Below are positions 1 through 64,000 of a stretch of 64,000 nt of DNA, piece after piece. Source of the DNA: Pectobacterium sp. PL152 (lineage in GTDB: Bacteria; Pseudomonadota; Gammaproteobacteria; Enterobacterales; Enterobacteriaceae). Each line of letters begins with the position of its first letter. The first letter of the stretch is position 1. Where the stretch lies: NCBI GenBank assembly GCA_021907015.1, contig CP091064.1, positions 2,294,001 through 2,358,000 of the forward strand, given 5' to 3'. The notes below the pieces were generated by a model. The model was given only the letters and a program-made list of their open reading frames with translations. It was not told the DNA's origin and did not search any database. The position numbers were made by a program, and so were the translations under genes.

Positions 1-33
1 GCCGAGCTCTCTTGATGAGCCGAGGAGTTAACT

Positions 34-816
34 ATGCCTAAGTTTGCTGCCAATCTTTCTATGCTGTTTACCGACGTGCCGTTTCTCGATCGTTTTAAAG
101 CCGCTGCCGATGCGGGTTTCACCTCGGTCGAATACCTGTTTCCTTATGAATATCCGGCACCGCTGCTGGCGGAAAAGCTGCGGGAAAATGGCCTGAAACA
201 GGTGTTGTTCAATACCGCGCCCGGCAATATCGCCGCGGGCGAATGGGGCGTCTCCGCCCTGCCCGATCGCATTGAAGATGCTCGCCGGGATATCGATAAC
301 GCGCTGGAATACGCGCTGGCGCTCAACTGTCCTTCAGTACTGGTGATGGGAGGCGTCGTCCCGCCCGGTGAAGACCGCGCGGCCTATCAGCAAACCTTTA
401 TCGATAACCTGCGCTACGCCGCCGATAAATTTGCACCGCACGGCATCAATATCATGATTGAAGCGCTGAGCGCGAAAGTGAAGCCGAATTATCTGTTCGC
501 CAGTCAGTATCAGGCGCTGGAATTAGCCAACCTGATCGATCGGCCGAACGTCTATATTCAGCTGGATTTCTTCCACGCGCAGATTGTCGATGGCAACCTG
601 ACGCAAATTATTCACGATTTGGCTGGCCGCATCGGACATATTCAAATTGCCTCGGTGCCTGCACGGCATGAACCCGATGAAGGAGAAATTAATTATCCGT
701 TCATCTTTGCCGAATTGGATCGCGTGAATTATGCCGGCTGGGTTGGCTGTGAATATAACCCGCGTGGCAAAACGGAAGACGGGCTGGGATGGATTAAACC
801 CTGGCTGAAGAAATAA
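34..816 (+). CDS. otnI: 2-oxo-tetronate isomerase (hydroxypyruvate isomerase family)
   Basis: A 260-residue TIM-barrel protein of the hydroxypyruvate isomerase / AP-endonuclease-2 family, matching E. coli YgbM (OtnI) in length. In that pathway it interconverts 2-oxo- and 3-oxo-tetronate during use of four-carbon acid sugars. Acidic metal-site residues can be seen in MIEALS (about residue 147), QLDFFHAQ (about 180) and GCEYNPRG (about 240). The start has a strong GAGGAG site at 22-27. The GntP-type permease follows after 190 bp, as ygbM-ygbN do in E. coli. The first 33 bases probably hold the end of the upstream operon gene, but the frame cannot be decided. The family is certain; the exact substrate is inferred from context. 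Confidence 0.88.
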
Positions 817-893
817 ATTATCGCCGTAATGCATGACTATTTTATAAAAAAGCAAACACCAGAGACACCTTTATAAAATACGAGAAAAGGTCA

Positions 894-922
894 GATTCCC
901 GCATTATTTCAATGTGGGAATC
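894..922. other. Hairpin between otnI and the permease gene
   Basis: A near-perfect 12-bp stem (arms 894-905 and 911-922, one G-T pair) with a 5-base loop, extended outward by weaker pairing of AAAAGGT with ACCCTTTT. There is no T-run directly after it, so it looks more like an mRNA-stabilising or attenuating intra-operon structure than a full terminator. Confidence 0.6.
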
Positions 923-1006
923 AGGTCACCCTTTTCTTCAAATAAAACAATAACCCAATACCTTTTCAGCCTCTGAATTGCAAAATGGGTCAATGAGGAT
1001 AAGAAC

Positions 1007-2365
1007 ATGGCCACCTCGCTCTTACTCTGCATCGCTATCGCCGGGGTATTACTCCTGCTGCTGATGGTCATTAAATTTAAAATTCAGCCCTTTGTCGCCC
1101 TGCTGGTTGTCAGTTTACTCGTTGCCCTGGCAACGGGTATTCCCACTGGCGACGTGATGAAGGTGATTACCTCCGGTATGGGCGGTATTCTCGGTTCGGT
1201 GGCGATTATTATCGGCCTCGGCGCCATGCTGGGCAGAATGATCGAAGTATCCGGCGGCGCGGAATCCCTGGCGCACCGCTTTGCCCAATTAATGGGGCCG
1301 GGATTAATGGTGGCAGCATTAACCATCGCCGCCTTTATTCTGGGTATTCCGGTCTTTTTCGATGTCGGCTTTATTATCCTCGCCCCGATTATTTACGGCT
1401 TTGCGAAAGTCGCGAAAGTCTCTCCGATTAAATTCGGTTTGCCCGTCGCGGGTGTAATGCTGACAGTGCACGTCGCGCTGCCGCCGCATCCCGGCCCGGT
1501 CGCCGCCGCTGGCCTGTTAAATGCGGATATCGGCTGGCTGACCATCATTGGCCTGCTGGTGTCGATTCCTGTCGGCATCATCAGCTACTGGGCTGCCAAG
1601 GCCATGAACCGCCGTAAGTATGCGCTTTCCGTCGAAGTATTAGAGCAGCTACAGCTGGCGAAACCGGAAGATGCCACACCGGATACGGCTCCCGTCTCTG
1701 CCCCCTCGGCCGGGCTGATCGCCGCGCTGATTGCGATTCCTATCGCCATTATCATGCTCGGCACCGTGTCTGCGACCATTCTGCCTGCCGGACACCCGGT
1801 GCGTAACGTGATGTCGCTGGTCGGCTCTCCTGCCGTGGCGCTGCTGATTGCACTGGCGTTAGCGTTCTGGCTGATTGCCCTGCGTCGCGGCTGGTCGCTG
1901 GAGAAAGCCAGCGGTGTGATGGGCGATGCCATGCCTGCCGCAGCAATGGTCATTATGGTGACCGGTGCCGGCGGCGTGTTCGGTAAAGTGCTGGTGGAAT
2001 CGGGCATTGGTAAAGCGCTGGCGGATACGTTGACCAGTATTCACCTGCCGCTGGTGCCTGCCGCATTTATTCTTTCACTGGCGCTACGCGCCTCGCAAGG
2101 CTCCGCCACCGTCGCCATTCTCACCACCTGCGGCCTACTGAGCGAAGCCGTCAGCGGCCTAAACCAGATGCAGCTGGTGCTGGTAACGCTTTCTGCCTGC
2201 TTTGGCGGACTGGGTCTATCGCACGTCAATGACTCTGGTTTCTGGATCGTCACCAAATATCTGGGACTGTCCGTCGCCGATGGCCTGCGCACCTGGACGG
2301 TACTGACGACCATCCTCGGGCTAGCCGGATTCCTCTTCACCTGGGCGCTGTGGCTGGTGATGTAA
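1007..2365 (+). CDS. ygbN: GntP-family gluconate/sugar-acid:H+ symporter (YgbN-like)
   Basis: A 452-residue, very hydrophobic inner-membrane permease of the GntP family, with about twelve membrane segments over the full length. Family hallmarks include GIPVFFDVGFIILAP near residue 115, HPGPVAAA near residue 162 and the C-terminal SHVNDSGFW segment. The length equals that of E. coli YgbN (454), which sits next to the otnI orthologue in the same order. It probably imports the tetronate acid degraded by the otn enzymes. A GAGGA ribosome site precedes the ATG. A strong terminator follows, so it is the last gene of the operon. The exact substrate cannot be read from sequence. Confidence 0.88.
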   Translation: MATSLLLCIAIAGVLLLLLMVIKFKIQPFVALLVVSLLVALATGIPTGDVMKVITSGMGGILGSVAIIIGLGAMLGRMIEVSGGAESLAHRFAQLMGPGLMVAALTIAAFILGIPVFFDVGFIILAPIIYGFAKVAKVSPIKFGLPVAGVMLTVHVALPPHPGPVAAAGLLNADIGWLTIIGLLVSIPVGIISYWAAKAMNRRKYALSVEVLEQLQLAKPEDATPDTAPVSAPSAGLIAALIAIPIAIIMLGTVSATILPAGHPVRNVMSLVGSPAVALLIALALAFWLIALRRGWSLEKASGVMGDAMPAAAMVIMVTGAGGVFGKVLVESGIGKALADTLTSIHLPLVPAAFILSLALRASQGSATVAILTTCGLLSEAVSGLNQMQLVLVTLSACFGGLGLSHVNDSGFWIVTKYLGLSVADGLRTWTVLTTILGLAGFLFTWALWLVM

Positions 2366-2403
2366 ACCGCTCATTTTTCCCCCTTACGACGCTTCACTAA
2401 AGG

Positions 2404-2434
2404 AAAAACCGCTGATATTCAGCGGTTTTTCTTC
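2404..2434 (+). terminator. Rho-independent terminator after ygbN
   Basis: Twelve-base arms AAAAACCGCTGA / TCAGCGGTTTTT around a 3-base loop, followed by a T-rich tail. The same CCGCTGA core recurs in terminators at 6296, 8635 and 10861. Confidence 0.92.
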
Positions 2435-2660
2435 TTATGCCGGAAAATGCGCCCGTTTTACTTCTATATTCCACATCTGCCTATCAGCCCCTGTCTTTAT
2501 ACTGTGCATGGGGTAAAGAACCGCGCGTTCCCTTGCCACCGCTACGCAAGTCTGCATACCAACACATGACGTCATCAGAAGTACATCCTATTCCTGACCT
2601 GTCGCAGAAGAGACCCAATCCACAAAGCAGAACCTGCATCACCGATAATAAAGGAACATT

Positions 2661-4339
2661 ATGAATTTTCTCGCAAAAATGAAGCTTGGTCCCATGCTCG
2701 GTACCGGCTTCGCCTCTGTCATCATCATTGGCCTGATGGTCGCCGTTCTGGGGCGTTTCCATCTGCTCGATCTGGGGAAGATATTGAATCGCTGGCCGAA
2801 AAAAATCTGGCCGGTCTCATCCTGATACAGGACGCCAAGGGCGGCTTTGATGCCGTGGCGCGTTCAGTGCGTAACATTGGCCTGACCGATGACAGGAACC
2901 GTATTCAGGAAGAAAAGCGCCTAATCGATCAGCAAATTGCCCGCAATACTGAAACCCTGAGCAAACTGTATGAACACCTGTCTGAACCAGAAACCCGCGA
3001 CTCGCTGGAGAGCCTGACGCAGGCGCGTCCGGCCTATCGGGATGCCGTAAATAAAGCAGTTGAACTCGGCCTGTCCGAAAATGCAGAAGAAAGAGCGCGT
3101 GCCGTACAGATCATGGTCAATGAGATGCAGGTGACGCAGGCGCCGGTTTTCGCCGCGCTGGATAGCATGAGGGAATTGCAGAAGAAACGGACGCTGGATA
3201 TGACAACCAGCGCGATGCAGGAAGCGCGCTCAGACGGCAACATGCTGATCGTCTTCGCAGCCATTGCGGTGCTCGTTGGCATTCTGGTTTCCGTACTGAT
3301 TACCCGCACCATCAAAGGCTTGCTGGGTGGTGAAGTGGCTTACGCCGCACAAATCGCTCAGGCAGTCGCACAGGGAAATCTGGCCGTCACGGTCAACCTG
3401 CGTCCCGGCGATAATCACAGCATGCTGGCAGCCATGAATGCGATGCGCAAAAGCCTGAGCGGCATTGTTGAACAGGTGCGTGAGAGCAGTGAATCCATCG
3501 CCACCGGCGCCAGCCAGATCGCCGCAGGCAGCACCGATCTCAGCCAGCGTACAGAAGAGCAGGCGGCCAACCTGCAACAAACCGCCGCCTCAATGGAAGA
3601 GATGAGTCAAACCGTACGCCAGAACTCAGACACCGTGCGTAACGCCACGCAGTTAGCACAGGCCGCCAGCAATACCGCCGCTAAAAGTGGTGAAGCCGTC
3701 GGCAATATCGTGGTCACCATGAAAGAAATTACCGACAGCTCGCATAAAATTGGCGACATCATCAGCGTGATTGACGGCATCGCCTTCCAGACCAACATTC
3801 TGGCGCTCAACGCGGCGGTCGAGGCGGCTCGGGCGGGTGAGCAAGGCCGTGGTTTTGCCGTGGTGGCTGGTGAAGTTCGCTCGCTGGCGCAACGCTCCGC
3901 CACCGCAGCCAAAGAGATTAAAGAGCTGATCGGTCACAGCGTCGAGAAAGTGGAAACAGGATCCGCGCTGGTCAGCGATGCAGGAACGACGATTGAAGAG
4001 CTGGTTCGTCAGGCGCGCCACGTTGCCGATCTGATTAACGAAATCGGCGTGACCACGCAGGAGCAGGAATCCGGCGTCTCACAGATTCATGATGCCGTGA
4101 ACCAACTCGATCAGGTTACGCAGCAGAACGCCGCACTCGTTGAGCAATCCGCGTCCGCCGCCGATAGCCTGAGCGATCAGGCAGCCCATCTGGTCGAGCT
4201 GATGAAAGTCTTCATCGTTGAAGGCGGCTCGTCACAGCGCCTTGCTCCGCAATTGAAAAGGCCTGACAGCGCCAAACTCTCGCTTGCCAATTCCAGAAGC
4301 CGCACGGGAAGCGATACTCAAAACTGGGAACAGTTCTGA
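2661..4339 (+). CDS. Methyl-accepting chemotaxis protein 1 (one frame break)
   Basis: A chemoreceptor of about 559 residues once one missing base near 2778-2783 (in the GGGGAA run) is restored. The ATG at 2661 follows AAAGGAACATT and gives a first membrane helix ([15 protein letters not shown]). Then come a periplasmic four-helix-bundle sensor, a second helix near 3240-3300, HAMP, and the signalling hairpin with the invariant tip [20 protein letters not shown] at about 3770-3830. The C-terminus is NWEQF, a variant of the CheR/CheB-tethering pentapeptide NWETF. The signalling half is nearly the same as that of the next gene, so the pair arose by duplication. The ligand is unknown. The frame break is probably a sequencing error. 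Confidence 0.85.
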
Positions 4340-4345
4340 TTCTAC

Positions 4346-4370
4346 ACAGGGGATGACCTCCCCTGTTTAC
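4346..4370 (+). terminator. Weak hairpin after chemoreceptor 1
   Basis: Eight-base arms ACAGGGGA / TCCCCTGT with a 5-base loop, followed by TTACTTTC. The T-tract is poor, so termination may be partial. Confidence 0.5.
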
Positions 4371-4453
4371 TTTCACATCCAGTCTCCGCCATCCCCTACG
4401 TTTTCTGTTTTCCTCATCAACGTGCGCTACGCTGCAAAGGCGGCAATTAAAAT

Positions 4454-4480
4454 CAATGTTTTCTCCGGTCATGCCGATAT
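4454..4480 (+). promoter_or_regulatory. Sigma-28 (FliA) type promoter for chemoreceptor 2
   Basis: CAATGTTT at 4454-4461, an 11-base spacer and GCCGATAT at 4473-4480. The flagellar sigma-28 consensus is TAAAGTTT-N11-GCCGATAA, so six and seven of the eight bases match with exact spacing. It lies about 124 bases before the ATG of the second chemoreceptor, as expected for a class 3 chemotaxis gene. Confidence 0.65.
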
Positions 4481-4604
4481 TCTAGAGTGAAGTGCTTAAT
4501 TATTCATCAGAGGGATCGAGAAACCGCAGCAGCACATGCCTCCATCGTGCAAAGGAAAATCTGCTTAATAACAATAAATACTGTAAATAAGTCATGAGGA
4601 TAAC

Positions 4605-6275
4605 ATGCAGCATACAAAAAAAATGAAACTGGGTACTCAGGTCGGTTCAGGTTTTGCCATTGTTATTATTATTGGCCTATTAGTGGCTATCTTCGGCAGA
4701 ATGCACCTGGTTGGCCTCGGTAATGCTACGGACAGGCTGGCCAAACACCACCTTGCCAATCTCATCGTGCTACAAGAACTGAAAGATAATCTTAACGTCA
4801 CGATCAAAGCCACACTGCGTATGCTTATCGCTACCGAGCAAAAGGTTCTCGAAGACAATCAAAAACTGATTGAAACCACGAGTGCCAAAAACACGCAGCT
4901 CGTTACTCAACTGGAAGCCAATTTACGGGCAACCGAGGTCCGCAATATTCTGGGTGAGCTGCAGCAAAACCGCACTGAATTTGCCAAAGTAGGCCGCCAG
5001 GCCGTCGCACTGTCACTCAGCAATAGACAGGCTGAATCTATCGAGTTAGTTAAAACCCAGCTTGAACCTATACAAACCAAGCTTTTTAACAATCTGAACA
5101 CCATGATTCAGTTGCAGAAAGACTACACCACGCAAACGGCAACCAACGCGATTGAAGAGTCCTACTACGATGGCAATTCCCTGCTGGTTCTGGCGGTCAT
5201 CGCCTCATTATTCGGCGCCTGCATCGCCTGGCTGATTACCCGCCATATTAAGAAGCAACTGGGGGGTGAACCTGCCTATGCCACACAGGTCACACAAGAA
5301 ATCGCACAAGGTAATCTCGCAATACCGGTCGCTCTTACGTCAGGCGACAATACCAGTTTGCTGTTCGCAATGAATAACATGCGTAAAAGTTTAAGCAGTA
5401 TTGTTGAACAGGTGCGTGAGAGCAGCGAATCTATCGCCACCGGTGCCAGACAGATCGCCGCAGGCAGTGCTGATCTCAGCCAGCGCACGGAGGAACAGGC
5501 AGCCAACTTACAGCAAACCGCAGCGTCTACGGAAGAAATGAGCCAAACGGTGCGTCAAAATACCGATACGGTGCGTAACGCCGCTCAACTGGCGCAGGCC
5601 GCCAGTAATACCGCGGCTAAAGGCGGTGAAGCCGTCGGCAATATTGTGGTCACCATGAAAGAAATTACCGACAGTTCGCACAAGATTAACGACATCATTA
5701 GCGTGATTGACGGCATCGCTTTCCAGACCAATATTCTGGCCCTCAACGCCGCGGTCGAAGCGGCTCGGGCCGGTGAACAAGGTCGTGGCTTTGCCGTGGT
5801 GGCAGGCGAAGTTCGCTCGCTGGCACAGCGCTCCGCCACCGCCGCCAAGGAGATTAAAGAACTGATCGGCCACAGCGTTGAGAAAGTGGAGGCAGGCTCC
5901 GCGCTGGTCAGCGATGCGGGAACGACAATCGAAGAGCTGGTTCGTCAGGCACGCCACGTTGCCGATCTGATTAACGAAATTGGTATTACCACGCAGGAAC
6001 AAGAATCCGGCGTCTCGCAGATTCACGAGGCAGTGAACCAACTCGATCAGGTCACGCAGCAGAACGCCGCGCTCGTTGAGCAATCCGCATCTGCCGCCGA
6101 TAGCCTGAGCGAGCAAGCCGCCCATCTGGTAGAACTGATGAAAGTCTTCATCGTTGAAGGCGGGGCGCCGCAGCGCCTCGCTCCACAGTTAAAAAGGCCT
6201 GACAGCGCAAAACTTTCACTCGCCAACCCGAAAAGCGCCACGGGAAGCGATAAGCAAAACTGGGAAACCTTTTAG
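4605..6275 (+). CDS. Methyl-accepting chemotaxis protein 2 (intact)
   Basis: A 556-residue chemoreceptor with no frame break. It has an N-terminal membrane helix ([12 protein letters not shown], about residues 20-32), a periplasmic four-helix-bundle domain to about residue 190, a second helix ([20 protein letters not shown]), HAMP, and a class 36H-like signalling hairpin with tip [20 protein letters not shown]. It ends in NWETF, the canonical CheR/CheB docking pentapeptide. The ATG follows GAGGATAAC. A sigma-28 promoter lies upstream and a strong terminator follows, so it is probably its own transcription unit. The sensor domain is more diverged from its neighbours than the cytoplasmic half, suggesting a different ligand. 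Confidence 0.95.
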
Positions 6276-6295
6276 CGGTTAATCAAAACATGCCG

Positions 6296-6325
6296 AAACC
6301 GCTGAGCGATCAGCGGTTTTTTTTT
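6296..6325 (+). terminator. Rho-independent terminator after chemoreceptor 2
   Basis: Arms AAACCGCTGA / TCAGCGGTTT with loop GCGA and a run of nine T's including the stem end. Confidence 0.93.
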
Positions 6326-6919
6326 CAATAGGGAAAAGCAATTAATAAAAAGAAAAATCAGCAATTGGCTTCATATTAAGCAAAATAGAATAAAACCAAT
6401 AAAAACAAGAGGAATGACAATTTGCGATGATAAAAACATCAAATATATGATGGTAAAAACAGCATATCTTTCGAAAAAGAAGAATAAACAAAAGAATAAC
6501 ACCATCCTTGAAAGCTGAATAAACAAGCAACAAATCATCATCACCGTGTTTATTAACATGACTGTCAATTTAACATTACAGCACGATATCAGTTTATTTT
6601 TCTCTAACCCATAGAGATATTGCGGCTTTTACCGCCGCCTTTTTATACTCCTGCGCCATCATTTCCCTGTCATCAGAATAGGTTCTACCGCACCGGACAC
6701 AACCCTACTTTGCTAAGCGGGTAACCAGAAAAAGTAACGTGAAATACATTTATAGCCGAAAGGAAACGGGCAGTGATTAAAGGAAAGGATTTACCTGACA
6801 GAGCTCAAACCGCAACGTGATGGCATTTGCAAAATAAATACGTTTGCGCAACGCCTATTTCACATTTAACGCACACCTACACCAACCATATTCATCTTCA
6901 GCATATAATAAGGGACACA
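6326..6919. other. AT-rich intergenic region before chemoreceptor 3
   Basis: About 590 bases of low-GC DNA without a convincing gene. The short frames on the minus strand are phenylalanine/leucine/isoleucine-rich strings typical of AT-rich noise. It must carry the promoter of chemoreceptor 3. A weak sigma-28-like GCCGAAAG sits near 6752, but its -35 match is poor. Confidence 0.5.
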
Positions 6920-8588
6920 ATGAATCTCATAAAAAATAGCAGCTTGGGTAAAATGCTAGGGACAGGCTTTACCCTAGTCATCGCTATCGGTTTTCTGGTG
7001 GCGGTATTTAGTCGAATCCAATTAGATAGGCTTGGGAAAACATCCAACTGCTGTCGCAGGTCCGCATTACCAATCTCCTGATGATGCAGGAGTTTAAAGA
7101 CAACATAAACGCCAATGCCCTCGCCATTAGAAACCTGACCATGGAGGAAGACCTCCAGAAACTGCAGGTAGAGAAGGCACGTATCGAGGAGGTCATCTCC
7201 CGCAACAACGCGTTACTCTCGAAAATCCATGACAGCGCCGTCGATAAACATGCTCAGGACCTGGTCGCGGTACTGGAGCGCGTGCGCCCGGCCTATAGCA
7301 GTAGCTATACGGACGCCCTCACATTGGCCATGGCGAATAAGAACAGCGAAGCGCAACATCTGTTATTAACAGACGTGCGGGCGAAACAGGAAACCGTCTT
7401 CAAGGCTCTGAATGACATGGTCAACTGGCAAGAGAAACTCACGGTCGAAATCGCCGACCAGTCTTTAAAAAATGCGACTCACGCGGGCACGCTGATGGTC
7501 ATCATCGCTCTGCTTTCTGTCGTATTGGGCGCAATCATCTCATGGTGGATTACCCGTACCGTTAAACGTCAGCTCGGGGTGAGCCAGCCTACACGCTGGA
7601 AGTGACGCGTCAGGTTGCACAGGGGAATCTGGCCGTCGCGATTGAACTGCGCGATGGCGACACCACCAGCGTACTGGCGGCAATGGAAGATATGCGTCAA
7701 AACCTGAGCAACCTCGTCGGTCAGGTGCATCAGAGCAGCGAATCTATCGCCACCGGCGCGACGCAGATTGCCATGGGCAACACCGATCTGAGCCAACGTA
7801 CGGAAGAACAGGCCGCGAATCTTCAGGAAACTGCCGCCTCAATGGAACAGATGAATACCACGGTGAAGCAGAATGCGGCGACCGTGCGCACCGCAACGGA
7901 ACTGGCCCATACCGCCAGCACCACGGCGCAAAAAGGCGGCAATGCGGTCAATAACGTTGTGCGTACCATGGAAGATATCACCGCCAGCTCGCGTAAGATC
8001 GGCGACATTATCGGCGTTATCGACAGCATTGCGTTTCAGACCAACATCCTGGCACTTAACGCCGCCGTTGAAGCCGCCAGAGCCGGTGAGCAAGGTCGCG
8101 GCTTCGCGGTGGTCGCGGGTGAAGTGCGCTCTCTGGCACAGCGTTCCGCCTCCGCCGCCCGTGAAATCAAAGATCTGATTAACGTAAGCCTGGCTAACGT
8201 GGAAATGGGCGAGAAAATGGTGAATGACGCGGGCGTCACCATCAATGACCTCGTAGAAAAATCTCAGCATGTTGCCAACCTGCTCAGTGAAATTGGCCTG
8301 ACAACACACGAGCAGGAACAGGGTGTTGCTCAGGTGAATGATGCCGTGAATCAGCTCGATCAGGTGACCCAGCAGAACGCCGCACTGGTTGAAGAATCAG
8401 CCTCCGCCGCCGACAGCTTGAGTGAGCAGGCCAGAACGCTGCTGGAATTAATGAGCGTGTTTAAAATCAGGGGCGTTCAAGCCCAAGCGCCACGTCTGAG
8501 CGCACAAGTGAAGCAACCAACAGCGCCGAGACTGGCTCTGGCAAGCCAATCGGGCAGCACAAGCAGCAATAACTGGGAAACGTTTTAA
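6920..8588 (+). CDS. Methyl-accepting chemotaxis protein 3 (two frame breaks)
   Basis: A chemoreceptor of about 556 residues after restoring one base in the GGGAAAA run near 7030-7037 and one in the GGGG run near 7575-7578. The ATG at 6920 follows AAGGGACAC. Layout is membrane helix (FTLVIAIGFLVAVFS), periplasmic four-helix bundle, second helix (LMVIIALLSVVLGAIISWWIT), HAMP, and signalling hairpin with tip [20 protein letters not shown]. It ends in NWETF. It pairs more closely with chemoreceptor 4 (shared MSVFKI tail and [15 protein letters not shown]) than with 1 and 2. Both breaks are single-base losses next to homopolymers and are probably errors. Confidence 0.85.
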
Positions 8589-8634
8589 CGAACACGGTCG
8601 ATCGACAGATTCCCCAGTCTTGTCGCAAAAGAAT

Positions 8635-8665
8635 AAAGCCGCTGAGTCTTCAGCGGCTTTTTATT
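8635..8665 (+). terminator. Rho-independent terminator after chemoreceptor 3
   Basis: Arms AAAGCCGCTGA / TCAGCGGCTTT with loop GTCT, then TTATT. Confidence 0.92.
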
Positions 8666-9183
8666 GTATAAGGATAAAATGCATAAATAATAAGGTTAAA
8701 AAAACCGCATCAATTAATAAATATCACAATTAAAAATGAAAAGTTACAAAATAATAAAAATAAGGAAAAGATCTGACTCTTATTAGGTAGAGCACCATTG
8801 ATTAATATTTATTATCTATTCTTATCACCATAAGAAAATAATATTAAATTTTCCCCATCTAATAAATCAGGGGTTTTTGTTACGTTTATTCTCCCATCAA
8901 CCTACCACGTTATTGTCTACACTTTATTTGTCATTCCCTTAGTCTGTAAATATTCCCAACAAACATTCCATACCTGTATGCAAGCGACAGAGAGCTCCGT
9001 TCGATAATGTAGCGATCGGGGCATACATGCCGCTGATCTTCCTGTACCAGAAAGACATCGGGAGATAGGGGGGAATGATGAAAGCCATGGAGTTCACGGG
9101 GTGAATCGCATCTGTACCATCGCCTCTTAACAAAAAATAACGACACCTGCCGTGTCAAATTTCAATAAATAAAAAGGTACATC
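8666..9183. other. AT-rich intergenic region before chemoreceptor 4
   Basis: About 520 bases, very AT-rich to about 8900 and more mixed after. No supported gene. It should contain the promoter of chemoreceptor 4; no sigma-28 site comparable to the one at 4454 was found. Confidence 0.5.
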
Positions 9184-10828
9184 ATGAAGAATATAAGCTT
9201 GGGAAAAATGTTAGGCACAGGTTTTACGCTAATTATCGTGATTGGTTTTTAGTCGCCATACTGGGTCGTGTCCAGTTAGAAAAACTTGGCGGAAACATTC
9301 AGATCTTGTCACAAGTGCGTATTACTAATCTTTTGCTGATGCAGGAATTTAAAGACAACGTCAACGACACAGCACGCGCCATCAGAAATATTGCGCTTCT
9401 CACCGATCAACAGCAGATGAAGACGGAAAAGGAACGTATTGATAAATCCATCGTGCGTAATAACGATTTGCTGGCGGCAATACGTAAAAACGCAATGAGC
9501 AGTGAGGCTAAAGAGCAGATTGCCTCACTGGAACAGGTGCTGCCGGCCTATATCAACAACATGAAAAAGCCATCGAACTGGCTATGAGCAGCCAACACGA
9601 CGCGTTTCGCGATTTTCTTCTGACGGAGGTGCGCACCACGCAAGCTGACGTATTCAGCGCGCTGGATAAAATGGCCGAGAGACAGAAACACCTCACGGTC
9701 GACATCGCCAACCAGTCCGAGCAGGAAGCGTTAAATGCCGGTACGTTAATGCTGGTTCTCACACTGTGTGCTTCCTTACTGGGAGGCGTTGTTGCCTGGT
9801 GGATCACCCGGAAAATCAAGCGTCAACTGGGCGGAGAACCGGCTTATACACTGGAGATTACCCGTCAGGTCGCACAGGGAAATCTTGCCATCGCCATTGA
9901 TCGGCGTGACGGAGACACCACCAGCATTCTGGCCGCAATGGAGGAAATGCGCCAAAGCCTGAGCAGTATTGTCGGGCAAGTCCATCAAAGCAGCGAGTCT
10001 ATCGCCACCGGCGCCAGCCAGATTGCCATTGGCAATACCGATTTGAGTCAACGTACGGAAGAACAGGCCGCAAACCTACAGGAAACCGCAGCCTCCATGG
10101 AGGAGATGAATACCACCGTCAAACAAAACGCCGACACCGTGCGTAGCGCCGCACAGCTCGCGAATACGGCCAGCGCCGCCGCCCGCAAAGGAGGGGATGT
10201 CGTAAATAATGTCGTGCGGACAATGGAAGAGATCACCGCGAGCTCACGTAAAATCGGCGATATTATCGGTGTGATTGACGGCATTGCTTTCCAGACCAAC
10301 ATTCTGGCGCTCAACGCCGCCGTCGAAGCGGCACGCGCCGGAGAACAGGGGCGTGGCTTCGCCGTCGTTGCCGGAGAAGTGCGTTCGCTGGCACAGCGCT
10401 CCGCCTCCGCGGCACGCGAAATCAAGGATTTGATTAGCATCAGTGTTGGGAAAGTGGAAGCGGGAGAACTGCTGGTAAACGAAGCGGGCGCAACCATCGA
10501 GGAAGTCGTGGAGCAGTCGCAGCGTGTCGCCAATCTTATCAATGAGATCGGACTGACCACCCACGAGCAGGAACAGGGCGTTTCTCAGGTGAACGATGCG
10601 GTTAATCAGCTCGATCAGGTCACCCAGCAGAACGCGGCGCTGGTTGAAGAATCGGCTTCCGCCGCAGACAGTCTGAACCAACAAGCCAGACATTTGGTTG
10701 AATTAATGAGCGTGTTCAAAATCGACGGTATCCAGCCACAGCAGGTCGCACCACGGGCCACTACGCTATCCAGGCCCAAACTGGCGCTGGCCGCTAATTC
10801 GGGTCACACAAACTGGGAAACCTTTTAA
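9184..10828 (+). CDS. Methyl-accepting chemotaxis protein 4 (two frame breaks)
   Basis: A chemoreceptor of about 548 residues once a T is restored in the run at 9245-9249 and an A in the run at 9564-9568. The ATG at 9184 follows AAAAAGGTACATC. The domain order is that of the other three: short N-terminus, membrane helix, periplasmic four-helix bundle, second helix ([21 protein letters not shown]), HAMP, and signalling hairpin with tip [20 protein letters not shown]. The C-terminus is NWETF. It is the closest relative of chemoreceptor 3. The ligand is not deducible. Confidence 0.85.
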
Positions 10829-10860
10829 AGCTATCACCTGTTAATGCTGCGCTGATAAAG

Positions 10861-10889
10861 AAAAACCGCTGATATTTCAGCGGTTTTTT
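10861..10889. terminator. Bidirectional terminator between chemoreceptor 4 and the aminotransferase
   Basis: Twelve-base arms AAAAACCGCTGA / TCAGCGGTTTTT with A-run and T-run on opposite sides, so it can serve both convergent genes. Confidence 0.9.
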
Positions 10890-10917
10890 ACATTAACGGA
10901 TAGCCTGTTATCGGCGA

Positions 10918-12108
10918 TTACAGCGCCCGACGCAGGCGAGCCACCGCTTCGTGCATTTGCTCATCTGTCGCCGTCGCAAAGGACAGGCGCAGCGTTGAGT
11001 AATCGAGATTGTCTGGGAAGAAGAACTCGCCCGGCACGAAGACCACGCCCTGCTCCAGCGTCTTCTTCAGCCACTCCGTCGTGTTGAAATCGTTCTGGCG
11101 GAACTTCGCCCACAGGAACATCCCGCCTTTCGGCTGGTTGAAAGTGATCACATCACCCAGTTCCTTCTCGACCAGCTGCGCCAGCAGTTCGCCTTTGTGC
11201 TTATAGGCGTGGCGAATTTTTTCGATCTGCGAATCCAGACGACCCAGACCCAGATAGCATTCCGCGACGGTCTGCGATAGCGCGCTGGCGTGCAGGTCAG
11301 CGGCCTGTTTGATAATCGCCACTTTGTGCAACAGCCAGTCCGGCAGAATCGCCCAGCCGAGACGCAGCCCCGGTGCCAGCACTTTCGAGAACGTGGAGGT
11401 ATACAGCACGTATTCCGTGCTACCCAGTTGCTCTTGCGCCAGTTGGAACAGCGTCGGGTTGCGCTCCTCGGTGAAGCGCAGCTCGCCATAGGGATCGTCT
11501 TCGATAATGACAAAACCGTAGCGTTCCGCCAGTTGAATCAATTTCAGGCGACGTTCATAGCTCAGCGTCACGCCGCTCGGGTTACCGAAATTCGGAACGA
11601 TATAAACGCCTTTGATGCGCTGTTTCTTCAGCAACTCTTCCAGCTCATCGACGACCATGCCGTCGGCATCGGATGACACAGACATCACCTGCGCCTGCGC
11701 CAGTTCCAGCGTTTGCAGCGCTGCCAGATAGGTCGGGCGTTCAACGACGAACACGTCGCCCGGATCAACCATCGAGCGCATGATCAGATCCAGCGCCTGC
11801 TGTGAACCGGCCGTTACAACAATATCGTCACCGCGCGTTTTTACGCCGCGCACAGCACACAGCTCGGCAATGCGATCGCGCAGCACGCCGCTGCCTTCGG
11901 TTAAACCGTACTGGAATGCCGTTTTCGGCTGTTCGGTAATCGCTAACTGCGTGGCCTGGCTTAATCCTTCAAAATCAAACAATGCATCTGACGGAATCCC
12001 GCCAGCCAGCGAGATAATGTTTTCCATCTTGCTGTGTTTCAGCAGTTCACGGATGGCGGAACTTTTTAACTGAGCGATACGGTGCGCTAACAACCCTTCA
12101 ACTACCAT
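10918..12108 (-). CDS. PLP-dependent class I/II aminotransferase (2-aminoadipate/LysN-like)
   Basis: A 396-residue fold-type I aminotransferase. SLAGGIPS (about residue 33) and FQYGLTEGSG (about 65) are typical of the LysN / MocR-related branch. PNFGNPSG (about 173), EDDPYGELRF (about 203) and the Schiff-base lysine motif STFSKVLAPGLRLGW (about 237) mark the PLP site. It lacks the DNA-binding domain of MocR regulators. It starts 29 bp after livF on the same strand, so it is probably the last gene of the liv operon. It may transaminate the branched-chain or aromatic amino acids that the operon imports; that substrate is an inference. A C-terminal LRLSFATAT is intact. Confidence 0.85.
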   Translation of the reverse strand: MVVEGLLAHRIAQLKSSAIRELLKHSKMENIISLAGGIPSDALFDFEGLSQATQLAITEQPKTAFQYGLTEGSGVLRDRIAELCAVRGVKTRGDDIVVTAGSQQALDLIMRSMVDPGDVFVVERPTYLAALQTLELAQAQVMSVSSDADGMVVDELEELLKKQRIKGVYIVPNFGNPSGVTLSYERRLKLIQLAERYGFVIIEDDPYGELRFTEERNPTLFQLAQEQLGSTEYVLYTSTFSKVLAPGLRLGWAILPDWLLHKVAIIKQAADLHASALSQTVAECYLGLGRLDSQIEKIRHAYKHKGELLAQLVEKELGDVITFNQPKGGMFLWAKFRQNDFNTTEWLKKTLEQGVVFVPGEFFFPDNLDYSTLRLSFATATDEQMHEAVARLRRAL

Positions 12109-12137
12109 CTCTTCTTAACCTTTCAACAAAACTTTAA

Positions 12138-12839
12138 TTATCCGCCCAGATAGGCCGAACGTACCGCTTCATTAGCTAACAATGCCGCACCGGTATCTTC
12201 CAACACGACATGGCCGTTTTCAAGTACATAACCCCGGTCGGCCAGTTTCAGCGCCTGATTGGCGTTCTGTTCCACCAGGAAGATGGTCATGCCCTCTTCA
12301 CGCAGTTGCTGGATCGTATCGAAAATTTGCAGGATGATAATCGGCGCCAGCCCCAGCGACGGCTCATCCAGCAGCAGTAAACGCGGCTGGCTCATCAGCG
12401 CACGGCCAATCGCCAGCATCTGCTGCTCACCGCCGGACATCGTGCCGGAACGCTGGGCGCGTCGCTCATACAAGCGCGGGAACAGATCGTAGACACGCGC
12501 AATGCGTTCCTGATACTGCTCGCGATCGGCAAAGAACCCACCCATCGCCAGATTTTCTTCTACCGTCATGCGGGAAAAGACGCGACGGCCTTCCGGTACA
12601 ATCGCGATAGCTTCACGCATAATCTGCGCGGTCTGCCAGTTCGTGATGTCCTTACCGTCAAACGTGATGGTGCCTTCCGTCGCGCGCGGGTCGCCACACA
12701 GCGTGCCCAGCAGCGTGGTTTTACCGGCGCCGTTCGCACCGATAAGCGTAACAATCTCGCCCTGATTAATGTGCAGGCTAACCTGATGCAGCGCCTGAAT
12801 TTTTCCGTAGTGGGCCGAAACCTGATGTAATGACAGCAT
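12138..12839 (-). CDS. livF: Branched-chain amino acid ABC transporter ATPase LivF
   Basis: A 233-residue ABC ATPase, the usual LivF length. Walker A GANGAGKTTL is near residue 33, signature MSGGEQQMLAIGRAL near 133 and Walker B LLLLDEPSLGL near 154. With LivG it powers import of leucine, isoleucine and valine at the inner membrane. It follows livG by 5 bases, so the two are translationally coupled. Confidence 0.96.
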   Translation of the reverse strand: MLSLHQVSAHYGKIQALHQVSLHINQGEIVTLIGANGAGKTTLLGTLCGDPRATEGTITFDGKDITNWQTAQIMREAIAIVPEGRRVFSRMTVEENLAMGGFFADREQYQERIARVYDLFPRLYERRAQRSGTMSGGEQQMLAIGRALMSQPRLLLLDEPSLGLAPIIILQIFDTIQQLREEGMTIFLVEQNANQALKLADRGYVLENGHVVLEDTGAALLANEAVRSAYLGG

Positions 12840-12844
12840 AAACG

Positions 12845-13615
12845 TTATCCTTCACCCAGATAGGCACGAATGACATCCGGGTTGTTACGAATTTCAGCTG
12901 GAGTGCCCTGTGCCAGCGGCGTGCCCTGATTGACGACATAAATCCGGTCGGAAATCCCCATGACCAGCTTCATATCGTGTTCAATCAACAGCACCGATAC
13001 CTGATGGCTATCGCGCAGTTCCGCAATCAGCTGATTTAACTCGTCAGTTTCTTTCGGGTTCAGACCGGCCGCAGGCTCATCCAGCATCAGTAGCTCAGGC
13101 CGCGTCACCATACAACGGGCAATCTCCAGACGGCGCTGCTGGCCGTAAGCCAGATTCCCCGCCTGACGGTTCGCTAAATCCAGCAGGCCGATACGCTCCA
13201 GCCACACCGCGGCACGCTCCTGCGCATCCGCTTCCGCACGACGAAAGCTCGGTGTTTTCAACAGCCCGGCAAACACGCCGCTTTTCAGGTGTTGATGCTG
13301 TGCCACCAGCAGGTTCTCCACCACCGTCATTTCACGGAACAAGCGAACGTGCTGGAACGTACGCACCACGCCCATGCGGGCAATAGCCTGTCCGGGCAAC
13401 CCTTCCAGATGACGATCGCGCAGCATGATGGTGCCACCGCTCGGGCGATAAAAACCGGTCAGGCAGTTGAAGACCGTGGTTTTTCCCGCCCCGTTCGGGC
13501 CAATCAGCGAAACGATTTCACCCGCATGAATATCCATTTCAACGTTGTTGACCGCCAGCAGGCCGCCAAAACGCATCATCAGACCTCTGACTGATAATAG
13601 TGGCTGCGTGCTCAT
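12845..13615 (-). CDS. livG: Branched-chain amino acid ABC transporter ATPase LivG
   Basis: A 256-residue ABC ATPase with Walker [13 protein letters not shown] near residue 36, a signature of the LivG type ([14 protein letters not shown], with YGQQ instead of SGGQ, near 154) and Walker [12 protein letters not shown] near 175. The AAGLNPKE extension after Walker B is characteristic of LivG rather than LivF. Its start overlaps the stop of livM by 4 bases. Confidence 0.96.
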
Positions 13616-14886
13616 GCTTGCTCTTCCTTCTTCGCGACTTTCAACTTCATCTCAGGACGCTTCATCGGCAGCAGGCCTTGCGGACGCCAAATCATCATCA
13701 GAACCATCAAGGCACCCAGCAACAGCATGCTGTATTCATTCAGATCGCGCATCAGCTCGCGAGACACCACCAGCAGGATTGCCGCGAGAATGACCGCAAA
13801 CTGCGACCCCATCCCGCCCAGCACGACGATGACCAGCACAAAGGCAGACTCGGCGAACGTGAACGATTCCGGGCTGACAAAGCCCTGACGGGCGGCAAAC
13901 AGCGTACCGGCAAAACCTGCAAACGCGGCGCTGATAGTAAAGGCCGTCAGCTTGATGCGCGTGGGGCTCAGCCCCAGAGAACGACAGGCGATTTCATCAT
14001 CGCGCAGCGCTTCCCAGGCACGTCCCAGCGGCATCCGCAGCAGGCGGTTAATCACAAACAGAGTCAACACAACCAACAGCAGCGCCACCAGATACAGGAA
14101 GATAATACGGTCGCTAGGGTCGTATTGCAGGCCAAAGAAATTGTGGAACGTATCCCAACCGCCATCGCGCGCGCTGCGGCTGAATTCCAGACCAAAGAAG
14201 GTTGGTTTAGGGATCTGGCTGATGCCGTTCGGGCCACCGGTAATTTCGGTGTTATTCAGCAACAGGATACGAACAATCTCGCCGAATCCGAGGGTCACGA
14301 TCGCCAGATAGTCGCCGCGCAACCGCAGCACCGGGAAACCAAGCAGGAAGCCAGACAGCGCCGCCGTCATGCCCGCCAGCGGCAGACTTTCCCAGAAGCC
14401 CAATCCGTAATAGTGGTTCAGCAGCGCATAAGTATACGCACCAATGGCGTAAAACCCACCGTAACCCAATACCAACAGGCCGGACAGGCCAACCACCACG
14501 TTCAGCCCCAGACCCAGCATCACGTAAATCAGCGTGAGGGTGGCGATATCCACCGTACCGCGCGACACCAGAAACGGCCAGGCGATAGCGGCGATGATCA
14601 ATGCCGCTGCCAATACTTTCTGCCGCGGCGTACTGCCATCAAAGCTCGGCAGCACCAGCGACGGCGCAGAAAATTTCTTGATGCTTTGCTGGAAGAACGG
14701 GCGGATCAGTTGGAAGAAGAACACCACGACGCAGCCTGCGCCAATCCAGTACCAGCGAACTTGATCGGCACCGCGCACCACCAGTTTGGTGCCATCCAGC
14801 GCCAACTGCATGCCCATTAAGAACGAGGCAAGCACCAGCAACATGAGCGCGGAAACCAGCGCGTTAAACAGGTTGAGCTGTTTCAT
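13612..14886 (-). CDS. livM: Branched-chain amino acid ABC transporter permease LivM
   Basis: A 424-residue inner-membrane permease with about ten hydrophobic segments. The conserved cytoplasmic loop [16 protein letters not shown] (about residue 290) is the coupling motif that contacts the ATPases. It overlaps livG and livH by 4 bases each, showing tight coupling. The long N-terminal region before the core permease is usual for enterobacterial LivM. Confidence 0.96.
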
Positions 14887-15809
14887 ACTTTCTCAACCTC
14901 CGGACGACCCAGAATACCGGTAGGCATCACCAGCAGCACCACAATCAGCAGGGCAAACGACACCGCATCTTTGTATTCCGTGCTCAGGTACGCGGACGTC
15001 AGCGCTTCGGCTACGCCCAGAATCAACCCACCGATCATCGCGCCAGGGATACTGCCGATTCCGCCCAGTACCGCCGCGGTAAAGGCTTTCATCCCGGCCA
15101 TAAAGCCGATATAGGGGTTGATAACGCCATAAAACTGCCCCAACAGCACGCCTGCAACGGCGGCCATCAGCGCACCGATGACGAAGGTCAGGGAAATGAC
15201 GCGATCGGTGCTGATACCCAGCAGGCTCGCCATTTTCAGGTCTTCCGCGCAGGCGCGGCAGGCGCGTCCCATACGGGAATAGCGGATGAACAACGTCAGG
15301 GCCAGCATGGCGAGGAACGTCACAATCCAGATGATCAGCTGCATAGAGCTAATGGTCGCGGCAAAGCCATTGCTTTCGCCCAGCACCCACTGGCCGGTCA
15401 CCAGACTCGGCAGCGCAACATCACGCGAGCCCTGATTCAGGCTGACGTAGTTTTGCAGGAAAATTGACATCCCGATGGCAGAAATCAGCGCAATCAGGCG
15501 CTTTGACGTTCGAACGGGTCGATAGGCCACCCGTTCGATACTCCAGCCGTAGGCGCTGGAAATGACTACGGCGGCAATGAAAGCGGCGCCAATCAGCAGC
15601 CAGCCAGCATCGATGCCCATCATCATCAAGGCCGCAATCACAATAAAGGAGACATAACTACCGATCATATACACTTCGCCGTGTGCGAAGTTAATCATGC
15701 CGATAATGCCGTAAACCATGGTGTAGCCAATGGCGATCAGCGCATAGGTGCTGCCCAACGTCAGGCCGTTGAACATCTGCTGAAAAAAGTAAAGGAACTG
15801 CTCGGACAT
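14883..15809 (-). CDS. livH: Branched-chain amino acid ABC transporter permease LivH
   Basis: A 308-residue inner-membrane permease, the same length as E. coli Liv[17 protein letters not shown] near residue 36 and the coupling loop [19 protein letters not shown] near 180 are family hallmarks. It forms the membrane channel with LivM. It is separated from livK by about 150 bases containing a hairpin. Confidence 0.96.
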
Positions 15810-15827
15810 ACCTTAACCTTAAATGCT

Positions 15828-15854
15828 GCCCCCGCGCCTTGCGGCAACGGGGGC
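15828..15854 (-). promoter_or_regulatory. GC-rich hairpin between livK and livH
   Basis: Seven-base arms GCCCCCG (15828-15834) and CGGGGGC (15848-15854) with further pairing in the loop. There is no T-run. Such a structure can stabilise the upstream binding-protein message or reduce read-through, giving more LivK than permease. Confidence 0.6.
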
Positions 15855-15962
15855 TCGGTATTGAGGGATTATTATTGGTACACACTCAGCGGGCGGAGAA
15901 TGCTCCTCACGCCAAAGAGGCAGACAACGGCGATTCATCCGTTATCCGCCCCGGCATGGTGA

Positions 15963-17075
15963 TTATTTCACTGCGCTGGAGGTACCGTCTTTGTGCCACT
16001 CAAATACGCCAAATTCAAACCCTTTCAGGTCGCCTTTTGCATCCCAGCTTAATGGTCCCATCACGGTATCCACGGAGTTCGCTTTCAGATCCGCGACCAG
16101 TTTTTCCGGCTCATTGCTACCCGTACGCGCCATCGCGGTGGTCAGCGATTGCAGCGCAGCATAGGTTGTCCAGACAAACGGCCCAGTCGGGTCCAGCTTC
16201 TTAGCTTTCAGCGCATCCACAATCGGTTGGTTAGCAGGAACCTGATCGTAGCGCTTCGGCAGCGTGACCAGCATCCCTTCAGACGCATCGCCCGCAATGT
16301 TGGACAGTGAGGAGTTACCCACGCCTTCCGGCCCCATGAATTTGGTGGTCATGCCAGCCTGACGCGATTGGCGCAGAATCTGCCCCATTTCCGGGTAGTA
16401 GCCGCCAAAATACACGAAATCGACGTTCTCTTTCTTCAGGCGCGCAACCAGCGTAGAGAAATCTTTGTCACCCGCCGTCACACCTTCAAACAACACAACA
16501 TTCGCACCGGCTTTTTTCAGGCTATCCTGAACAGAGCGGGCCAGGCCTTCACCATATTGCTGTTTGTCATGCACCACGGCGATGCGCTGCGGTTTGATGG
16601 TTTCAACGATGTACTTCGCTGCGGTTGGTCCCTGATCGGAATCCAGCCCCGTCGTACGCAGCACCATTTTGTAGCCGCGCGTGGTCAAGTCGGCATTAGT
16701 TGCCGCAGGCGTAATCATGATCACGCCTTCTTCTTCATAAATATCAGACGCAGGCTGCGTAGAGGAGGAACACAGATGGCCAATCACATAACGGATACCG
16801 TCATTGATGACCTTGTTCGCTACAGCAACCGCCTGCTTGGGGTCGCACGCGTCATCATATTCCACGCCAACCAGTTTGTTACCGTTTATGCCGCCTTTTG
16901 CGTTGATATCAGCAATCGCCTGACGCGCGCCGATGAATTCCATGTCGCCATACTGGGCAACCGGGCCAGACATCGCGCCAACAACCGCAACTTTAATATC
17001 GGCAGCACTGACCGCATGGCTAAACGCCGCAGCCATACAACCCATCAGCAATACTTTACCTTTACTGAATTTCAT
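15963..17075 (-). CDS. livK: Leucine-specific/branched-chain amino acid binding protein LivK
   Basis: A periplasmic binding protein of about 370 residues with a Sec signal peptide ([19 protein letters not shown], then cleavage after AVSA) and mature start [14 protein letters not shown]. The motifs [34 protein letters not shown] and [11 protein letters not shown] match enteric LivK/LivJ very closely. The ATG at 17075 is chosen over the one 21 bases upstream because it begins the signal peptide directly. It is the first gene of the operon and supplies substrate to LivHMGF. Whether the specificity is leucine-only or general cannot be read here. Confidence 0.95.
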
Positions 17076-17479
17076 TCTTTTTACCCCATCTGTCATTATG
17101 GATATTGCCGAAAACCTGACCGCCTTCTGCCATAACCTGCTATTTTCTTATAAGTAAGAAAGGCTTAGGTTATTATTAGTAATAGTTTCTAATAAGGCTT
17201 TATTTTTCATATTATTAAACAGGAATATTATGCTGCAAATCAACTCACATTGTCAGAAACAAGCGGAGCAAACAGCACAAAACACCAGATGCAAAATCCA
17301 GCATTTAATTTATATATAGTCAGATATTCTACTTTGTGCATTAATTGTTGATGGATTACTCGAAAAACAAAGAATGAGAAAAACATTTGCCCTATTAACC
17401 ATAACACCCAAATTACACAACCGTTCCACTACAAAACAACTACATTATTCTTCACTCATATGATGGAGTGCCGATAAAA
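17076..17479. other. Divergent intergenic region livK / panM
   Basis: About 400 bases, AT-rich, holding the promoters of livK (leftward) and panM (rightward). In enteric relatives liv is controlled by Lrp, whose sites are too degenerate to call here. No gene seen. Confidence 0.5.
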
Positions 17480-17926
17480 ATGAAACTCACCGTCGAATGC
17501 CTCACCCAATTCAGCCCCCAGGACAAAATTGACCTGGCGAAAATCTGGCCGCATCAAAATATTGATTTGCTCGAAGCAGAACTCACTCCCAATCAACGAT
17601 TGTTTGTTGCTCGTTTTAACGATCGACTACTCGGTGGCGTACTGGTTGAGATCGAAGGGGAGTATGCAGAGTTGAGCGACTTGATGGTAAGAGAAGTCAC
17701 ACGCCGACGTGGGGTAGGAAAACTTTTAATTGATGAAGCGTTCCGTCAACTTCCCGAAGTTAAAGAGTGGTGGCTAGCGACCGCTGACTACGCGGCGATC
17801 AAAGAGGAAGTGCTGGCGCGGTTTATGGTGTCCTGTGGCTTCTCACCGGTATCCGGCGGCTGGCGCTATATTCGCAGAAAGGAAACACCGCTGATTCTTG
17901 ACGAAATCAACTCAGATAAACCATAG
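17480..17926 (+). CDS. panM: PanD maturation factor PanM/PanZ (GNAT family)
   Basis: A 148-residue GNAT-fold protein. In enterics PanM (PanZ, YhhK) binds acetyl-CoA or CoA and triggers self-cleavage of the aspartate decarboxylase PanD, so that beta-alanine and pantothenate can be made. The acetyl-CoA loop is seen as REVTRRRGVGKLLIDEA (about residues 74-90), and SGGWRYIRR near the end matches the family. The ATG at 17480 is preferred to a GTG 12 bases earlier because it aligns with the MKLT start of E. coli PanM. The C-terminus is about 20 residues longer than in E. coli. The gene lies between liv and rpoH exactly as in E. coli. Confidence 0.9.
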   Translation: MKLTVECLTQFSPQDKIDLAKIWPHQNIDLLEAELTPNQRLFVARFNDRLLGGVLVEIEGEYAELSDLMVREVTRRRGVGKLLIDEAFRQLPEVKEWWLATADYAAIKEEVLARFMVSCGFSPVSGGWRYIRRKETPLILDEINSDKP

Positions 17927-17945
17927 CCCAAGCCTGACATCAGAC

Positions 17946-17976
17946 AAAAACAAAACGACCGGGCATTACCCGGTCG
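17946..17976 (-). terminator. Rho-independent terminator after rpoH
   Basis: Eight-base GC-rich arms CGACCGGG / CCCGGTCG with loop TAATG, followed on the minus strand by TTTTGTTTTTG. Confidence 0.9.
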
Positions 17977-18001
17977 CTACAGAAAGAGACGATGAGAGCG
18001 A

Positions 18002-18859
18002 TTACGCTTCTATCGCCGCTCGCAGTTTTTTCATCGCATTCTTTTCTAACTGACGCACACGCTCGGCGGAAACGCCGTATTGATCGGCCAGTTCCTGCAA
18101 GGTGGATTTGTTGTCATCATCCAGCCAACGGGCGCGGATAATGTGTTGGCTACGTTCGTCCAGCCCTTCCAGCGCGTAGGTGAGCTTATCCGCCGCATGC
18201 GTGTCCCAGTTATCTTCTTCAATGCCGTCGGCAAAGTCAGACGATTTATCCTGTAGGTAAAGCATCGGCGACATCGCCTTGCCGTCGTGCGAATCTTCTT
18301 CCGGCGTTGGATCGAACGTCATGTCCTGCGCCGCCATACGGGATTCCATCTCGCGCACGTCCTTGCTGGTCACGCCAAGTTCACGCGCCACCAGTTCGAC
18401 TTCATCCTGATTAAACCAGCCGAGACGCGTTTTCGTCTTCCGCAGGTTAAAGAACAGTTTACGCTGTGCTTTGGTGGTCGCGACTTTCACAATACGCCAG
18501 TTACGCAGCACGTATTCGTGAATTTCTGCTTTGATCCAGTGCACGGCGAAAGAAACCAGACGCACGCCCACTTCAGGATTAAAGCGACGTACCGCCTTCA
18601 TCAGGCCGATGTTCCCTTCCTGAATCAGGTCCGCCTGCGGCAGGCCGTAGCCGGAATAGTTACGGGCAACGTGAATAACAAAACGCAGGTGTGACAGAAT
18701 CAGGTGCTTAGCCGCATCCAGATCGCCCTGATAATGCAGCCGTTCAGCCAGCGCCCGCTCTTCCTCCACCGTCAGCATCGGATAGGCATTGGCGGCACGA
18801 ATATACCCTTCCAGACTGCCCTGGGGAACTAAGGTGAAAGTTTGCATATCTTTGGTCAT
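18002..18859 (-). CDS. rpoH: RNA polymerase heat-shock sigma factor RpoH (sigma-32)
   Basis: A 285-residue sigma-70-family factor, almost the same length as E. coli RpoH (284). Region 2 contains [19 protein letters not shown] and the -10 recognition segment [19 protein letters not shown]. The RpoH box [10 protein letters not shown] (about residues 132-141), which separates sigma-32 from other sigmas, is present. Region 4 ends in a helix-turn-helix ([23 protein letters not shown]). It directs transcription of chaperone and protease genes. In enterics its mRNA 5' part is a thermosensor and ftsX lies just upstream, as here. Confidence 0.98.
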
Positions 18860-19191
18860 TCAACCCTCTCAGTTGCTCTACTCGTCATATTGCAGTCGAC
18901 TATCTTAGCACTGCTTCGCCGCATCGTTTTGCGCGAAAATGGCAAAACACGACATCTTTAAAACGTATTTACTCAAATCCTAAAATCTGTCTATTCAGAC
19001 TGTGATTTCGCTCGCAAGTTCCTATCATTTTATTCACCTCCTGCCAGAGATCAAGCAGGGAGAAAACGAACCGTTAACGCACGAAAAACCAAGGGGAAAA
19101 CGCAGCGGGAAGCGCAAAGAAGAGATGTCGCTGAGGAGATTTCCCCTGCAATACGGTCTGAATTACAGGGGATAATTATACCAGAAAACGC
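18860..19191. other. rpoH upstream region
   Basis: About 330 bases between ftsX and rpoH, both on the minus strand. It must carry the rpoH promoters. At 19143-19171 an imperfect 10-bp hairpin (CCCCTGTAAT / ATTGCAGGGG) lies just after the ftsX stop and may be a weak terminator, although it has no T-run. No gene seen. Confidence 0.5.
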
Positions 19192-20160
19192 TTACTGTGG
19201 TGTAAAACGGCGTAAATGTTGCACGGTGGCCAACCAGGCGGCCAGCCAGCCAATCATGCCGGCGATTAACAGCAGCAACAGAGACTCATCCCAGCTCAGC
19301 CCTTTGACGGCGAACGTCGTACCAAAGACGGAAGCCACCTGTGCCACCACCGCATCCAGCTTCCAGACCAGCGCCTGCGACAGAATCAGCGATAGCACCG
19401 CGCCACCGACGCCCATTGCCGCGCCACCATTCAGGAAAGGACGCAGAATAAACCCGTCCGTCGCGCCAATCAGCTTCATTACGTTGATGGTTTCACGGCG
19501 GCTGAAAATGCTCAGACGCACGCTGTTACCGATCACCAAAAAGACGGCAACAATCATCAAAATGCCAATCGTCGCGGAAATTTGCCCGACCAGATTGGTC
19601 AGCGCCACCAGCCGTGCAAACCAGCTGTCGTCCATCCGAACTTCCTCCACGCCCTGCGTCGCCGCCACGCGATCGCGCAGTGTTGTCAGCGTGGTGGAAT
19701 CCTGAAAGCTCATTTTCGGCGTGATAATCGCCACCGCCGGCAGCGGATTCTCTTCCAGCATATCCAGCGCGCCGCCAAAACCAGACCAGTTGCGGAACTC
19801 GCCCATTGCTTCATTGCGCGACAGGTAATTGACTTTATCAACGCCGTCTTCAGATTGAAGCTGCGTGACCACCGCCTGCGCCGCATTGTCATCCAGTGAT
19901 TTATCCAGATAGACCGTTAGCTGAGGCGAGGGATACCACTGTGTAGCAGCCTGACTGACGTTTTTCCACACCAGATAGCAAATGCTGGGCAATGCCAGCG
20001 AAATGGCGATCACCATGACGGTCAGGAAAGTCGCCAGCGGCTGGCGCAGCATATCAGCCAGCGTATTCGTCCAGGCATAGCGCCACTGTTCCTGCCAGCC
20101 GCCGCGCAACGCTTTCGATTTTGCAGCAGGCTTTTTCGCATTACGGACGTTATTCGCCAT
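19192..20160 (-). CDS. ftsX: Cell division ABC transporter-like membrane protein FtsX
   Basis: A 322-residue protein with a basic cytoplasmic N-terminus, a first membrane helix ([22 protein letters not shown]), a periplasmic loop and three further helices towards the C-terminus. With FtsE it regulates amidase activation at the septum through Env[25 protein letters not shown] and the C-terminal [15 protein letters not shown] match enteric FtsX. The ATG at 20160 is chosen because it has GGGGG upstream and overlaps the ftsE stop by 11 bases; an ATG 27 bases earlier lacks such a site. It is shorter than E. coli FtsX (352) only at the N-terminus. Confidence 0.95.
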
Positions 20161-20821
20161 CGTGGTTTCCCCCCACCATGCGGCCATCCGACAGCGTCAG
20201 CACACGGTAATTACGGCGGGCGATCAGCCCGGTATCATGCGTCGCCATCAGGACGGTAACACCGACGCGGTTGAACTCTTCAAACAGGCGTAAAATGCCT
20301 TCTGACAACGCGTCGTCCAGGTTGCCGGTCGGTTCATCCGCCAGCAACACGGCGGGTTTGTTCACCACCGCGCGCGCAATGCCAACGCGCTGCTGTTCAC
20401 CGCCAGACAGTTGGATAGGGTAATTTTTCGCTTTATCCAGCAGGCCAACCTTGTCCAGTGCGGCGGATACCCGACGACGGATATCCTCACTGCTGGCACC
20501 CGCGATGATGAGCGGCATCGCGACGTTGTCATAGACTGTACGTTCCATCAGCAGATGGTGATCCTGAAAGATCATGCCGATCTGACGCCGCAGGAACGGG
20601 ACTTCGCGTTTTTTCAGGCGGCTGATATTGTGGCCGCCAAACAAAATCTGCCCCGCGCTGGGACGTTCAATGCCACAAATCAGTTTCAGCAGGGTGCTTT
20701 TCCCTGCGCCAGAATGGCCGGTCAGGAACGCCATTTCCGCGGGGCGCAGATGGAAATCCACCCCTTGCAATGCCTGACGCCCACCGAGGTAAGCTTTACT
20801 GACCTGTTCAAAACGAATCAT
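20150..20821 (-). CDS. ftsE: Cell division ATP-binding protein FtsE
   Basis: A 223-residue ABC ATPase with Walker [11 protein letters not shown] near residue 35, signature [14 protein letters not shown] near 138 and Walker B VLLADEP near 158. It is the FtsX partner and part of the ftsYEX operon. It begins 5 bases after ftsY and overlaps ftsX, as in E. coli. Confidence 0.98.
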
Positions 20822-20826
20822 CCGTT

Positions 20827-22173
20827 TTAATCCTCTCGGGCAAAAAGTGCCTCAATAAAATCGTCGGCCTTGAATGGCCGTAAATCATCAATGCCTTCCC
20901 CTACCCCAATATAGCGGATAGGAATCGCGAACTGGTCGGCAATGGCGAAAATCACCCCGCCTTTCGCGGTGCCATCCAGCTTCGTTAGGGTAATACCCGT
21001 CAGCCCAACGGCTTCATTAAACAATTTGGCCTGACTCACCGCGTTCTGCCCGGTGCTCGCATCCAGCGTCAGCATCACTTCATGCGGCGCGTCTTCGTCC
21101 AGCTTCTTCATCACGCGCACAATCTTTTTCAGCTCTTCCATCAGGTGCGCTTTGTTCTGCAAGCGACCAGCGGTGTCCGCGATCAGGACATCCACGCCGC
21201 GCGCTTTCGCTGCCTGAATTGCATCAAAATCACCGACGCCGAATCCGCACCCGTATGCTGTGCCACCACCGCCACGTTATTGCGCTGTCCCCAGACCTGG
21301 AGCTGTTCGACCGCCGCCGCACGGAAGGTATCCCCGCCGCCAGCATCACGGATTTGCCCTGCGCCTGAAACTGGCGTGCCAGTTTCCCGATGGTGGTGGT
21401 TTTGCCCACGCCATTAACGCCAACCATCAGAATGACATAAGGCGTTTTGCCTTCGATATTCAGCGGGGCGTCCACCTTAGCAAGAATCTCCGCCATTTCG
21501 TCTTTCAGCTTCACAAAAAGCGTATCAGCATCTTTCAGTTGGCGGCGGCTGGCGTGCTCTGTCAGGCTGGTGATGATTTTACGGGTCGTTTCGACCCCAC
21601 ATCCGCAACCAGCAGTTGTTCTTCCAGCTCATCAAACAGATCGTCGTCGATTTTCTTACCGCGAAACAATCCGATAAATCCTGAACCGAGGTTCTGGCGC
21701 GTTTTTACCAGACTGCGTTTCAAGCGAGCGAAGAAACCTTCTTTCGTCGGACGTTCCTGCTCTTGCGCAACAACCGGAACCGCCTCTGGCTGCGCAAGTT
21801 CTTGTTCTTCGTATTCGTGTTCTTCCTGCTGCACGACATCCGGCTCTGCCTCAGTCGCTGTCGCACTTTCGGCGATCTCGGTCTGCACGATCGGATCAGC
21901 GACATCCCGATCGAGAACGTCATGATCGATCGGGTCACGATCGTCGGTTGCGGAAATAATGGGGGTAGAAACGACAGGCGCTTCCGGCAGCGGTTTCTCT
22001 ACCTGCTCCGGCGCGTGCTCAACGGTCTGGTGAACCGATGCAGCGGCATCCGACTCCGCCGCTGGCGGCTGTTCTTCCACAACCGGCGTCTCTTGCGGCT
22101 GCTCTTGTTGTTTTTCTTCCTGTTTCCCTAATCCCAGCCAGGAAAAAAAACCGCGCTTCTTTTCTTTTGACAT
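20827..22173 (-). CDS. ftsY: Signal recognition particle receptor FtsY (three frame breaks, probably sequencing errors)
   Basis: The SRP receptor GTPase, which docks ribosome-SRP complexes at the inner membrane. Restoring one base at each of three places gives a protein of about 449 residues: a C-run at 21594-21597, a C-run near 21334-21337 and an A-run near 21226-21229. The start [14 protein letters not shown] is the membrane-targeting helix of enteric FtsY. A long acidic Glu/Gln/Val-rich region follows, then the NG domain with G1 [24 protein letters not shown] and [10 protein letters not shown]. FtsY is essential in E. coli, so three real frameshifts would be lethal; errors are the sensible reading. 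Confidence 0.93.
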
Positions 22174-22522
22174 GTGCGATCGCGCTCCACGCTGCTCACC
22201 GCAGCGAATCAATCAATGAAAATCATATTTAAACAACAAGTTTAACACTTTCCTGCCGACAGCAACACGCAGCCAACGGGAGCAATGCCAGACAATTCTC
22301 CGCGCGGCCAACAATCTTCGTAACGAAAGGCAATGTCCGTAACGAAGTGTGTCAAACGCGGCGTGTTACCGGAAGGCCGCAGACCGCACAAAATTTTGGC
22401 TTAAGCGCCTTAACATCCATCTTAACATTCCCTCTACACGTAACCGCCGCTAGAATAGCGCCAGAAATTTCTTGCCCGTATCCACACCATGATGATGCGG
22501 CACAACAATAACCCTGTGAGCT
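22174..22522. other. Divergent intergenic region ftsY / rsmD
   Basis: About 350 bases with the divergent promoters of ftsY and rsmD. An imperfect direct repeat (CGTAACGAAAGGCAATGTC / CGTAACGAAGTGTGTC) is seen near 22318-22352. No gene or recognised regulatory site. Confidence 0.45.
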
Positions 22523-23098
22523 ATGGCTAAAAAAAACGCATCGTCAGCCGCCGGACAAATCCGAATCATCGGTGGTCAATGGCGCGGCAGAAAACTTCCG
22601 GTTCCTGATAGCCCCGGTTTACGTCCCACCACCGATCGCGTGCGGGAAACGCTGTTTAACTGGCTGGCTCCCGTCATCCAACAGGCGCGCTGTCTGGACT
22701 GTTTCGCTGGCAGCGGCGCGCTCGGGCTGGAGGCCTTATCTCGTTATGCTGCTCACGCCACATTATTGGAAATGGAGCGTGCGGTCGCCCAGCAATTAAC
22801 GCAAAATCTGGCGTTACTTCGGGCGGAAAATGCCGAGGTGGTCAATACTGATGCCCTGAGCTGGCTGGCGAAGCCGGGCACGCCATTTGACGTCGTGTTT
22901 CTCGATCCGCCGTTTCGTAAAGAACTGCTGAATAACACGCTTGCCCTGCTGGAACAACAGGGTTGGCTGGCGCCAGATGCGTGGATTTACGTGGAAACCG
23001 AGGCGGAAAATGCGCAGCTGACTATCCCAGAAAATTGGCAACTGCACCGCGAGAAAATTGCCGGTCAGGTCGCCTACCGTTTGTACATCCGTCAGTGA
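22523..23098 (+). CDS. rsmD: 16S rRNA (guanine966-N2)-methyltransferase RsmD
   Basis: A 191-residue SAM-dependent methyltransferase. RIIGGQWRGRKLPV at the N-terminus, the SAM loop DCFAGSGALGLEALSRYA (about residues 59-76) and the catalytic VFLDPPFRK (about 124) are diagnostic of RsmD, which methylates G966 of 16S rRNA in the assembled 30S subunit. It is divergent from ftsY, as in E. coli. Confidence 0.96.
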   Translation: MAKKNASSAAGQIRIIGGQWRGRKLPVPDSPGLRPTTDRVRETLFNWLAPVIQQARCLDCFAGSGALGLEALSRYAAHATLLEMERAVAQQLTQNLALLRAENAEVVNTDALSWLAKPGTPFDVVFLDPPFRKELLNNTLALLEQQGWLAPDAWIYVETEAENAQLTIPENWQLHREKIAGQVAYRLYIRQ

Positions 23099-23124
23099 TC
23101 TTCGCAGCGACGTAAGGGTAAGAG

Positions 23125-23403
23125 ATGATTTTGATTAACCTTGGCAGGCTACTGATGCTGGGCGTGTGGGGATTTTTGTTGCTCAACCTGATTCAGCCGT
23201 TTCCCAGGCCGTTGAATATCTTCATGACCGTGGCGATGGTGTTTATGATCCTGATGCATGGTTTTCAACTACTGCTGTTAAAATCCAGCCAGCCGAAAGA
23301 CAGCCCCGTGCTGAACCGCGCACTTCAGGCACGTATTTTCCTTTTTGGCGTGTTTGAACTGCTGGCGTGGCAGAGAAAGCAGCCTAAGCCGCCGAAGTCG
23401 TAA
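23125..23403 (+). CDS. yhhL: DUF1145 membrane protein YhhL
   Basis: A 92-residue protein with two to three hydrophobic segments (LGRLLMLGVWGFLLLNLI, FMTVAMVFMILMHGFQLLLL). Its position after rsmD and its size match E. coli YhhL. Function unknown. It begins 26 bases after rsmD and is probably co-transcribed. Confidence 0.88.
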   Translation: MILINLGRLLMLGVWGFLLLNLIQPFPRPLNIFMTVAMVFMILMHGFQLLLLKSSQPKDSPVLNRALQARIFLFGVFELLAWQRKQPKPPKS

Positions 23404-23406
23404 CCG

Positions 23407-23766
23407 CTACTTCTGCTGGGGCACAAAGCGGATAAAGCGCGTGCCCTTTAGCTGCAACGATCCCTGCATTCCAGTATCAAGCTGGTGATAATCCGCGTTT
23501 TCAAGGCGTAGCGTGATAGTCGCGCCACCGGCAATCGGCCTGAACGTGACCTCATAAAGCATATCCTCTACGGCCATCAGTTGATGCTCGCGCGCGCGCC
23601 GACGATTACGGGGAAACTCACGTTTGTGTTTCACCTCTGCGGCCACAATACGCAGAGGCGCCGCGTCATTCTGCGCGTCCCTCTGGCGTTGACGTCGATA
23701 CTGCCGCGCCGCCAGCACCAAAATCGCGCCAACGGCCAACGCCAACAGCCAGGGGAAGTCATTCAT
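23407..23766 (-). CDS. yhhM: DUF2500 protein YhhM
   Basis: A 119-residue protein with one N-terminal membrane anchor (PWLLALAVGAILVLAA) and a soluble domain predicted outside the membrane. It matches E. coli YhhM in size, place and orientation, convergent with yhhL. Function unknown. Its ATG overlaps the stop of the upstream gene by 4 bases (ATGA). Confidence 0.88.
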   Translation of the reverse strand: MNDFPWLLALAVGAILVLAARQYRRQRQRDAQNDAAPLRIVAAEVKHKREFPRNRRRAREHQLMAVEDMLYEVTFRPIAGGATITLRLENADYHQLDTGMQGSLQLKGTRFIRFVPQQK

Positions 23767-24086
23767 CAGGGTTTCTTGCCAGGAAGATAAGGGAACGCGG
23801 TAACGTTATCGCCCAAATCAGAAATGCGGGCGCTGCCTTTTTCCGTCACGGCATCAATACGAATGATCGCCTGTAGCGGGATGAAACTGCGGCTAACGCC
23901 GGAAAATTCCGTTTTCAGTTTCTCCGTTGACGGATCAACCAACACCGCAGACTGGCTATCAAACACGAAGTCGGCAATTTCAATAAAACCGAACAGGCTG
24001 CTCTGCACCAACTCACGCACGTAAAGCTGGTAATTCTTACCGTTATTTATAAATTGAATACGATAAAGCGCGGATTCGCTACTCAT
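23766..24086 (-). CDS. DUF1820 family protein
   Basis: A 106-residue soluble protein that resembles DUF1820 (YRIQFINNGKNYQLYVRELVQ; GFIEIADFVFD; SFIPLQAIIRID). These small proteins have no assigned role. Coupled to yhhM by an ATGA overlap, so the two form a two-gene unit. I do not know an E. coli K-12 counterpart at this place. Confidence 0.75.
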   Translation of the reverse strand: MSSESALYRIQFINNGKNYQLYVRELVQSSLFGFIEIADFVFDSQSAVLVDPSTEKLKTEFSGVSRSFIPLQAIIRIDAVTEKGSARISDLGDNVTAFPYLPGKKP

Positions 24087-24277
24087 TCAACACAATGCTC
24101 CCTTCGAGACGTCACGGCGCCCATCTACAATAAAAACAGGCGATAACATAACATGAAGCTCACAGAAGTCGCATCCGTCTCACGACGCGTTGTTTAACTT
24201 CCTCACAATCCCCTACACTGAATAAAGAACGGCTTATTTTTATCCTGACACAAACAAAAACACAAAAAGGACACGCT

Positions 24278-24907
24278 ATGCTTTGGTCATTTATTGCTGT
24301 ACTTTTTTCTGGTTGGCTGTATGTGGACGCCAGCTACCGTGGCCCAACGTGGCAACGTTGGTTATTCAAACCAGTCACGATGCTACTGCTGTTGGCTTTG
24401 GCCTGGCAGACGCCGCTGCTTGGCGTGCCGGGCTATCTGATTGTGCTGGGGCTGCTGGCAACGCTGGTCGCAGATGCCCTGTTGCTGCTGCCGACTCAGC
24501 GCCTGCTTTACGCGTTTGGTGCCTATTTCCTCTCCCATTTGCTGTACACCGTTAGCTTCTTTACCGGACAAATCGCGCTTACTTTCTTCTGGCCGCTGGC
24601 ATTAACACTCGTCATTCTGGCTGCAATCTTGATCGCGATTATCTGGGGACGATTGGACACACAGCGCTGGCCCGCCTGCGCATTCATCATCATAACCACG
24701 CTGATGGTCTGGATTGCCGGCGAGCGGTATTTTGCGCTGGGAACAAACGCAAATTTCTCTCTGCTGACGGGTACGGTACTGCTGTTTATCGCCCACGCAG
24801 CCTGGCTGATTCACCATTACCGTTTTCCGTTCCGCGCCCATCAGGCGATTGTGGCAGCGGGCTATTTTGGCGGCCATTTCCTGATTGTCCGTTCCCTCTA
24901 TTTCTAA
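24278..24907 (+). CDS. yhhN: YhhN/TMEM86-family membrane protein
   Basis: A 209-residue polytopic protein with about seven hydrophobic segments, as E. coli YhhN (208). The family includes mammalian TMEM86 lysoplasmalogenases, but the bacterial role is unproven. GDALLLL-like motif appears here as [20 protein letters not shown] near residue 64. Start has AAAAGGA upstream. Confidence 0.88.
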
Positions 24908-25001
24908 CGTTTACGCCGCTCACGAAAATCTGGCTAAGCGTTGAACAGCGGTGTAAAGTTCCTGATGAGAATGGCTATCACTAATCACCCAGGAGGAAGA
25001 C

Positions 25002-27401
25002 ATGCACTCTCATCAGCACCACAGCGCTGAGAAATCAGCCTGCTGCAATAACAGCGTTCACCACGCGCCACGCAGCACCGCACACAGCACCAAAAGCTGC
25101 TGCAACGAGCACGCGCAGCATTCGAACCACGCCGACCACAGCTGTTGTTCAACCAAACACACCTCTGACGCCGCAGTACAGAGCGTCTGCGGCACAGAGC
25201 AGCACTCGTCAGACAGCGGCGGCAGCGCGGATTCAGACGACCCCGACGGCGGAGACGGCGACAGGCCCCGATCCAACCAGCGTTTTAGCTGGAAAATCAG
25301 CGGGATGGATTGTCCCAGCTGCGCACGTAAAATCGAAAATGCAGTAAAAAATCTCACCGGAATTGAACAAGCCAAAGTGCTGTTCGCCACCGAAAAACTG
25401 GTTGTTGATGCCTACACCGACATTCGTCCTCAGGTTCAACATGCCGTCCAGCAAGCGGGCTTTACCTTGCAGGACACCGCACTCCCCGTCGTTCCCCCGA
25501 ATACATCTACCGTGCGTCGTTTCGTGCACGAATATGGTTTCTTACTTCTTTTCACTTTGCTGGCTGCTGCAAGCTGGGGGCTTTCCCTGCTCAGCGAGCG
25601 TAGCGGGCAGATCGCGTTTATCGCGACCACGATTGTCGGATTGATGCCAATCCTGAAAAAAGCGATACAACTCATTCGCACAGGCACCCCCTTCGCGATT
25701 GAAACGCTGATGAGCGTGGCTTCCATCGGGGCACTCTTGATTGGTGCCACCACCGAAGCGACGGTCATTTTGCTGCTGTTTATGCTGGGCGAATATCTGG
25801 AGTCTTACGCGGCCAACCGCGCACGACGGGGCGTAACGGCACTGATGGCGCTGCTTCCCGAAGACGCCACGGCGATCGTCAACGGGCAACGGCGTCTCGT
25901 GCCTGTCGCCAGTCTGGTTCCCGGCGATGTGATTGAAGTCGCGCCCGGTGGACGTCTTCCCGCCGATGCGGAGCTTTTGAACAGCGATGCCAGCTTTGAT
26001 GAAAGCGCCCTGACCGGCGAATCGGTACCCGTTGAGCGCACACCCGGTGAAAAAATTGCTGCTGGCAGCCTGTGTGTCGATCGGGTTGTGCAGTTGCGCG
26101 TGGTTTCACAGCCGGGCAACAGTGCGATCGACCGCATTCTGCAACTGATAGAAGAAGCGGAAGAGCGCCGTGCGCCGATAGAACGCTTCCTCGATAAGTT
26201 CAGCCGCTATTACACGCCGGCCATCATGCTGCTGTCGCTGCTGGTAATTCTGGTGCCGCCGTTGCTGCTGGCGCAGCCGTGGCAAGAGTGGATTTATCGC
26301 GGTCTGACGCTGCTGTTAATCGGCTGTCCGTGTGCGCTGGTGATCTCAACACCTGCGGCGATTACGTCCGGGCTGGCTGCCGCAACGCGCCGTGGGGCGC
26401 TCATTAAAGGCGGTGCGGCGCTGGAATCGCTGGGTAGTATCAAGACTATCGCGTTTGACAAGACGGGGACACTAACGGAAGGCAAGCCGCAGGTAACGGA
26501 CGTGTTACCCGCCGCAGGCATTAGCGAAACGGCGCTGCTGACGCGCACCGCCGCCGTGGAATCCGGTTCACACCACCCACTTGCCAAAGCCATCGTCCAG
26601 CATGCGTTATCCAGCAGCACATTCCTGCCGCTGGCGGAAAACCGTAAGGCACTGGCGGGCGTCGGGGTTGAAGGCACGATAGGCGGCAAGCGGATTCAGG
26701 TCAGCGCGCCGACTCGCGTTGCCCCCGATCTGCTCGACGCCGATTGGCTGCAACAGATTGACGCGTTGGAAAACGAAGGGAAAACCGTCGTAGTCGTACA
26801 AGAAGACGACAGGTTGCTGGGGTTGCTGGCACTCAGCGATACGCTACGCCACGATGCGCGTGAAGCGTTGGATGCCTTGCAGCAGTTGGGGATCCGTGGC
26901 GTGATGCTTACAGGCGATAATCCCCGCGCGGCAGCAGCGATTGCGGCAAGATTAGGGATCGATTACCGCGCCAGCTTGCTCCCTGCCGATAAGGTCACGG
27001 CGGTCAGCGATTTAAGCAAGCAGCATCCCGTGGCGATGGTCGGCGATTTAAGCAAGCAGCATCCCGTGGCGATGGTCGGCGACGGTATCAACGATGCTCC
27101 GGCAATGAAAGCTGCAACGATCGGCATTGCGATGGGCAGCGGTACGGATGTCGCGCTGGAAACGGCCGACGCAGCACTCACGCACAGCCGCCTGACCGGG
27201 CTGGCTGCCATGATTAGCCTGTCGCGGGCCACACAGCGTAACATTCGTCAGAACATTACTATCGCGCTGGGGCTGAAAGCGGTCTTTCTGGTCACCAGCA
27301 TTCTGGGTATTACCGGGCTGTGGCTGGCGGTGCTGGCCGATTCCGGCGCAACGGCACTGGTCACCGCCAACGCGTTGCGGCTCTTGAGAAAACAGGACTA
27401 A
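25002..27401 (+). CDS. zntA: Zn(II)/Cd(II)/Pb(II)-exporting P1B-type ATPase ZntA
   Basis: A 799-residue P-type ATPase. Residues 1-85 form an unusually long His/Cys-rich tail. A single HMA domain with GMDCPSCARK follows (about residue 101). The transport site is GCPCALVIS (about 443), phosphorylation DKTGTLTEG (about 486), TGES in the actuator domain, and SGSHHPLAKA (about 524) binds ATP. The hinge GDGINDAP is intact. Just before the hinge a perfect 36-bp tandem repeat adds 12 residues (DLSKQHPVAMVG twice). It exports zinc, cadmium and lead from the cytoplasm. An AGGAGGAAG ribosome site precedes the ATG. No clear ZntR palindrome was found upstream. Confidence 0.95.
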   Translation: MHSHQHHSAEKSACCNNSVHHAPRSTAHSTKSCCNEHAQHSNHADHSCCSTKHTSDAAVQSVCGTEQHSSDSGGSADSDDPDGGDGDRPRSNQRFSWKISGMDCPSCARKIENAVKNLTGIEQAKVLFATEKLVVDAYTDIRPQVQHAVQQAGFTLQDTALPVVPPNTSTVRRFVHEYGFLLLFTLLAAASWGLSLLSERSGQIAFIATTIVGLMPILKKAIQLIRTGTPFAIETLMSVASIGALLIGATTEATVILLLFMLGEYLESYAANRARRGVTALMALLPEDATAIVNGQRRLVPVASLVPGDVIEVAPGGRLPADAELLNSDASFDESALTGESVPVERTPGEKIAAGSLCVDRVVQLRVVSQPGNSAIDRILQLIEEAEERRAPIERFLDKFSRYYTPAIMLLSLLVILVPPLLLAQPWQEWIYRGLTLLLIGCPCALVISTPAAITSGLAAATRRGALIKGGAALESLGSIKTIAFDKTGTLTEGKPQVTDVLPAAGISETALLTRTAAVESGSHHPLAKAIVQHALSSSTFLPLAENRKALAGVGVEGTIGGKRIQVSAPTRVAPDLLDADWLQQIDALENEGKTVVVVQEDDRLLGLLALSDTLRHDAREALDALQQLGIRGVMLTGDNPRAAAAIAARLGIDYRASLLPADKVTAVSDLSKQHPVAMVGDLSKQHPVAMVGDGINDAPAMKAATIGIAMGSGTDVALETADAALTHSRLTGLAAMISLSRATQRNIRQNITIALGLKAVFLVTSILGITGLWLAVLADSGATALVTANALRLLRKQD
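27007..27078. repeat. Perfect 36-bp tandem duplication inside zntA
   Basis: Copy 1 at 27007-27042 and copy 2 at 27043-27078 are identical and in frame, each coding DLSKQHPVAMVG. E. coli ZntA has one copy of the equivalent segment before MVGDGINDAP. Confidence 0.95.
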
Positions 27402-27412
27402 TCGCAGTCTAC

Positions 27413-27437
27413 GGTGCGCGGTGCAACGCCGCGCACC
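27413..27437. terminator. Hairpin between convergent zntA and tusA
   Basis: Nine-base GC-rich arms GGTGCGCGG / CCGCGCACC with a 7-base loop. It lacks a T-run on either strand, so it may block read-through only weakly. Confidence 0.5.
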
Positions 27438-27460
27438 TGCGGCTGGAAGTATGACGAGTA

Positions 27461-27703
27461 TTACCCTTTGCGCAGCAGATACCGATAGGGAAGCTGTTCG
27501 GTCTCCTGTGCCAAAAGCTCATGCTCCATGAACACGCAAAAACCGGGAATATCGCGGGTGGTGGCCGGATCGTCGGCAATAATCAGCAGCGTTTGCCCGG
27601 TTTCCATCTGGCGTACCGTCTTACGCACCATCATTACAGGTTCAGGGCAACGCAGTCCCTGTGCATCAAGGGTTTTATCCGGATTGGTAAAGGGATCGGT
27701 CAT
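27461..27703 (-). CDS. tusA: Sulfur carrier protein TusA
   Basis: An 80-residue SirA-like protein. The persulfide-carrying cysteine lies in [10 protein letters not shown] (about residue 19). TusA accepts sulfur from IscS and passes it to TusBCD for 2-thiouridine formation in tRNA wobble positions. The start [13 protein letters not shown] matches the E. coli protein; an ATG 24 bases earlier in frame would add residues absent from the family. Confidence 0.95.
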
Positions 27704-27880
27704 CAACGTTCTCAGTACAGGAATCAAAAAACCGCCTTAGTTTACGCTGAGGATTTCCCGACGCAAGCGACGACAACGTTTGCGCAGAAAACAACCATCT
27801 TTTCCTGGCAAAACACATTGCATTAACGAAACAATTGCGTATTATGCCGCCGCGTTGCAGCATAAATCTGCACGTTATCT

Positions 27881-27912
27881 CTTGGGTTCCCTAACCCCAA
27901 TAACCAAAAAGG
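27881..27912 (+). promoter_or_regulatory. preQ1-I riboswitch controlling yhhQ translation
   Basis: A compact aptamer directly before yhhQ. P1 is TTGGG (27882-27886) with CCCAA (27896-27900). The loop is TTCCCTAAC, followed by the A-rich strand TAACCAAAAA. CCT (27890-27892) can pair with AGG (27910-27912) to form the H-type pseudoknot. That AGG is also the Shine-Dalgarno sequence, 7 bases before the ATG. The arrangement closely matches the short translational preQ1-I class known from Thermoanaerobacter tengcongensis. Ligand binding would hide the ribosome site and shut down precursor uptake. Confidence 0.85.
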
Positions 27913-27919
27913 TCACATT

Positions 27920-28597
27920 ATGTATCGTTTTACTCCCCAGCAGCGGCTTACGGCGCTGATCTGGCTATCGTTGTTCCATGTCCTGATCATTACGTCGAGT
28001 AATTATCTGGTTCAGCTCCCGGTCTTGATTTTCGGTTTCCATACCACCTGGGGCGCGTTTACCTTTCCGTTTATTTTTCTGGCTACTGACCTGACGGTAC
28101 GGGTTTTCGGTGCGCCGCTGGCGCGTCGTATCATTCTGACCGTAATGGTGCCTGCACTGGTGATTTCCTATCTGGTTTCATCGCTGTTTTATCAGGGATC
28201 GTGGCAGTCGTTCGAAGCATTAAGTCAGGTGAATATCGTCGTGGCACGTATCGCCTGCGCCAGTTTCATGGCCTATGTTTTGGGTCAGATTCTGGATGTT
28301 CACGTCTTCAATCGCCTGCGCCAAAATCGTGCATGGTGGGTCGCTCCAGCCGTGTCGACCGTGTTTGGTAATTTCAGCGATACGCTGGCCTTTTTCTTCA
28401 TCGCGTTTTACCACAGCACCGATGCCTTCATGGCTGCAAACTGGGTCGAAATTGCGATGGTGGACTATGCCTTCAAACTGCTGATCAGCCTGGCATTCTT
28501 CCTGCCGATGTACGGCGTGATGCTGAACATGGTACTCAAACGTCTGAGCGAGCAAAAAGGCTCGGCCGACTACCGTTCCGTCAGCAGCCACCATTAA
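27920..28597 (+). CDS. yhhQ: Queuosine precursor transporter YhhQ
   Basis: A 225-residue inner-membrane protein of the COG1738/ECF-like family with about six membrane helices. The segments FPFIFLATDLTVRVFG (about residue 50) and SDTLAFFFIAF near 154 are family hallmarks. E. coli YhhQ imports 7-cyano-7-deazaguanine (preQ0) and preQ1 for queuosine modification of tRNA. The riboswitch directly upstream fits this role. Confidence 0.96.
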   Translation: MYRFTPQQRLTALIWLSLFHVLIITSSNYLVQLPVLIFGFHTTWGAFTFPFIFLATDLTVRVFGAPLARRIILTVMVPALVISYLVSSLFYQGSWQSFEALSQVNIVVARIACASFMAYVLGQILDVHVFNRLRQNRAWWVAPAVSTVFGNFSDTLAFFFIAFYHSTDAFMAANWVEIAMVDYAFKLLISLAFFLPMYGVMLNMVLKRLSEQKGSADYRSVSSHH

Positions 28598-28605
28598 TGC
28601 CAATC

Positions 28606-28632
28606 GGGCGGCTATTTACGCCGCCCTTTCCT
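28606..28632 (+). terminator. Rho-independent terminator after yhhQ
   Basis: Seven-base arms GGGCGGC / GCCGCCC with a 7-base loop, followed by TTTCCTCTT. Confidence 0.8.
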
Positions 28633-28783
28633 CTTAAGTCACTCATCGTTTTGTAAAAATAACGCAGGTTCCCACAACGGTTTGCAACAACAAAATGCTT
28701 GTTTTTGCTATCTGAATAGGGTGCCATAGTGTTATTACCTGTTTCAAAAGATGACCTGTTCAAAAACGAGAGAAAGGGATCCC

Positions 28784-29350
28784 ATGTCGAATGTAATCAA
28801 ATACCTCGGTGTCGGCTTGCTTGTCGGCCTGCTTGCTGCCTGTGATGGCAAAACGGATGACGCCGCAAAAGCGGGCGCGCAAGATAAACCTGCCGCAGAA
28901 GCCAGCGCGGGTCAGAATATTGAATTAATGGAAGGCAAGATTGCGTTTACTCTGCCAGCCGATATGCGCGACCAGAGCGGAAAAGTGGGAACGCAGGCGA
29001 ACAACATGCATGTTTACGCCAATGACAATGGACAGAAAGCGGTCATCGTAATTCTGGGCGACAACACCACGGAAGAACTGACCGTGCTGGCGCAGCGTCT
29101 GGAAGATCAGCAACGCACGCGTGACGCCAATCTTCAGGTCGTGACCAACAAAACCATCGACGTTGACGGCAAGAAGCTGCAACAGCTCGACAGCATTATC
29201 ACCAGCAGCGGGCAGCAGGCTTATTCTTCTGTCGTGCTGGGCAAAGTGGAAAACCAACTGCTGACGTTGCAGATCACGCTGCCAGCCAGCAATCAGCAAC
29301 AGGCACAGAGCGAAGCGGAAGGCATCATCCACACGCTGAAGCTGAAATAA
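28784..29350 (+). CDS. dcrB: Periplasmic/inner-membrane lipoprotein DcrB
   Basis: A 188-residue lipoprotein. The signal ends in the lipobox LLAAC, with the lipidated cysteine at about residue 20. [20 protein letters not shown] and [18 protein letters not shown] match E. coli DcrB, a factor needed for phage C1 and C6 infection and linked to membrane homeostasis. The ATG at 28784 follows GAAAGGGATCCC; an earlier in-frame ATG would place a charged stretch before the signal. Confidence 0.94.
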
Positions 29351-29366
29351 TCGACGTTACTGCCGG

Positions 29367-29392
29367 ACAGTAGCCACTGCTGTGGCTGCTGT
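29367..29392. terminator. Bidirectional terminator between dcrB and yhhS
   Basis: Eleven-base arms ACAGTAGCCAC / GTGGCTGCTGT, one mismatch, loop TGCT, with TATTCTTT after it on the plus strand. Confidence 0.75.
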
Positions 29393-30591
29393 TATTCTTT
29401 GACTGCCGTGCGCTGAGTCAGCCGCCAAGTCAGCGCCAGGCCGCATAGCCCCAGCAGCGCCGCCGCCAGATAAATAGAAGCAATACCGGTATAGGCCATC
29501 AGCACCCCCGCCACCGGCCCGACGACACCCAGCGACAAATCGAGAAATATGGTATAGGTCGCCAGTGCGCTGCCCTGATTCTGCGGCGATACGGCCTGGA
29601 CGGCGACAACGCCTAATGCCGGGAACACCAGAGAGAAACCGGCCCCTGCGAGGAATGCGCCGATTTCCGCCATCAGCGGTTGCGTCGCGCCCCAGACCAG
29701 CAGCAACCCCACGATCTCAACCACAAAGCACGCCATCGCCACGCGCAATCCGCCAAATCGCTGAATACTGTTAGGAAATACCAGCCGTGCGCCGACAAAA
29801 GCACAGCTGAAAATAGTCAGCGTCAGCGCGGCACCTTCCCAGTTCCGATCGGCATAAAACAGCGTGATGAAGGTGGCGATCACGCCAAAACCCGCAGAGG
29901 CGATCGCCAGAATAATGCCGTAAACCCAGACTTTCCCCAGCACTTCGCGGAAGGGAATCTTTTTCCCCGGCGCAACCTGCACCGTCGGACGCGGCAGTGC
30001 AAGAACAATCGCCACCGCTGCGATCAGGATAATGCACACGGAGAGCAGTTTTAGCCCACCGATATGGTTAAGCCAGACGCCGAGCGGTGCGCCAATCGCC
30101 ATCGCGCCGTAGGTGGCAATGCCATTCCATGAAATTACACGTCCGATGTGTCGGGAACCCACCACGCCAACGCCCCAGAGCGTCGCGCCGGTCCCGGCAA
30201 AACTCTGTCCGGCCCCCAGAACGATACGCCCGAGACACAGTAACAGCAGCGTGATCGCGGGCGATGCATCACTAAAAGCGGCCAGCAGGTAAAACACCCC
30301 GCTCAGCATGACGCCAGCCAGCCCCCAGACAACGATTTTCTTCGGCCCTTTTTCATCGGCGCTACGCCCCGCGTGCGGACGGGTCAACAGCGTGGAAAAA
30401 TATTGCAGGCTGATCACCAGCCCGGCCCAGAACGCGCTATAGCCAAGGTGATCGTGCACGTATCCCGGCAGCACCGCCAACGGCAGACCAATATTCAAAT
30501 AGCTGGCGAAGTTGAAGGCCACAATTGAAACGATGCGCAGATTAAGGCGCAGACCGCTCAGCGACGGCTCGGATGGGGAAGGTGTTGGCAT
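29392..30591 (-). CDS. yhhS: MFS transporter YhhS
   Basis: A 399-residue major facilitator with about twelve membrane helices. The loop 2-3 motif is RPHAGRSADEKGPKK (about residue 72). It matches E. coli YhhS (405) in length and place after dcrB. The substrate is not firmly known; E. coli YhhS has been linked to arabinose or glyphosate efflux only when overproduced. Confidence 0.9.
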   Translation of the reverse strand: MPTPSPSEPSLSGLRLNLRIVSIVAFNFASYLNIGLPLAVLPGYVHDHLGYSAFWAGLVISLQYFSTLLTRPHAGRSADEKGPKKIVVWGLAGVMLSGVFYLLAAFSDASPAITLLLLCLGRIVLGAGQSFAGTGATLWGVGVVGSRHIGRVISWNGIATYGAMAIGAPLGVWLNHIGGLKLLSVCIILIAAVAIVLALPRPTVQVAPGKKIPFREVLGKVWVYGIILAIASAGFGVIATFITLFYADRNWEGAALTLTIFSCAFVGARLVFPNSIQRFGGLRVAMACFVVEIVGLLLVWGATQPLMAEIGAFLAGAGFSLVFPALGVVAVQAVSPQNQGSALATYTIFLDLSLGVVGPVAGVLMAYTGIASIYLAAALLGLCGLALTWRLTQRTAVKE

Positions 30592-30660
30592 GGAAAATTC
30601 ACTCGCTTAACGTCCGTGTATGACGTACGTTCAGAAGAACATCGAAAAATCATATTGTTA

Positions 30661-30787
<127 letters not shown>

Positions 30788-30834
30788 TTGTTGGTTATAA
30801 TCAATCTTATAATCCCGAACACAGGAGAAACGCA

Positions 30835-31850
30835 ATGCCTGTACCGGCAGACCCGGATCGCAAATCAACATCGTCAACCCCAGAAGGGGACACATCGCCG
30901 CAGAAACGCCTCTCGTTTCTGGGCAAGAGCAAACGTCTGGCCGCACGTATTCAGGCAATTCCCAGCGTGGCGCACCTGATCCGCGCGGGCGAACGTTTCA
31001 ATGATCGCATGGGCAACCAGTTTGGCGCGGCGATTACCTACTTTTCCTTTCTGTCGCTGATCCCGATTCTCATGGTGTCTTTTGCCGTCGTCGGTTTTGT
31101 GCTGGCCTCCAACCCCGACCTGCTGACGGGGCTAATTAACCGCATCGTTAACAGTATCAGCGATCCTAATCTGGCTAATACGCTGAAAAATACCGTCAAC
31201 ACTGCCGTGCAGCAGCGTACCACCGTCGGGATTACCGGTTTGCTGATCGCGCTCTATTCCGGCATTAGCTGGATGGGAAACCTGCGTGAAGCGATTCGCG
31301 CCCAGTCGCGCGATGTGTGGGAACGGAACCCGAAAGACGAAGAGAAGATTTACTTTCAGTACACGCGGGATTTCCTGTCGCTAACTGGCCTGGTCATTGC
31401 GCTGATTATTACGCTTTTCCTGACTTCCGTTGCCGGCACCGCGCAAAACATGATTGTAACCGCGCTGGGGCTAGATGGCATCGAGTGGTTGCGCCCGCGT
31501 TGACGCTGATTGCCCTGTCGATCTCCATCTTCGCCAACTATTTGTTATTTCTGTGGATATTCTTCGTTTTACCGCGCCATAAACCCAAGCGCAAAGCGCT
31601 CTTTCGCGGTACGCTGATCGCCGCCGTGGGCTTTGAAGTCATCAAATTCGCGATGACCGTCGCGTTGCCTAAACTGGCCAGCTCGCCTTCCGGTGCCGCG
31701 TTCGGTTCGGTTATTGGCCTGATGGCGTTCTTCTATTTCTTCGCTCGTCTGACGCTCTTCTGCGCCGCCTGGATCGCAACAGCGAACTATAAAGGTGACA
31801 CCTCAACAGATCAGAGTGAACAAGAGAAAGCGCCGCCCTCACCTCGCTAA
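30835..31850 (+). CDS. yhjD: YhjD, YihY/virulence-factor-BrkB-family inner-membrane protein (one frame break)
   Basis: About 338 residues after restoring one base near 31495 (a C-run in CGCCC). About six membrane helices. ERFNDRMGNQFGAAITYFSFLSLIPILMVSF and SRDVWERNPKDEEK are nearly the same as in E. coli YhjD (337). The family shares the BrkB fold; E. coli YhjD variants can bypass the need for Kdo in lipid A transport, so a role in envelope lipid traffic is possible. The ATG at 30835 has AGGAG upstream. It is followed by kdgK, as in enterics apart from missing yhjE/yhjG/pdeH. Confidence 0.9.
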
Positions 31851-31893
31851 AAGCAGCGGGAAAGCACTGGTTTTCCGATCTGCGTCATGAAAA

Positions 31894-31912
31894 AGTAAAA
31901 CATCGTTTCAAG
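31894..31912 (+). promoter_or_regulatory. KdgR operator before kdgK
   Basis: AGTAAAACATCGTTTCAAG matches the KdgR-box consensus AATRAAAYRNYRTTTYATT at 16 of 19 positions, including both AAA and TTT cores. KdgR represses pectin-degradation genes in soft-rot bacteria until 2-keto-3-deoxygluconate accumulates. The box lies about 85 bases before the kdgK start. Confidence 0.8.
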
Positions 31913-31997
31913 ACTATTGACTCAGTCTCGCGTAATGTTGAGACTGACGTTAATTTCCGCATTTTTTATACCCAGCTTTTCAAACAGGCCAAAAGTG

Positions 31998-32930
31998 ATG
32001 ACAACTACTAACATTGCCGTAATCGGCGAATGCATGATCGAACTGTCGCAGAAGGGCACGGATCTTAACCGTGGATTTGGCGGCGATACGCTGAACACTG
32101 CCGTTTACATTGCCCGTCAGGTAAACGCCGATAAGCTGGGCGTGCATTACGTGACCGCACTCGGCACCGATAGCTTCAGTACCGAAATGGTTGCCGCCTG
32201 GCAAAAAGAAGGGGTGAAAACCGACCTGATTCAGCGGCTGGATAACAAGCTGCCTGGTTTATACTTCATTGAAACCGACGCGAGCGGCGAGCGTACGTTC
32301 TACTATTGGCGTAATGATGCCGCTGCCCGCTACTGGCTGGATAGCCCGGAAGCAGAAAAAATCGGTCAGTCACTGGCACACTTTGACTATCTCTACCTGA
32401 GCGGCATCAGTCTGGCGATTCTGAACGCCGAAAGCCGTCAACGTCTCCTCGCCCTGCTGCGCGCCTGCCGCGCCAACGGCGGTAAAGTGATTTTTGATAA
32501 CAACTATCGCCCACGTCTGTGGCAGAGCAAGGAAGAGACGCAACAGGCTTATACCGACATCCTGTCCTGTACCGATATTGCTTTCCTGACGCTGGATGAC
32601 GAAGACATGCTGTGGGGTGCGAAGCCACTGGAAGCGGTGTTGGAGCGGACGCACAATCTGGGCGTTAGCGAAGTGGTCATTAAACGCGGTGCGGATTCCT
32701 GCATCGTGTCAGAACGTGGACACGATCTGGTTGATGTCCCGGCGATCAAACTGCCAAAAGAGAAAGTGGTCGATACCACCGCAGCGGGTGACTCTTTCAG
32801 CGCAGGCTACCTGTCAGTGCGCCTGAATGGCGGCAGCACGCAGGAAGCGGCACAGCGCGGCCACCTGACGGCCAGCACGGTCATTCAATACCGTGGCGCG
32901 ATTATCCCGCTTGAGGCAATGCCTGCATAA
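31998..32930 (+). CDS. kdgK: 2-dehydro-3-deoxygluconokinase KdgK
   Basis: A 310-residue PfkB/ribokinase-family kinase. It phosphorylates 2-keto-3-deoxygluconate, the end-product of pectin and hexuronate breakdown, to KDPG. NIAVIGECMIELSQKG at the N-terminus, GGDTLNTAVYIAR (about 24) and the C-terminal catalytic motif DTTAAGDSFSAGYL (Asp as base, about residue 260) are diagnostic. The ATG at 31998 gives the usual length; an in-frame ATG 63 bases upstream would add an unrelated hydrophobic piece. An IS200-type element now lies 20-30 bases after the stop codon, between kdgK and its terminator. Confidence 0.96.
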   Translation: MTTTNIAVIGECMIELSQKGTDLNRGFGGDTLNTAVYIARQVNADKLGVHYVTALGTDSFSTEMVAAWQKEGVKTDLIQRLDNKLPGLYFIETDASGERTFYYWRNDAAARYWLDSPEAEKIGQSLAHFDYLYLSGISLAILNAESRQRLLALLRACRANGGKVIFDNNYRPRLWQSKEETQQAYTDILSCTDIAFLTLDDEDMLWGAKPLEAVLERTHNLGVSEVVIKRGADSCIVSERGHDLVDVPAIKLPKEKVVDTTAAGDSFSAGYLSVRLNGGSTQEAAQRGHLTASTVIQYRGAIIPLEAMPA

Positions 32931-32988
32931 ACAGGCTGTCGCGTGATAATAGTAAAAATCCACCTCTTGAAGAGGTGGCTTTAAGTGG

Positions 32989-33006
32989 GGCCCCCTAAAG
33001 GGGGCC
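32989..33006 (-). terminator. GC-rich hairpin at the 3' end of the IS transposase
   Basis: Arms GGCCCCCT / AGGGGGCC with loop AA, just beyond the tnpA stop. IS200-type elements carry such a structure, which also blocks outside transcription. Confidence 0.65.
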
Positions 33007-33015
33007 TTGTCCGTT

Positions 33016-33453
33016 TTAATCCTGCAATAACTCCATTTGCTGTTCGTACTCTTGGTCTTTCTTATCCTGATGCCTCACGTAACGTCTGATAATTTCTTCG
33101 TTCACTCCCACCGTGTCCGCAAAGTATCCTCTAGCCCAAAAGTGATTACCCCACAGTTTCTTTCTTATATGCGGGAATTTATTGTAGAGACGAATAGCAG
33201 TGCGCCCTTTCAGGACGCCCATTAGCGTTGAAATTGAGAGTTTCGGTGGAACCATCACTACAAGATGAACATGGTCTGGTTGAACATTTAGTTCCAATAT
33301 CTCGCAATCTTTCATATTGCAAAGTATGTAAATCGAACGGTAAAGCTCTTTCCCTACTGTGCCCGTTAAAATCTTGTAGCGATATTTTGGGGTCCAAACC
33401 AAGTGGTATTTGCAACGCCAAAACACATGTGCTGAACTTCTATAACTGCTCAT
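33016..33453 (-). CDS. tnpA: IS200-type transposase TnpA (HUH/Y1)
   Basis: A 145-residue Y1 transposase with the metal-binding HUH motif as DHVHLVV (about residue 60) and a catalytic tyrosine in the helix IIRRYVRHQ (about 124). It acts on single-stranded DNA. Start chosen at MSSYRSSAHVFWRCKYHLVW, which is the conserved N-terminus; an ATG 51 bases upstream in frame is possible. It appears intact. Confidence 0.92.
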   Translation of the reverse strand: MSSYRSSAHVFWRCKYHLVWTPKYRYKILTGTVGKELYRSIYILCNMKDCEILELNVQPDHVHLVVMVPPKLSISTLMGVLKGRTAIRLYNKFPHIRKKLWGNHFWARGYFADTVGVNEEIIRRYVRHQDKKDQEYEQQMELLQD

Positions 33454-33575
33454 GTCAGTGATTTCCTTCTTACTTGTGGTGAGTAAGCTGGAATTTTCTG
33501 GCATGGGCTTCCTTCAGGCTATAGCCTCACAGGGACAATCACCACCTCCCGAGGAGGTGGTTTAAAGCGACAAGT

Positions 33576-33605
33576 AAAAGGCCGCAATCGCGGCCTTTTC
33601 TATTT
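33576..33605. terminator. Bidirectional terminator between kdgK/IS and yhjJ
   Basis: Ten-base arms AAAAGGCCGC / GCGGCCTTTT with loop AATC. It probably served the convergent kdgK and yhjJ before the IS element inserted between it and kdgK. Confidence 0.9.
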
Positions 33606-33618
33606 ACAGATTAATGGA

Positions 33619-35150
33619 TTACTGTGCGGAAGGAGCGGTTTCCTGCGGTTTTGCTCCTTCAGGAACGGCCCCTTCAGGTGCAGCAGCCGCCGCGCTGGCA
33701 ACAGGCTCAGTCACTGGCGTCATAATCCGGTCGTAGGCTTCCTGCAACGCCTTCATATTCGCTTCCGGCTCGCCGGGCTGTTGGATCAGCATCAGCGTCG
33801 TATCCTGCACCAGCTGCTGGTGCAGTTCCTGATTCAGCATATCGAGCGTCAGCGCAGACAGATAGCTCTGGCGCAGTTTCTGATACTGCTCAGGTGCAAT
33901 ATCGACGACACCGTTTTGCTGAGAGCGCAGGCGCTGATCCATCAGGATGTCAGTGCTGGTACGCGCATAAGTGGCAAACAGCTTATTCAGTTCATCCGTC
34001 TTGCGCGCGATTAGCGCATCAAACTCTTGCTGTGTCAGCCCTTTTTCACGCAGCGTCGCCAGCTCACGCGCCATAAACGTCACGCCCGACTCAACACCCT
34101 CGCTATTCGGTACATCCATATGAATCGCACACTGAGAACGGGTATAAAACACATTGCAATCGAAGCGGAGATTGTTGCCCTTCTGCGGGCTCTTCTCCAG
34201 CACCTGCTGCAAGTGCCAGAACATCGCTTCCCGCGTCATATCGCCCAGCCAGTAGCGAACCAGCGCCTGCGATTCACGAATCGGGTGCCACGGGGCATCC
34301 CACATCAGCGACACCGTATCCTGCTGGACGTTGTTATTCATCAAGCTGATCGCCTGCGTCGACAGCGGGCTTAACGTCGGTAAGGGCGCTGGCGCTTCAC
34401 GCTTCCCTTCCAGCGGAGAGAAGACTTTCCCGATCTGTTCGATCACGCTGCGGTTATCCACATGACCAACGATGTAGAGCGTCATCGCATCTGGGGTGTA
34501 CCAGGTTTTATAAAATTGTTGGAGTTGCTCGCCATTTAATGGCGGTTTGACGTCTTGAGCAGGATCGTGCGCCAGCAGGGGCGAGCCTTTCAGGCGATAG
34601 CGCCAGCTCGGATCCTGTGGGTTAATCGGAAAAGTTGCCACCTGATCGGGCACCTTCAGCGCAGCCTGTAGGCTTTTTCGTCGAACGTCATCCGCCCTGC
34701 GCTTTCCGCCAGCCACGTCAGCGCTTCTTTCAGCAGCTCGGGACGGTTGTTCGGCAAGCTCAGATTATACGACGTGAAATCGTACGAGATAATGGCCGGA
34801 GGCAGGACGCGGGAACCGTTAGCATCGCGCATCCACATGGATGGTCGCTGGGCTGCGGACAATTTATCGCCGGGCGCTAAGGCCAGACGAGGAAGAAAAT
34901 GGGCAAAACCTACCTGCTGGGCGTTTTCCAGCAGCGACCCGGCATTAACAACCAGACGCAGCTCAACCCGATCGCCGGGGCGCTGTGGTGTGGTTAATAA
35001 CTGCCAGGTAAAACCATTATCAAGCTTACCCTGCTGCCAGGCAGGATCGGGCTGTAGTGCTTCAGCCTGCACGCCGCTGCTGACCACGGTCAGCAACAAA
35101 CCACCAACGAAAAGCGCCTTTTGGTGCCCTGCATGTGAACCCCTACTCAT
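33619..35150 (-). CDS. yhjJ: M16 peptidase-like periplasmic protein YhjJ (one frame break)
   Basis: About 510 residues after restoring one A in the run near 34677-34681. A signal peptide (GGLLLTVVSSGVQA) precedes EALQPDPAWQQGKLDNGFTWQLLTTPQRP, as in E. coli YhjJ (498). Two M16-like domains follow. The zinc site HXXEH of active M16 peptidases is replaced by HFLPR (FAHFLPRLAL), so it is probably not a protease. The Pro/Ala/Glu-rich tail is low complexity. Between kdgK and dctA, as in E. coli. Function unknown. Confidence 0.9.
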
Positions 35151-35414
35151 AGCTATCCAACATAATAATGTGGTTATTGTTGATCATTATGGTGACCTTG
35201 CGTTTGTCACCGCACACTCTCGTGGATATATCACGGGAAAAAATTGAAGACGCGAAGTGTACCATTCCCTTAGACCGCACGCTTTTGTCTATGTCACTCC
35301 AGGAGGCGAAATAATCTGCAAAAAAGGCAAAAATAGTCATATTTAACAATATTTTTACGTTTCATGGCGGGTAAGAAAAGGGGAGAGGCGATTTGCTTTG
35401 GCTCGTTGACAGGC

Positions 35415-35452
35415 AAAAAAATTCCCCACGGTGCGTTAACACCGCAGGGAAC
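35415..35452 (-). terminator. Rho-independent terminator after dctA
   Basis: On the minus strand TTCCCTG-CGGTG-TTAACG-CACCG-TGGGGAA forms a long stem with a small bulge, followed by TTTTTTT. Confidence 0.85.
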
Positions 35453-35512
35453 TGATTTAGCAAGCTATACCGGAATGCTCACGGCAGCCGGAATGATAAC
35501 TGCATACTGGAA

Positions 35513-36805
35513 TTACGACTGCGCCGTCGGCGTGGCCGCGTTATCGTTTTTATTGGTGCCGGATAGCTCAGCATCCAGTTTCTTCTCATCCAGCTCGCGG
35601 CAATATTTCGCAACCACGATAGTCGCAACGCCGTTACCAATCAGGTTGGTCAACGCACGGGCTTCTGACATGAAACGGTCAATACCCAGAATCAGCGCCA
35701 GACCGGCAACAGGCAGGTGACCCACCGCAGACAGCGTTGCCGCCAGCACGATGAATCCACTTCCCGTCACGCCCGCTGCACCTTTAGAGGACAGCAGCAG
35801 TACCACCAGCAGGGTAATCTGATGCCAGATGTCCATGTGGCTGTTGGTCGCCTGAGCGATAAACACCGCCGCCATCGTCAGATAGATAGAGGTACCGTCA
35901 AGGTTGAACGAGTAGCCAGTAGGAATAACCAGACCGACGACAGACTTTTTACAACCGACCTTCTCCATCTTCTCCAGCATACGTGGCAGCACGGATTCAG
36001 AAGAGGACGTCCCCAGAACGATCAGCAGTTCTTCACGGATGTAGCGAATGAATTTGAAGATACTGAAGCCCGTCGCTTTGGCAATACTGCCCAGCACCAG
36101 GAAGATGAACAGAACACAGGTGATGTAGAAGCAAGCGATCAGCTGTCCCAGTTGCACCAGCGTACCGACACCATATTTACCGATGGTGAAGGCCATTGCA
36201 CCGAACGCACCCAGCGGAGCCAGTTTCATGATCATGTTAATGACGCCGAAAATGACCTTGGAGAAGCTGTCGATCACGTCAAAAATCACTTTGCCTTTTG
36301 CCCCTAAGCGGTGCAGCGCAAAGCCGAACATCACAGCAAACAGCAGAACCTGCAAGATATTACCGCTGGCAAACGCGCCGACCACACTCGCCGGGATCAC
36401 GTCCATCAGGAACGGAATCAGACCCTGTTGCGAAGCCTGTTGGGTATAAACCGCCACCGCAGACGCATCAAGCGTACTTGGATCGATGTTCATGCCCGCG
36501 CCAGGTTGCACGATGTTAACCACGACCAGGCCAATAATCAGCGCAATCGTACTCACGATTTCAAAATACAGCAGGGCGACCGCACCAGTACGACCGACCG
36601 ACTTCATGCTTTCCATTCCTGCGATACCGGTAACTACCGTACAGAAGATAACCGGCGCAATAATCATTTTAATTAATTTAACAAACCCATCGCCCAGAGG
36701 CTTCATTTGCTCGCCAAGCTGAGGGTAGAAATGCCCCAACAGTATCCCTATCGTAATGGCGGCAAGAACTTGAAAATAAAGACTTTTAAAAATTGATGTT
36801 TTCAT
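35513..36805 (-). CDS. dctA: C4-dicarboxylate:cation symporter DctA
   Basis: A 430-residue DAACS-family transporter (E. coli DctA 428) for aerobic uptake of succinate, fumarate and malate. The serine-rich hairpin motif [18 protein letters not shown] (about residue 265), [17 protein letters not shown] (about 297) and [17 protein letters not shown] (about 345) are diagnostic. Eight membrane helices and two re-entrant loops are expected. It is monocistronic, with a terminator after it. Confidence 0.97.
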
Positions 36806-37123
36806 ACATACGTCCTATGGTGGGGAAAACACAGGAGGGGAATAGGGTACGAAAATGCCGCCTGTGATTGCGCCGGAAAGTAACATTGCAATAACAAGCT
36901 GAGAATGTTTTATAAGTTTAGTTTGTGAACGACAGGTTAAAAACAAGAGCTGAATCACGTCAGCAAGAATTATAAAGAAACATCAATGCAATTTACTTGT
37001 AACAGATGCACATTTTTGCAGCAGAATAATCCTCTTAAAAACCGCTCAATCCCCGTCATACGGGGAAGACGCGTTTCAGGAAACCCATCAACAAAAAGTA
37101 ACATTTACGTTACCTGTGAATAT
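36806..37123. other. dctA upstream region
   Basis: About 318 bases between the PdeK-like gene and dctA. It holds the dctA promoter. Half-sites resembling CRP (TGTGA near 36925) are seen without a matching partner. A 12-base direct repeat GGAAGACGCGTT occurs at 37064 and 37127, the latter inside the end of the PdeK-like gene. Confidence 0.45.
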
Positions 37124-38309
37124 TCAGGAAGACGCGTTGAGGCAATGAATGCCGCGTTTCTTATCGCGTCGCGCCAGCTGCATGGCAAAACGCGCCTGTG
37201 ACAACAGCAGCGCTGCCGCCTCTGGTCGAGGATCGGTAATAGTGAGGATACCCACGCTGACAGCCCGCTCAGGCTGGGTGTCCGCAGGTAAAAAGGCAGG
37301 TTAATCGCCAGCATGACATGTTGTGCCCAATCCTGCGCTTGCCCAGCGGATTCCAGCGTTTTCCCGATGAAGGCGAATTCATCACAATCGAGACGTGCCA
37401 GATAGGTGGCCCCTGCCTCCTCGTGTTGTTCTTCAATCACCGCGCTAAGCTGCGTAGCCAGTGTGGTCATATCGCCCTGCTTCGCGGCTGAGGCATCAAG
37501 CCCAAAAACCAGCAGACTGAAAGGGGTAGCATCGGCCAGACGCTGTTCTAAGCGTCGCATAAAATGCGCTTTATCCGGCAGCGCGCCCCTTCCGTTCCGG
37601 CAGCAAGAGACTGCTCCAGCAGTTGTTGATTACGGTTGTAGCTGCGCACCAGCGCACCCAGCTCATCGTCCTGATGCCAGGGCGGCAACGTAAGCGGACG
37701 GTGGAGCATGGCGTCCGGCGGGATATTCTGTAACTCGATAATAATCCCACGCAGCGGGTGTATCAGCAGGCGGTTCATGCACCAGGTAATGGCAATCGAC
37801 ATAATCAACGCCAGCAGCAGATACGTCGCCAGCATGGTTGAAAAAGTGCTGACGATAAATTGATACATCCGGTAGGAATCCGCCTGCAAGACCAGATGTG
37901 CCAGCGGCGCCGAATACTGCGTCTGCGGCGGGGAATAGAGTGGAATAGAAATACGGATCGGCAGCCTGAATACCCGCGCGATCCAGTCTGGCACCGGACG
38001 TTCTTTCGGGAAATTTGCGTGCAGCGTCTGAAAATCATCCGGCAGCAGCACATCTGCCCGGCTCAGAAAAGCAACGGGTAATAGGCTGTCCAGAATATTG
38101 CCCGCCCGCTGTACTTCACCTTGCAGCACCGCATCCGTCAGCGGTTGACGCACGGAATAGGCGATGCTCTCCAGCTGTTTGGCATAGTCTTCACGGCGCT
38201 GATGAACGAAGTGAAAGAGCTGTATGACGATAAACAGGCTGATCGTCACCAGTGCCACGGCAGACACGGCTGTCATCTGTTTAATCGTTAATGAACGTCT
38301 GAGCCGCAA
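37124..38309 (-). CDS. PdeK/HmsP-like membrane GGDEF protein lacking the EAL domain (two frame breaks)
   Basis: About 395 residues after restoring one G in each of the runs near 37588-37591 (C-run on plus strand) and 37263. N-terminus RRSLTIKQMTAVSAVALVTISLF is a membrane helix like that of YhjK/HmsP. A periplasmic sensor region, a second helix (MLATYLLLALIMSIAITWCM) and HAMP follow. The GGDEF-like domain has DCDEF in place of GGDEF, so cyclase activity is unlikely. In frame it ends at 37124 with KRGIHCLNASS and no EAL domain follows, whereas E. coli PdeK has about 650 residues. It could be a c-di-GMP sensor remnant near the cellulose genes. Confidence 0.75.
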
Positions 38310-38686
38310 GCGCTTTCTCCGTCAACCTTTATGCAGACCTGAATACCTGACCCACCAAACAAAAAACAGGTGAGCAATACGCAACGCAAAAACACGCCGC
38401 AACACGAATGACACGCGGCAACGCCGTTATACACGGCGAACTGTTATACGCGACGCATAGTATAAGGCAGCTTATCGCCGCCTTAACGCTGTTTTCTACA
38501 GATATTCGGGGATTTCATCTTAATCCTAGGCTCCCCCGGCAACCGCGGTAATGCGGCCTCAGGATAGGGTATATCCCCTGCATAAGCCAGTGCGGCTATG
38601 CGGTAGCAGACAGAAGGTGGCGAACGCCGCCGGGGGAGAAGAATCGGGCAAGCGTTTCGCCTGCCCGATCGCGTCACAAGATGAGG
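38310..38686. other. Intergenic region between bcsG and the PdeK-like gene
   Basis: About 377 bases. At 38643-38669 a strong hairpin (ATCGGGCA / TGCCCGAT) with TTCTTC after it on the minus strand is the likely terminator of the bcsEFG operon. The rest carries the promoter of the PdeK-like gene; no gene or known element seen. Confidence 0.6.
38641..38671 (-). terminator. Probable terminator of the bcsEFG operon
   Basis: Minus strand: GATCGGGCAGGCG, loop, CGCTTGCCCGATTC, followed by TTCTCC. Strong stem, modest T-tract. Confidence 0.7.
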
Positions 38687-40345
38687 TTATTGCGGGTACG
38701 GCACCCAGTCTCCGCCGTTCAGACGAATGTAGGGTTTTCCCTGATATTGCATCACGATAGCGTTCTCATTTTCCGAAATCGCTTCCGTTTGCGGCAGTGC
38801 GCTCGTCAGCGTTTGCCAATCGACAGAAGGAGCGGTGAACACTTTGCCATCCACCATTCGCGCCACCAGTTCCGAAATCGCCAGGTAGCTGCTCGGCGAC
38901 GTAATCTCCAGCGCGTTGCCCTGATGCGGCGCCTGTAGGCCAAACAGTTTCACACCGACGGGAATATGCGTGATGCTCGGGCTGGGAATATCGCGCAGCC
39001 CGGACATTTGCATCTTATCGCCGGCCAGCGCCGCGCCGTGCTCCGGCACCACAATCACCATGACCTTGCGGCCGGATTTTTGCAGCTCGTCAAAAAACGC
39101 ATCCAGTTGGTCAAACAGAATCTTCGCGCGTGGCGCATAGTCCGCCGACTGGTTGGTACCGACAAAGCGGTTGCCGTCATGCAGCGGAATCAGGTTAAAG
39201 AAGGTCGCATTGCGCGTCGTCGTCGCTTTATCTCGCCCACTCAGCCAGCGATTTAACAGCTCCAGATCGTTATAAATCGGCTCGCCATCGAACGAGGTAA
39301 TCTGGTGGCTGATGCCCTCCTGCGACAGCATCGGGATCTGAATATCGCCCTCTTCACGCACCTCACGCAGGTAATTACCAAAGACGCCAGAGTGATCGAG
39401 CATCAGCTGTTCTTCAAATCCCAGCTTCACCAAATTGCTAAACAGGTAGCACTGTTGATTCACCGGCTGGTACAAATCCGTGTGGGACTGCTGGCCGCAG
39501 CTTGCGCGCAGCAGGCGAATAGATGCCGGTCCGCTATAGGCGGTAGCAGAGTTAAACTGACGGAACAGGATATCGAACTTCTTCCACAGCGGGTGATTGC
39601 CCAACTGCGCGACGTCCAGATCCGACCACGACAGCGAACAAATATTGATAATCAGGAGATCAAAGGCTGTGCATCCTGCGGCAATGCGGCAGGGAACACC
39701 GTGGTTCGCGCTTTTTCTCGCGTATAGAACTGGTTCAAATAAGCCGTTAGGTTCGCGTTCGTTGGCGGTAATGTCGCTTCGGGCAACGCGGCATCTCCTC
39801 CCACTGGAGACGCCGCCGCCGAGGGGACGGACGTCGTCGATGCCGCGGGCATCAGCGACACAGCAGGCCCCGCCAGATTGACGATGTTTAACCACGCCAG
39901 CGCCGCCACGGTAAACACCGTAATACGAATCCACTGCGCGAAAAACAGGTAAGCCACGCTAATGACCACCGCCGCGCCGACCATTTGCCAGTTAATGAAG
40001 CGATTTAACAGCTCCAGCAAGTAGGCTGCGCTAAAGCCAGCAACCTGTGTTCCCTGACTGAGAATGCTGTTGATACCCGGCAGCCAGGTATCGTGGTAAA
40101 ACAGCCCAATACCGAGCGGGATAGCAATAATATGCCGCCAGCGGTGCAGCATGACGTTGGGGATCGGGAACAGCAGAAACGCCAGAAAGACCAGATTAAG
40201 CAGCGGATGAAAATTCAGGTAGCCAAACCATAGCAGGGCAAATTTCAGCAAAAATACAAATTCCAGGCACCGAGTCCACGCCAGTAGCGCCATAGGTTCT
40301 GCTGTTTTTGCGTATGATTTTGCTGAGTACGTGTTTTTCGTCCAT
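38687..40345 (-). CDS. bcsG: Cellulose phosphoethanolamine transferase BcsG (three frame breaks)
   Basis: About 553 residues (E. coli 559) once single bases are restored near 40313 (T-run on plus strand), 40254 (A-run) and 39661-39663. The N-terminal half has four to five membrane helices (GYLNFHPLLNLVFLAFLL). The periplasmic half is an alkaline-phosphatase-fold pEtN transferase. The nucleophile serine is in SATAYSGPASIRLLRASCGQ and zinc ligands include VVPEHGAAL. It transfers phosphoethanolamine from phosphatidylethanolamine to cellulose. The ATG at 40345 begins MDEKHVLSK, 10 bases after the inferred bcsF stop. Confidence 0.9.
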
Positions 40346-40352
40346 TTTATTT

Positions 40353-40564
40353 TTAGTCTCTGCTGAAGTCGGCTTGGTTGAGACCGTCTTTGTTGAAGAA
40401 GGGCTGCGCATCCAGACGCTCGCAGGCTTCAGGTAGCGCGGCGACAACAGCCTGTTTTTCCAGTACTGAAGCCAGTGGGGAATCACACGATGCGCCAGAT
40501 AGCCAAGCGTAAAGAAAACGACCGCGCTCAATAACACCAATTGAACAATATCCATCAGGTTCAT
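40353..40564 (-). CDS. bcsF: Cellulose biosynthesis small membrane protein BcsF (end uncertain)
   Basis: A small protein with one membrane helix (LVLLSAVVFFTLGYLAHRVI) followed by a basic stretch, as E. coli BcsF (63 residues). BcsF recruits BcsE to the membrane and stabilises the BcsG complex. The ATG overlaps the bcsE stop (ATGA). In the given sequence the frame runs on into bcsG; one missing base near 40425-40450 would give a 70-residue product ending at 40353, just before the bcsG start. That end is inferred. Confidence 0.75.
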
Positions 40565-42148
40565 GACGCTTCTCCCGGTGCGCGGGCCAGTAAATCAGGT
40601 TTCAGTAAATCAATCGCAATCGGTTCACGCCGCGGCGTCTGGCTGTGTGGTGTAGATTCAGCCTGCTGCAAGTGAACATAATCGTTAATCTGCTGTTCCT
40701 GACCCAGCCTATCGTCCTGCACCAGCGATTTAACTTCTGCCAGAATCTGTAGGTCTTGCGACCAGACAATCCGATTGCTGAACGCTTCATCTACCGGCAG
40801 GCGGAAAATGGATTTCAGCGCAATATCCAGCTCATTCAGACGGCAATTGGACAGGAACAAAAACAGCCGCCCCTGCGCGATCGTGACAACATCGCCAAAG
40901 CGCCGCAGCGTGCACAGCGTCAACGTCTGCGCTGCCCGTACGCCCGGCACGGGACGCAATGCGACCAGCACGCCTTTGCTGCCTTCCGGCATGAGCGTGC
41001 TATCAATCAACATCTGCACAGACTGTCGAAAGGTCTCAGGAGGCTGGTAGCCCTTAATCTGTAGCGGCCGCATGCTGGTCAACAAGACCTCGACATCGAC
41101 AGGGACGGGTTTGGTAAAGCGCTGCCCCTGTACGCTTTCAATCCGCGATAAAAACGGGATAGTGACTCAGAATGGGAAACAATAATGCTTGCACCACATG
41201 CCAACAGCAGGCGTTCGTCACTGGCACGCAAGCAAGGCTTCATTTCGCGCACCACAATCTTCAACAACTCACCACGCTGCCGCCGCAGGCTATGAACCTG
41301 TTTGACGAGCGTATCCACCTGGCTGGTTTGGTTGAGTGCAAAAACGAGGGTGGCCGAATTCGTCAACATGCCGGTTTGTACCAACATGGCGTTGTCATCG
41401 AACAATTGCCAGTGTTCTGACAGCGCAGGGCACCTTCCATCACGCTCTTTTCCATCAGGAACAGCCCATCATCATCCAGAGACGGCGTGAGAACGGGTTC
41501 CTCTTCCTTCAGTATGTGCCACCCGTCATTATCGGGTTGCAGCATCTGTACCTTATTCGCTCGCACGCCTCTTTCCGTTGCCCACCATGACACCAGATAT
41601 TGGGCGCGATCCTGTTGCCATTGCAGGCTGGCTAAACCATAGAGCCCGCGATGTTGGGAAATCAGCATATTTCTCAGACGGGTTACGCCGCTGCTATGGC
41701 CGATCACCACCAGCGTACACTGGCGCTGATATAGCCATGCCGCCGTGTCATCCACCCAGCGTTGAAGCCTTTCCGGCGAAATATCCCGCCACAGGCTAGC
41801 CGGTGCATAAAGCACCAGAAGGCGATTTTTGGGGCGTAATGCGCGCATTAAATCATCGGTTAAATTCAGCAACGCGGCTTTATTTTCCGGCAATACATAG
41901 CACGATAATTGTTTTATTTCAGTATTATTTATTTCGGTAGAAAGCAGCGCGGTCAACAGCGAATCAGACCGCTCCCCACAGCCTATTAACGTCACTCTCG
42001 CGTCGTTATTCTGGCCATGTATGATTTGCTGGCAAAATAATGCGGCATCAACCTGTCGATCGATATTCACCCAATAAAAGCCAGCCTGCTGGAGCGTAAT
42101 CAGCTCATCCCAAAGGTCACGAATACCTAATGAAAAGTTCTGTTTCAT
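40561..42148 (-). CDS. bcsE: Cellulose biosynthesis c-di-GMP sensor BcsE (two frame breaks)
   Basis: About 529 residues after restoring a base near 41416-41420 and one near 41155-41160. E. coli BcsE has 523. It is a cytosolic protein with an N-terminal receiver-like region and a C-terminal GIL domain that binds c-di-GMP. The RxGD site is seen as RFGD in LRRFGDVVTI, at the place of RTGD in E. coli. RASDERLLLACGA is also conserved. It boosts cellulose synthesis by binding BcsRQ and BcsF. Divergent from bcsR. Confidence 0.9.
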
Positions 42149-42489
42149 AGACTGATTTCTTTTCCGTTAATGGCGGCATTCCACCTTAAATATACAGTCA
42201 AAATAAACTCTAGCAGCCCCTTGCGGGATCACAACTGTACGCTATGAATTATTCCTATCTGTTGATAAATCACCCGTTACTATTTTCCCTATTCACATTG
42301 CAATCATGAATTCATTGCTATAGTTAATTGGCACACCTGAATCCTGATTAAAGACAGCAGAGGCGTAAACCTTCATCTGCCAGACTGTCACTGTCTGTTA
42401 TGGGTGCAAAAGAAGCATCACATCTGCCATTCGGATGTTTCCCTTTATCGATCTCAATGATCATGGATAGCCTATTTCAGAGGCATGGG
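42149..42489. other. Divergent control region between bcsE and bcsR
   Basis: About 340 bases carrying promoters for both arms of the cellulose locus. It is AT-richer than the genes. A possible -35/-10 pair faces bcsR near 42290-42330 (TTGCAA ... TATAGT). No operator of a known regulator could be called. Confidence 0.45.
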
Positions 42490-42699
42490 ATGAATAACGA
42501 ACCGACTCGTATAGATACCAGCGCACGCGCCGATTTAACCGAAAATGCAAGAGCCGATGACGATCTACGGGTTCTCAGTCAGGCCTTTTCTTTACCTGAA
42601 ATAAACTATATCGATATCGCCCGTCAGGCGCGTCTGAGCCAAATGATGGCTCGCTGGCCGCTGCTGGATGAATTAAAAGAACCGGCCGGGAGCGACTGA
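42490..42699 (+). CDS. bcsR: Cellulose synthase regulatory protein BcsR
   Basis: A 69-residue protein. The tail LSQAFSLPEINYIDIARQ ... RWPLLDEL matches the E. coli BcsR core (QAFSLPDIDY, RWPLLAEF). It forms a complex with BcsQ that helps assemble the synthase and locates it. Start chosen at MNNEP, as in E. coli; the frame is open further upstream but without homology. It lies 2 bases before bcsQ. Confidence 0.9.
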   Translation: MNNEPTRIDTSARADLTENARADDDLRVLSQAFSLPEINYIDIARQARLSQMMARWPLLDELKEPAGSD

Positions 42700-42701
42700 C
42701 G

Positions 42702-43439
42702 ATGCCCGTGATTGCATTGCAGGGAATCCGCGGCGGCGTGGGCACAACCTCGATAGCCGCCGCACTGGGGTGGGCCTTCCAACGGCTGGGTGAATCTGCG
42801 CTGGTGATTGATTTCTCGCCGGACAATTTGCTGCGCATTCACTTTAATATGCCGTTTGAGCAACGCCGCGGCTGGGCGCGGGCAGAAGCTGACGGCGCAC
42901 CGTGGCAAACCGGCGCAATGCAATATCTGCCCGGACTGGATTTTCTGCCATTTGGTCGCCTGAACACGCAGGAAGTCGCCACGCTCCAACAGCATTACCA
43001 CCAGCACCCTGCACTCTGGCAAAACAATCTGACACAGCTCAGCGCGGCGGGTCGCCATCGCTGGATACTGATCGATGTCCCGGCGGACAATAGCCCGCTC
43101 ACACGGCAGGCGTTAGCCACCGCGAACACCGTTTTTCAAGTGGTGGTGGCAGATGCCAACTGCCATTCACGTTTACATCAGCAGGCATTGTCGCGTCAGT
43201 GTCATTTTCTGGTGAATCAATTTTCCACCCTCAGCACGCTCCAGCAGGATTTACACCAGCTCTGGCTGCACACGCTTTCACACCTGTTGCCGCTGGTAGT
43301 ACACCGCGACGAAGCCCTGGCAGAATCGCTGATGCTGAAACAGCCGCTGGGTGAATGCCGCCCGGACAGCGTGGCAGCGGAAGAGATCATGACGCTGGCA
43401 AACTGGTGCCTGATTCACGTTAAGGAAAGCGGCGTATGA
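42702..43439 (+). CDS. bcsQ: Cellulose biosynthesis MinD/ParA-like ATPase BcsQ
   Basis: A 245-residue SIMIBI-class ATPase. The deviant Walker A is GIRGGVGTTSI near residue 8 and a switch region is LIDVPADNSPL near 127. BcsQ with BcsR binds the synthase BcsA and is needed for its assembly and polar location. It overlaps the bcsA start by 4 bases (ATGA). Intact here, unlike the well-known premature stop in E. coli K-12. Confidence 0.93.
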   Translation: MPVIALQGIRGGVGTTSIAAALGWAFQRLGESALVIDFSPDNLLRIHFNMPFEQRRGWARAEADGAPWQTGAMQYLPGLDFLPFGRLNTQEVATLQQHYHQHPALWQNNLTQLSAAGRHRWILIDVPADNSPLTRQALATANTVFQVVVADANCHSRLHQQALSRQCHFLVNQFSTLSTLQQDLHQLWLHTLSHLLPLVVHRDEALAESLMLKQPLGECRPDSVAAEEIMTLANWCLIHVKESGV

Positions 43440-46132
43440 GCGGGATCCTGCGCCTCTTTCTCGTCCCACCCGCCAGACAGGCGATAGCAGCGCTACCGCG
43501 GCTATCGTCAACAGGGGGCGTCCGCCTTCGCCGCCTTTTTCGCCACGCTGTTTGCAATATTCGGCTGGATCGTCCTGCGGCTGGAGTCTGAGGGCTGGCA
43601 ACAGATTCGCGCGCAGCGAACCTACTGGTTCCCACACATCTCGCCTCAACGTCCGCGTCCGGCCGATATTCTTCGCTACCTGACGCAGGGGCTTTGGCTA
43701 CTGACTATCAAAACGGCCAGTTGCCGACATCGCGCCGCAATTACTTCTCCGCGCTACCGCGCTGGCGGCAACGCTATATGAACGCCCAGCAAACGCTGTT
43801 TGCCCGCTTTAGCCATGCGAATGCTGACGATCGCGAAGACAGTGACTCAGGCTCCACCAAAACGAACGGCATACAAATGCTGGTGACGGTGATACTGAGC
43901 CTGCTGTGTGCGGCGCTGGCGCTGCTGTGCATCACACAGCCGTTTGATTTGCTGTCTCAGTTTATCTTCATGACGCTGCTGTGGGGCATCGCCATGCTCG
44001 TTCGTAACATGCCGGGACGCATGCCGACGCTCATGATGATCGCCCTTTCTTTCACGGTCTCCTGCCGTTACCTGTGGTGGCGCTACGCCGAAACGCTGAA
44101 CTGGGACGATCCCCTCAGCCTGACTTGCGGTATGTTACTGCTAGCAGCAGAAACCTATGCCTGGGTCGTGCTGGTTCTGGGCTATTTCCAGACGATCTGG
44201 CCGCTGAACCGCCATCCGGTTTCACTGCCGGAAGACAGCAAAACGTGGCCGACCGTCGATCTGATGATCCCGACCTACAACGAACCGTTGGGCGTCGTGA
44301 AACCGACGGTGTATGCCGCGCTGGGCATCGACTGGCCCAAAGATAAGCTCAATATTTATATTCTGGATGACGGCGGCCGCGCCGAATTTAAAGCCTTCGC
44401 AGAAGAAGTCGGCGTCCATTACATCGCCCGCGTCACGCACGAACATGCCAAAGCCGGGAACATCAACAACGCCCTGAAACAGGCGGAAGGCGAATTCGTC
44501 GCCATTTTCGACTGTGACCACGTTCCGACCCGTTCCTTTCTGCAATTAACCATGGGTTGGTTTTTCAAAGACAAAAAGCTGGCGATGCTGCAAACCCCGC
44601 ACCATTTCTTCTCTCCTGACCCGTTTGAGCGCAACCTGGGCCGCTTCCGCCGCACGCCTAATGAAGGCACGCTGTTCTACGGTCTGGTTCAGGATGGTAA
44701 TGATATGTGGGACGCCACGTTCTTCTGCGGTTCCTGCGCCATCCTGCGGCGTAAGCCGCTGGATGAAATTGGTGGGATCGCGGTCGAAACGGTCACGGAG
44801 GATGCGCACACCTCGCTGCGCCTGCATCGCCGTGGATACAGTTCGGCGTATATTCGTATTCCGCAGGCCGCCGGGCTGGCGACCGAAAGCCTCTCGGCCC
44901 ACATCGGGCAGCGTATCCGCTGGGCGCGTGGCATGGTACAGATCTTCCGGTTGGATAACCCGCTGTTAGGCAAAGGGCTAAAACTGGGGCAACGGCTGTG
45001 CTACGCCAACGCCATGATGCACTTTCTGTCCGGTATTCCCCGGCTGATCTTCCTGACTGCGCCGCTGGCGTTTCTCCTGCTACACGCCTACATCATTTTC
45101 GCCCCGGCGCTGGCCATCGCGCTTTACGTGCTGCCGCACATGGTGCACGCCAGCCTGACCAACTCACGCATTCAGGGGCGCTACCGCCACTCGTTCTGGA
45201 GTGAGATCTATGAAACCGTGCTGGCGTGGTACATCGCACGCCCGACTACCGTCGCGCTGTTTAACCCGCATAAAGGGAAATTCAACGTGACGGCCAAAGG
45301 CGGGCTGGTTGAAGAACAGCACGTTGACTGGGTGATCACACGGCCTTATCTGGTGCTGGTGCTGCTGAATATCGCCGGCGTGGTGTACGGCGTCTGGCGC
45401 CTGATTTACGGACCGCAGGAAGAGATCATGACGGTGATCATCAGCCTGCTTTGGGTCGCGTATAACATGACCATTCTGGGTGGCGCCGTTGCGGTTGCGG
45501 TAGAGGCCAAACAGGTTCGTCAGGCGCATCGGGTGGAGATGTCGATGTCCGCCGCGATTCTGCGCCCCGATGGTCATCTTTTCCCCTGCGTCCTGCGCGA
45601 CTATTCCGATGGCGGCGTCGGCGTTGAAACCCGCGAGTCAGGCATTCTTCAGGTTGGGGACAGCGTCTCGCTGCTGTTAAAACGCGGCCAGCAGGAATAC
45701 GCCTTCCCTTTTAGCGTCACCCGCGCGTTCGATAACAAGATTGGCCTGCGCATGACCGATCTGACCATCCGCCAGCATATTGATTTCATTCAGTGTACGT
45801 TTGCCCGCGCCGATACCTGGGCGCTCTGGCAAGACAGCTTCCCGCAAGATAAACCGGTCGAAAGTCTGGTTGATGTGCTGGCACTCGGCTTTCGCGGCTA
45901 CCTGCGTCTGGCGGATTACTCACCGCCCGTGATACGCAGCATTATTCTGGCCTTCCTCAACATCGTGGTCTGGGTCGTGTCATTCATCCCGCGCTATGTA
46001 GGAAAACGCACCGTCACAGACCAGCCGGACGCTGCGCTGCCGGAAAAAATCGTCCATCAGGACAAGACGCCGTTTGCCCATGAAACGCGATTTGCACAAG
46101 AGAACCTGTTTGCAGAAAAGACAGTGGCTTGA
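43436..46132 (+). CDS. bcsA: Cellulose synthase catalytic subunit BcsA (two frame breaks near the N-terminus)
   Basis: The c-di-GMP-activated processive glucosyltransferase, about 898 residues. The ATG overlaps bcsQ and codes MSGILRLFLVPPARQAI. The frame changes near 43485 (looks like one extra base) and near 43692 (one missing). After that everything to 46132 is open. UDP-glucose site ILDDGGR, DxD motif FDCDHVP, TED in VTEDAHTSL and QRIRWARG are present. The PilZ domain has RQAHR and DYSDGGVGV, the c-di-GMP contacts. About eight membrane helices. It polymerises UDP-glucose and extrudes cellulose. Confidence 0.94.
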
Positions 46133-46157
46133 TTGCCATTCACAGGCCGTGATCAAC

Positions 46158-46185
46158 GGTCTTTCTCCCGACAACGAGAAAGACC
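46158..46185 (+). promoter_or_regulatory. Perfect hairpin between bcsA and bcsB
   Basis: Ten-base perfect arms GGTCTTTCTC / GAGAAAGACC with an 8-base loop and no T-run. Lies 21 bases before the bcsB ATG. Probably an intra-operon structure affecting mRNA stability or bcsB translation, not a terminator. Confidence 0.65.
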
Positions 46186-46206
46186 CTTAACATTGATGAT
46201 GACACG

Positions 46207-48523
46207 ATGACGAAAAAAATAATCTGGTTCACCGCATTGGCTTTAGGCGTCAGCTCATTATCTCAGGCTGTCACCGCGCCGCACGCACCCACTCCGACAA
46301 CGGAGGACACAACCCAACCGCCTGCTGCCGCAGCGCCAACGGCAACCATGCCTACGGTTCCTCTGGCACCGCCGTCGGCCAACGCTGCCGTGCGCAACGT
46401 GACGCTGCCTTTTGCGCAAATCGCACCGGCTCCAGGCACCTTTGCATTACGCGGCGTCAATCCCGACGGACAAATTGAGTTCGGCGTTCGCAGCGACGAG
46501 GTGGTCACACAGGCTTCTCTCGATCTCGAATTTACCCCGTCGCCGGCGCTGATCCCCACCGAGTCGCATATCAAAGTTTACCTGAACAATGAGCTAATGG
46601 GCGTCACGCCACTTGGCAAAGAGCAGATGGGGAAATCCAACCGCGTCCGTATTCCTATCGATCCGCGCTACATCACGGACTTTAACCGCCTGCAACTGGT
46701 GTTCGTCGGCCATTATCAGAACATCTGTGAAAACCGGCCAGTACCAGCCTGTGGCTGGATGTCAGTAAAGCCAGCACGCTCAACCTGCAATTCCAGAAGC
46801 TGACGCTGAAGGACGATCTGTCACCGTTCCCTGCGCCGTTTTTGACAGCCGCGATACCCGCCCGCTGACGCTGCCCATCGTCTTTGCCGGCCAGCCGGAT
46901 CTGGTGCAGCAGCGTGCCGCCGCGGTGCTCGCCTCGTGGTTTGGTAGCAAAGCACAGTGGCGCGGGCAGTCTTTCCCAGCGCTCTTCAACCAGTTACCGG
47001 AGAGCCACGGCATTGTGTTCGCTACCAACGATAAGCGGCCGGATTTCCTGCGCGATACTCCCGCTGTGAACGGGCCAACGGTATCGATTATCAGCCACCC
47101 CAACGATCCTCACATTAAGCTGCTAGTGGTTCAGGGGCGTGATGACAATGAACTGCTCACCGCCGTGCAGGGCATCGCACAGGGGAACCCGCTGTTCCGT
47201 GGGCAAAGCGTCACCATCGATAAGGTCGAGCAGCTCGCACCACGTCAGCCGTATGATGCGCCAAACTGGGTTCGCACCGACCGCCCGATGACCTTCGCCG
47301 AACTACAGCAATATAACGAACAGCTGCAAACCGACGGTATCGTGCCCCGGCCGATTTCGCTGACCATGAACCTGCCGCCCGATCTGTTCCTGATCCGCAG
47401 CCACGGCATCGATATGCGGCTGAAATATCGCTATACCGCGCCGCAGGTTAAGGACGGTTCACGTCTGAGCATTAACCTGAACAACCAGTTCGTACAGGCC
47501 TTCTCGCTGGCACCGGAACAGGACCAGAACTCCCTGTTAATGCGCCTGCCACTCACGCAGGGGCTATGGGATTCCGACAAGAGCCTGTCCATTCCGGCGC
47601 TGAAACTGGGCACCACCAACCAGCTGCGCTTTGATTTCAACTACACCACGCTGCTCTCCAGCGGCACCGCTGACCGCTGCGAAACCTATACGCCAGTCGT
47701 GAATCACGCCGTCATCGACAGCAATTCGACGATTAACTTCTCTGGCTACCGCCACTTTATGGCGATGCCGGATCTGCGCGCTTTTGCCAATGCTGGCTAC
47801 CCGTTTAGCCGACTGGCTGACCTGTCACAAACGCTGGTGCTGGTGAACAAGCAGCCACAGCCAGCTCAGGTTAGCGCCATGCTGAACGCCATCGGTAACA
47901 TTGGGGCGCAAACCGGCTACCCGGCGTTGGCGGTACAGCTCAGCGATGACTGGACGCAAATCGACAAGCAGGACAGCGATATTTTGATGATCGGCGCTAT
48001 CCCGCCAGCGCTGCACGATGACAGCAAAATCAACCTGCTGGTCGAGCAAACGCAAAGCTGGATAAAACAACCGACACGCCAGACCGCGGTCCTGGACATT
48101 GACCCGCCTGACTCTGACGCGAAACCAGACAGCAAAACCACCGTCAGCGGTGATGGTGCGATGTCGGCGATTATCGGCTTCCAGTCTCCGTATCACGACC
48201 AGCGTAGCGTTGTCGCCCTGCTGGCCGATAGCCCACAGGGCTATACGCTGCTCAATAACGCGCTGATCGACAGCGAAAAAAGAGCCTCGCTGTTCGGCTC
48301 CGTTTCCGTCATCCGCGAATCAGGTATTAATAATCTCCGCGTCGGAGATATTTATTACGTCGGCCATCTGCCGTGGTGGGAACGCATCTGGCACACCTTG
48401 GCGCAACATCCCGTTTGGCTAGCCATCATCTCGACGCTTACCGTCGTTATTGTTGCCTGGCTGCTGTGGCGTGGCATGAAATTCTTCAGTCGCCGTCGCC
48501 TGTCGCCGGATGAAAGGGACTAA
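46207..48523 (+). CDS. bcsB: Cellulose synthase periplasmic subunit BcsB (two frame breaks)
   Basis: About 772 residues (E. coli 779) after restoring one base near 46735-46740 (AACCGGCC) and one T in the run near 46841-46845. A signal peptide (FTALALGVSSLSQAVTA) is followed by a Pro/Ala-rich linker. The periplasmic domains contain KVYLNNELMGV and SWFGSKAQWRGQSFPALFNQLP. A single C-terminal helix (LAIISTLTVVIVAWLLWRGM) anchors it beside BcsA. It guides the glucan through the periplasm. Confidence 0.92.
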
Positions 48524-48529
48524 CGCACC

Positions 48530-49644
48530 ATGCCACGCGTGCTGCGCGACCTGATCCCCACGTTGCTGTGGCTATGGGTTTCCCAGGCCACCGCCGCCGT
48601 CTGCGACTGGCCAGCCTGGGAGCAGTACAAACAGCATTACATCAGTGCGGAAGGACGGGTGATTGATACCTCTACCCCCAACAAAATCACCACGTCCGAA
48701 GGGCAAAGCTACGCCATGTTCTTTGCGCTGGTCGCCAACGATCGCGTGATGTTTGAACGGCTGCTGCAATGGACGGAAAACAACCTGTCCGCCGGTGATT
48801 TGCGCGCTCATCTGCCCGCCTGGCTGTGGGGAGAGAGCAAGGATAAGCAGTGGACAGTGCTGGATCCGAACTCCGCTTCCGATGCCGACTTGTGGATCGC
48901 CTACAGCCTGCTTGAGGCTGGTCGGCTGTGGAAAGAAGCGCGCTATCAGACCGTAGGCACCGCGTTGCTCGCCCGTATCGCCAAAGAAGAGGTCGTCAAT
49001 ATTCCAGGGCTGGGCGTGATGTTGCTGCCCGGCAAAGTAGGCTTCGCAGAGAAAGAGAGCTGGCGTTTAAACCCCAGCTACCTTCCGCCACAGCTGCTGG
49101 CTCGCTTTGCGCCGCTGGGTGAGACGTGGAAAGCCATGCAGCGCACCACGCAGCGCCTGCTGTTGGAAACCGCGCCAAAAGGCTTCTCGCCTGATTGGGT
49201 CATCTGGCAAAAAGATAAGGGCTGGCAGCCTGATACCACTAAACCCAACGTCGGCAGCTACGACGCCATCCGCGTCTATCTGTGGGCAGGGATGATGGCC
49301 GACAGCAGCAGAGGAAAAACCGATCTGGTCAAACAGTTTCAGCCGATGATTCAGCAAACCATCCAGCAAGGTCTACCGCCTGAAAAAACGGATACCTCAA
49401 CAGGTGCCGTCACCGGACAGGGGTCGGTAGGTTTTTCCGCTTCGCTGCTGCCGATGCTCTCCCGTCAACCGGACGCGCTGGCTGCTCAGCGACAGCGGCT
49501 GGTCGACAACCCTCCGGGGATGATGCGTATTTCTCCGCCTCTCTGACGCTCTTTGGTCAGGGATGGGATCAGAAGCGCTATCGCTTCACTTCACAAGGCC
49601 AACTTTTACCGTCTCGGGGCAGCCAATGCACAACAACACCGTAA
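48530..49644 (+). CDS. bcsZ: Periplasmic endo-beta-1,4-glucanase BcsZ (GH8; one frame break)
   Basis: About 371 residues (E. coli 368) after restoring one G in the run at 49517-49520. Signal peptide ([12 protein letters not shown]), then a GH8 (alpha/alpha)6 barrel. The general acid Glu is in [12 protein letters not shown] (about residue 55). [17 protein letters not shown] and [14 protein letters not shown] carry further active-site residues. It trims or edits nascent cellulose in the periplasm. The corrected frame ends at 49644, overlapping the bcsC start by 19 bases. Confidence 0.93.
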
Positions 49645-52600
49645 ACTGGCTGCACTTCCTCCCGTTATTGCTAGCTGCTGCGCCGCAGGCATACAGTGCG
49701 GAAACCGCATCGCCAGAGCAATTTTTGATGGAGCAGGTGCGTCTGGGAGAGGCCAGCAACAAAGACGACCTCGTGCGCCAGTCTCTTTATCGACTGGAGC
49801 TTATCGATCCAAATAACCCCGAGGTTATCGCCGCCCGAGTACGGCTGGCGCTGCGTCAAGGCGATCAGGCTCAGGCACGTCAGCAACTGGACAAGCTGAA
49901 AACGGTAGCTCCCGACTCTGCCACCTACCGTCAGTCAGCCATCATGCTGGCACTGACGCAGGATGCCGCGCGCCAGCAATTACAGCAGGCGCGCTTGCTG
50001 TCTACCGCCGGGCGCTATGCTGAAGCCAAAACACAGTACGATGCGCTCTTTCACGGCGAGCCACCCACGATCGATCTCGCCGTAGAATATTGGCGTCTGG
50101 TTTCTCGCTTGCCCGACCAGCAGCCCCTGGCGATTAAGCAACTGGAGGCGTTAGATCAGGTCTACCGAATAATGTTCCGCTGCGCATGGTGCTGGCACGG
50201 CTGTTGTTTAGCCAGAACCGCAATGAGCAAGCCTATCCCCTCCTCGAACAGCTTTCTAATGACCCCGTCGGACGTAGTCAGGCAGCGTCACTCTGGCTGG
50301 AAATTATTGGCCGGATGCTGGTCACGCCACAAAGCGTGGCTGAACTAAACCGCTTTTTGACCGTGTTTGATGAAGGCGAACAGGCGGATACAGCACGTAA
50401 AGAACTCAGCCGCCAGCAGGGAATATTAGCCGACCCCGTTTATCAGGGAGGCTGCACGCACTGGCGCAAATTGAAGATGGCGGCGGCAATACCGCCACAC
50501 TTAGCGAGTTGAATAAGGCGCTGGCGGCCACGCCAAACGACCCTGAGCTGATCGGTGCCATTGGTCTGGTTTACCTGCGCGCAGGCGATCGGGAAAAAGC
50601 ACTGGCGCAGTTCCAGAAGGCATTGCAGGCGGATGTTAACCGCCTGAACAGCGGCAAATGGGAAGGGCTGATTAAAAGCACGCAATATTGGGCCACCATT
50701 GCGGAAGGTGACAACGCGCTGAAAACTAACAACCTATCGCTGGCGCGGCAGAAATATCAGCAGGCTCGCCAGATGGACAATACCAATGCTTATGCGCTGA
50801 TTGGTTTGGGCGACGTGGCGGTTGCCAGCAAAAATGATGCTGCCGCCCAGCCGCTCTACCAGCAGGCTTTACACCTTGAACCCGGCAATAATAACGCCCT
50901 ACGCGGATTGGTTGGTATTTACCAGCGGCAGTCGCCGGAGAAAGCACTCGCTTACCTCAACAGCCTGCCGCGCAGCCAGCAGAAGACGATGCGAGAGACG
51001 CTTGCTGCCCTGCAACTCAATATCCTGAAACAGCAGGCGGATAGGTTGTCGGAACAGCAGCAGTTGACGCAGGCCGAGGAAAAATATCGTCAGGCCAACC
51101 AGCAGGATCCGAACGATATATGGCTCGCTTATCACTATGCCCAGACGCTGCGCCAGTTAGGGCAAACGCAGCAGGCGGACAGCGTGGTACAACGCGCGAC
51201 CGCGGTGCCGCCCGCCAGCGCAGAGAAGAACTACGTTTACTCACTTTACCTGTCGTCTACCAATCGTGATGAGCAAGCACTCGCTCACCTGAACACGCTG
51301 CCCGCAGCACAGTGGAGCGACGACATGCGTGATTTATCCCAGCGTCTGACGATTCAGACCACGCTGGCGAAAGCGGAAGCGATGCGCGATGCGGGTAACG
51401 AACCTGCCGCTATTGCGTTCCTGCGCCAGCAACCGGCTGACACCCGTATCGACCTGCTACTGGCAGACTGGGCGCTGGCACGGGGTGAATACGCGACGGC
51501 GCTGGCGGAGTACCAGCGCATCCGCACGCGGGAACCGCAGAACCCCGACGCCCAGTTAGGCGAGATCGACGCGTTTATCGCGCAGGGTCGGCAAGATGAT
51601 GCGCGCCAACGTCTGAACCAGCGCCCAACACAGGCAGCGGATACGCTTAACAGCCAGCGGCGCGTCGCCAACGCCTGGCAAGCGGTAGGGAATCCGCAAA
51701 AATCAGCAGCCCTTTTCCGCCAGCTAAAAATCGATGTGCAGAAAGCGCCAGTCAGCCAAACGCCTATCGATCAAACGACAGCGCTGATCTATCGCGATGC
51801 GGCACGCGTTGAACAGCAGCAATCTCAGCCTGAACAGGCACAGCAGGACTATAAACAGGCGATGGTCGCCAGCGGCATCACGCCCACTCTGCCGCAAACC
51901 GATGATGATTACACTCGGCTGACGCGTAATAAAAGTAGCGATGACTGGCTGCAACGCGGCATCCGCGCCGGTGCGGCGGATCTGTATCGCCAGCAGGATA
52001 TTACCGTCACCCTTGACCACGATTACTGGAGCTCGAGCGGCACCGGCGGGATTTCCAATCTGAGCGCCCACGACACCATGTTGCAGATAGAGATGCCGCT
52101 GTACGACGGCCGTGCCTTCTTCCGCACCGATACCATGCAAATGAATGCCGGTTCCTTCTCGACAGGCAGTAACGGCGCCTACCGGGAAACCTTCGGCACC
52201 TGCGCCACACAGGACTGCTTCGACGGTAAATCACAGAAAACGACGGGTACAGCGTTGCCGCAGGCTGGAAAACGATCGTTGGTCAGCGGATCTCGGCACC
52301 ACACCGCTCGGCTTTGACGTAGTTGATGTTGTCGGTGGCGCAAGCTACAGCGGCGACTGGCGACAAATCGGCTGGACGGCGACGGCATCGCGCCGCCCCA
52401 TATCCAGCTCATTGCTGGCATTCGGCGGTACCAAAGACCCAGGCACCGGCGTTACCTGGGGTGGCGTGCGCGCCACGGGCGTCAGCCTTGGGCTGAGCTA
52501 CGATCGGGGTGAAGCGCATGGCGTCTGGAGTGATTTCAGCGTCCACCAGATCACCGGTAAAAACGTGACCGATAATGACCGCGCCCGTGCCATGGCGGGT

Positions 52601-53116
52601 TATTACTACAAGCTGATTAACGAGGATAACCGACGCGTCACGGTCGGCCTGAACAGCATGTGGTGGCGCTACCAGAAGGATCTCAGCGGTTACTCGCTCG
52701 GTCAGGGCGGCTACTACAGCCCGCAGCAGTACTTCTCGCTGGGCGTGCCGGTGAACTACCGGCAGCGGACGGAAAACTGGTCGTGGGAACTCGGCGGATC
52801 GCTGTCGTGGTCACATTCTTCTACCAAAGATCAACGTCGCTATCCGCTGACCGGCCTGCTGGGCAACGCGGCGATCGCCGACAGAGACACCATCGAGCAG
52901 GGTAGCAGCAGTTCCGGCTTCGGCTATACGGCGCGAGCGCTTGTCGAACGCCGCCTCAGTTCACACTGGACGCTGGGTGTCGGTATCGACATTCAGCAAG
53001 CGAAGGACTACACCCCAAGCCACGGCCTCATCTACCTGCGCTACTCCGCCTCCGGCTGGCAGGGCGATCTCGACAGCCCACCGCAGCCGCTTACGCCGTA
53101 CGCGGATTTTAAATAG
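49626..53116 (+). CDS. bcsC: Cellulose export outer-membrane protein BcsC (four frame breaks)
   Basis: About 1164 residues (E. coli 1157). Single bases are missing near 50168, 50450, 52245 and 52264-52267. The ATG at 49626 starts a signal peptide ([17 protein letters not shown]). Many TPR repeats follow (for example [26 protein letters not shown]), which span the periplasm and contact peptidoglycan or BcsB. From about 52000 on, a beta-barrel domain begins ([20 protein letters not shown]) and ends in aromatic YADFK, the outer-membrane pore for cellulose. Last gene of the bcsRQABZC operon. Confidence 0.92.
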
Positions 53117-53121
53117 CGGTA

Positions 53122-54180
53122 TCAGGAAAGATTGAGGGCTTCACCTTTACGCCACTGGCGCGGGCTAATGCCAAACCAGCGACGGAATGCACGGGAAAAG
53201 GCGCTCACCTCGGAATAGCCGAGCAACAGCGCCATTTCCGAAATCGGCAGTTGCTTCTGTTGAAGATAGTGCGTCGCCATTTCACAGCGCAGTTTGTCTA
53301 CCAGCAGAGAGAAGCTGAGCCCTTCCTCCCGCAGACGACGCTGGAGCGACCAACTGGACAACCCCACCTTCTCCGCCACCTCTTCCAGCGTCGGCTCTTT
53401 CTGCATCAATAACAGATGAACCTGCGTACGCACCTGATCGACAATACTTTGCTGCGGTGACGTCTCGTTCAGACGGCGAATCGCATCTTGCATCACCAGC
53501 AGCAATGTCATGTCGCGATCCGGCATGGTGCGGGTCAGTTGGTGTTTGGGAATAAGCAGAGAATTATAGGGTTGATCGAAGTAAACCGGTGCATCAAACA
53601 CCTTACAGTGCTCATGCCACATTTCCGGGCGCGGATGCTCAAAATGCACTTCACGCGGTGCCCAGTGCTTGCCCAAAACATGACGAATCAGGTTGAGCAG
53701 CATACCCAGCGTCAGTTCAGCATCCTGCCGGCGATGCAGAATGGCGCCGTGCCGAACCTGATAATCCAGCCGCCAGCAGTCGCCTTTATCCACCATGCGC
53801 GTCAGCGTGTCGTGCTGATGGCAGGGAAACGCCTTCACCACATTGTGCAGCGCCTGCTCCAGCGTATCCGAACATAAACCGATATAGCCGATCAGGCCTA
53901 ATGACTGCGGTTTAAACTGCTTGCCGTAGCGTAAACCGAAATTATCAACGCCTGAATTGCGCGCGGCTTCCTCCATCACACGGCAATAGTTCACCAGCCC
54001 CAGACTGAGCGTCGGGCTGGCGAGCTGCTCGGGATCGACGCCGCTGATGCCGAAGATACGATCGGCATCACCGCCATTATCATGGATAAAGTCGCCGAGT
54101 CCGGTTGCCGCCGCCGCCAGCACGCCACAGTTGCGGGAGAACGCCGCATTCAGCGCCGAAGAGTACGTCACGTTTTCCAT
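53122..54180 (-). CDS. AraC-family transcriptional regulator
   Basis: A 352-residue regulator. The N-terminal ligand-binding domain is of the arabinose-operon-regulator type (AraC_N/OruR-like) with GLGDFIHDNGGDADRIF at the start. Two helix-turn-helix motifs lie at the C-terminus: LEEVAEKVGLSSWSLQRRL (about 275) and ISEMALLLGYSEVSAFSRAF (about 318), followed by the AraC signature RRWFGISPRQWR. It stops 6 bases after bcsC converges. It lies beside the amino-alcohol genes and most likely controls them, but control of bcs cannot be excluded. Confidence 0.88.
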   Translation of the reverse strand: MENVTYSSALNAAFSRNCGVLAAAATGLGDFIHDNGGDADRIFGISGVDPEQLASPTLSLGLVNYCRVMEEAARNSGVDNFGLRYGKQFKPQSLGLIGYIGLCSDTLEQALHNVVKAFPCHQHDTLTRMVDKGDCWRLDYQVRHGAILHRRQDAELTLGMLLNLIRHVLGKHWAPREVHFEHPRPEMWHEHCKVFDAPVYFDQPYNSLLIPKHQLTRTMPDRDMTLLLVMQDAIRRLNETSPQQSIVDQVRTQVHLLLMQKEPTLEEVAEKVGLSSWSLQRRLREEGLSFSLLVDKLRCEMATHYLQQKQLPISEMALLLGYSEVSAFSRAFRRWFGISPRQWRKGEALNLS

Positions 54181-54352
54181 TGCCTTTCACCTCGCCGTAT
54201 CACACGGCCCGCCAACGGGCCATGAAACGATCAGCAGACTTCATACCAGCAAGTTTCATACCAGAGCGTGAGGAAGTGAAATCAATGGGTTACAAATCTC
54301 TTGTGGGACGAGCAGGCATTACCATAGCGCACGCTGCCCGCCCGTGGTGCAT

Positions 54353-55360
54353 TCAGGCCACGCCAATCGGCAGATCGCTGGTTTCCAGATAGCGCCGACA
54401 CAGGCGCACGCTATGTTTTGCCCAGTCTGGCCCAAGACTCTGCGCCATCTCGGTTTCCGCGTGCGACCCTACCCACGCCGTAAGCTGGATGCGCCGCTGG
54501 ATCAACAACGTCGGCAACAGCGCCAATTCCTCATCGCTGACGTGCGCCACACGCTCATAACCACACAGCCAGTTTTCAACCCACTCCGCCGCACGCGGAT
54601 GGTGCTCAACAAAGCTGATCGCCGCGGCCAGATCGTGCAGATACCACCCCATACCGCAGTCATCAAAATCGATAACTCGCGTTTCGCCGCGATGCAGAAG
54701 CAGATTGGTCAGGCGCAGGTCGGCATGAATCAACCCGTAGCGGTGCGGCGCTTTGCCAAATTCCGCCATTTCCGCCCCCATACGCCCGATGGCTTCCTCG
54801 ACAATACCGTGTTCGCCACGCGATAGGTTCGGCGCGTCACGCCAGTTTCCCCAATGGCTCTGCGCGCTGACCATCGTGTGATGATCCCAGACAATACGCT
54901 GGAAGCCGTCAGGTTTTTGCCATTGGCGGCTATGCTGGTGCAGGCGGGCGGTGATCTCGCCCAGTTGCTGGAACGCTCGCGGATCAATGCTGGTGGTCGG
55001 CATCTCGCCGTCAATCCAGTGAAACAGCACGGCATAGCGACAGGAACCGTCGGATAAACCCAGTGACTGCACCCGCTCCCCATCCACATTACGAACCGCT
55101 TCCGGCACGGCAATGCCCGTTTCTCGCAGCGCATCCAGCCACAGCAGCTCGCTTTCAATCTCCGCTTTCTGGTGATAGTGGCTGCGATGTAGCCGCAGTG
55201 CATAACGCTTACCTGCCGACGAAACAAGAAACGTCGCATTTTCCGAGCGGCACAGCAGCCGCACTTCCCCTTGCAGCGCCGCCGGATAGCAGGCAAGCGC
55301 CCGGTGCGCCAGCGCAGTAATTTCTGCATTACTTAAGGTGTCATATTGTTTAGCACTCAT
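54353..55360 (-). CDS. APH-family amino-alcohol (ethanolamine) kinase, putative
   Basis: A 335-residue aminoglycoside/choline-kinase-fold phosphotransferase. Brenner's motif is HADLRLTNLLL (H-D-N, about residue 225) and the metal-binding DFG equivalent is VIDFDDCGMGW (about 241). The N-lobe has ENATFLVSSAGKRYALRLHR. Start at MSAKQYDTLS (55360). Its gene is divergent from an ethanolamine-type permease and a class III PLP enzyme. Kinase plus PLP lyase is the arrangement expected for phosphorylation of ethanolamine, 1-aminopropan-2-ol or hydroxylysine. The family is sure; the substrate is inferred. Confidence 0.75.
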   Translation of the reverse strand: MSAKQYDTLSNAEITALAHRALACYPAALQGEVRLLCRSENATFLVSSAGKRYALRLHRSHYHQKAEIESELLWLDALRETGIAVPEAVRNVDGERVQSLGLSDGSCRYAVLFHWIDGEMPTTSIDPRAFQQLGEITARLHQHSRQWQKPDGFQRIVWDHHTMVSAQSHWGNWRDAPNLSRGEHGIVEEAIGRMGAEMAEFGKAPHRYGLIHADLRLTNLLLHRGETRVIDFDDCGMGWYLHDLAAAISFVEHHPRAAEWVENWLCGYERVAHVSDEELALLPTLLIQRRIQLTAWVGSHAETEMAQSLGPDWAKHSVRLCRRYLETSDLPIGVA

Positions 55361-55618
55361 GGTTCCCACTCCGACGCGAGTCAACGAGCGTTCAGCATGG
55401 CGTGTGTCGTACAGAGAAACTTGACGCACCAGAACCCCGGTTTGACCCCAGAAGGCGCAGGCGCGATACCCACCGTAAAAGTTGACTTCAGCGCGCAGCA
55501 TTCGATACGCCAGCGTCAAGTTTTCCACCAACAAGCGTGGGCATTATCGCTACACAAGCCAACAAGGGTTGCCGTACTGGCCCTAAATAACCATGAGCAG
55601 ACTGACGGGGATAATGTG
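55361..55618. other. Divergent control region of the amino-alcohol genes
   Basis: About 258 bases between the kinase and permease starts. It should hold both promoters and the AraC-type operator. No clear direct repeats could be assigned. Confidence 0.4.
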
Positions 55619-56980
55619 ATGACGAGCAAATTAAAGCCCACGCTGGGCACCCTGCATTTGTGGGGTATCGCGGTAGGATTGGTAATTTCTGGTGAATATT
55701 TTGGCTGGAGCTACGGCTGGGGCGTCGCGGGCACGTTGGGATTTTTAGTCACGACGTTGTTCATTGCCGCCATGTACACCTGTTTTATTTTTAGCTTTAC
55801 CGAACTCACCACGGCGATCCCCCATGCTGGCGGCCCTTTTGCCTATAGCCGACTCGCGTTCGGCGATCTGGGTGGCCTGATTGCTGGTATGGCCACGCTG
55901 ATTGAATTTGTTTTCGCACCACCAGCCATTTCAATGGCGATTGGCGCCTATCTGAACGTGCAATACCCCGAGTTGAATCCCAAATTCGCGGCCGTTGGCG
56001 CATACCTTATCTTTATGAGCCTGAACATTCTCGGCGTGAAGCTGGCGGCGATGTTTGAGCTGGTGGTCACGCTGCTGGCCGTCATGGAACTGCTGGTGTT
56101 TATGGGCGTGGTTGCGCCAGGCTTCAGCCTGAGTAATTTCGTGGCACACGGTTGGGCGGGACAACATGAATTTTCACCCGCAGCCATTTCCGGTATGTTT
56201 GCAGCGATACCGTTCGCCATCTGGTTTTTCCTCGCTATCGAAGGCGCAGCAATGGCTGCCGAAGAAGCGAAAGATCCCAAACGCACGATTCCGCGAGCCT
56301 ACGTCAGCGGCATCCTGACGCTGGTGGTGCTGGCAATTGGCGTGATGCTGATGGCGGGCGGCGTAGGCGACTGGCGTCAGCTCTCCGACCTCAACGATCC
56401 CTTGCCACAGGCCATGAAGCTCATCGTCGGGGAAAACTCCAACTGGATGCACATGCTGGTGTGGATTGGTCTGTTCGGTCTTATCGCCAGCTTCCATGGC
56501 ATTATTCTGGGCTATTCTCGCCAGTTCTTCGCACTGGCGCGCGCGGGCTATCTTCCACCGGGGCTTGCCAAACTGTCCCGCTTCCACACGCCGCACCGCG
56601 CCATTCTGGCTGGTGGCGCGATCGGGATTGCCGCCATCTTCTGCGACGGGATTAACCTACAGGGCATGAACCTGACGGCAGCGATGATTACCATGGCGGT
56701 TTTTGGTGCCATCGTCATGTACATCATGAGCATGTTAAGCCTGTTCCGCCTGCGCCGTAGCGCCCCCAATATGGCACGCAGCTATCGTGCCCCTGGTTAC
56801 CCCATCGTCCCCGCGTTCGCCCTCGTCTGCGCCATCATCTGCCTGATTGCGATGCTCTGGTTCAACCCGGTGATCGGTGGGCTGTTCTGCACCTTTATGC
56901 TGCTCGGCTATCTCTATTTCCTGACGACCAAAGCGCGACGGGAACATCTGCTTGAGCCGCTTGTCGCCGATGCTAACTAA
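55619..56980 (+). CDS. Ethanolamine-type APC permease
   Basis: A 453-residue amino acid-polyamine-organocation transporter with about twelve membrane helices. GLVISGEYFGWSYGWGVAGTLGF at the N-terminus (with the G-rich unwound helix 1 motif) and SFTELTTAIPHAGGPFAYSRLAFG are characteristic of ethanolamine permeases (Eat family). The ATG at 55619 is chosen because the protein then begins MTSKLKPTLGTLHLWG; the longer upstream frame has no transporter features. It lies 32 bases before the PLP enzyme on the same strand, so the pair is an operon. Confidence 0.85.
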   Translation: MTSKLKPTLGTLHLWGIAVGLVISGEYFGWSYGWGVAGTLGFLVTTLFIAAMYTCFIFSFTELTTAIPHAGGPFAYSRLAFGDLGGLIAGMATLIEFVFAPPAISMAIGAYLNVQYPELNPKFAAVGAYLIFMSLNILGVKLAAMFELVVTLLAVMELLVFMGVVAPGFSLSNFVAHGWAGQHEFSPAAISGMFAAIPFAIWFFLAIEGAAMAAEEAKDPKRTIPRAYVSGILTLVVLAIGVMLMAGGVGDWRQLSDLNDPLPQAMKLIVGENSNWMHMLVWIGLFGLIASFHGIILGYSRQFFALARAGYLPPGLAKLSRFHTPHRAILAGGAIGIAAIFCDGINLQGMNLTAAMITMAVFGAIVMYIMSMLSLFRLRRSAPNMARSYRAPGYPIVPAFALVCAIICLIAMLWFNPVIGGLFCTFMLLGYLYFLTTKARREHLLEPLVADAN

Positions 56981-57012
56981 CACTGCGGCGCACATTTATA
57001 ACGGGAGAGAGT

Positions 57013-58356
57013 ATGGCAACACGTTCAACCATCATGGATACCAACAGCTTCCGCGCCGAACATGCCGACGCGCTGAGCGCGGATATCCGTACGCTGACCG
57101 ACAAGCGCAGCCGGGTACTGGGTGAGTCTTATCGTCTGTTTTATCGCAAACCGGTTCATCTGGTGCGTGGCGAAGGGCAGTACCTGTGGGATGCCGACGG
57201 CAAGAAATACCTGGATGTGTATAACAACGTCGCCAGTATCGGCCACTGCCACCCTGCGGTGGTAGAGGCGGTACACCAACAGATGACAATGCTCAATACC
57301 CACACGCGCTATCTGCATGAGCGTATTCTGGACTATTCGGAGCAGCTCCTCGCCACCGCACCCACGGCGATCAACCGTGCCATGTATATGTGCACGGGTT
57401 CGGAAGCCAACGATCTGGCGATCCGCGTGGCGCGTGCCTGGAGCGGCGGCACAGGCGTGATCGTGACGCGTGAAGCCTACCACGGCACCAGCGATCTGAC
57501 CTCCGGCGCCTCACCGGCATTGGGCAGCGGCCAACCGCTGGCAGCGACGACCCGACTGGTGCCGCCGCCGGACGCCTACCGCGTTAATACGCCGGACTTG
57601 GGCGTGTGGTTTGCCAATGAAATCCAGAAACAGATCGACGACATGGCGGCACACGGCATCAAATTTGCCGCGTTCCTTGCTGATTCCATCTTTTCTTCCG
57701 ATGGCGTACACCCCAATCCGCGCAGCTTTTTGCGTCCTGTGGTTGATGTGGTTCACCGCAATGGCGGTATTTTCATCGCGGATGAAGTTCAGCCCGGTTT
57801 CGCACGCACTGGCGACGCCTTCTGGGGTTTCGCACGGCATGACGTCGTGCCGGATATCATCACTACCGGAAAACCCATGGGCAACGGCATCCCGGTTTCC
57901 GGGCTGCTGGCAAAAAGCGACGTACTCGCCGCCTTTAGCGACCAGATCCCCTACTTCAATACGTTCGGTGGGAATCCGGTGGCGATGGCCGCTGCGCAGG
58001 CGGTGCTGAAAGTGATTCACGATGAGCAACTTCAGGAACACAGCCGCGTCGTGGGCGCACAGTTGCTGGCAGAACTGACTACCCTGCAAGACAAATACGC
58101 CAGTGTAGGCAACGTGCGCGGCGCCGGACTCTTCATCGGGTTTGAGTTGGTGAGCGATAGAGACAGTAAAACGCCGGATAAAACGCTGGCGCTAAATCTG
58201 ACGGAAGCACTACGCGATCGCGGTGTGCTGACATCGGTAGCAGGCCCTTATGGCAACGTGCTGAAACTACGCCCGCCGCTGGCGTTCCAGACGCAGGACA
58301 TCGACTGGCTGGTCGGCGCACTGGATGACTGCCTGGGCGCGCTAACCCACGCCTGA
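57013..58356 (+). CDS. Class III PLP enzyme, putative amino-alcohol O-phosphate phospho-lyase
   Basis: A 447-residue class III aminotransferase-fold protein. NNVASIGHCHPAVVEAVHQQ (about 76), MCTGSEANDLAIRVAR (about 117), ADEVQPGFARTGDAFWGF (about 256) and the PLP lysine in TTGKPMGNGIPVSG (about 285) are clear. The AGXT2L branch of this class (ethanolamine-phosphate and phosphohydroxylysine phospho-lyases) is built this way and lacks typical transaminase use. With the linked kinase and permease, the reaction expected is ethanolamine phosphate to acetaldehyde, ammonia and phosphate. Alternative: an omega-amino acid transaminase. Confidence 0.75.
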   Translation: MATRSTIMDTNSFRAEHADALSADIRTLTDKRSRVLGESYRLFYRKPVHLVRGEGQYLWDADGKKYLDVYNNVASIGHCHPAVVEAVHQQMTMLNTHTRYLHERILDYSEQLLATAPTAINRAMYMCTGSEANDLAIRVARAWSGGTGVIVTREAYHGTSDLTSGASPALGSGQPLAATTRLVPPPDAYRVNTPDLGVWFANEIQKQIDDMAAHGIKFAAFLADSIFSSDGVHPNPRSFLRPVVDVVHRNGGIFIADEVQPGFARTGDAFWGFARHDVVPDIITTGKPMGNGIPVSGLLAKSDVLAAFSDQIPYFNTFGGNPVAMAAAQAVLKVIHDEQLQEHSRVVGAQLLAELTTLQDKYASVGNVRGAGLFIGFELVSDRDSKTPDKTLALNLTEALRDRGVLTSVAGPYGNVLKLRPPLAFQTQDIDWLVGALDDCLGALTHA

Positions 58357-58436
58357 TTTCGCGAATCTCCTCCTTCCTCCTCATAGGGTTTCCATCACAG
58401 CGGAAACCCTATGATAAATATCAAGATTACACTATC

Positions 58437-58466
58437 TTGCGATATAGTTACCTGCCTATTTATATA
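58437..58466 (+). promoter_or_regulatory. Sigma-70 promoter before the two-partner secretion genes
   Basis: TTGCGA at 58437-58442, 18 bases, then TATATA at 58461-58466. Start of transcription would fall inside the Fur box at 58472. Confidence 0.5.
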
Positions 58467-58468
58467 AA

Positions 58469-58490
58469 AATGATAATGACTATCATTTTT
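58469..58490 (+). promoter_or_regulatory. Fur box upstream of the two-partner secretion genes
   Basis: The segment AATGATAATGACTATCATT is a perfect 7-5-7 palindrome. From 58472 it matches the 19-base Fur consensus GATAATGATAATCATTATC at 15 positions. It is about 130 bases before the transporter gene and overlaps the probable start of transcription, as expected for iron repression. Confidence 0.85.
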
Positions 58491-58620
58491 ATTCTCATAA
58501 ATTAAATTTCTCAATGCATTCTGTCGAATTTCTATCGGGTATCGATTTTACCTAGTCATGGAATAAGGCATTTGTGTATATAAGCGCAAAATGTAAATCA
58601 ACGTAAGGATCGCGTTCATT

Positions 58621-60301
58621 TTGTGTAAAACCCTTTCTTTTATAAGCCTTATTTTTTTGAGCCTCTGCAGCTCAACCTTCGCCGCTACCCCCATTAGCCC
58701 AACAGATCGGGATGCGCTGGAACTCCAGCAAAAGTCATTATTGGAGCAGGCCAAACAGCAGCGCTTATCGTTGGAAAACAGCACCACCTTAACGATACCC
58801 ACGGTCACTGCACCAACAGCAAAGGATGCTGTCTGCTTCCCTATCCAAAGGATTACCTTTCACGATGCAGAGTCCCTTTCAACGAAAGATCGGGCCGCTA
58901 TTCAGCAACGCTACCAAAACCGCTGCCTGGATTTAGCCACAGTCCATAACGCCGTGAGGGAAACGACCAACGCCTACCTTAATCGCGGCTTTGTCACCAG
59001 TCCGGCCTATTTACAGGAGCAAGACCTCTCCAGCGGCACGCTCATCATCAGCGTCAGCGAGGGAAAGATAGAAGCCATTCGCATGGAAGGGGAAACACCA
59101 CTCGCAATCAAGATGGCCTTCCCGGGCTGGAAGGACGCATTCTCAATCTGCGCGATATCGAACAAGGGATGGAACAACTTAATCGCCTGCCTTCGCAGCA
59201 GGTTACGATTGATATTCAGCCGGGAAAACAGGCCGGAAGTTCGATTGTTTACCTCAAACGCACCACGCAAGCCCGCCCTATCACCCTGTCTCTCAGCACA
59301 GACAACAGCGGACAAAAAGCACGGGCCGCGAACAGCTTTCTACCCACCTAACGCTCGATAACCCGCTGCGACTCGCTGACCGCTGGTGGCTCACCGCCAG
59401 CCGTGATAGCGCATTCAGCCATAGCTACGGCAGCGAAGCCTTATCGGGCGGGATGTCTTTGCCTTATGGCTACTGGACGCTCGGCTACCAATACGCCTGG
59501 AATGACTTTTTCCAACCGATCCCGATTGGCAGCAGTGCATATCGCTATGCAGGGCAAAGTAATACCCATCGGCTCAGCCTCAACAGAACGCTCTATCGGG
59601 ATGGGAAGCAGAGGCTGGCGCTGGATGGCGCGCTCTCCCGCCGACGCACAGAAAACCGCATGGCGGGCGAGCGCCTTGAGGTCAGCAGCCCTACGGTCAG
59701 TAGCGCTAGCCTTGGGCTCAGCTATAGCACCACACTGGCGGGCGGATATTTTACGCTCAACCCGATGTTAAGCCATGGCTTAAGGAGTTGGGGCGCAACG
59801 GATGACACAAAGGAAAACCGTGACCTGCCGCGCAGCGAGTTCCGCAAATTTAGCGCCAGCAGCAGCTATTTCTACCCACTTACCCCTTCGCTGACCTTCC
59901 TGACCTCCCTTTATGGCCAGACCACGCCGGACAACCTGTATACCAGCGAACGCATCTCGCTCGGCGGCGAGTATTCCGTGCGGGGATTTAAGGAACAAAC
60001 GCTAACTGGCAATCGGGGTTTCTACTGGCGTAATGAACTGAATTGGCAATTCACCACGCTGCCATTTTTGGGAGATATCGCACTCACAACGGCAGTGGAT
60101 AGCGGATGGATCGCGGGGAAAACTGGCAAAGTCGATGGTGGCAATATGACCGGCGCTTCCATCGGCCTGTCTGCATCTTCACGTTGGGTCAACCAATCAG
60201 TGTCGCTCGGCGTGCCGCTGCATTTCCCGGACGATCTCCATCCCGACAATGCCGTCGTTTACTGGCAAGTCTCCCTCCCCGTTACGGCACTTTTTGATTA
60301 A
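58621..60301 (+). CDS. Two-partner secretion outer-membrane transporter TpsB (ShlB/CdiB type; two frame breaks)
   Basis: About 560 residues after restoring a G near 59128-59130 and an A in the run near 59313-59317. Start is TTG at 58621, giving a signal peptide (FISLIFLSLCSSTFA). A POTRA region follows (CFPIQRITFHDAESLS; AYLNRGFVTSPAYLQEQDLSSGTLIISVSEGKIEAI). The C-terminal half is an Omp85-type barrel with RISLGGEYSVRGFKEQTLTGNRG, the conserved L6 loop VRGF motif. It exports the exoprotein encoded 40 bases downstream. Whether the system is haemolytic or contact-inhibitory depends on that partner. Confidence 0.9.
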
Positions 60302-60340
60302 GTCATCGATTCACAGCAAAAGGAAAACAAGGAAAGTCAC

Positions 60341-63300
60341 ATGGAGAAATTCAATAACCGCACCACTCGTGGACTTAGCTATCTGCTGATCTACCTGACC
60401 GCAATTCAACCGTTACACCCCGCGTTCGCTGCACTCACACCAGACGGCCCACGCACGCAGGTCAACAACGCGGGTGCCGTCCCGGTCATCAATATCGCGA
60501 CGCCAAACGCAGCGGGTGTTTCTCACAATACCTATCAAGATTTTAGCGTCGGGACGCCCGGGGCCGTACTCAACAACAGCATTGCCGCAGGCCAATCGCA
60601 GCTGGCCGGGCAGTTAAACGCTAACGCCAACCTCAATGGCAAAGCGGCCGATCTGATTATCAACGAGGTAACGGGCTCCACCCGCTCAGATCTGCAAGGA
60701 AAGATCGAAGTCTTCGGGAATAAAGCCAACGTATTGATTGCCAACCCGAACGGCATCACCTGTGATGGATGTGGATTCATCAACACACCTTCAGCCACGC
60801 TGACGACGGGTAAACCGGTGCTGGATCAGCAAGGCGCACTTGAAGCGTTGGAAGTGAAAAAGGCAGCATAACCATTGGTGGCAAAGGCCTGGACGGTTCA
60901 GCAACGGATTATGTCGATATCCTCAGCCGGGCAACCGAACTGAACGGCAAAATCAATGCGAAAAGCCTGACGCTGACTCAAGGCAGCAATCGGGTCGATT
61001 TCAAAACTGGCACCATCGCTCCTATCGCCGGAGAGGGTGCAAAACCACTGTTGGCAGTCGATACCAAAGCGCTCGGCGGCATGTATGCAGAACGCATCCG
61101 ACTCGTGGCAACCGAGGATGGCGTCGGCGCTAACGTCGCTAACCTGACCAGCTCTCAGCAAGGCATTACGCTGGACAGCAAAGGTAAAATCCAGCTCGGT
61201 AATGTACACGCGAAAACCGACCTTAATCTGAATGCACAGCAGGTCGATATTGCTGCTGGCAATGCGGTAAAAAGTGACCGCGATATCACGCTTGCCAGTA
61301 CCACTTTAAATAACCAAGGGAATATCGTCGCAGGCGAAGATATGCGCCTGTTCAACGATAGCCTGACCAACACGCAGGCCACCATTGAGGCCAACAACAA
61401 TCTGTGGATCCAAAAGACGCGACGGGAAATAAAGGCGTTAAGGTAGAAAACCGTTCGGGGACGATTAAAACCAATACCGGGGATTTGGTTGTTCGGACGG
61501 AGCAGTTGGATAACTTACGTCACCAGTTCACAATAGAAGATAATGACATCGTTCCAACCTCAACATCCATCAAACCTTCAGAAGAAGGTGCAGAGATAAC
61601 ACATCAACCTCATTTTAAAGATAATAAAAATAAGAAATGGTTTGGGGATGCTATTGATAATGGTGTCGCACTGACAATTAATGAGGCGAAGACGCAGTAT
61701 CTCCTGTCTCAGGAAACGCCTGAAGCTACAATTCTTTCTGGTAAAAATATTTATATTAATGCAACTCAATTGAATAACAATGCCAGTTTGATCTCAGCAT
61801 CAAACAACATCATGCTTACCGGGAAAAACTTCACCTCGTTAAGCCATCGACTGGGGACAATGGATATACAGTCTGATTATATTTATGATATTGAGGAGAA
61901 TTTACGGACCCCACCACCAGCCCCCAATTTTTTGACCCAAATAGAAAAGATTCCTCATGGGTTAAAATATTAGATTCTTTTACAACTGGCGTGAGAGCCT
62001 ACCATTATCTTCTCGCATTACGGCTGGAAGTGATCTGGTTGTTGATTTTACAGACACATTAAGCTTTGATAAAAAGCACCTTACGATATCAAAACCCCAG
62101 ATACAGTTTTCACTATTACATCTCAGCCAGCTATTACTGCAAAAATATCGTACTAAATGGAAAGAACATTTTCATCAACGATACGTTACAAGCAACAGAA
62201 AACATAACGGCGATAGCAGAAGAAAATATTTCTATCTTCGATGCAAAACTTCAGGCTGAAAAAAATTTATCAGCCATAGCAGGTAATAATATCTCTGCTT
62301 TCCAAGGGAGTTTCATCAGTCAAAACGCTATGCTCACAAGCCGTACGGGTGACATTACGATACACAGTCAGCCAAAAGATGAAAATTATTTAACAGGGCT
62401 TTATTATACACCAGAAAAACGTCAAAAATTCTCCACACTCTCTGCTTATGATAATCTAGACATTAACTCAGGTGGTAATATATATCTATCTGACATAGAG
62501 ATATCACAAAGCAAAAACATAGCCCTTACAGCGAATAAAGATATATTACTCATCCATTCTGAAAATTTCTTACAACAATCACCAGATCTTTCTCCATCCT
62601 CGGAGCAACGTCAGCCTCTTTACAACGATGCCTTACTAAGAACCAGCGAAGTTAACGCCACAAACGATATTTTAATGAATGCTGGCGGCAGTCTTCTGTT
62701 GCAAGGAAAACGCCTTAATGCAGGAAAAGATATCAACCTCAGCGGTGCATTGGATGTAATAATCAATCCGAAGAGTAAAACAAAAGGATATTCTCTCGAT
62801 TTTCTACCAAGTCGTGCCCCAGAGAGCGTCAGTCAACTATATAGCGGCAATAACCTACAAATTAGCGCAGGACGGGATATTGAAGCTCAAGGAATGAAAG
62901 TAAAAAGTAAAGGAAGAGCTACATTAGTCGCTGGGCGCGATTTCACTCTTCCCGCATTAGCATACTCATTCATTGATGATTTAAATGATAACAATAAAGA
63001 TGATCGCCAATCTGTAGCCTCATTTCATACCGATAAAGAATTAACGCTCTCGGCGAATGGCACTCTTATTGCCACCGGAACCGATTTCTCTTCCGGTGGT
63101 GATATGACATTAAGTTCCGGCGGAAAAATGGAGTTTAACGCAGTAGCTAATCACGTCTATCGGGAAGGAGGCAACGAATATAGCGAGTCCGTTACGCAAA
63201 AAAATGCCGTCTTGAACAGCGGTGGAATACTCACGCTGTTATCCAACGGCAGCATTCTCTTCCAGGCGACCCAGCTTATCGCTAAAGGTGCATTAGATGC

Positions 63301-64000
63301 CGCAGCCAAAGGTGGTTTCCTCTATGCGCAAGCAGCGGAAGAAAGTAGCCATTACGAAAAACCACCACCACACGCAAATGGTACGGCAAGAAAACCACCA
63401 TTCGGCAAACCAGCCACAATGTCACAAACAAAGTGACAGAATTCACCGCAGGCGGTGATATCAATCTGCTCAGCCGTGATGACAGCACCTATGAAGCCAG
63501 CAAAATCAACGCGGGCAAGAATGCAAAGCTGACCAGCACACAAGGAAGCATTAACTTCAAGGCGGTCAAAGACACTGCATTCGAGCAGACGATCACCACC
63601 TCCAAAGGGTTCTTCATCAAGAACAATGACAAAGGCTATACCAAAGACACCTGGTTGCTTCCAAGCATCTACTCTGGCGGCCAACTGACCATTGATGCCG
63701 CGACTGGCATTACTGCTGATACAAAAACCCAGAATGCGCAGTCCCTGCAAAATGCCCTACTAACGCTAGGTAATAACCCCGGCACAGCCTGGCTGAAAGA
63801 CTTAAATACCCGCCCCGATGTGCAATGGAACGCGGTACAAGACGCTTACAGTACTTGGAACCACACCACACAAAGCCTGAACCCTGTTGTTGGAGCCGTG
63901 ATTGCGATTGCCGTTGCGGCGGTAACCGCAGGAGCAGGCCTGGCTGCTGCTGCAGGTAACATGGCAGTTGGTGCTGTCGGAACGGGAGCCAGCGCGACAA
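60341..64000 (+). CDS. Two-partner secretion exoprotein TpsA (filamentous haemagglutinin/CdiA type; several frame breaks, 3' end outside window)
   Basis: Signal peptide with long n-region, then the TPS domain with NNAGAVPVINIATPNAAGVSHN and the secretion motif ANPNGITCDGCGFINT (about residue 132). FHA-type beta-helix repeats follow. Frame changes occur near 60867, 61427, 61948, 62005, 62072, 62142 and 63358, nearly all in A-runs. The part from about 61560 to 63300 is AT-rich. From 63370 the sequence WYGKKTTIRQTSHNVTN and a hydrophobic Ala/Gly-rich piece resemble CdiA-type proteins just before a C-terminal toxin module. Only about 1200 residues precede that point, short for the family. The toxin region and immunity gene would lie beyond 64000. 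Confidence 0.82.

What the first reader, a model, noticed from the sequence alone, without database searches (positions are those of the whole stretch)
53122..58356. Candidate genes for the classical Erwinia amino-alcohol kinase / phospho-lyase pathway
An APH-fold kinase, an ethanolamine-type permease, a class III PLP enzyme like AGXT2L phospho-lyases and an AraC regulator lie together. Erwinia species were shown biochemically decades ago to degrade ethanolamine and 1-aminopropan-2-ol through an amino-alcohol kinase and an amino-alcohol O-phosphate phospho-lyase, giving aldehyde, ammonia and phosphate. This cluster has exactly the parts required, and differs from the B12-dependent eut microcompartment route.
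Basis: partly seen in the sequence, partly recalled or inferred. Interest (0 to 1): 0.78.

Follow-up and report, generated by a model that had tools for sequence, protein, structure and literature searches.

The report
Vitamin-B12-free ethanolamine breakdown gene cluster
Four neighbouring genes in a soft-rot bacterium look like candidate genes for an ethanolamine-eating route, measured in Erwinia decades ago, that adds a phosphate to ethanolamine and then splits it into aldehyde, ammonia and phosphate without vitamin B12.

Summary
The four genes are real and where stated: AraC regulator, APH-fold kinase, ethanolamine permease (over the NCBIfam cut-off), class III PLP enzyme. The PLP enzyme lies in a fully supported clade with the two solved phospho-lyases (6tor, 5g4i), apart from transaminases. 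The kinase's one close solved relative is 6ef6 (41% identity; recalled as a mycobacterial aminopropanol kinase). EutB and microcompartment shell genes are absent. AraC-kinase-permease is a recurrent cassette with a shared TTGAC array; in many Erwinia and Pantoea the lyase lies elsewhere beside a DeoR-type regulator. Of 78 lyase-bearing genomes or loci checked (from the best 79 of 322), 67 have a kinase of this family. The lyase of the other 11 stands beside an ABC importer, in 10 related to aminoethylphosphonate importers; but 6 of these 11 hold a distant, different kinase. No activity was tested. The chemistry is known; the gene assignment and the proposed phosphoethanolamine-import branch are what is new.

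The parts
53122..54180 (-). AraC-family regulator (PF12625 + HTH_18; over the NCBIfam QhpR cut-off), 352 aa
   Evidence: beside kinase and permease in 19 of 19 fetched unlinked cassettes
54353..55360 (-). APH-fold kinase, predicted amino-alcohol (ethanolamine) kinase, 335 aa, with HADLRLTN and IDFDD motifs
   Evidence: 6ef6, 252.5 bits; 41.1% over 314 positions; start codon
55361..55618 (.). Divergent promoter region with TTGAC at 55421, 55442, 55482 and GTCAA at 55515 (another GTCAA at 55380)
   Evidence: TTGAC-N16-TTGAC in 31 of 37 and TTGAC-N24to32-GTCAA in 32 of 37 homologous gaps; 0 of 47 regions upstream of lyases without a kinase in the locus
55619..56980 (+). Ethanolamine permease (TIGR00908, over cut-off), 453 aa
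57013..58356 (+). Class III PLP enzyme, predicted phosphoethanolamine (amino-alcohol phosphate) phospho-lyase, 447 aa; PLP lysine K287; Lys418 where 5 of 13 comparison rows have Arg

Best explanation
The cluster encodes a B12-free, shell-free ethanolamine catabolic route. Ethanolamine enters by the permease; the AraC regulator, probably sensing the amine, activates the two divergent transcripts from the TTGAC array; the kinase uses ATP to make O-phosphoethanolamine; the PLP enzyme eliminates phosphate and the enamine hydrolyses to acetaldehyde and ammonia. 1-Aminopropan-2-ol would give propionaldehyde in the same way and may be a secondary substrate. Shown by computation: gene content, family placement, recurrence of the cassette, the conserved operator-like array, absence of EutB and of shell genes. 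Inferred: every catalytic step, the substrate, the inducer, and identity with the activities measured in Erwinia in the 1970s.
For: PLP enzyme: best solved relatives are 6tor, ethanolamine-phosphate phospho-lyase (337.1 bits), and 5g4i phospholyase (329.3); the next is a racemase at 184.0. Tree: 86-row clade with both, SH-aLRT 100. 13 positions are kept in that clade and in both solved lyases and absent from 13 comparison rows. Kinase: 6ef6 252.5 bits, next 71.4. Permease over cut-off. No EutB in 25 of 25 genomes of the genus; no PF00936 in own genome. In the genus 10 of 10 genomes with this lyase have this kinase. Of 78 lyase genomes or loci checked 67 have a kinase of this family; in the other 11 the lyase stands beside an ABC importer, as if the lyase needs a phosphorylated substrate either made or imported. 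The importers are relatives of aminoethylphosphonate importers in 10 of 11, and two of the three nearest solved binding proteins are known or labelled as binders of phosphorylated metabolites. Phospholipase C (TIGR03396) lies near the lyase in two lineages.
Against: No enzyme assay. 6ef6 is recalled to act on (S)-1-amino-2-propanol, so the window kinase could be an aminopropanol kinase. Substrates of nearly all members of the lyase clade are untested here, and human PHYKPL, a related lyase with another substrate, was not compared. The kinase/importer pattern has three weaknesses: 6 of the 11 genomes without a window-type kinase hold a distant kinase of the third-locus type; it is not corrected for ancestry (seven of the 11 are close enterobacterial kin); and this very genome has both a kinase and, elsewhere, an importer. 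The nearest solved relative of the importer's binding protein, 8x1a, is labelled an iron-compound binder. A paralogous lyase-kinase pair elsewhere in the genome could carry the classical activity. Two Pectobacterium genomes keep the cassette without an intact copy of this lyase, though both hold the 79%-identical paralog.
Confidence: 0.8

Rival explanations
1. The cluster's main physiological substrate is 1-aminopropan-2-ol, giving propionaldehyde, with ethanolamine secondary.
For: Nearest solved kinase is 6ef6, recalled as the (S)-1-amino-2-propanol kinase whose paper is cited in PMC8007038.
Against: The permease is over the cut-off of the ethanolamine permease model. 6ef6 falls in a supported 20-row kinase group (97/100) that leaves the window kinase out; 9 of the 18 genomic loci of that group carry an SDR in the fetched stretch (none of the six Rhizobiaceae), against 1 of 39 loci of the window's group; the two SDRs tested hit 6ci8/6ci9 first. 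Lyase contexts elsewhere point to phosphoethanolamine.
Confidence: 0.12
2. The PLP enzyme is an omega-transaminase and the kinase serves something else.
For: It is over the Pfam cut-off of the general class III aminotransferase model; many of the 25 NCBIfam rows shown (of 69) are transaminase models, all far below their cut-offs.
Against: Clade with two solved phospho-lyases, 13 clade-specific residues, 145-bit gap to the best other solved structure.
Confidence: 0.04
3. The classical Erwinia kinase/lyase activities come mainly from another locus of these genomes: the third lyase paralog with its own kinase and an SDR (genome 184817-188005).
For: That locus has a kinase and a 53%-identical lyase; a 52-53% lyase is in 22 of 25 genomes of the genus, against 10 of 25 for the window lyase.
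Against: Its kinase is about 20% identical to the window kinase and to 6ef6 and resembles the kinase part of the PRK06148 fusion; no ethanolamine permease was seen beside it (ORFs read by eye).
Confidence: 0.15
4. Hydroxylysine kinase plus 5-phosphohydroxylysine lyase.
For: Same chemistry in the animal pathway (Veiga-da-Cunha 2012, seen only as a reference in PMC8154272).
Against: Ethanolamine permease in the same operon; lyase contexts elsewhere. PHYKPL and HYKK sequences were not compared.
Confidence: 0.03

Closest known systems
Erwinia amino-alcohol kinase / amino-alcohol O-phosphate phospho-lyase pathway (Jones, Faulkner and Turner 1973; recalled, not read)
   Same: Same order of steps; same host group by old naming (recalled); no B12
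   Different: Known as activities in extracts; the listings (9 and 51 capped) showed no paper that gives it genes
RMM/Aaum aminoacetone-utilisation microcompartment of Mycobacterium smegmatis (6ef6 kinase, 6ci8/6ci9 SDR; identities recalled)
   Same: Kinase 41% identical to 6ef6; kinase-then-lyase logic (recalled)
   Different: No shell protein in this genome, no SDR and an ethanolamine permease in the cluster; kinase outside the 6ef6 group
Phospho-lyases 6tor (ethanolamine-phosphate phospho-lyase; recalled as human ETNPPL) and 5g4i (recalled as Arthrobacter A1RDF1)
   Same: Same clade and same clade-specific residues
   Different: The window enzyme is encoded in an operon with an ethanolamine permease and opposite a kinase
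Eut ethanolamine ammonia-lyase pathway
   Same: Same input and same first products, acetaldehyde and ammonia (general knowledge)
   Different: No EutB in 25 of 25 genomes of the genus; no shell here; would cost one ATP

Membership tests
Ethanolamine-phosphate phospho-lyase (EC 4.2.3.2) family | Groups with solved phospho-lyases, apart from transaminases | tested here: met
   86-row clade with 6tor and 5g4i, SH-aLRT 100; quick tree without bootstrap, long branches flagged, few comparison rows
Ethanolamine-phosphate phospho-lyase (EC 4.2.3.2) family | Class III fold signature with PLP lysine | tested here: met
   PF00202 267.1 bits; K287 and D257 conserved
Ethanolamine-phosphate phospho-lyase (EC 4.2.3.2) family | Releases phosphate, ammonia and aldehyde from O-phosphoethanolamine | not testable with these tools
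   needs an enzyme assay
6ef6-type amino-alcohol kinase | Close sequence relation to 6ef6 and intact kinase motifs | tested here: met
   252.5 bits, 41.1% identity, HADLRLTN and IDFDD
6ef6-type amino-alcohol kinase | In the same kinase group as 6ef6 | tested here: not met
   6ef6 is in a 20-row group (97/100) that leaves the window kinase out; so '(S)-1-amino-2-propanol kinase' is not claimed
Ethanolamine permease TIGR00908 | Score over curated cut-off | tested here: met
   617.4 against 381.75
Eut B12-dependent pathway | EutB present | tested here: not met
   the E. coli control rings
Microcompartment pathway | BMC shell protein PF00936 in the genome | tested here: not met
   2 of 14 control genomes ring (E. 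coli, Synechococcus)
QhpR regulator | Score over curated cut-off of NF049968 | tested here: met
   336.2 against 250
QhpR regulator | Controls a quinohaemoprotein amine dehydrogenase | not tested
   no search for such genes was made; function as QhpR is not claimed
Classical Erwinia amino-alcohol pathway | Kinase and lyase activities on ethanolamine and 1-aminopropan-2-ol (recalled) | not testable with these tools
   needs assays or mutants

The most novel reading that the evidence does not exclude
Phosphoethanolamine, not ethanolamine, is the centre of this metabolism. A DeoR-type regulator that senses phosphoethanolamine controls the lyase; the substrate is either imported ready-made by a PhnS2T2U2-like ABC importer (after a secreted phospholipase C cuts it from lipids) or made inside by the AraC-controlled permease-kinase cassette. 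Pectobacterium has both branches (window cluster, and the paralog at genome 4456058) and in the window has a second lyase copy under the AraC switch. The 'putative aminoethylphosphonate' importers beside such lyases would then be phosphoethanolamine importers. (Odds lowered from 0.45 after one search showed that 6 of the 11 importer-type genomes hold another, distant kinase.)
Probability: 0.4. Interest if true: 0.65.

Novelty: new member of a known kind. Interest (0 to 1): 0.55.

Why it matters
It would put genes on an enzyme pair measured in plant-associated enterobacteria about fifty years ago, explain how Pectobacterium and Pantoea could use ethanolamine without B12 or a microcompartment, and give two sister kinase groups (ethanolamine-type and aminopropanol-type) to compare. 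The importer branch predicts that some transporters named for aminoethylphosphonate carry phosphoethanolamine, a common lipid head group.

Tried and rejected
Omega-transaminase reading: rejected on the tree and residue comparison. Eut pathway: rejected, no EutB. Microcompartment version: rejected for this genome; a passage of PMC3486870 reports a microcompartment in P. wasabiae SCC3193, so this does not speak for the whole genus. One regulon for cassette and unlinked lyase through the TTGAC array: not supported, 0 of 47 regions of 520 bases upstream of such lyases carry either pattern, though L033 has two TTGAC 23 bases apart; these regions share an AT-rich TGTATTT/TTGCATTT stretch instead. 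Six positions that separate my choice of window-type kinases from 9 rows around 6ef6 were listed; at one of them 6ef6 has the window's residue; they were not interpreted, since the pocket of 6ef6 could not be read. Aminoglycoside-resistance reading of the APH fold: not pursued. No structure prediction was run.

No listed title linked these genes to the Erwinia pathway. Papers: PMC8154272, passages and one section; PMC8007038, PMC8262871, PMC3486870, passages; PMC4546632 and PMC8427247, title and start of abstract in a listing; Jones 1973, Veiga-da-Cunha 2012, Mallette and Kimber 2018 not read.

Rows left out or thin: the 79 lyase loci are the best of 322 relatives found by pattern scan, so they lean towards the window's kind. 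L040's lyase (a stop early in the frame) was dropped from the lyase tree; L066's lyase matched only in two short pieces and was not in it; of L065's only the longer piece was used. L067's genome was not searched for the kinase. 15 of the 34 unlinked kinase places were not fetched. Kinase searches used E up to 1e-20, while linked kinases were counted at 1e-5. Several own-genome comparison enzymes entered the lyase tree twice.
Full report
WHAT IS THERE. The four genes lie at the stated place as intact open frames. Start codons and the conserved alignment of neighbours give AraC 53122-54180 (-), kinase 54353-55360 (-), permease 55619-56980 (+) and PLP enzyme 57013-58356 (+), with a 258-base divergent promoter region between kinase and permease and 32 bases between permease and PLP gene. 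Pfam gives PF12625/HTH_18, APH, AA_permease_2 and Aminotran_3; the permease passes the ethanolamine permease model TIGR00908 (617.4 bits, cut-off 381.75) and the regulator the QhpR model (336.2, cut-off 250). Lyase, kinase and permease are 99-100% identical to those of Pectobacterium aroidearum L6 (L062), so the window is from that genus, part of the old Erwinia carotovora group (recalled).

THE PLP ENZYME. Its two best solved relatives are 6tor, ethanolamine-phosphate phospho-lyase (337.1 bits; recalled as human) and the phospholyase 5g4i (329.3); the third is a racemase at 184.0. In a tree of 104 rows it lies in an 86-row clade with both, SH-aLRT 100, apart from the comparison rows: six class III enzymes of the same genome (some entered twice), a racemase and six rhizobial second copies. 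The tree is a quick one without bootstrap and flags long branches, those of 6tor and 5g4i among them. Thirteen positions are kept in at least 97% of the clade and in both solved lyases and absent from all 13 comparison rows: N71, N72, N95, R99, Y108, V247, G252, P288, M289, F315, N316, V331, K418 (three columns where the comparison rows were cut short, or nearly all gaps, are not counted). At K418 five comparison rows have Arg and six Ile. PLP lysine K287 and D257 are present.

THE KINASE. Three solved sequences match; 6ef6 is far ahead (252.5 bits, next 71.4) at 41.1% identity over 314 positions. I recall 6ef6 as the (S)-1-amino-2-propanol kinase of the M. smegmatis aminoacetone microcompartment; that paper is cited in PMC8007038 but not held, and the PDB label says only aminoglycoside phosphotransferase. 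In the kinase tree 6ef6 falls in a supported 20-row group (97/100) that leaves the window kinase out; forks inside that group are partly weak. Nine of the 18 genomic loci of that group carry an SDR in the fetched stretch (none of its six Rhizobiaceae; in L071 it lies about 4 kb from the kinase), against 1 of 39 loci of the window's group. The two SDRs tested, from L085 and L070, hit 6ci8/6ci9 first, recalled as the aminopropanol dehydrogenase of the same microcompartment. In the window's group 38 of 39 loci have a relative of the permease (37 at 60% identity or more) and 38 of 39 the AraC gene. So there appear to be two sister systems: one often with an SDR, for aminopropanol, and the window's, with an ethanolamine permease.

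NO EUT ROUTE. EutB is absent here and in 25 of 25 genomes of the genus, with the E. coli control positive; no BMC shell protein in this genome.

DISTRIBUTION. In the genus the kinase (89% identity or more) is in 12 of 25 genomes and this lyase (96% or more) in 10 of 25; all 10 have the kinase. Of the other two with kinase, G395 keeps only two pieces of the lyase and G406 shows none at the cassette, while both keep regulator, kinase and permease and both hold the 79%-identical paralog elsewhere: consistent with that paralog doing the same job. That paralog type is in 15 of 25 genomes, so two of two is weak evidence. The named loci are the best 79 of 322 relatives. Of these 33 have a kinase of this family in the locus (28-99% identity). 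Of the other 46, 45 genomes were searched whole with five positive controls (all five found): 34 of 45 have a 61-79% identical kinase elsewhere. I fetched 19 of these 34: all 19 are AraC-kinase-permease cassettes without the lyase. In 394 genomes drawn from the order 17 have a lyase relative at E up to 1e-100.

KINASE OR IMPORTER. In the 11 genomes without a window-type kinase the lyase stands beside an ABC importer: in 10 a relative of this genome's own PhnS2T2U2-like importer, with a DeoR-type regulator seen in nine (not in L033); in the eleventh (L046, Vibrio) a peptide/nickel-type importer and a DeoR-type regulator. Among the 34 with unlinked kinase one (L063) has that importer at the lyase; among the 33 linked, none at that locus, though other loci of those genomes were not looked at and this genome has both. 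Fisher p for 10 of 11 against 1 of 34 is 3.7e-8, without correction for ancestry; seven of the 11 are close enterobacterial kin, and the rows in the tree (8 of the 10) fall in about three lineages. Two of the importer loci (L040, L066) seem to have broken lyases. Only 5 of the 11 thus lack both kinds at E up to 1e-20.

The importer proteins of this genome's own copy score below the NCBIfam cut-offs for putative aminoethylphosphonate transport (339 against 392.75, 407 against 457.7, 477 against 593): relatives, not members. Their binding protein is nearest 8x1a (labelled iron-compound-binding), 4r72 and 6wce. Entry 4R74, same sequence as 4r72, is named in PMC4546632, whose abstract calls AfuABC a hexose/heptose-phosphate transporter, and 6wce is labelled a pyridoxal-5-phosphate binder. 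Phosphoethanolamine is the oxygen-bridged analogue of aminoethylphosphonate. Phosphocholine-specific phospholipase C (TIGR03396, over cut-off) lies near the lyase in L033 and L042. Together these make phosphoethanolamine the likeliest lyase substrate.

REGULATION. The kinase-permease gap carries TTGAC at 55421, 55442 and 55482 and GTCAA at 55515. TTGAC-N16-TTGAC is in 31 of 37 homologous gaps (four more have N17) and TTGAC-N24to32-GTCAA in 32 of 37; simple shuffles give a mean of 0.02 of 37 for the first. Several of the 37 are near-identical, and TTGAC also resembles a sigma-70 -35 box. None of 47 regions upstream of lyases without a kinase in the locus has either pattern; they share an AT-rich stretch instead. 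So cassette and unlinked lyase look like separate regulons. DeoR-type regulators often sense phosphorylated metabolites (general knowledge), so phosphoethanolamine as inducer is a guess.

PARALOGS HERE. The genome has lyase 2 (79%, 4456058-4457371) with the importer and DeoR-type regulator, and lyase 3 (53%, 184847-186079) with its own kinase (about 20% identical to the window's), an SDR and an importer whose binding protein is weakly PotD-like (52 bits, cut-off 582). A lyase 3 is in 22 of 25 genomes of the genus, more than the window's. It is the main rival for the classical activity.

VERDICT. The chemistry is known; the gene assignment, the ethanolamine-type kinase group and the importer branch are what is new. 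Not shown: any activity, the inducer, the aldehyde step, and identity with the 1970s enzymes.

Noticed in passing
window 49563-53116: A long gene (cellulose operon, named by eye) is split into four ORFs in different frames, while G406 has one open frame of 1171 aa over most of that stretch (L084 8485-12000): sequencing error or decay.
   Followed up: partly
window 58621-60301: A two-partner-secretion transporter gene (named by eye) is split in two frames here; G395 has a single 560-aa frame (L083 1966-3648).
   Followed up: partly
L080 3062-9381 (genome 4451061-4457380): Second lyase beside a PhnS2T2U2-like ABC importer and a DeoR-type regulator; proposed phosphoethanolamine import locus.
   Followed up: yes
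L081 6818-16927 (genome 184817-194926): Third lyase with its own APH-fold kinase, an SDR, an importer, a succinate-semialdehyde dehydrogenase (over cut-off) and a class III transaminase gene split in two ORFs.
   Followed up: partly
L085 5801-10949 and L111: A Pectobacterium (G406) carries, without shell genes in the 14 kb read by eye, an SDR like 6ci8/6ci9, a kinase near 6ef6 and a 46% lyase, with a permease weakly similar (24%) to the window's; Lonsdalea quercina has a like set (its SDR not tested against solved structures).
   Followed up: partly
L033 2168-4381 and L042 44-2128: Phosphocholine-specific phospholipase C (TIGR03396) near the lyase in a betaproteobacterium and in Gluconobacter.
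   Followed up: partly
L086 3866-6276: In G406 a further kinase-lyase pair beside what looks by eye like an amino-acid-type ABC importer and a GntR regulator; substrate unknown.
   Followed up: no
L046 4031-8349: Vibrio xiamenensis lyase, without a window-type or third-locus-type kinase in the genome, between a peptide/nickel-type ABC importer and a DeoR-type regulator.
   Followed up: partly
G437, G442, G443, G444, G446, G451: Genomes with importer-linked lyase but also a third-locus-type kinase; in G443 it lies about 6 kb from the lyase with a stop inside.
   Followed up: no
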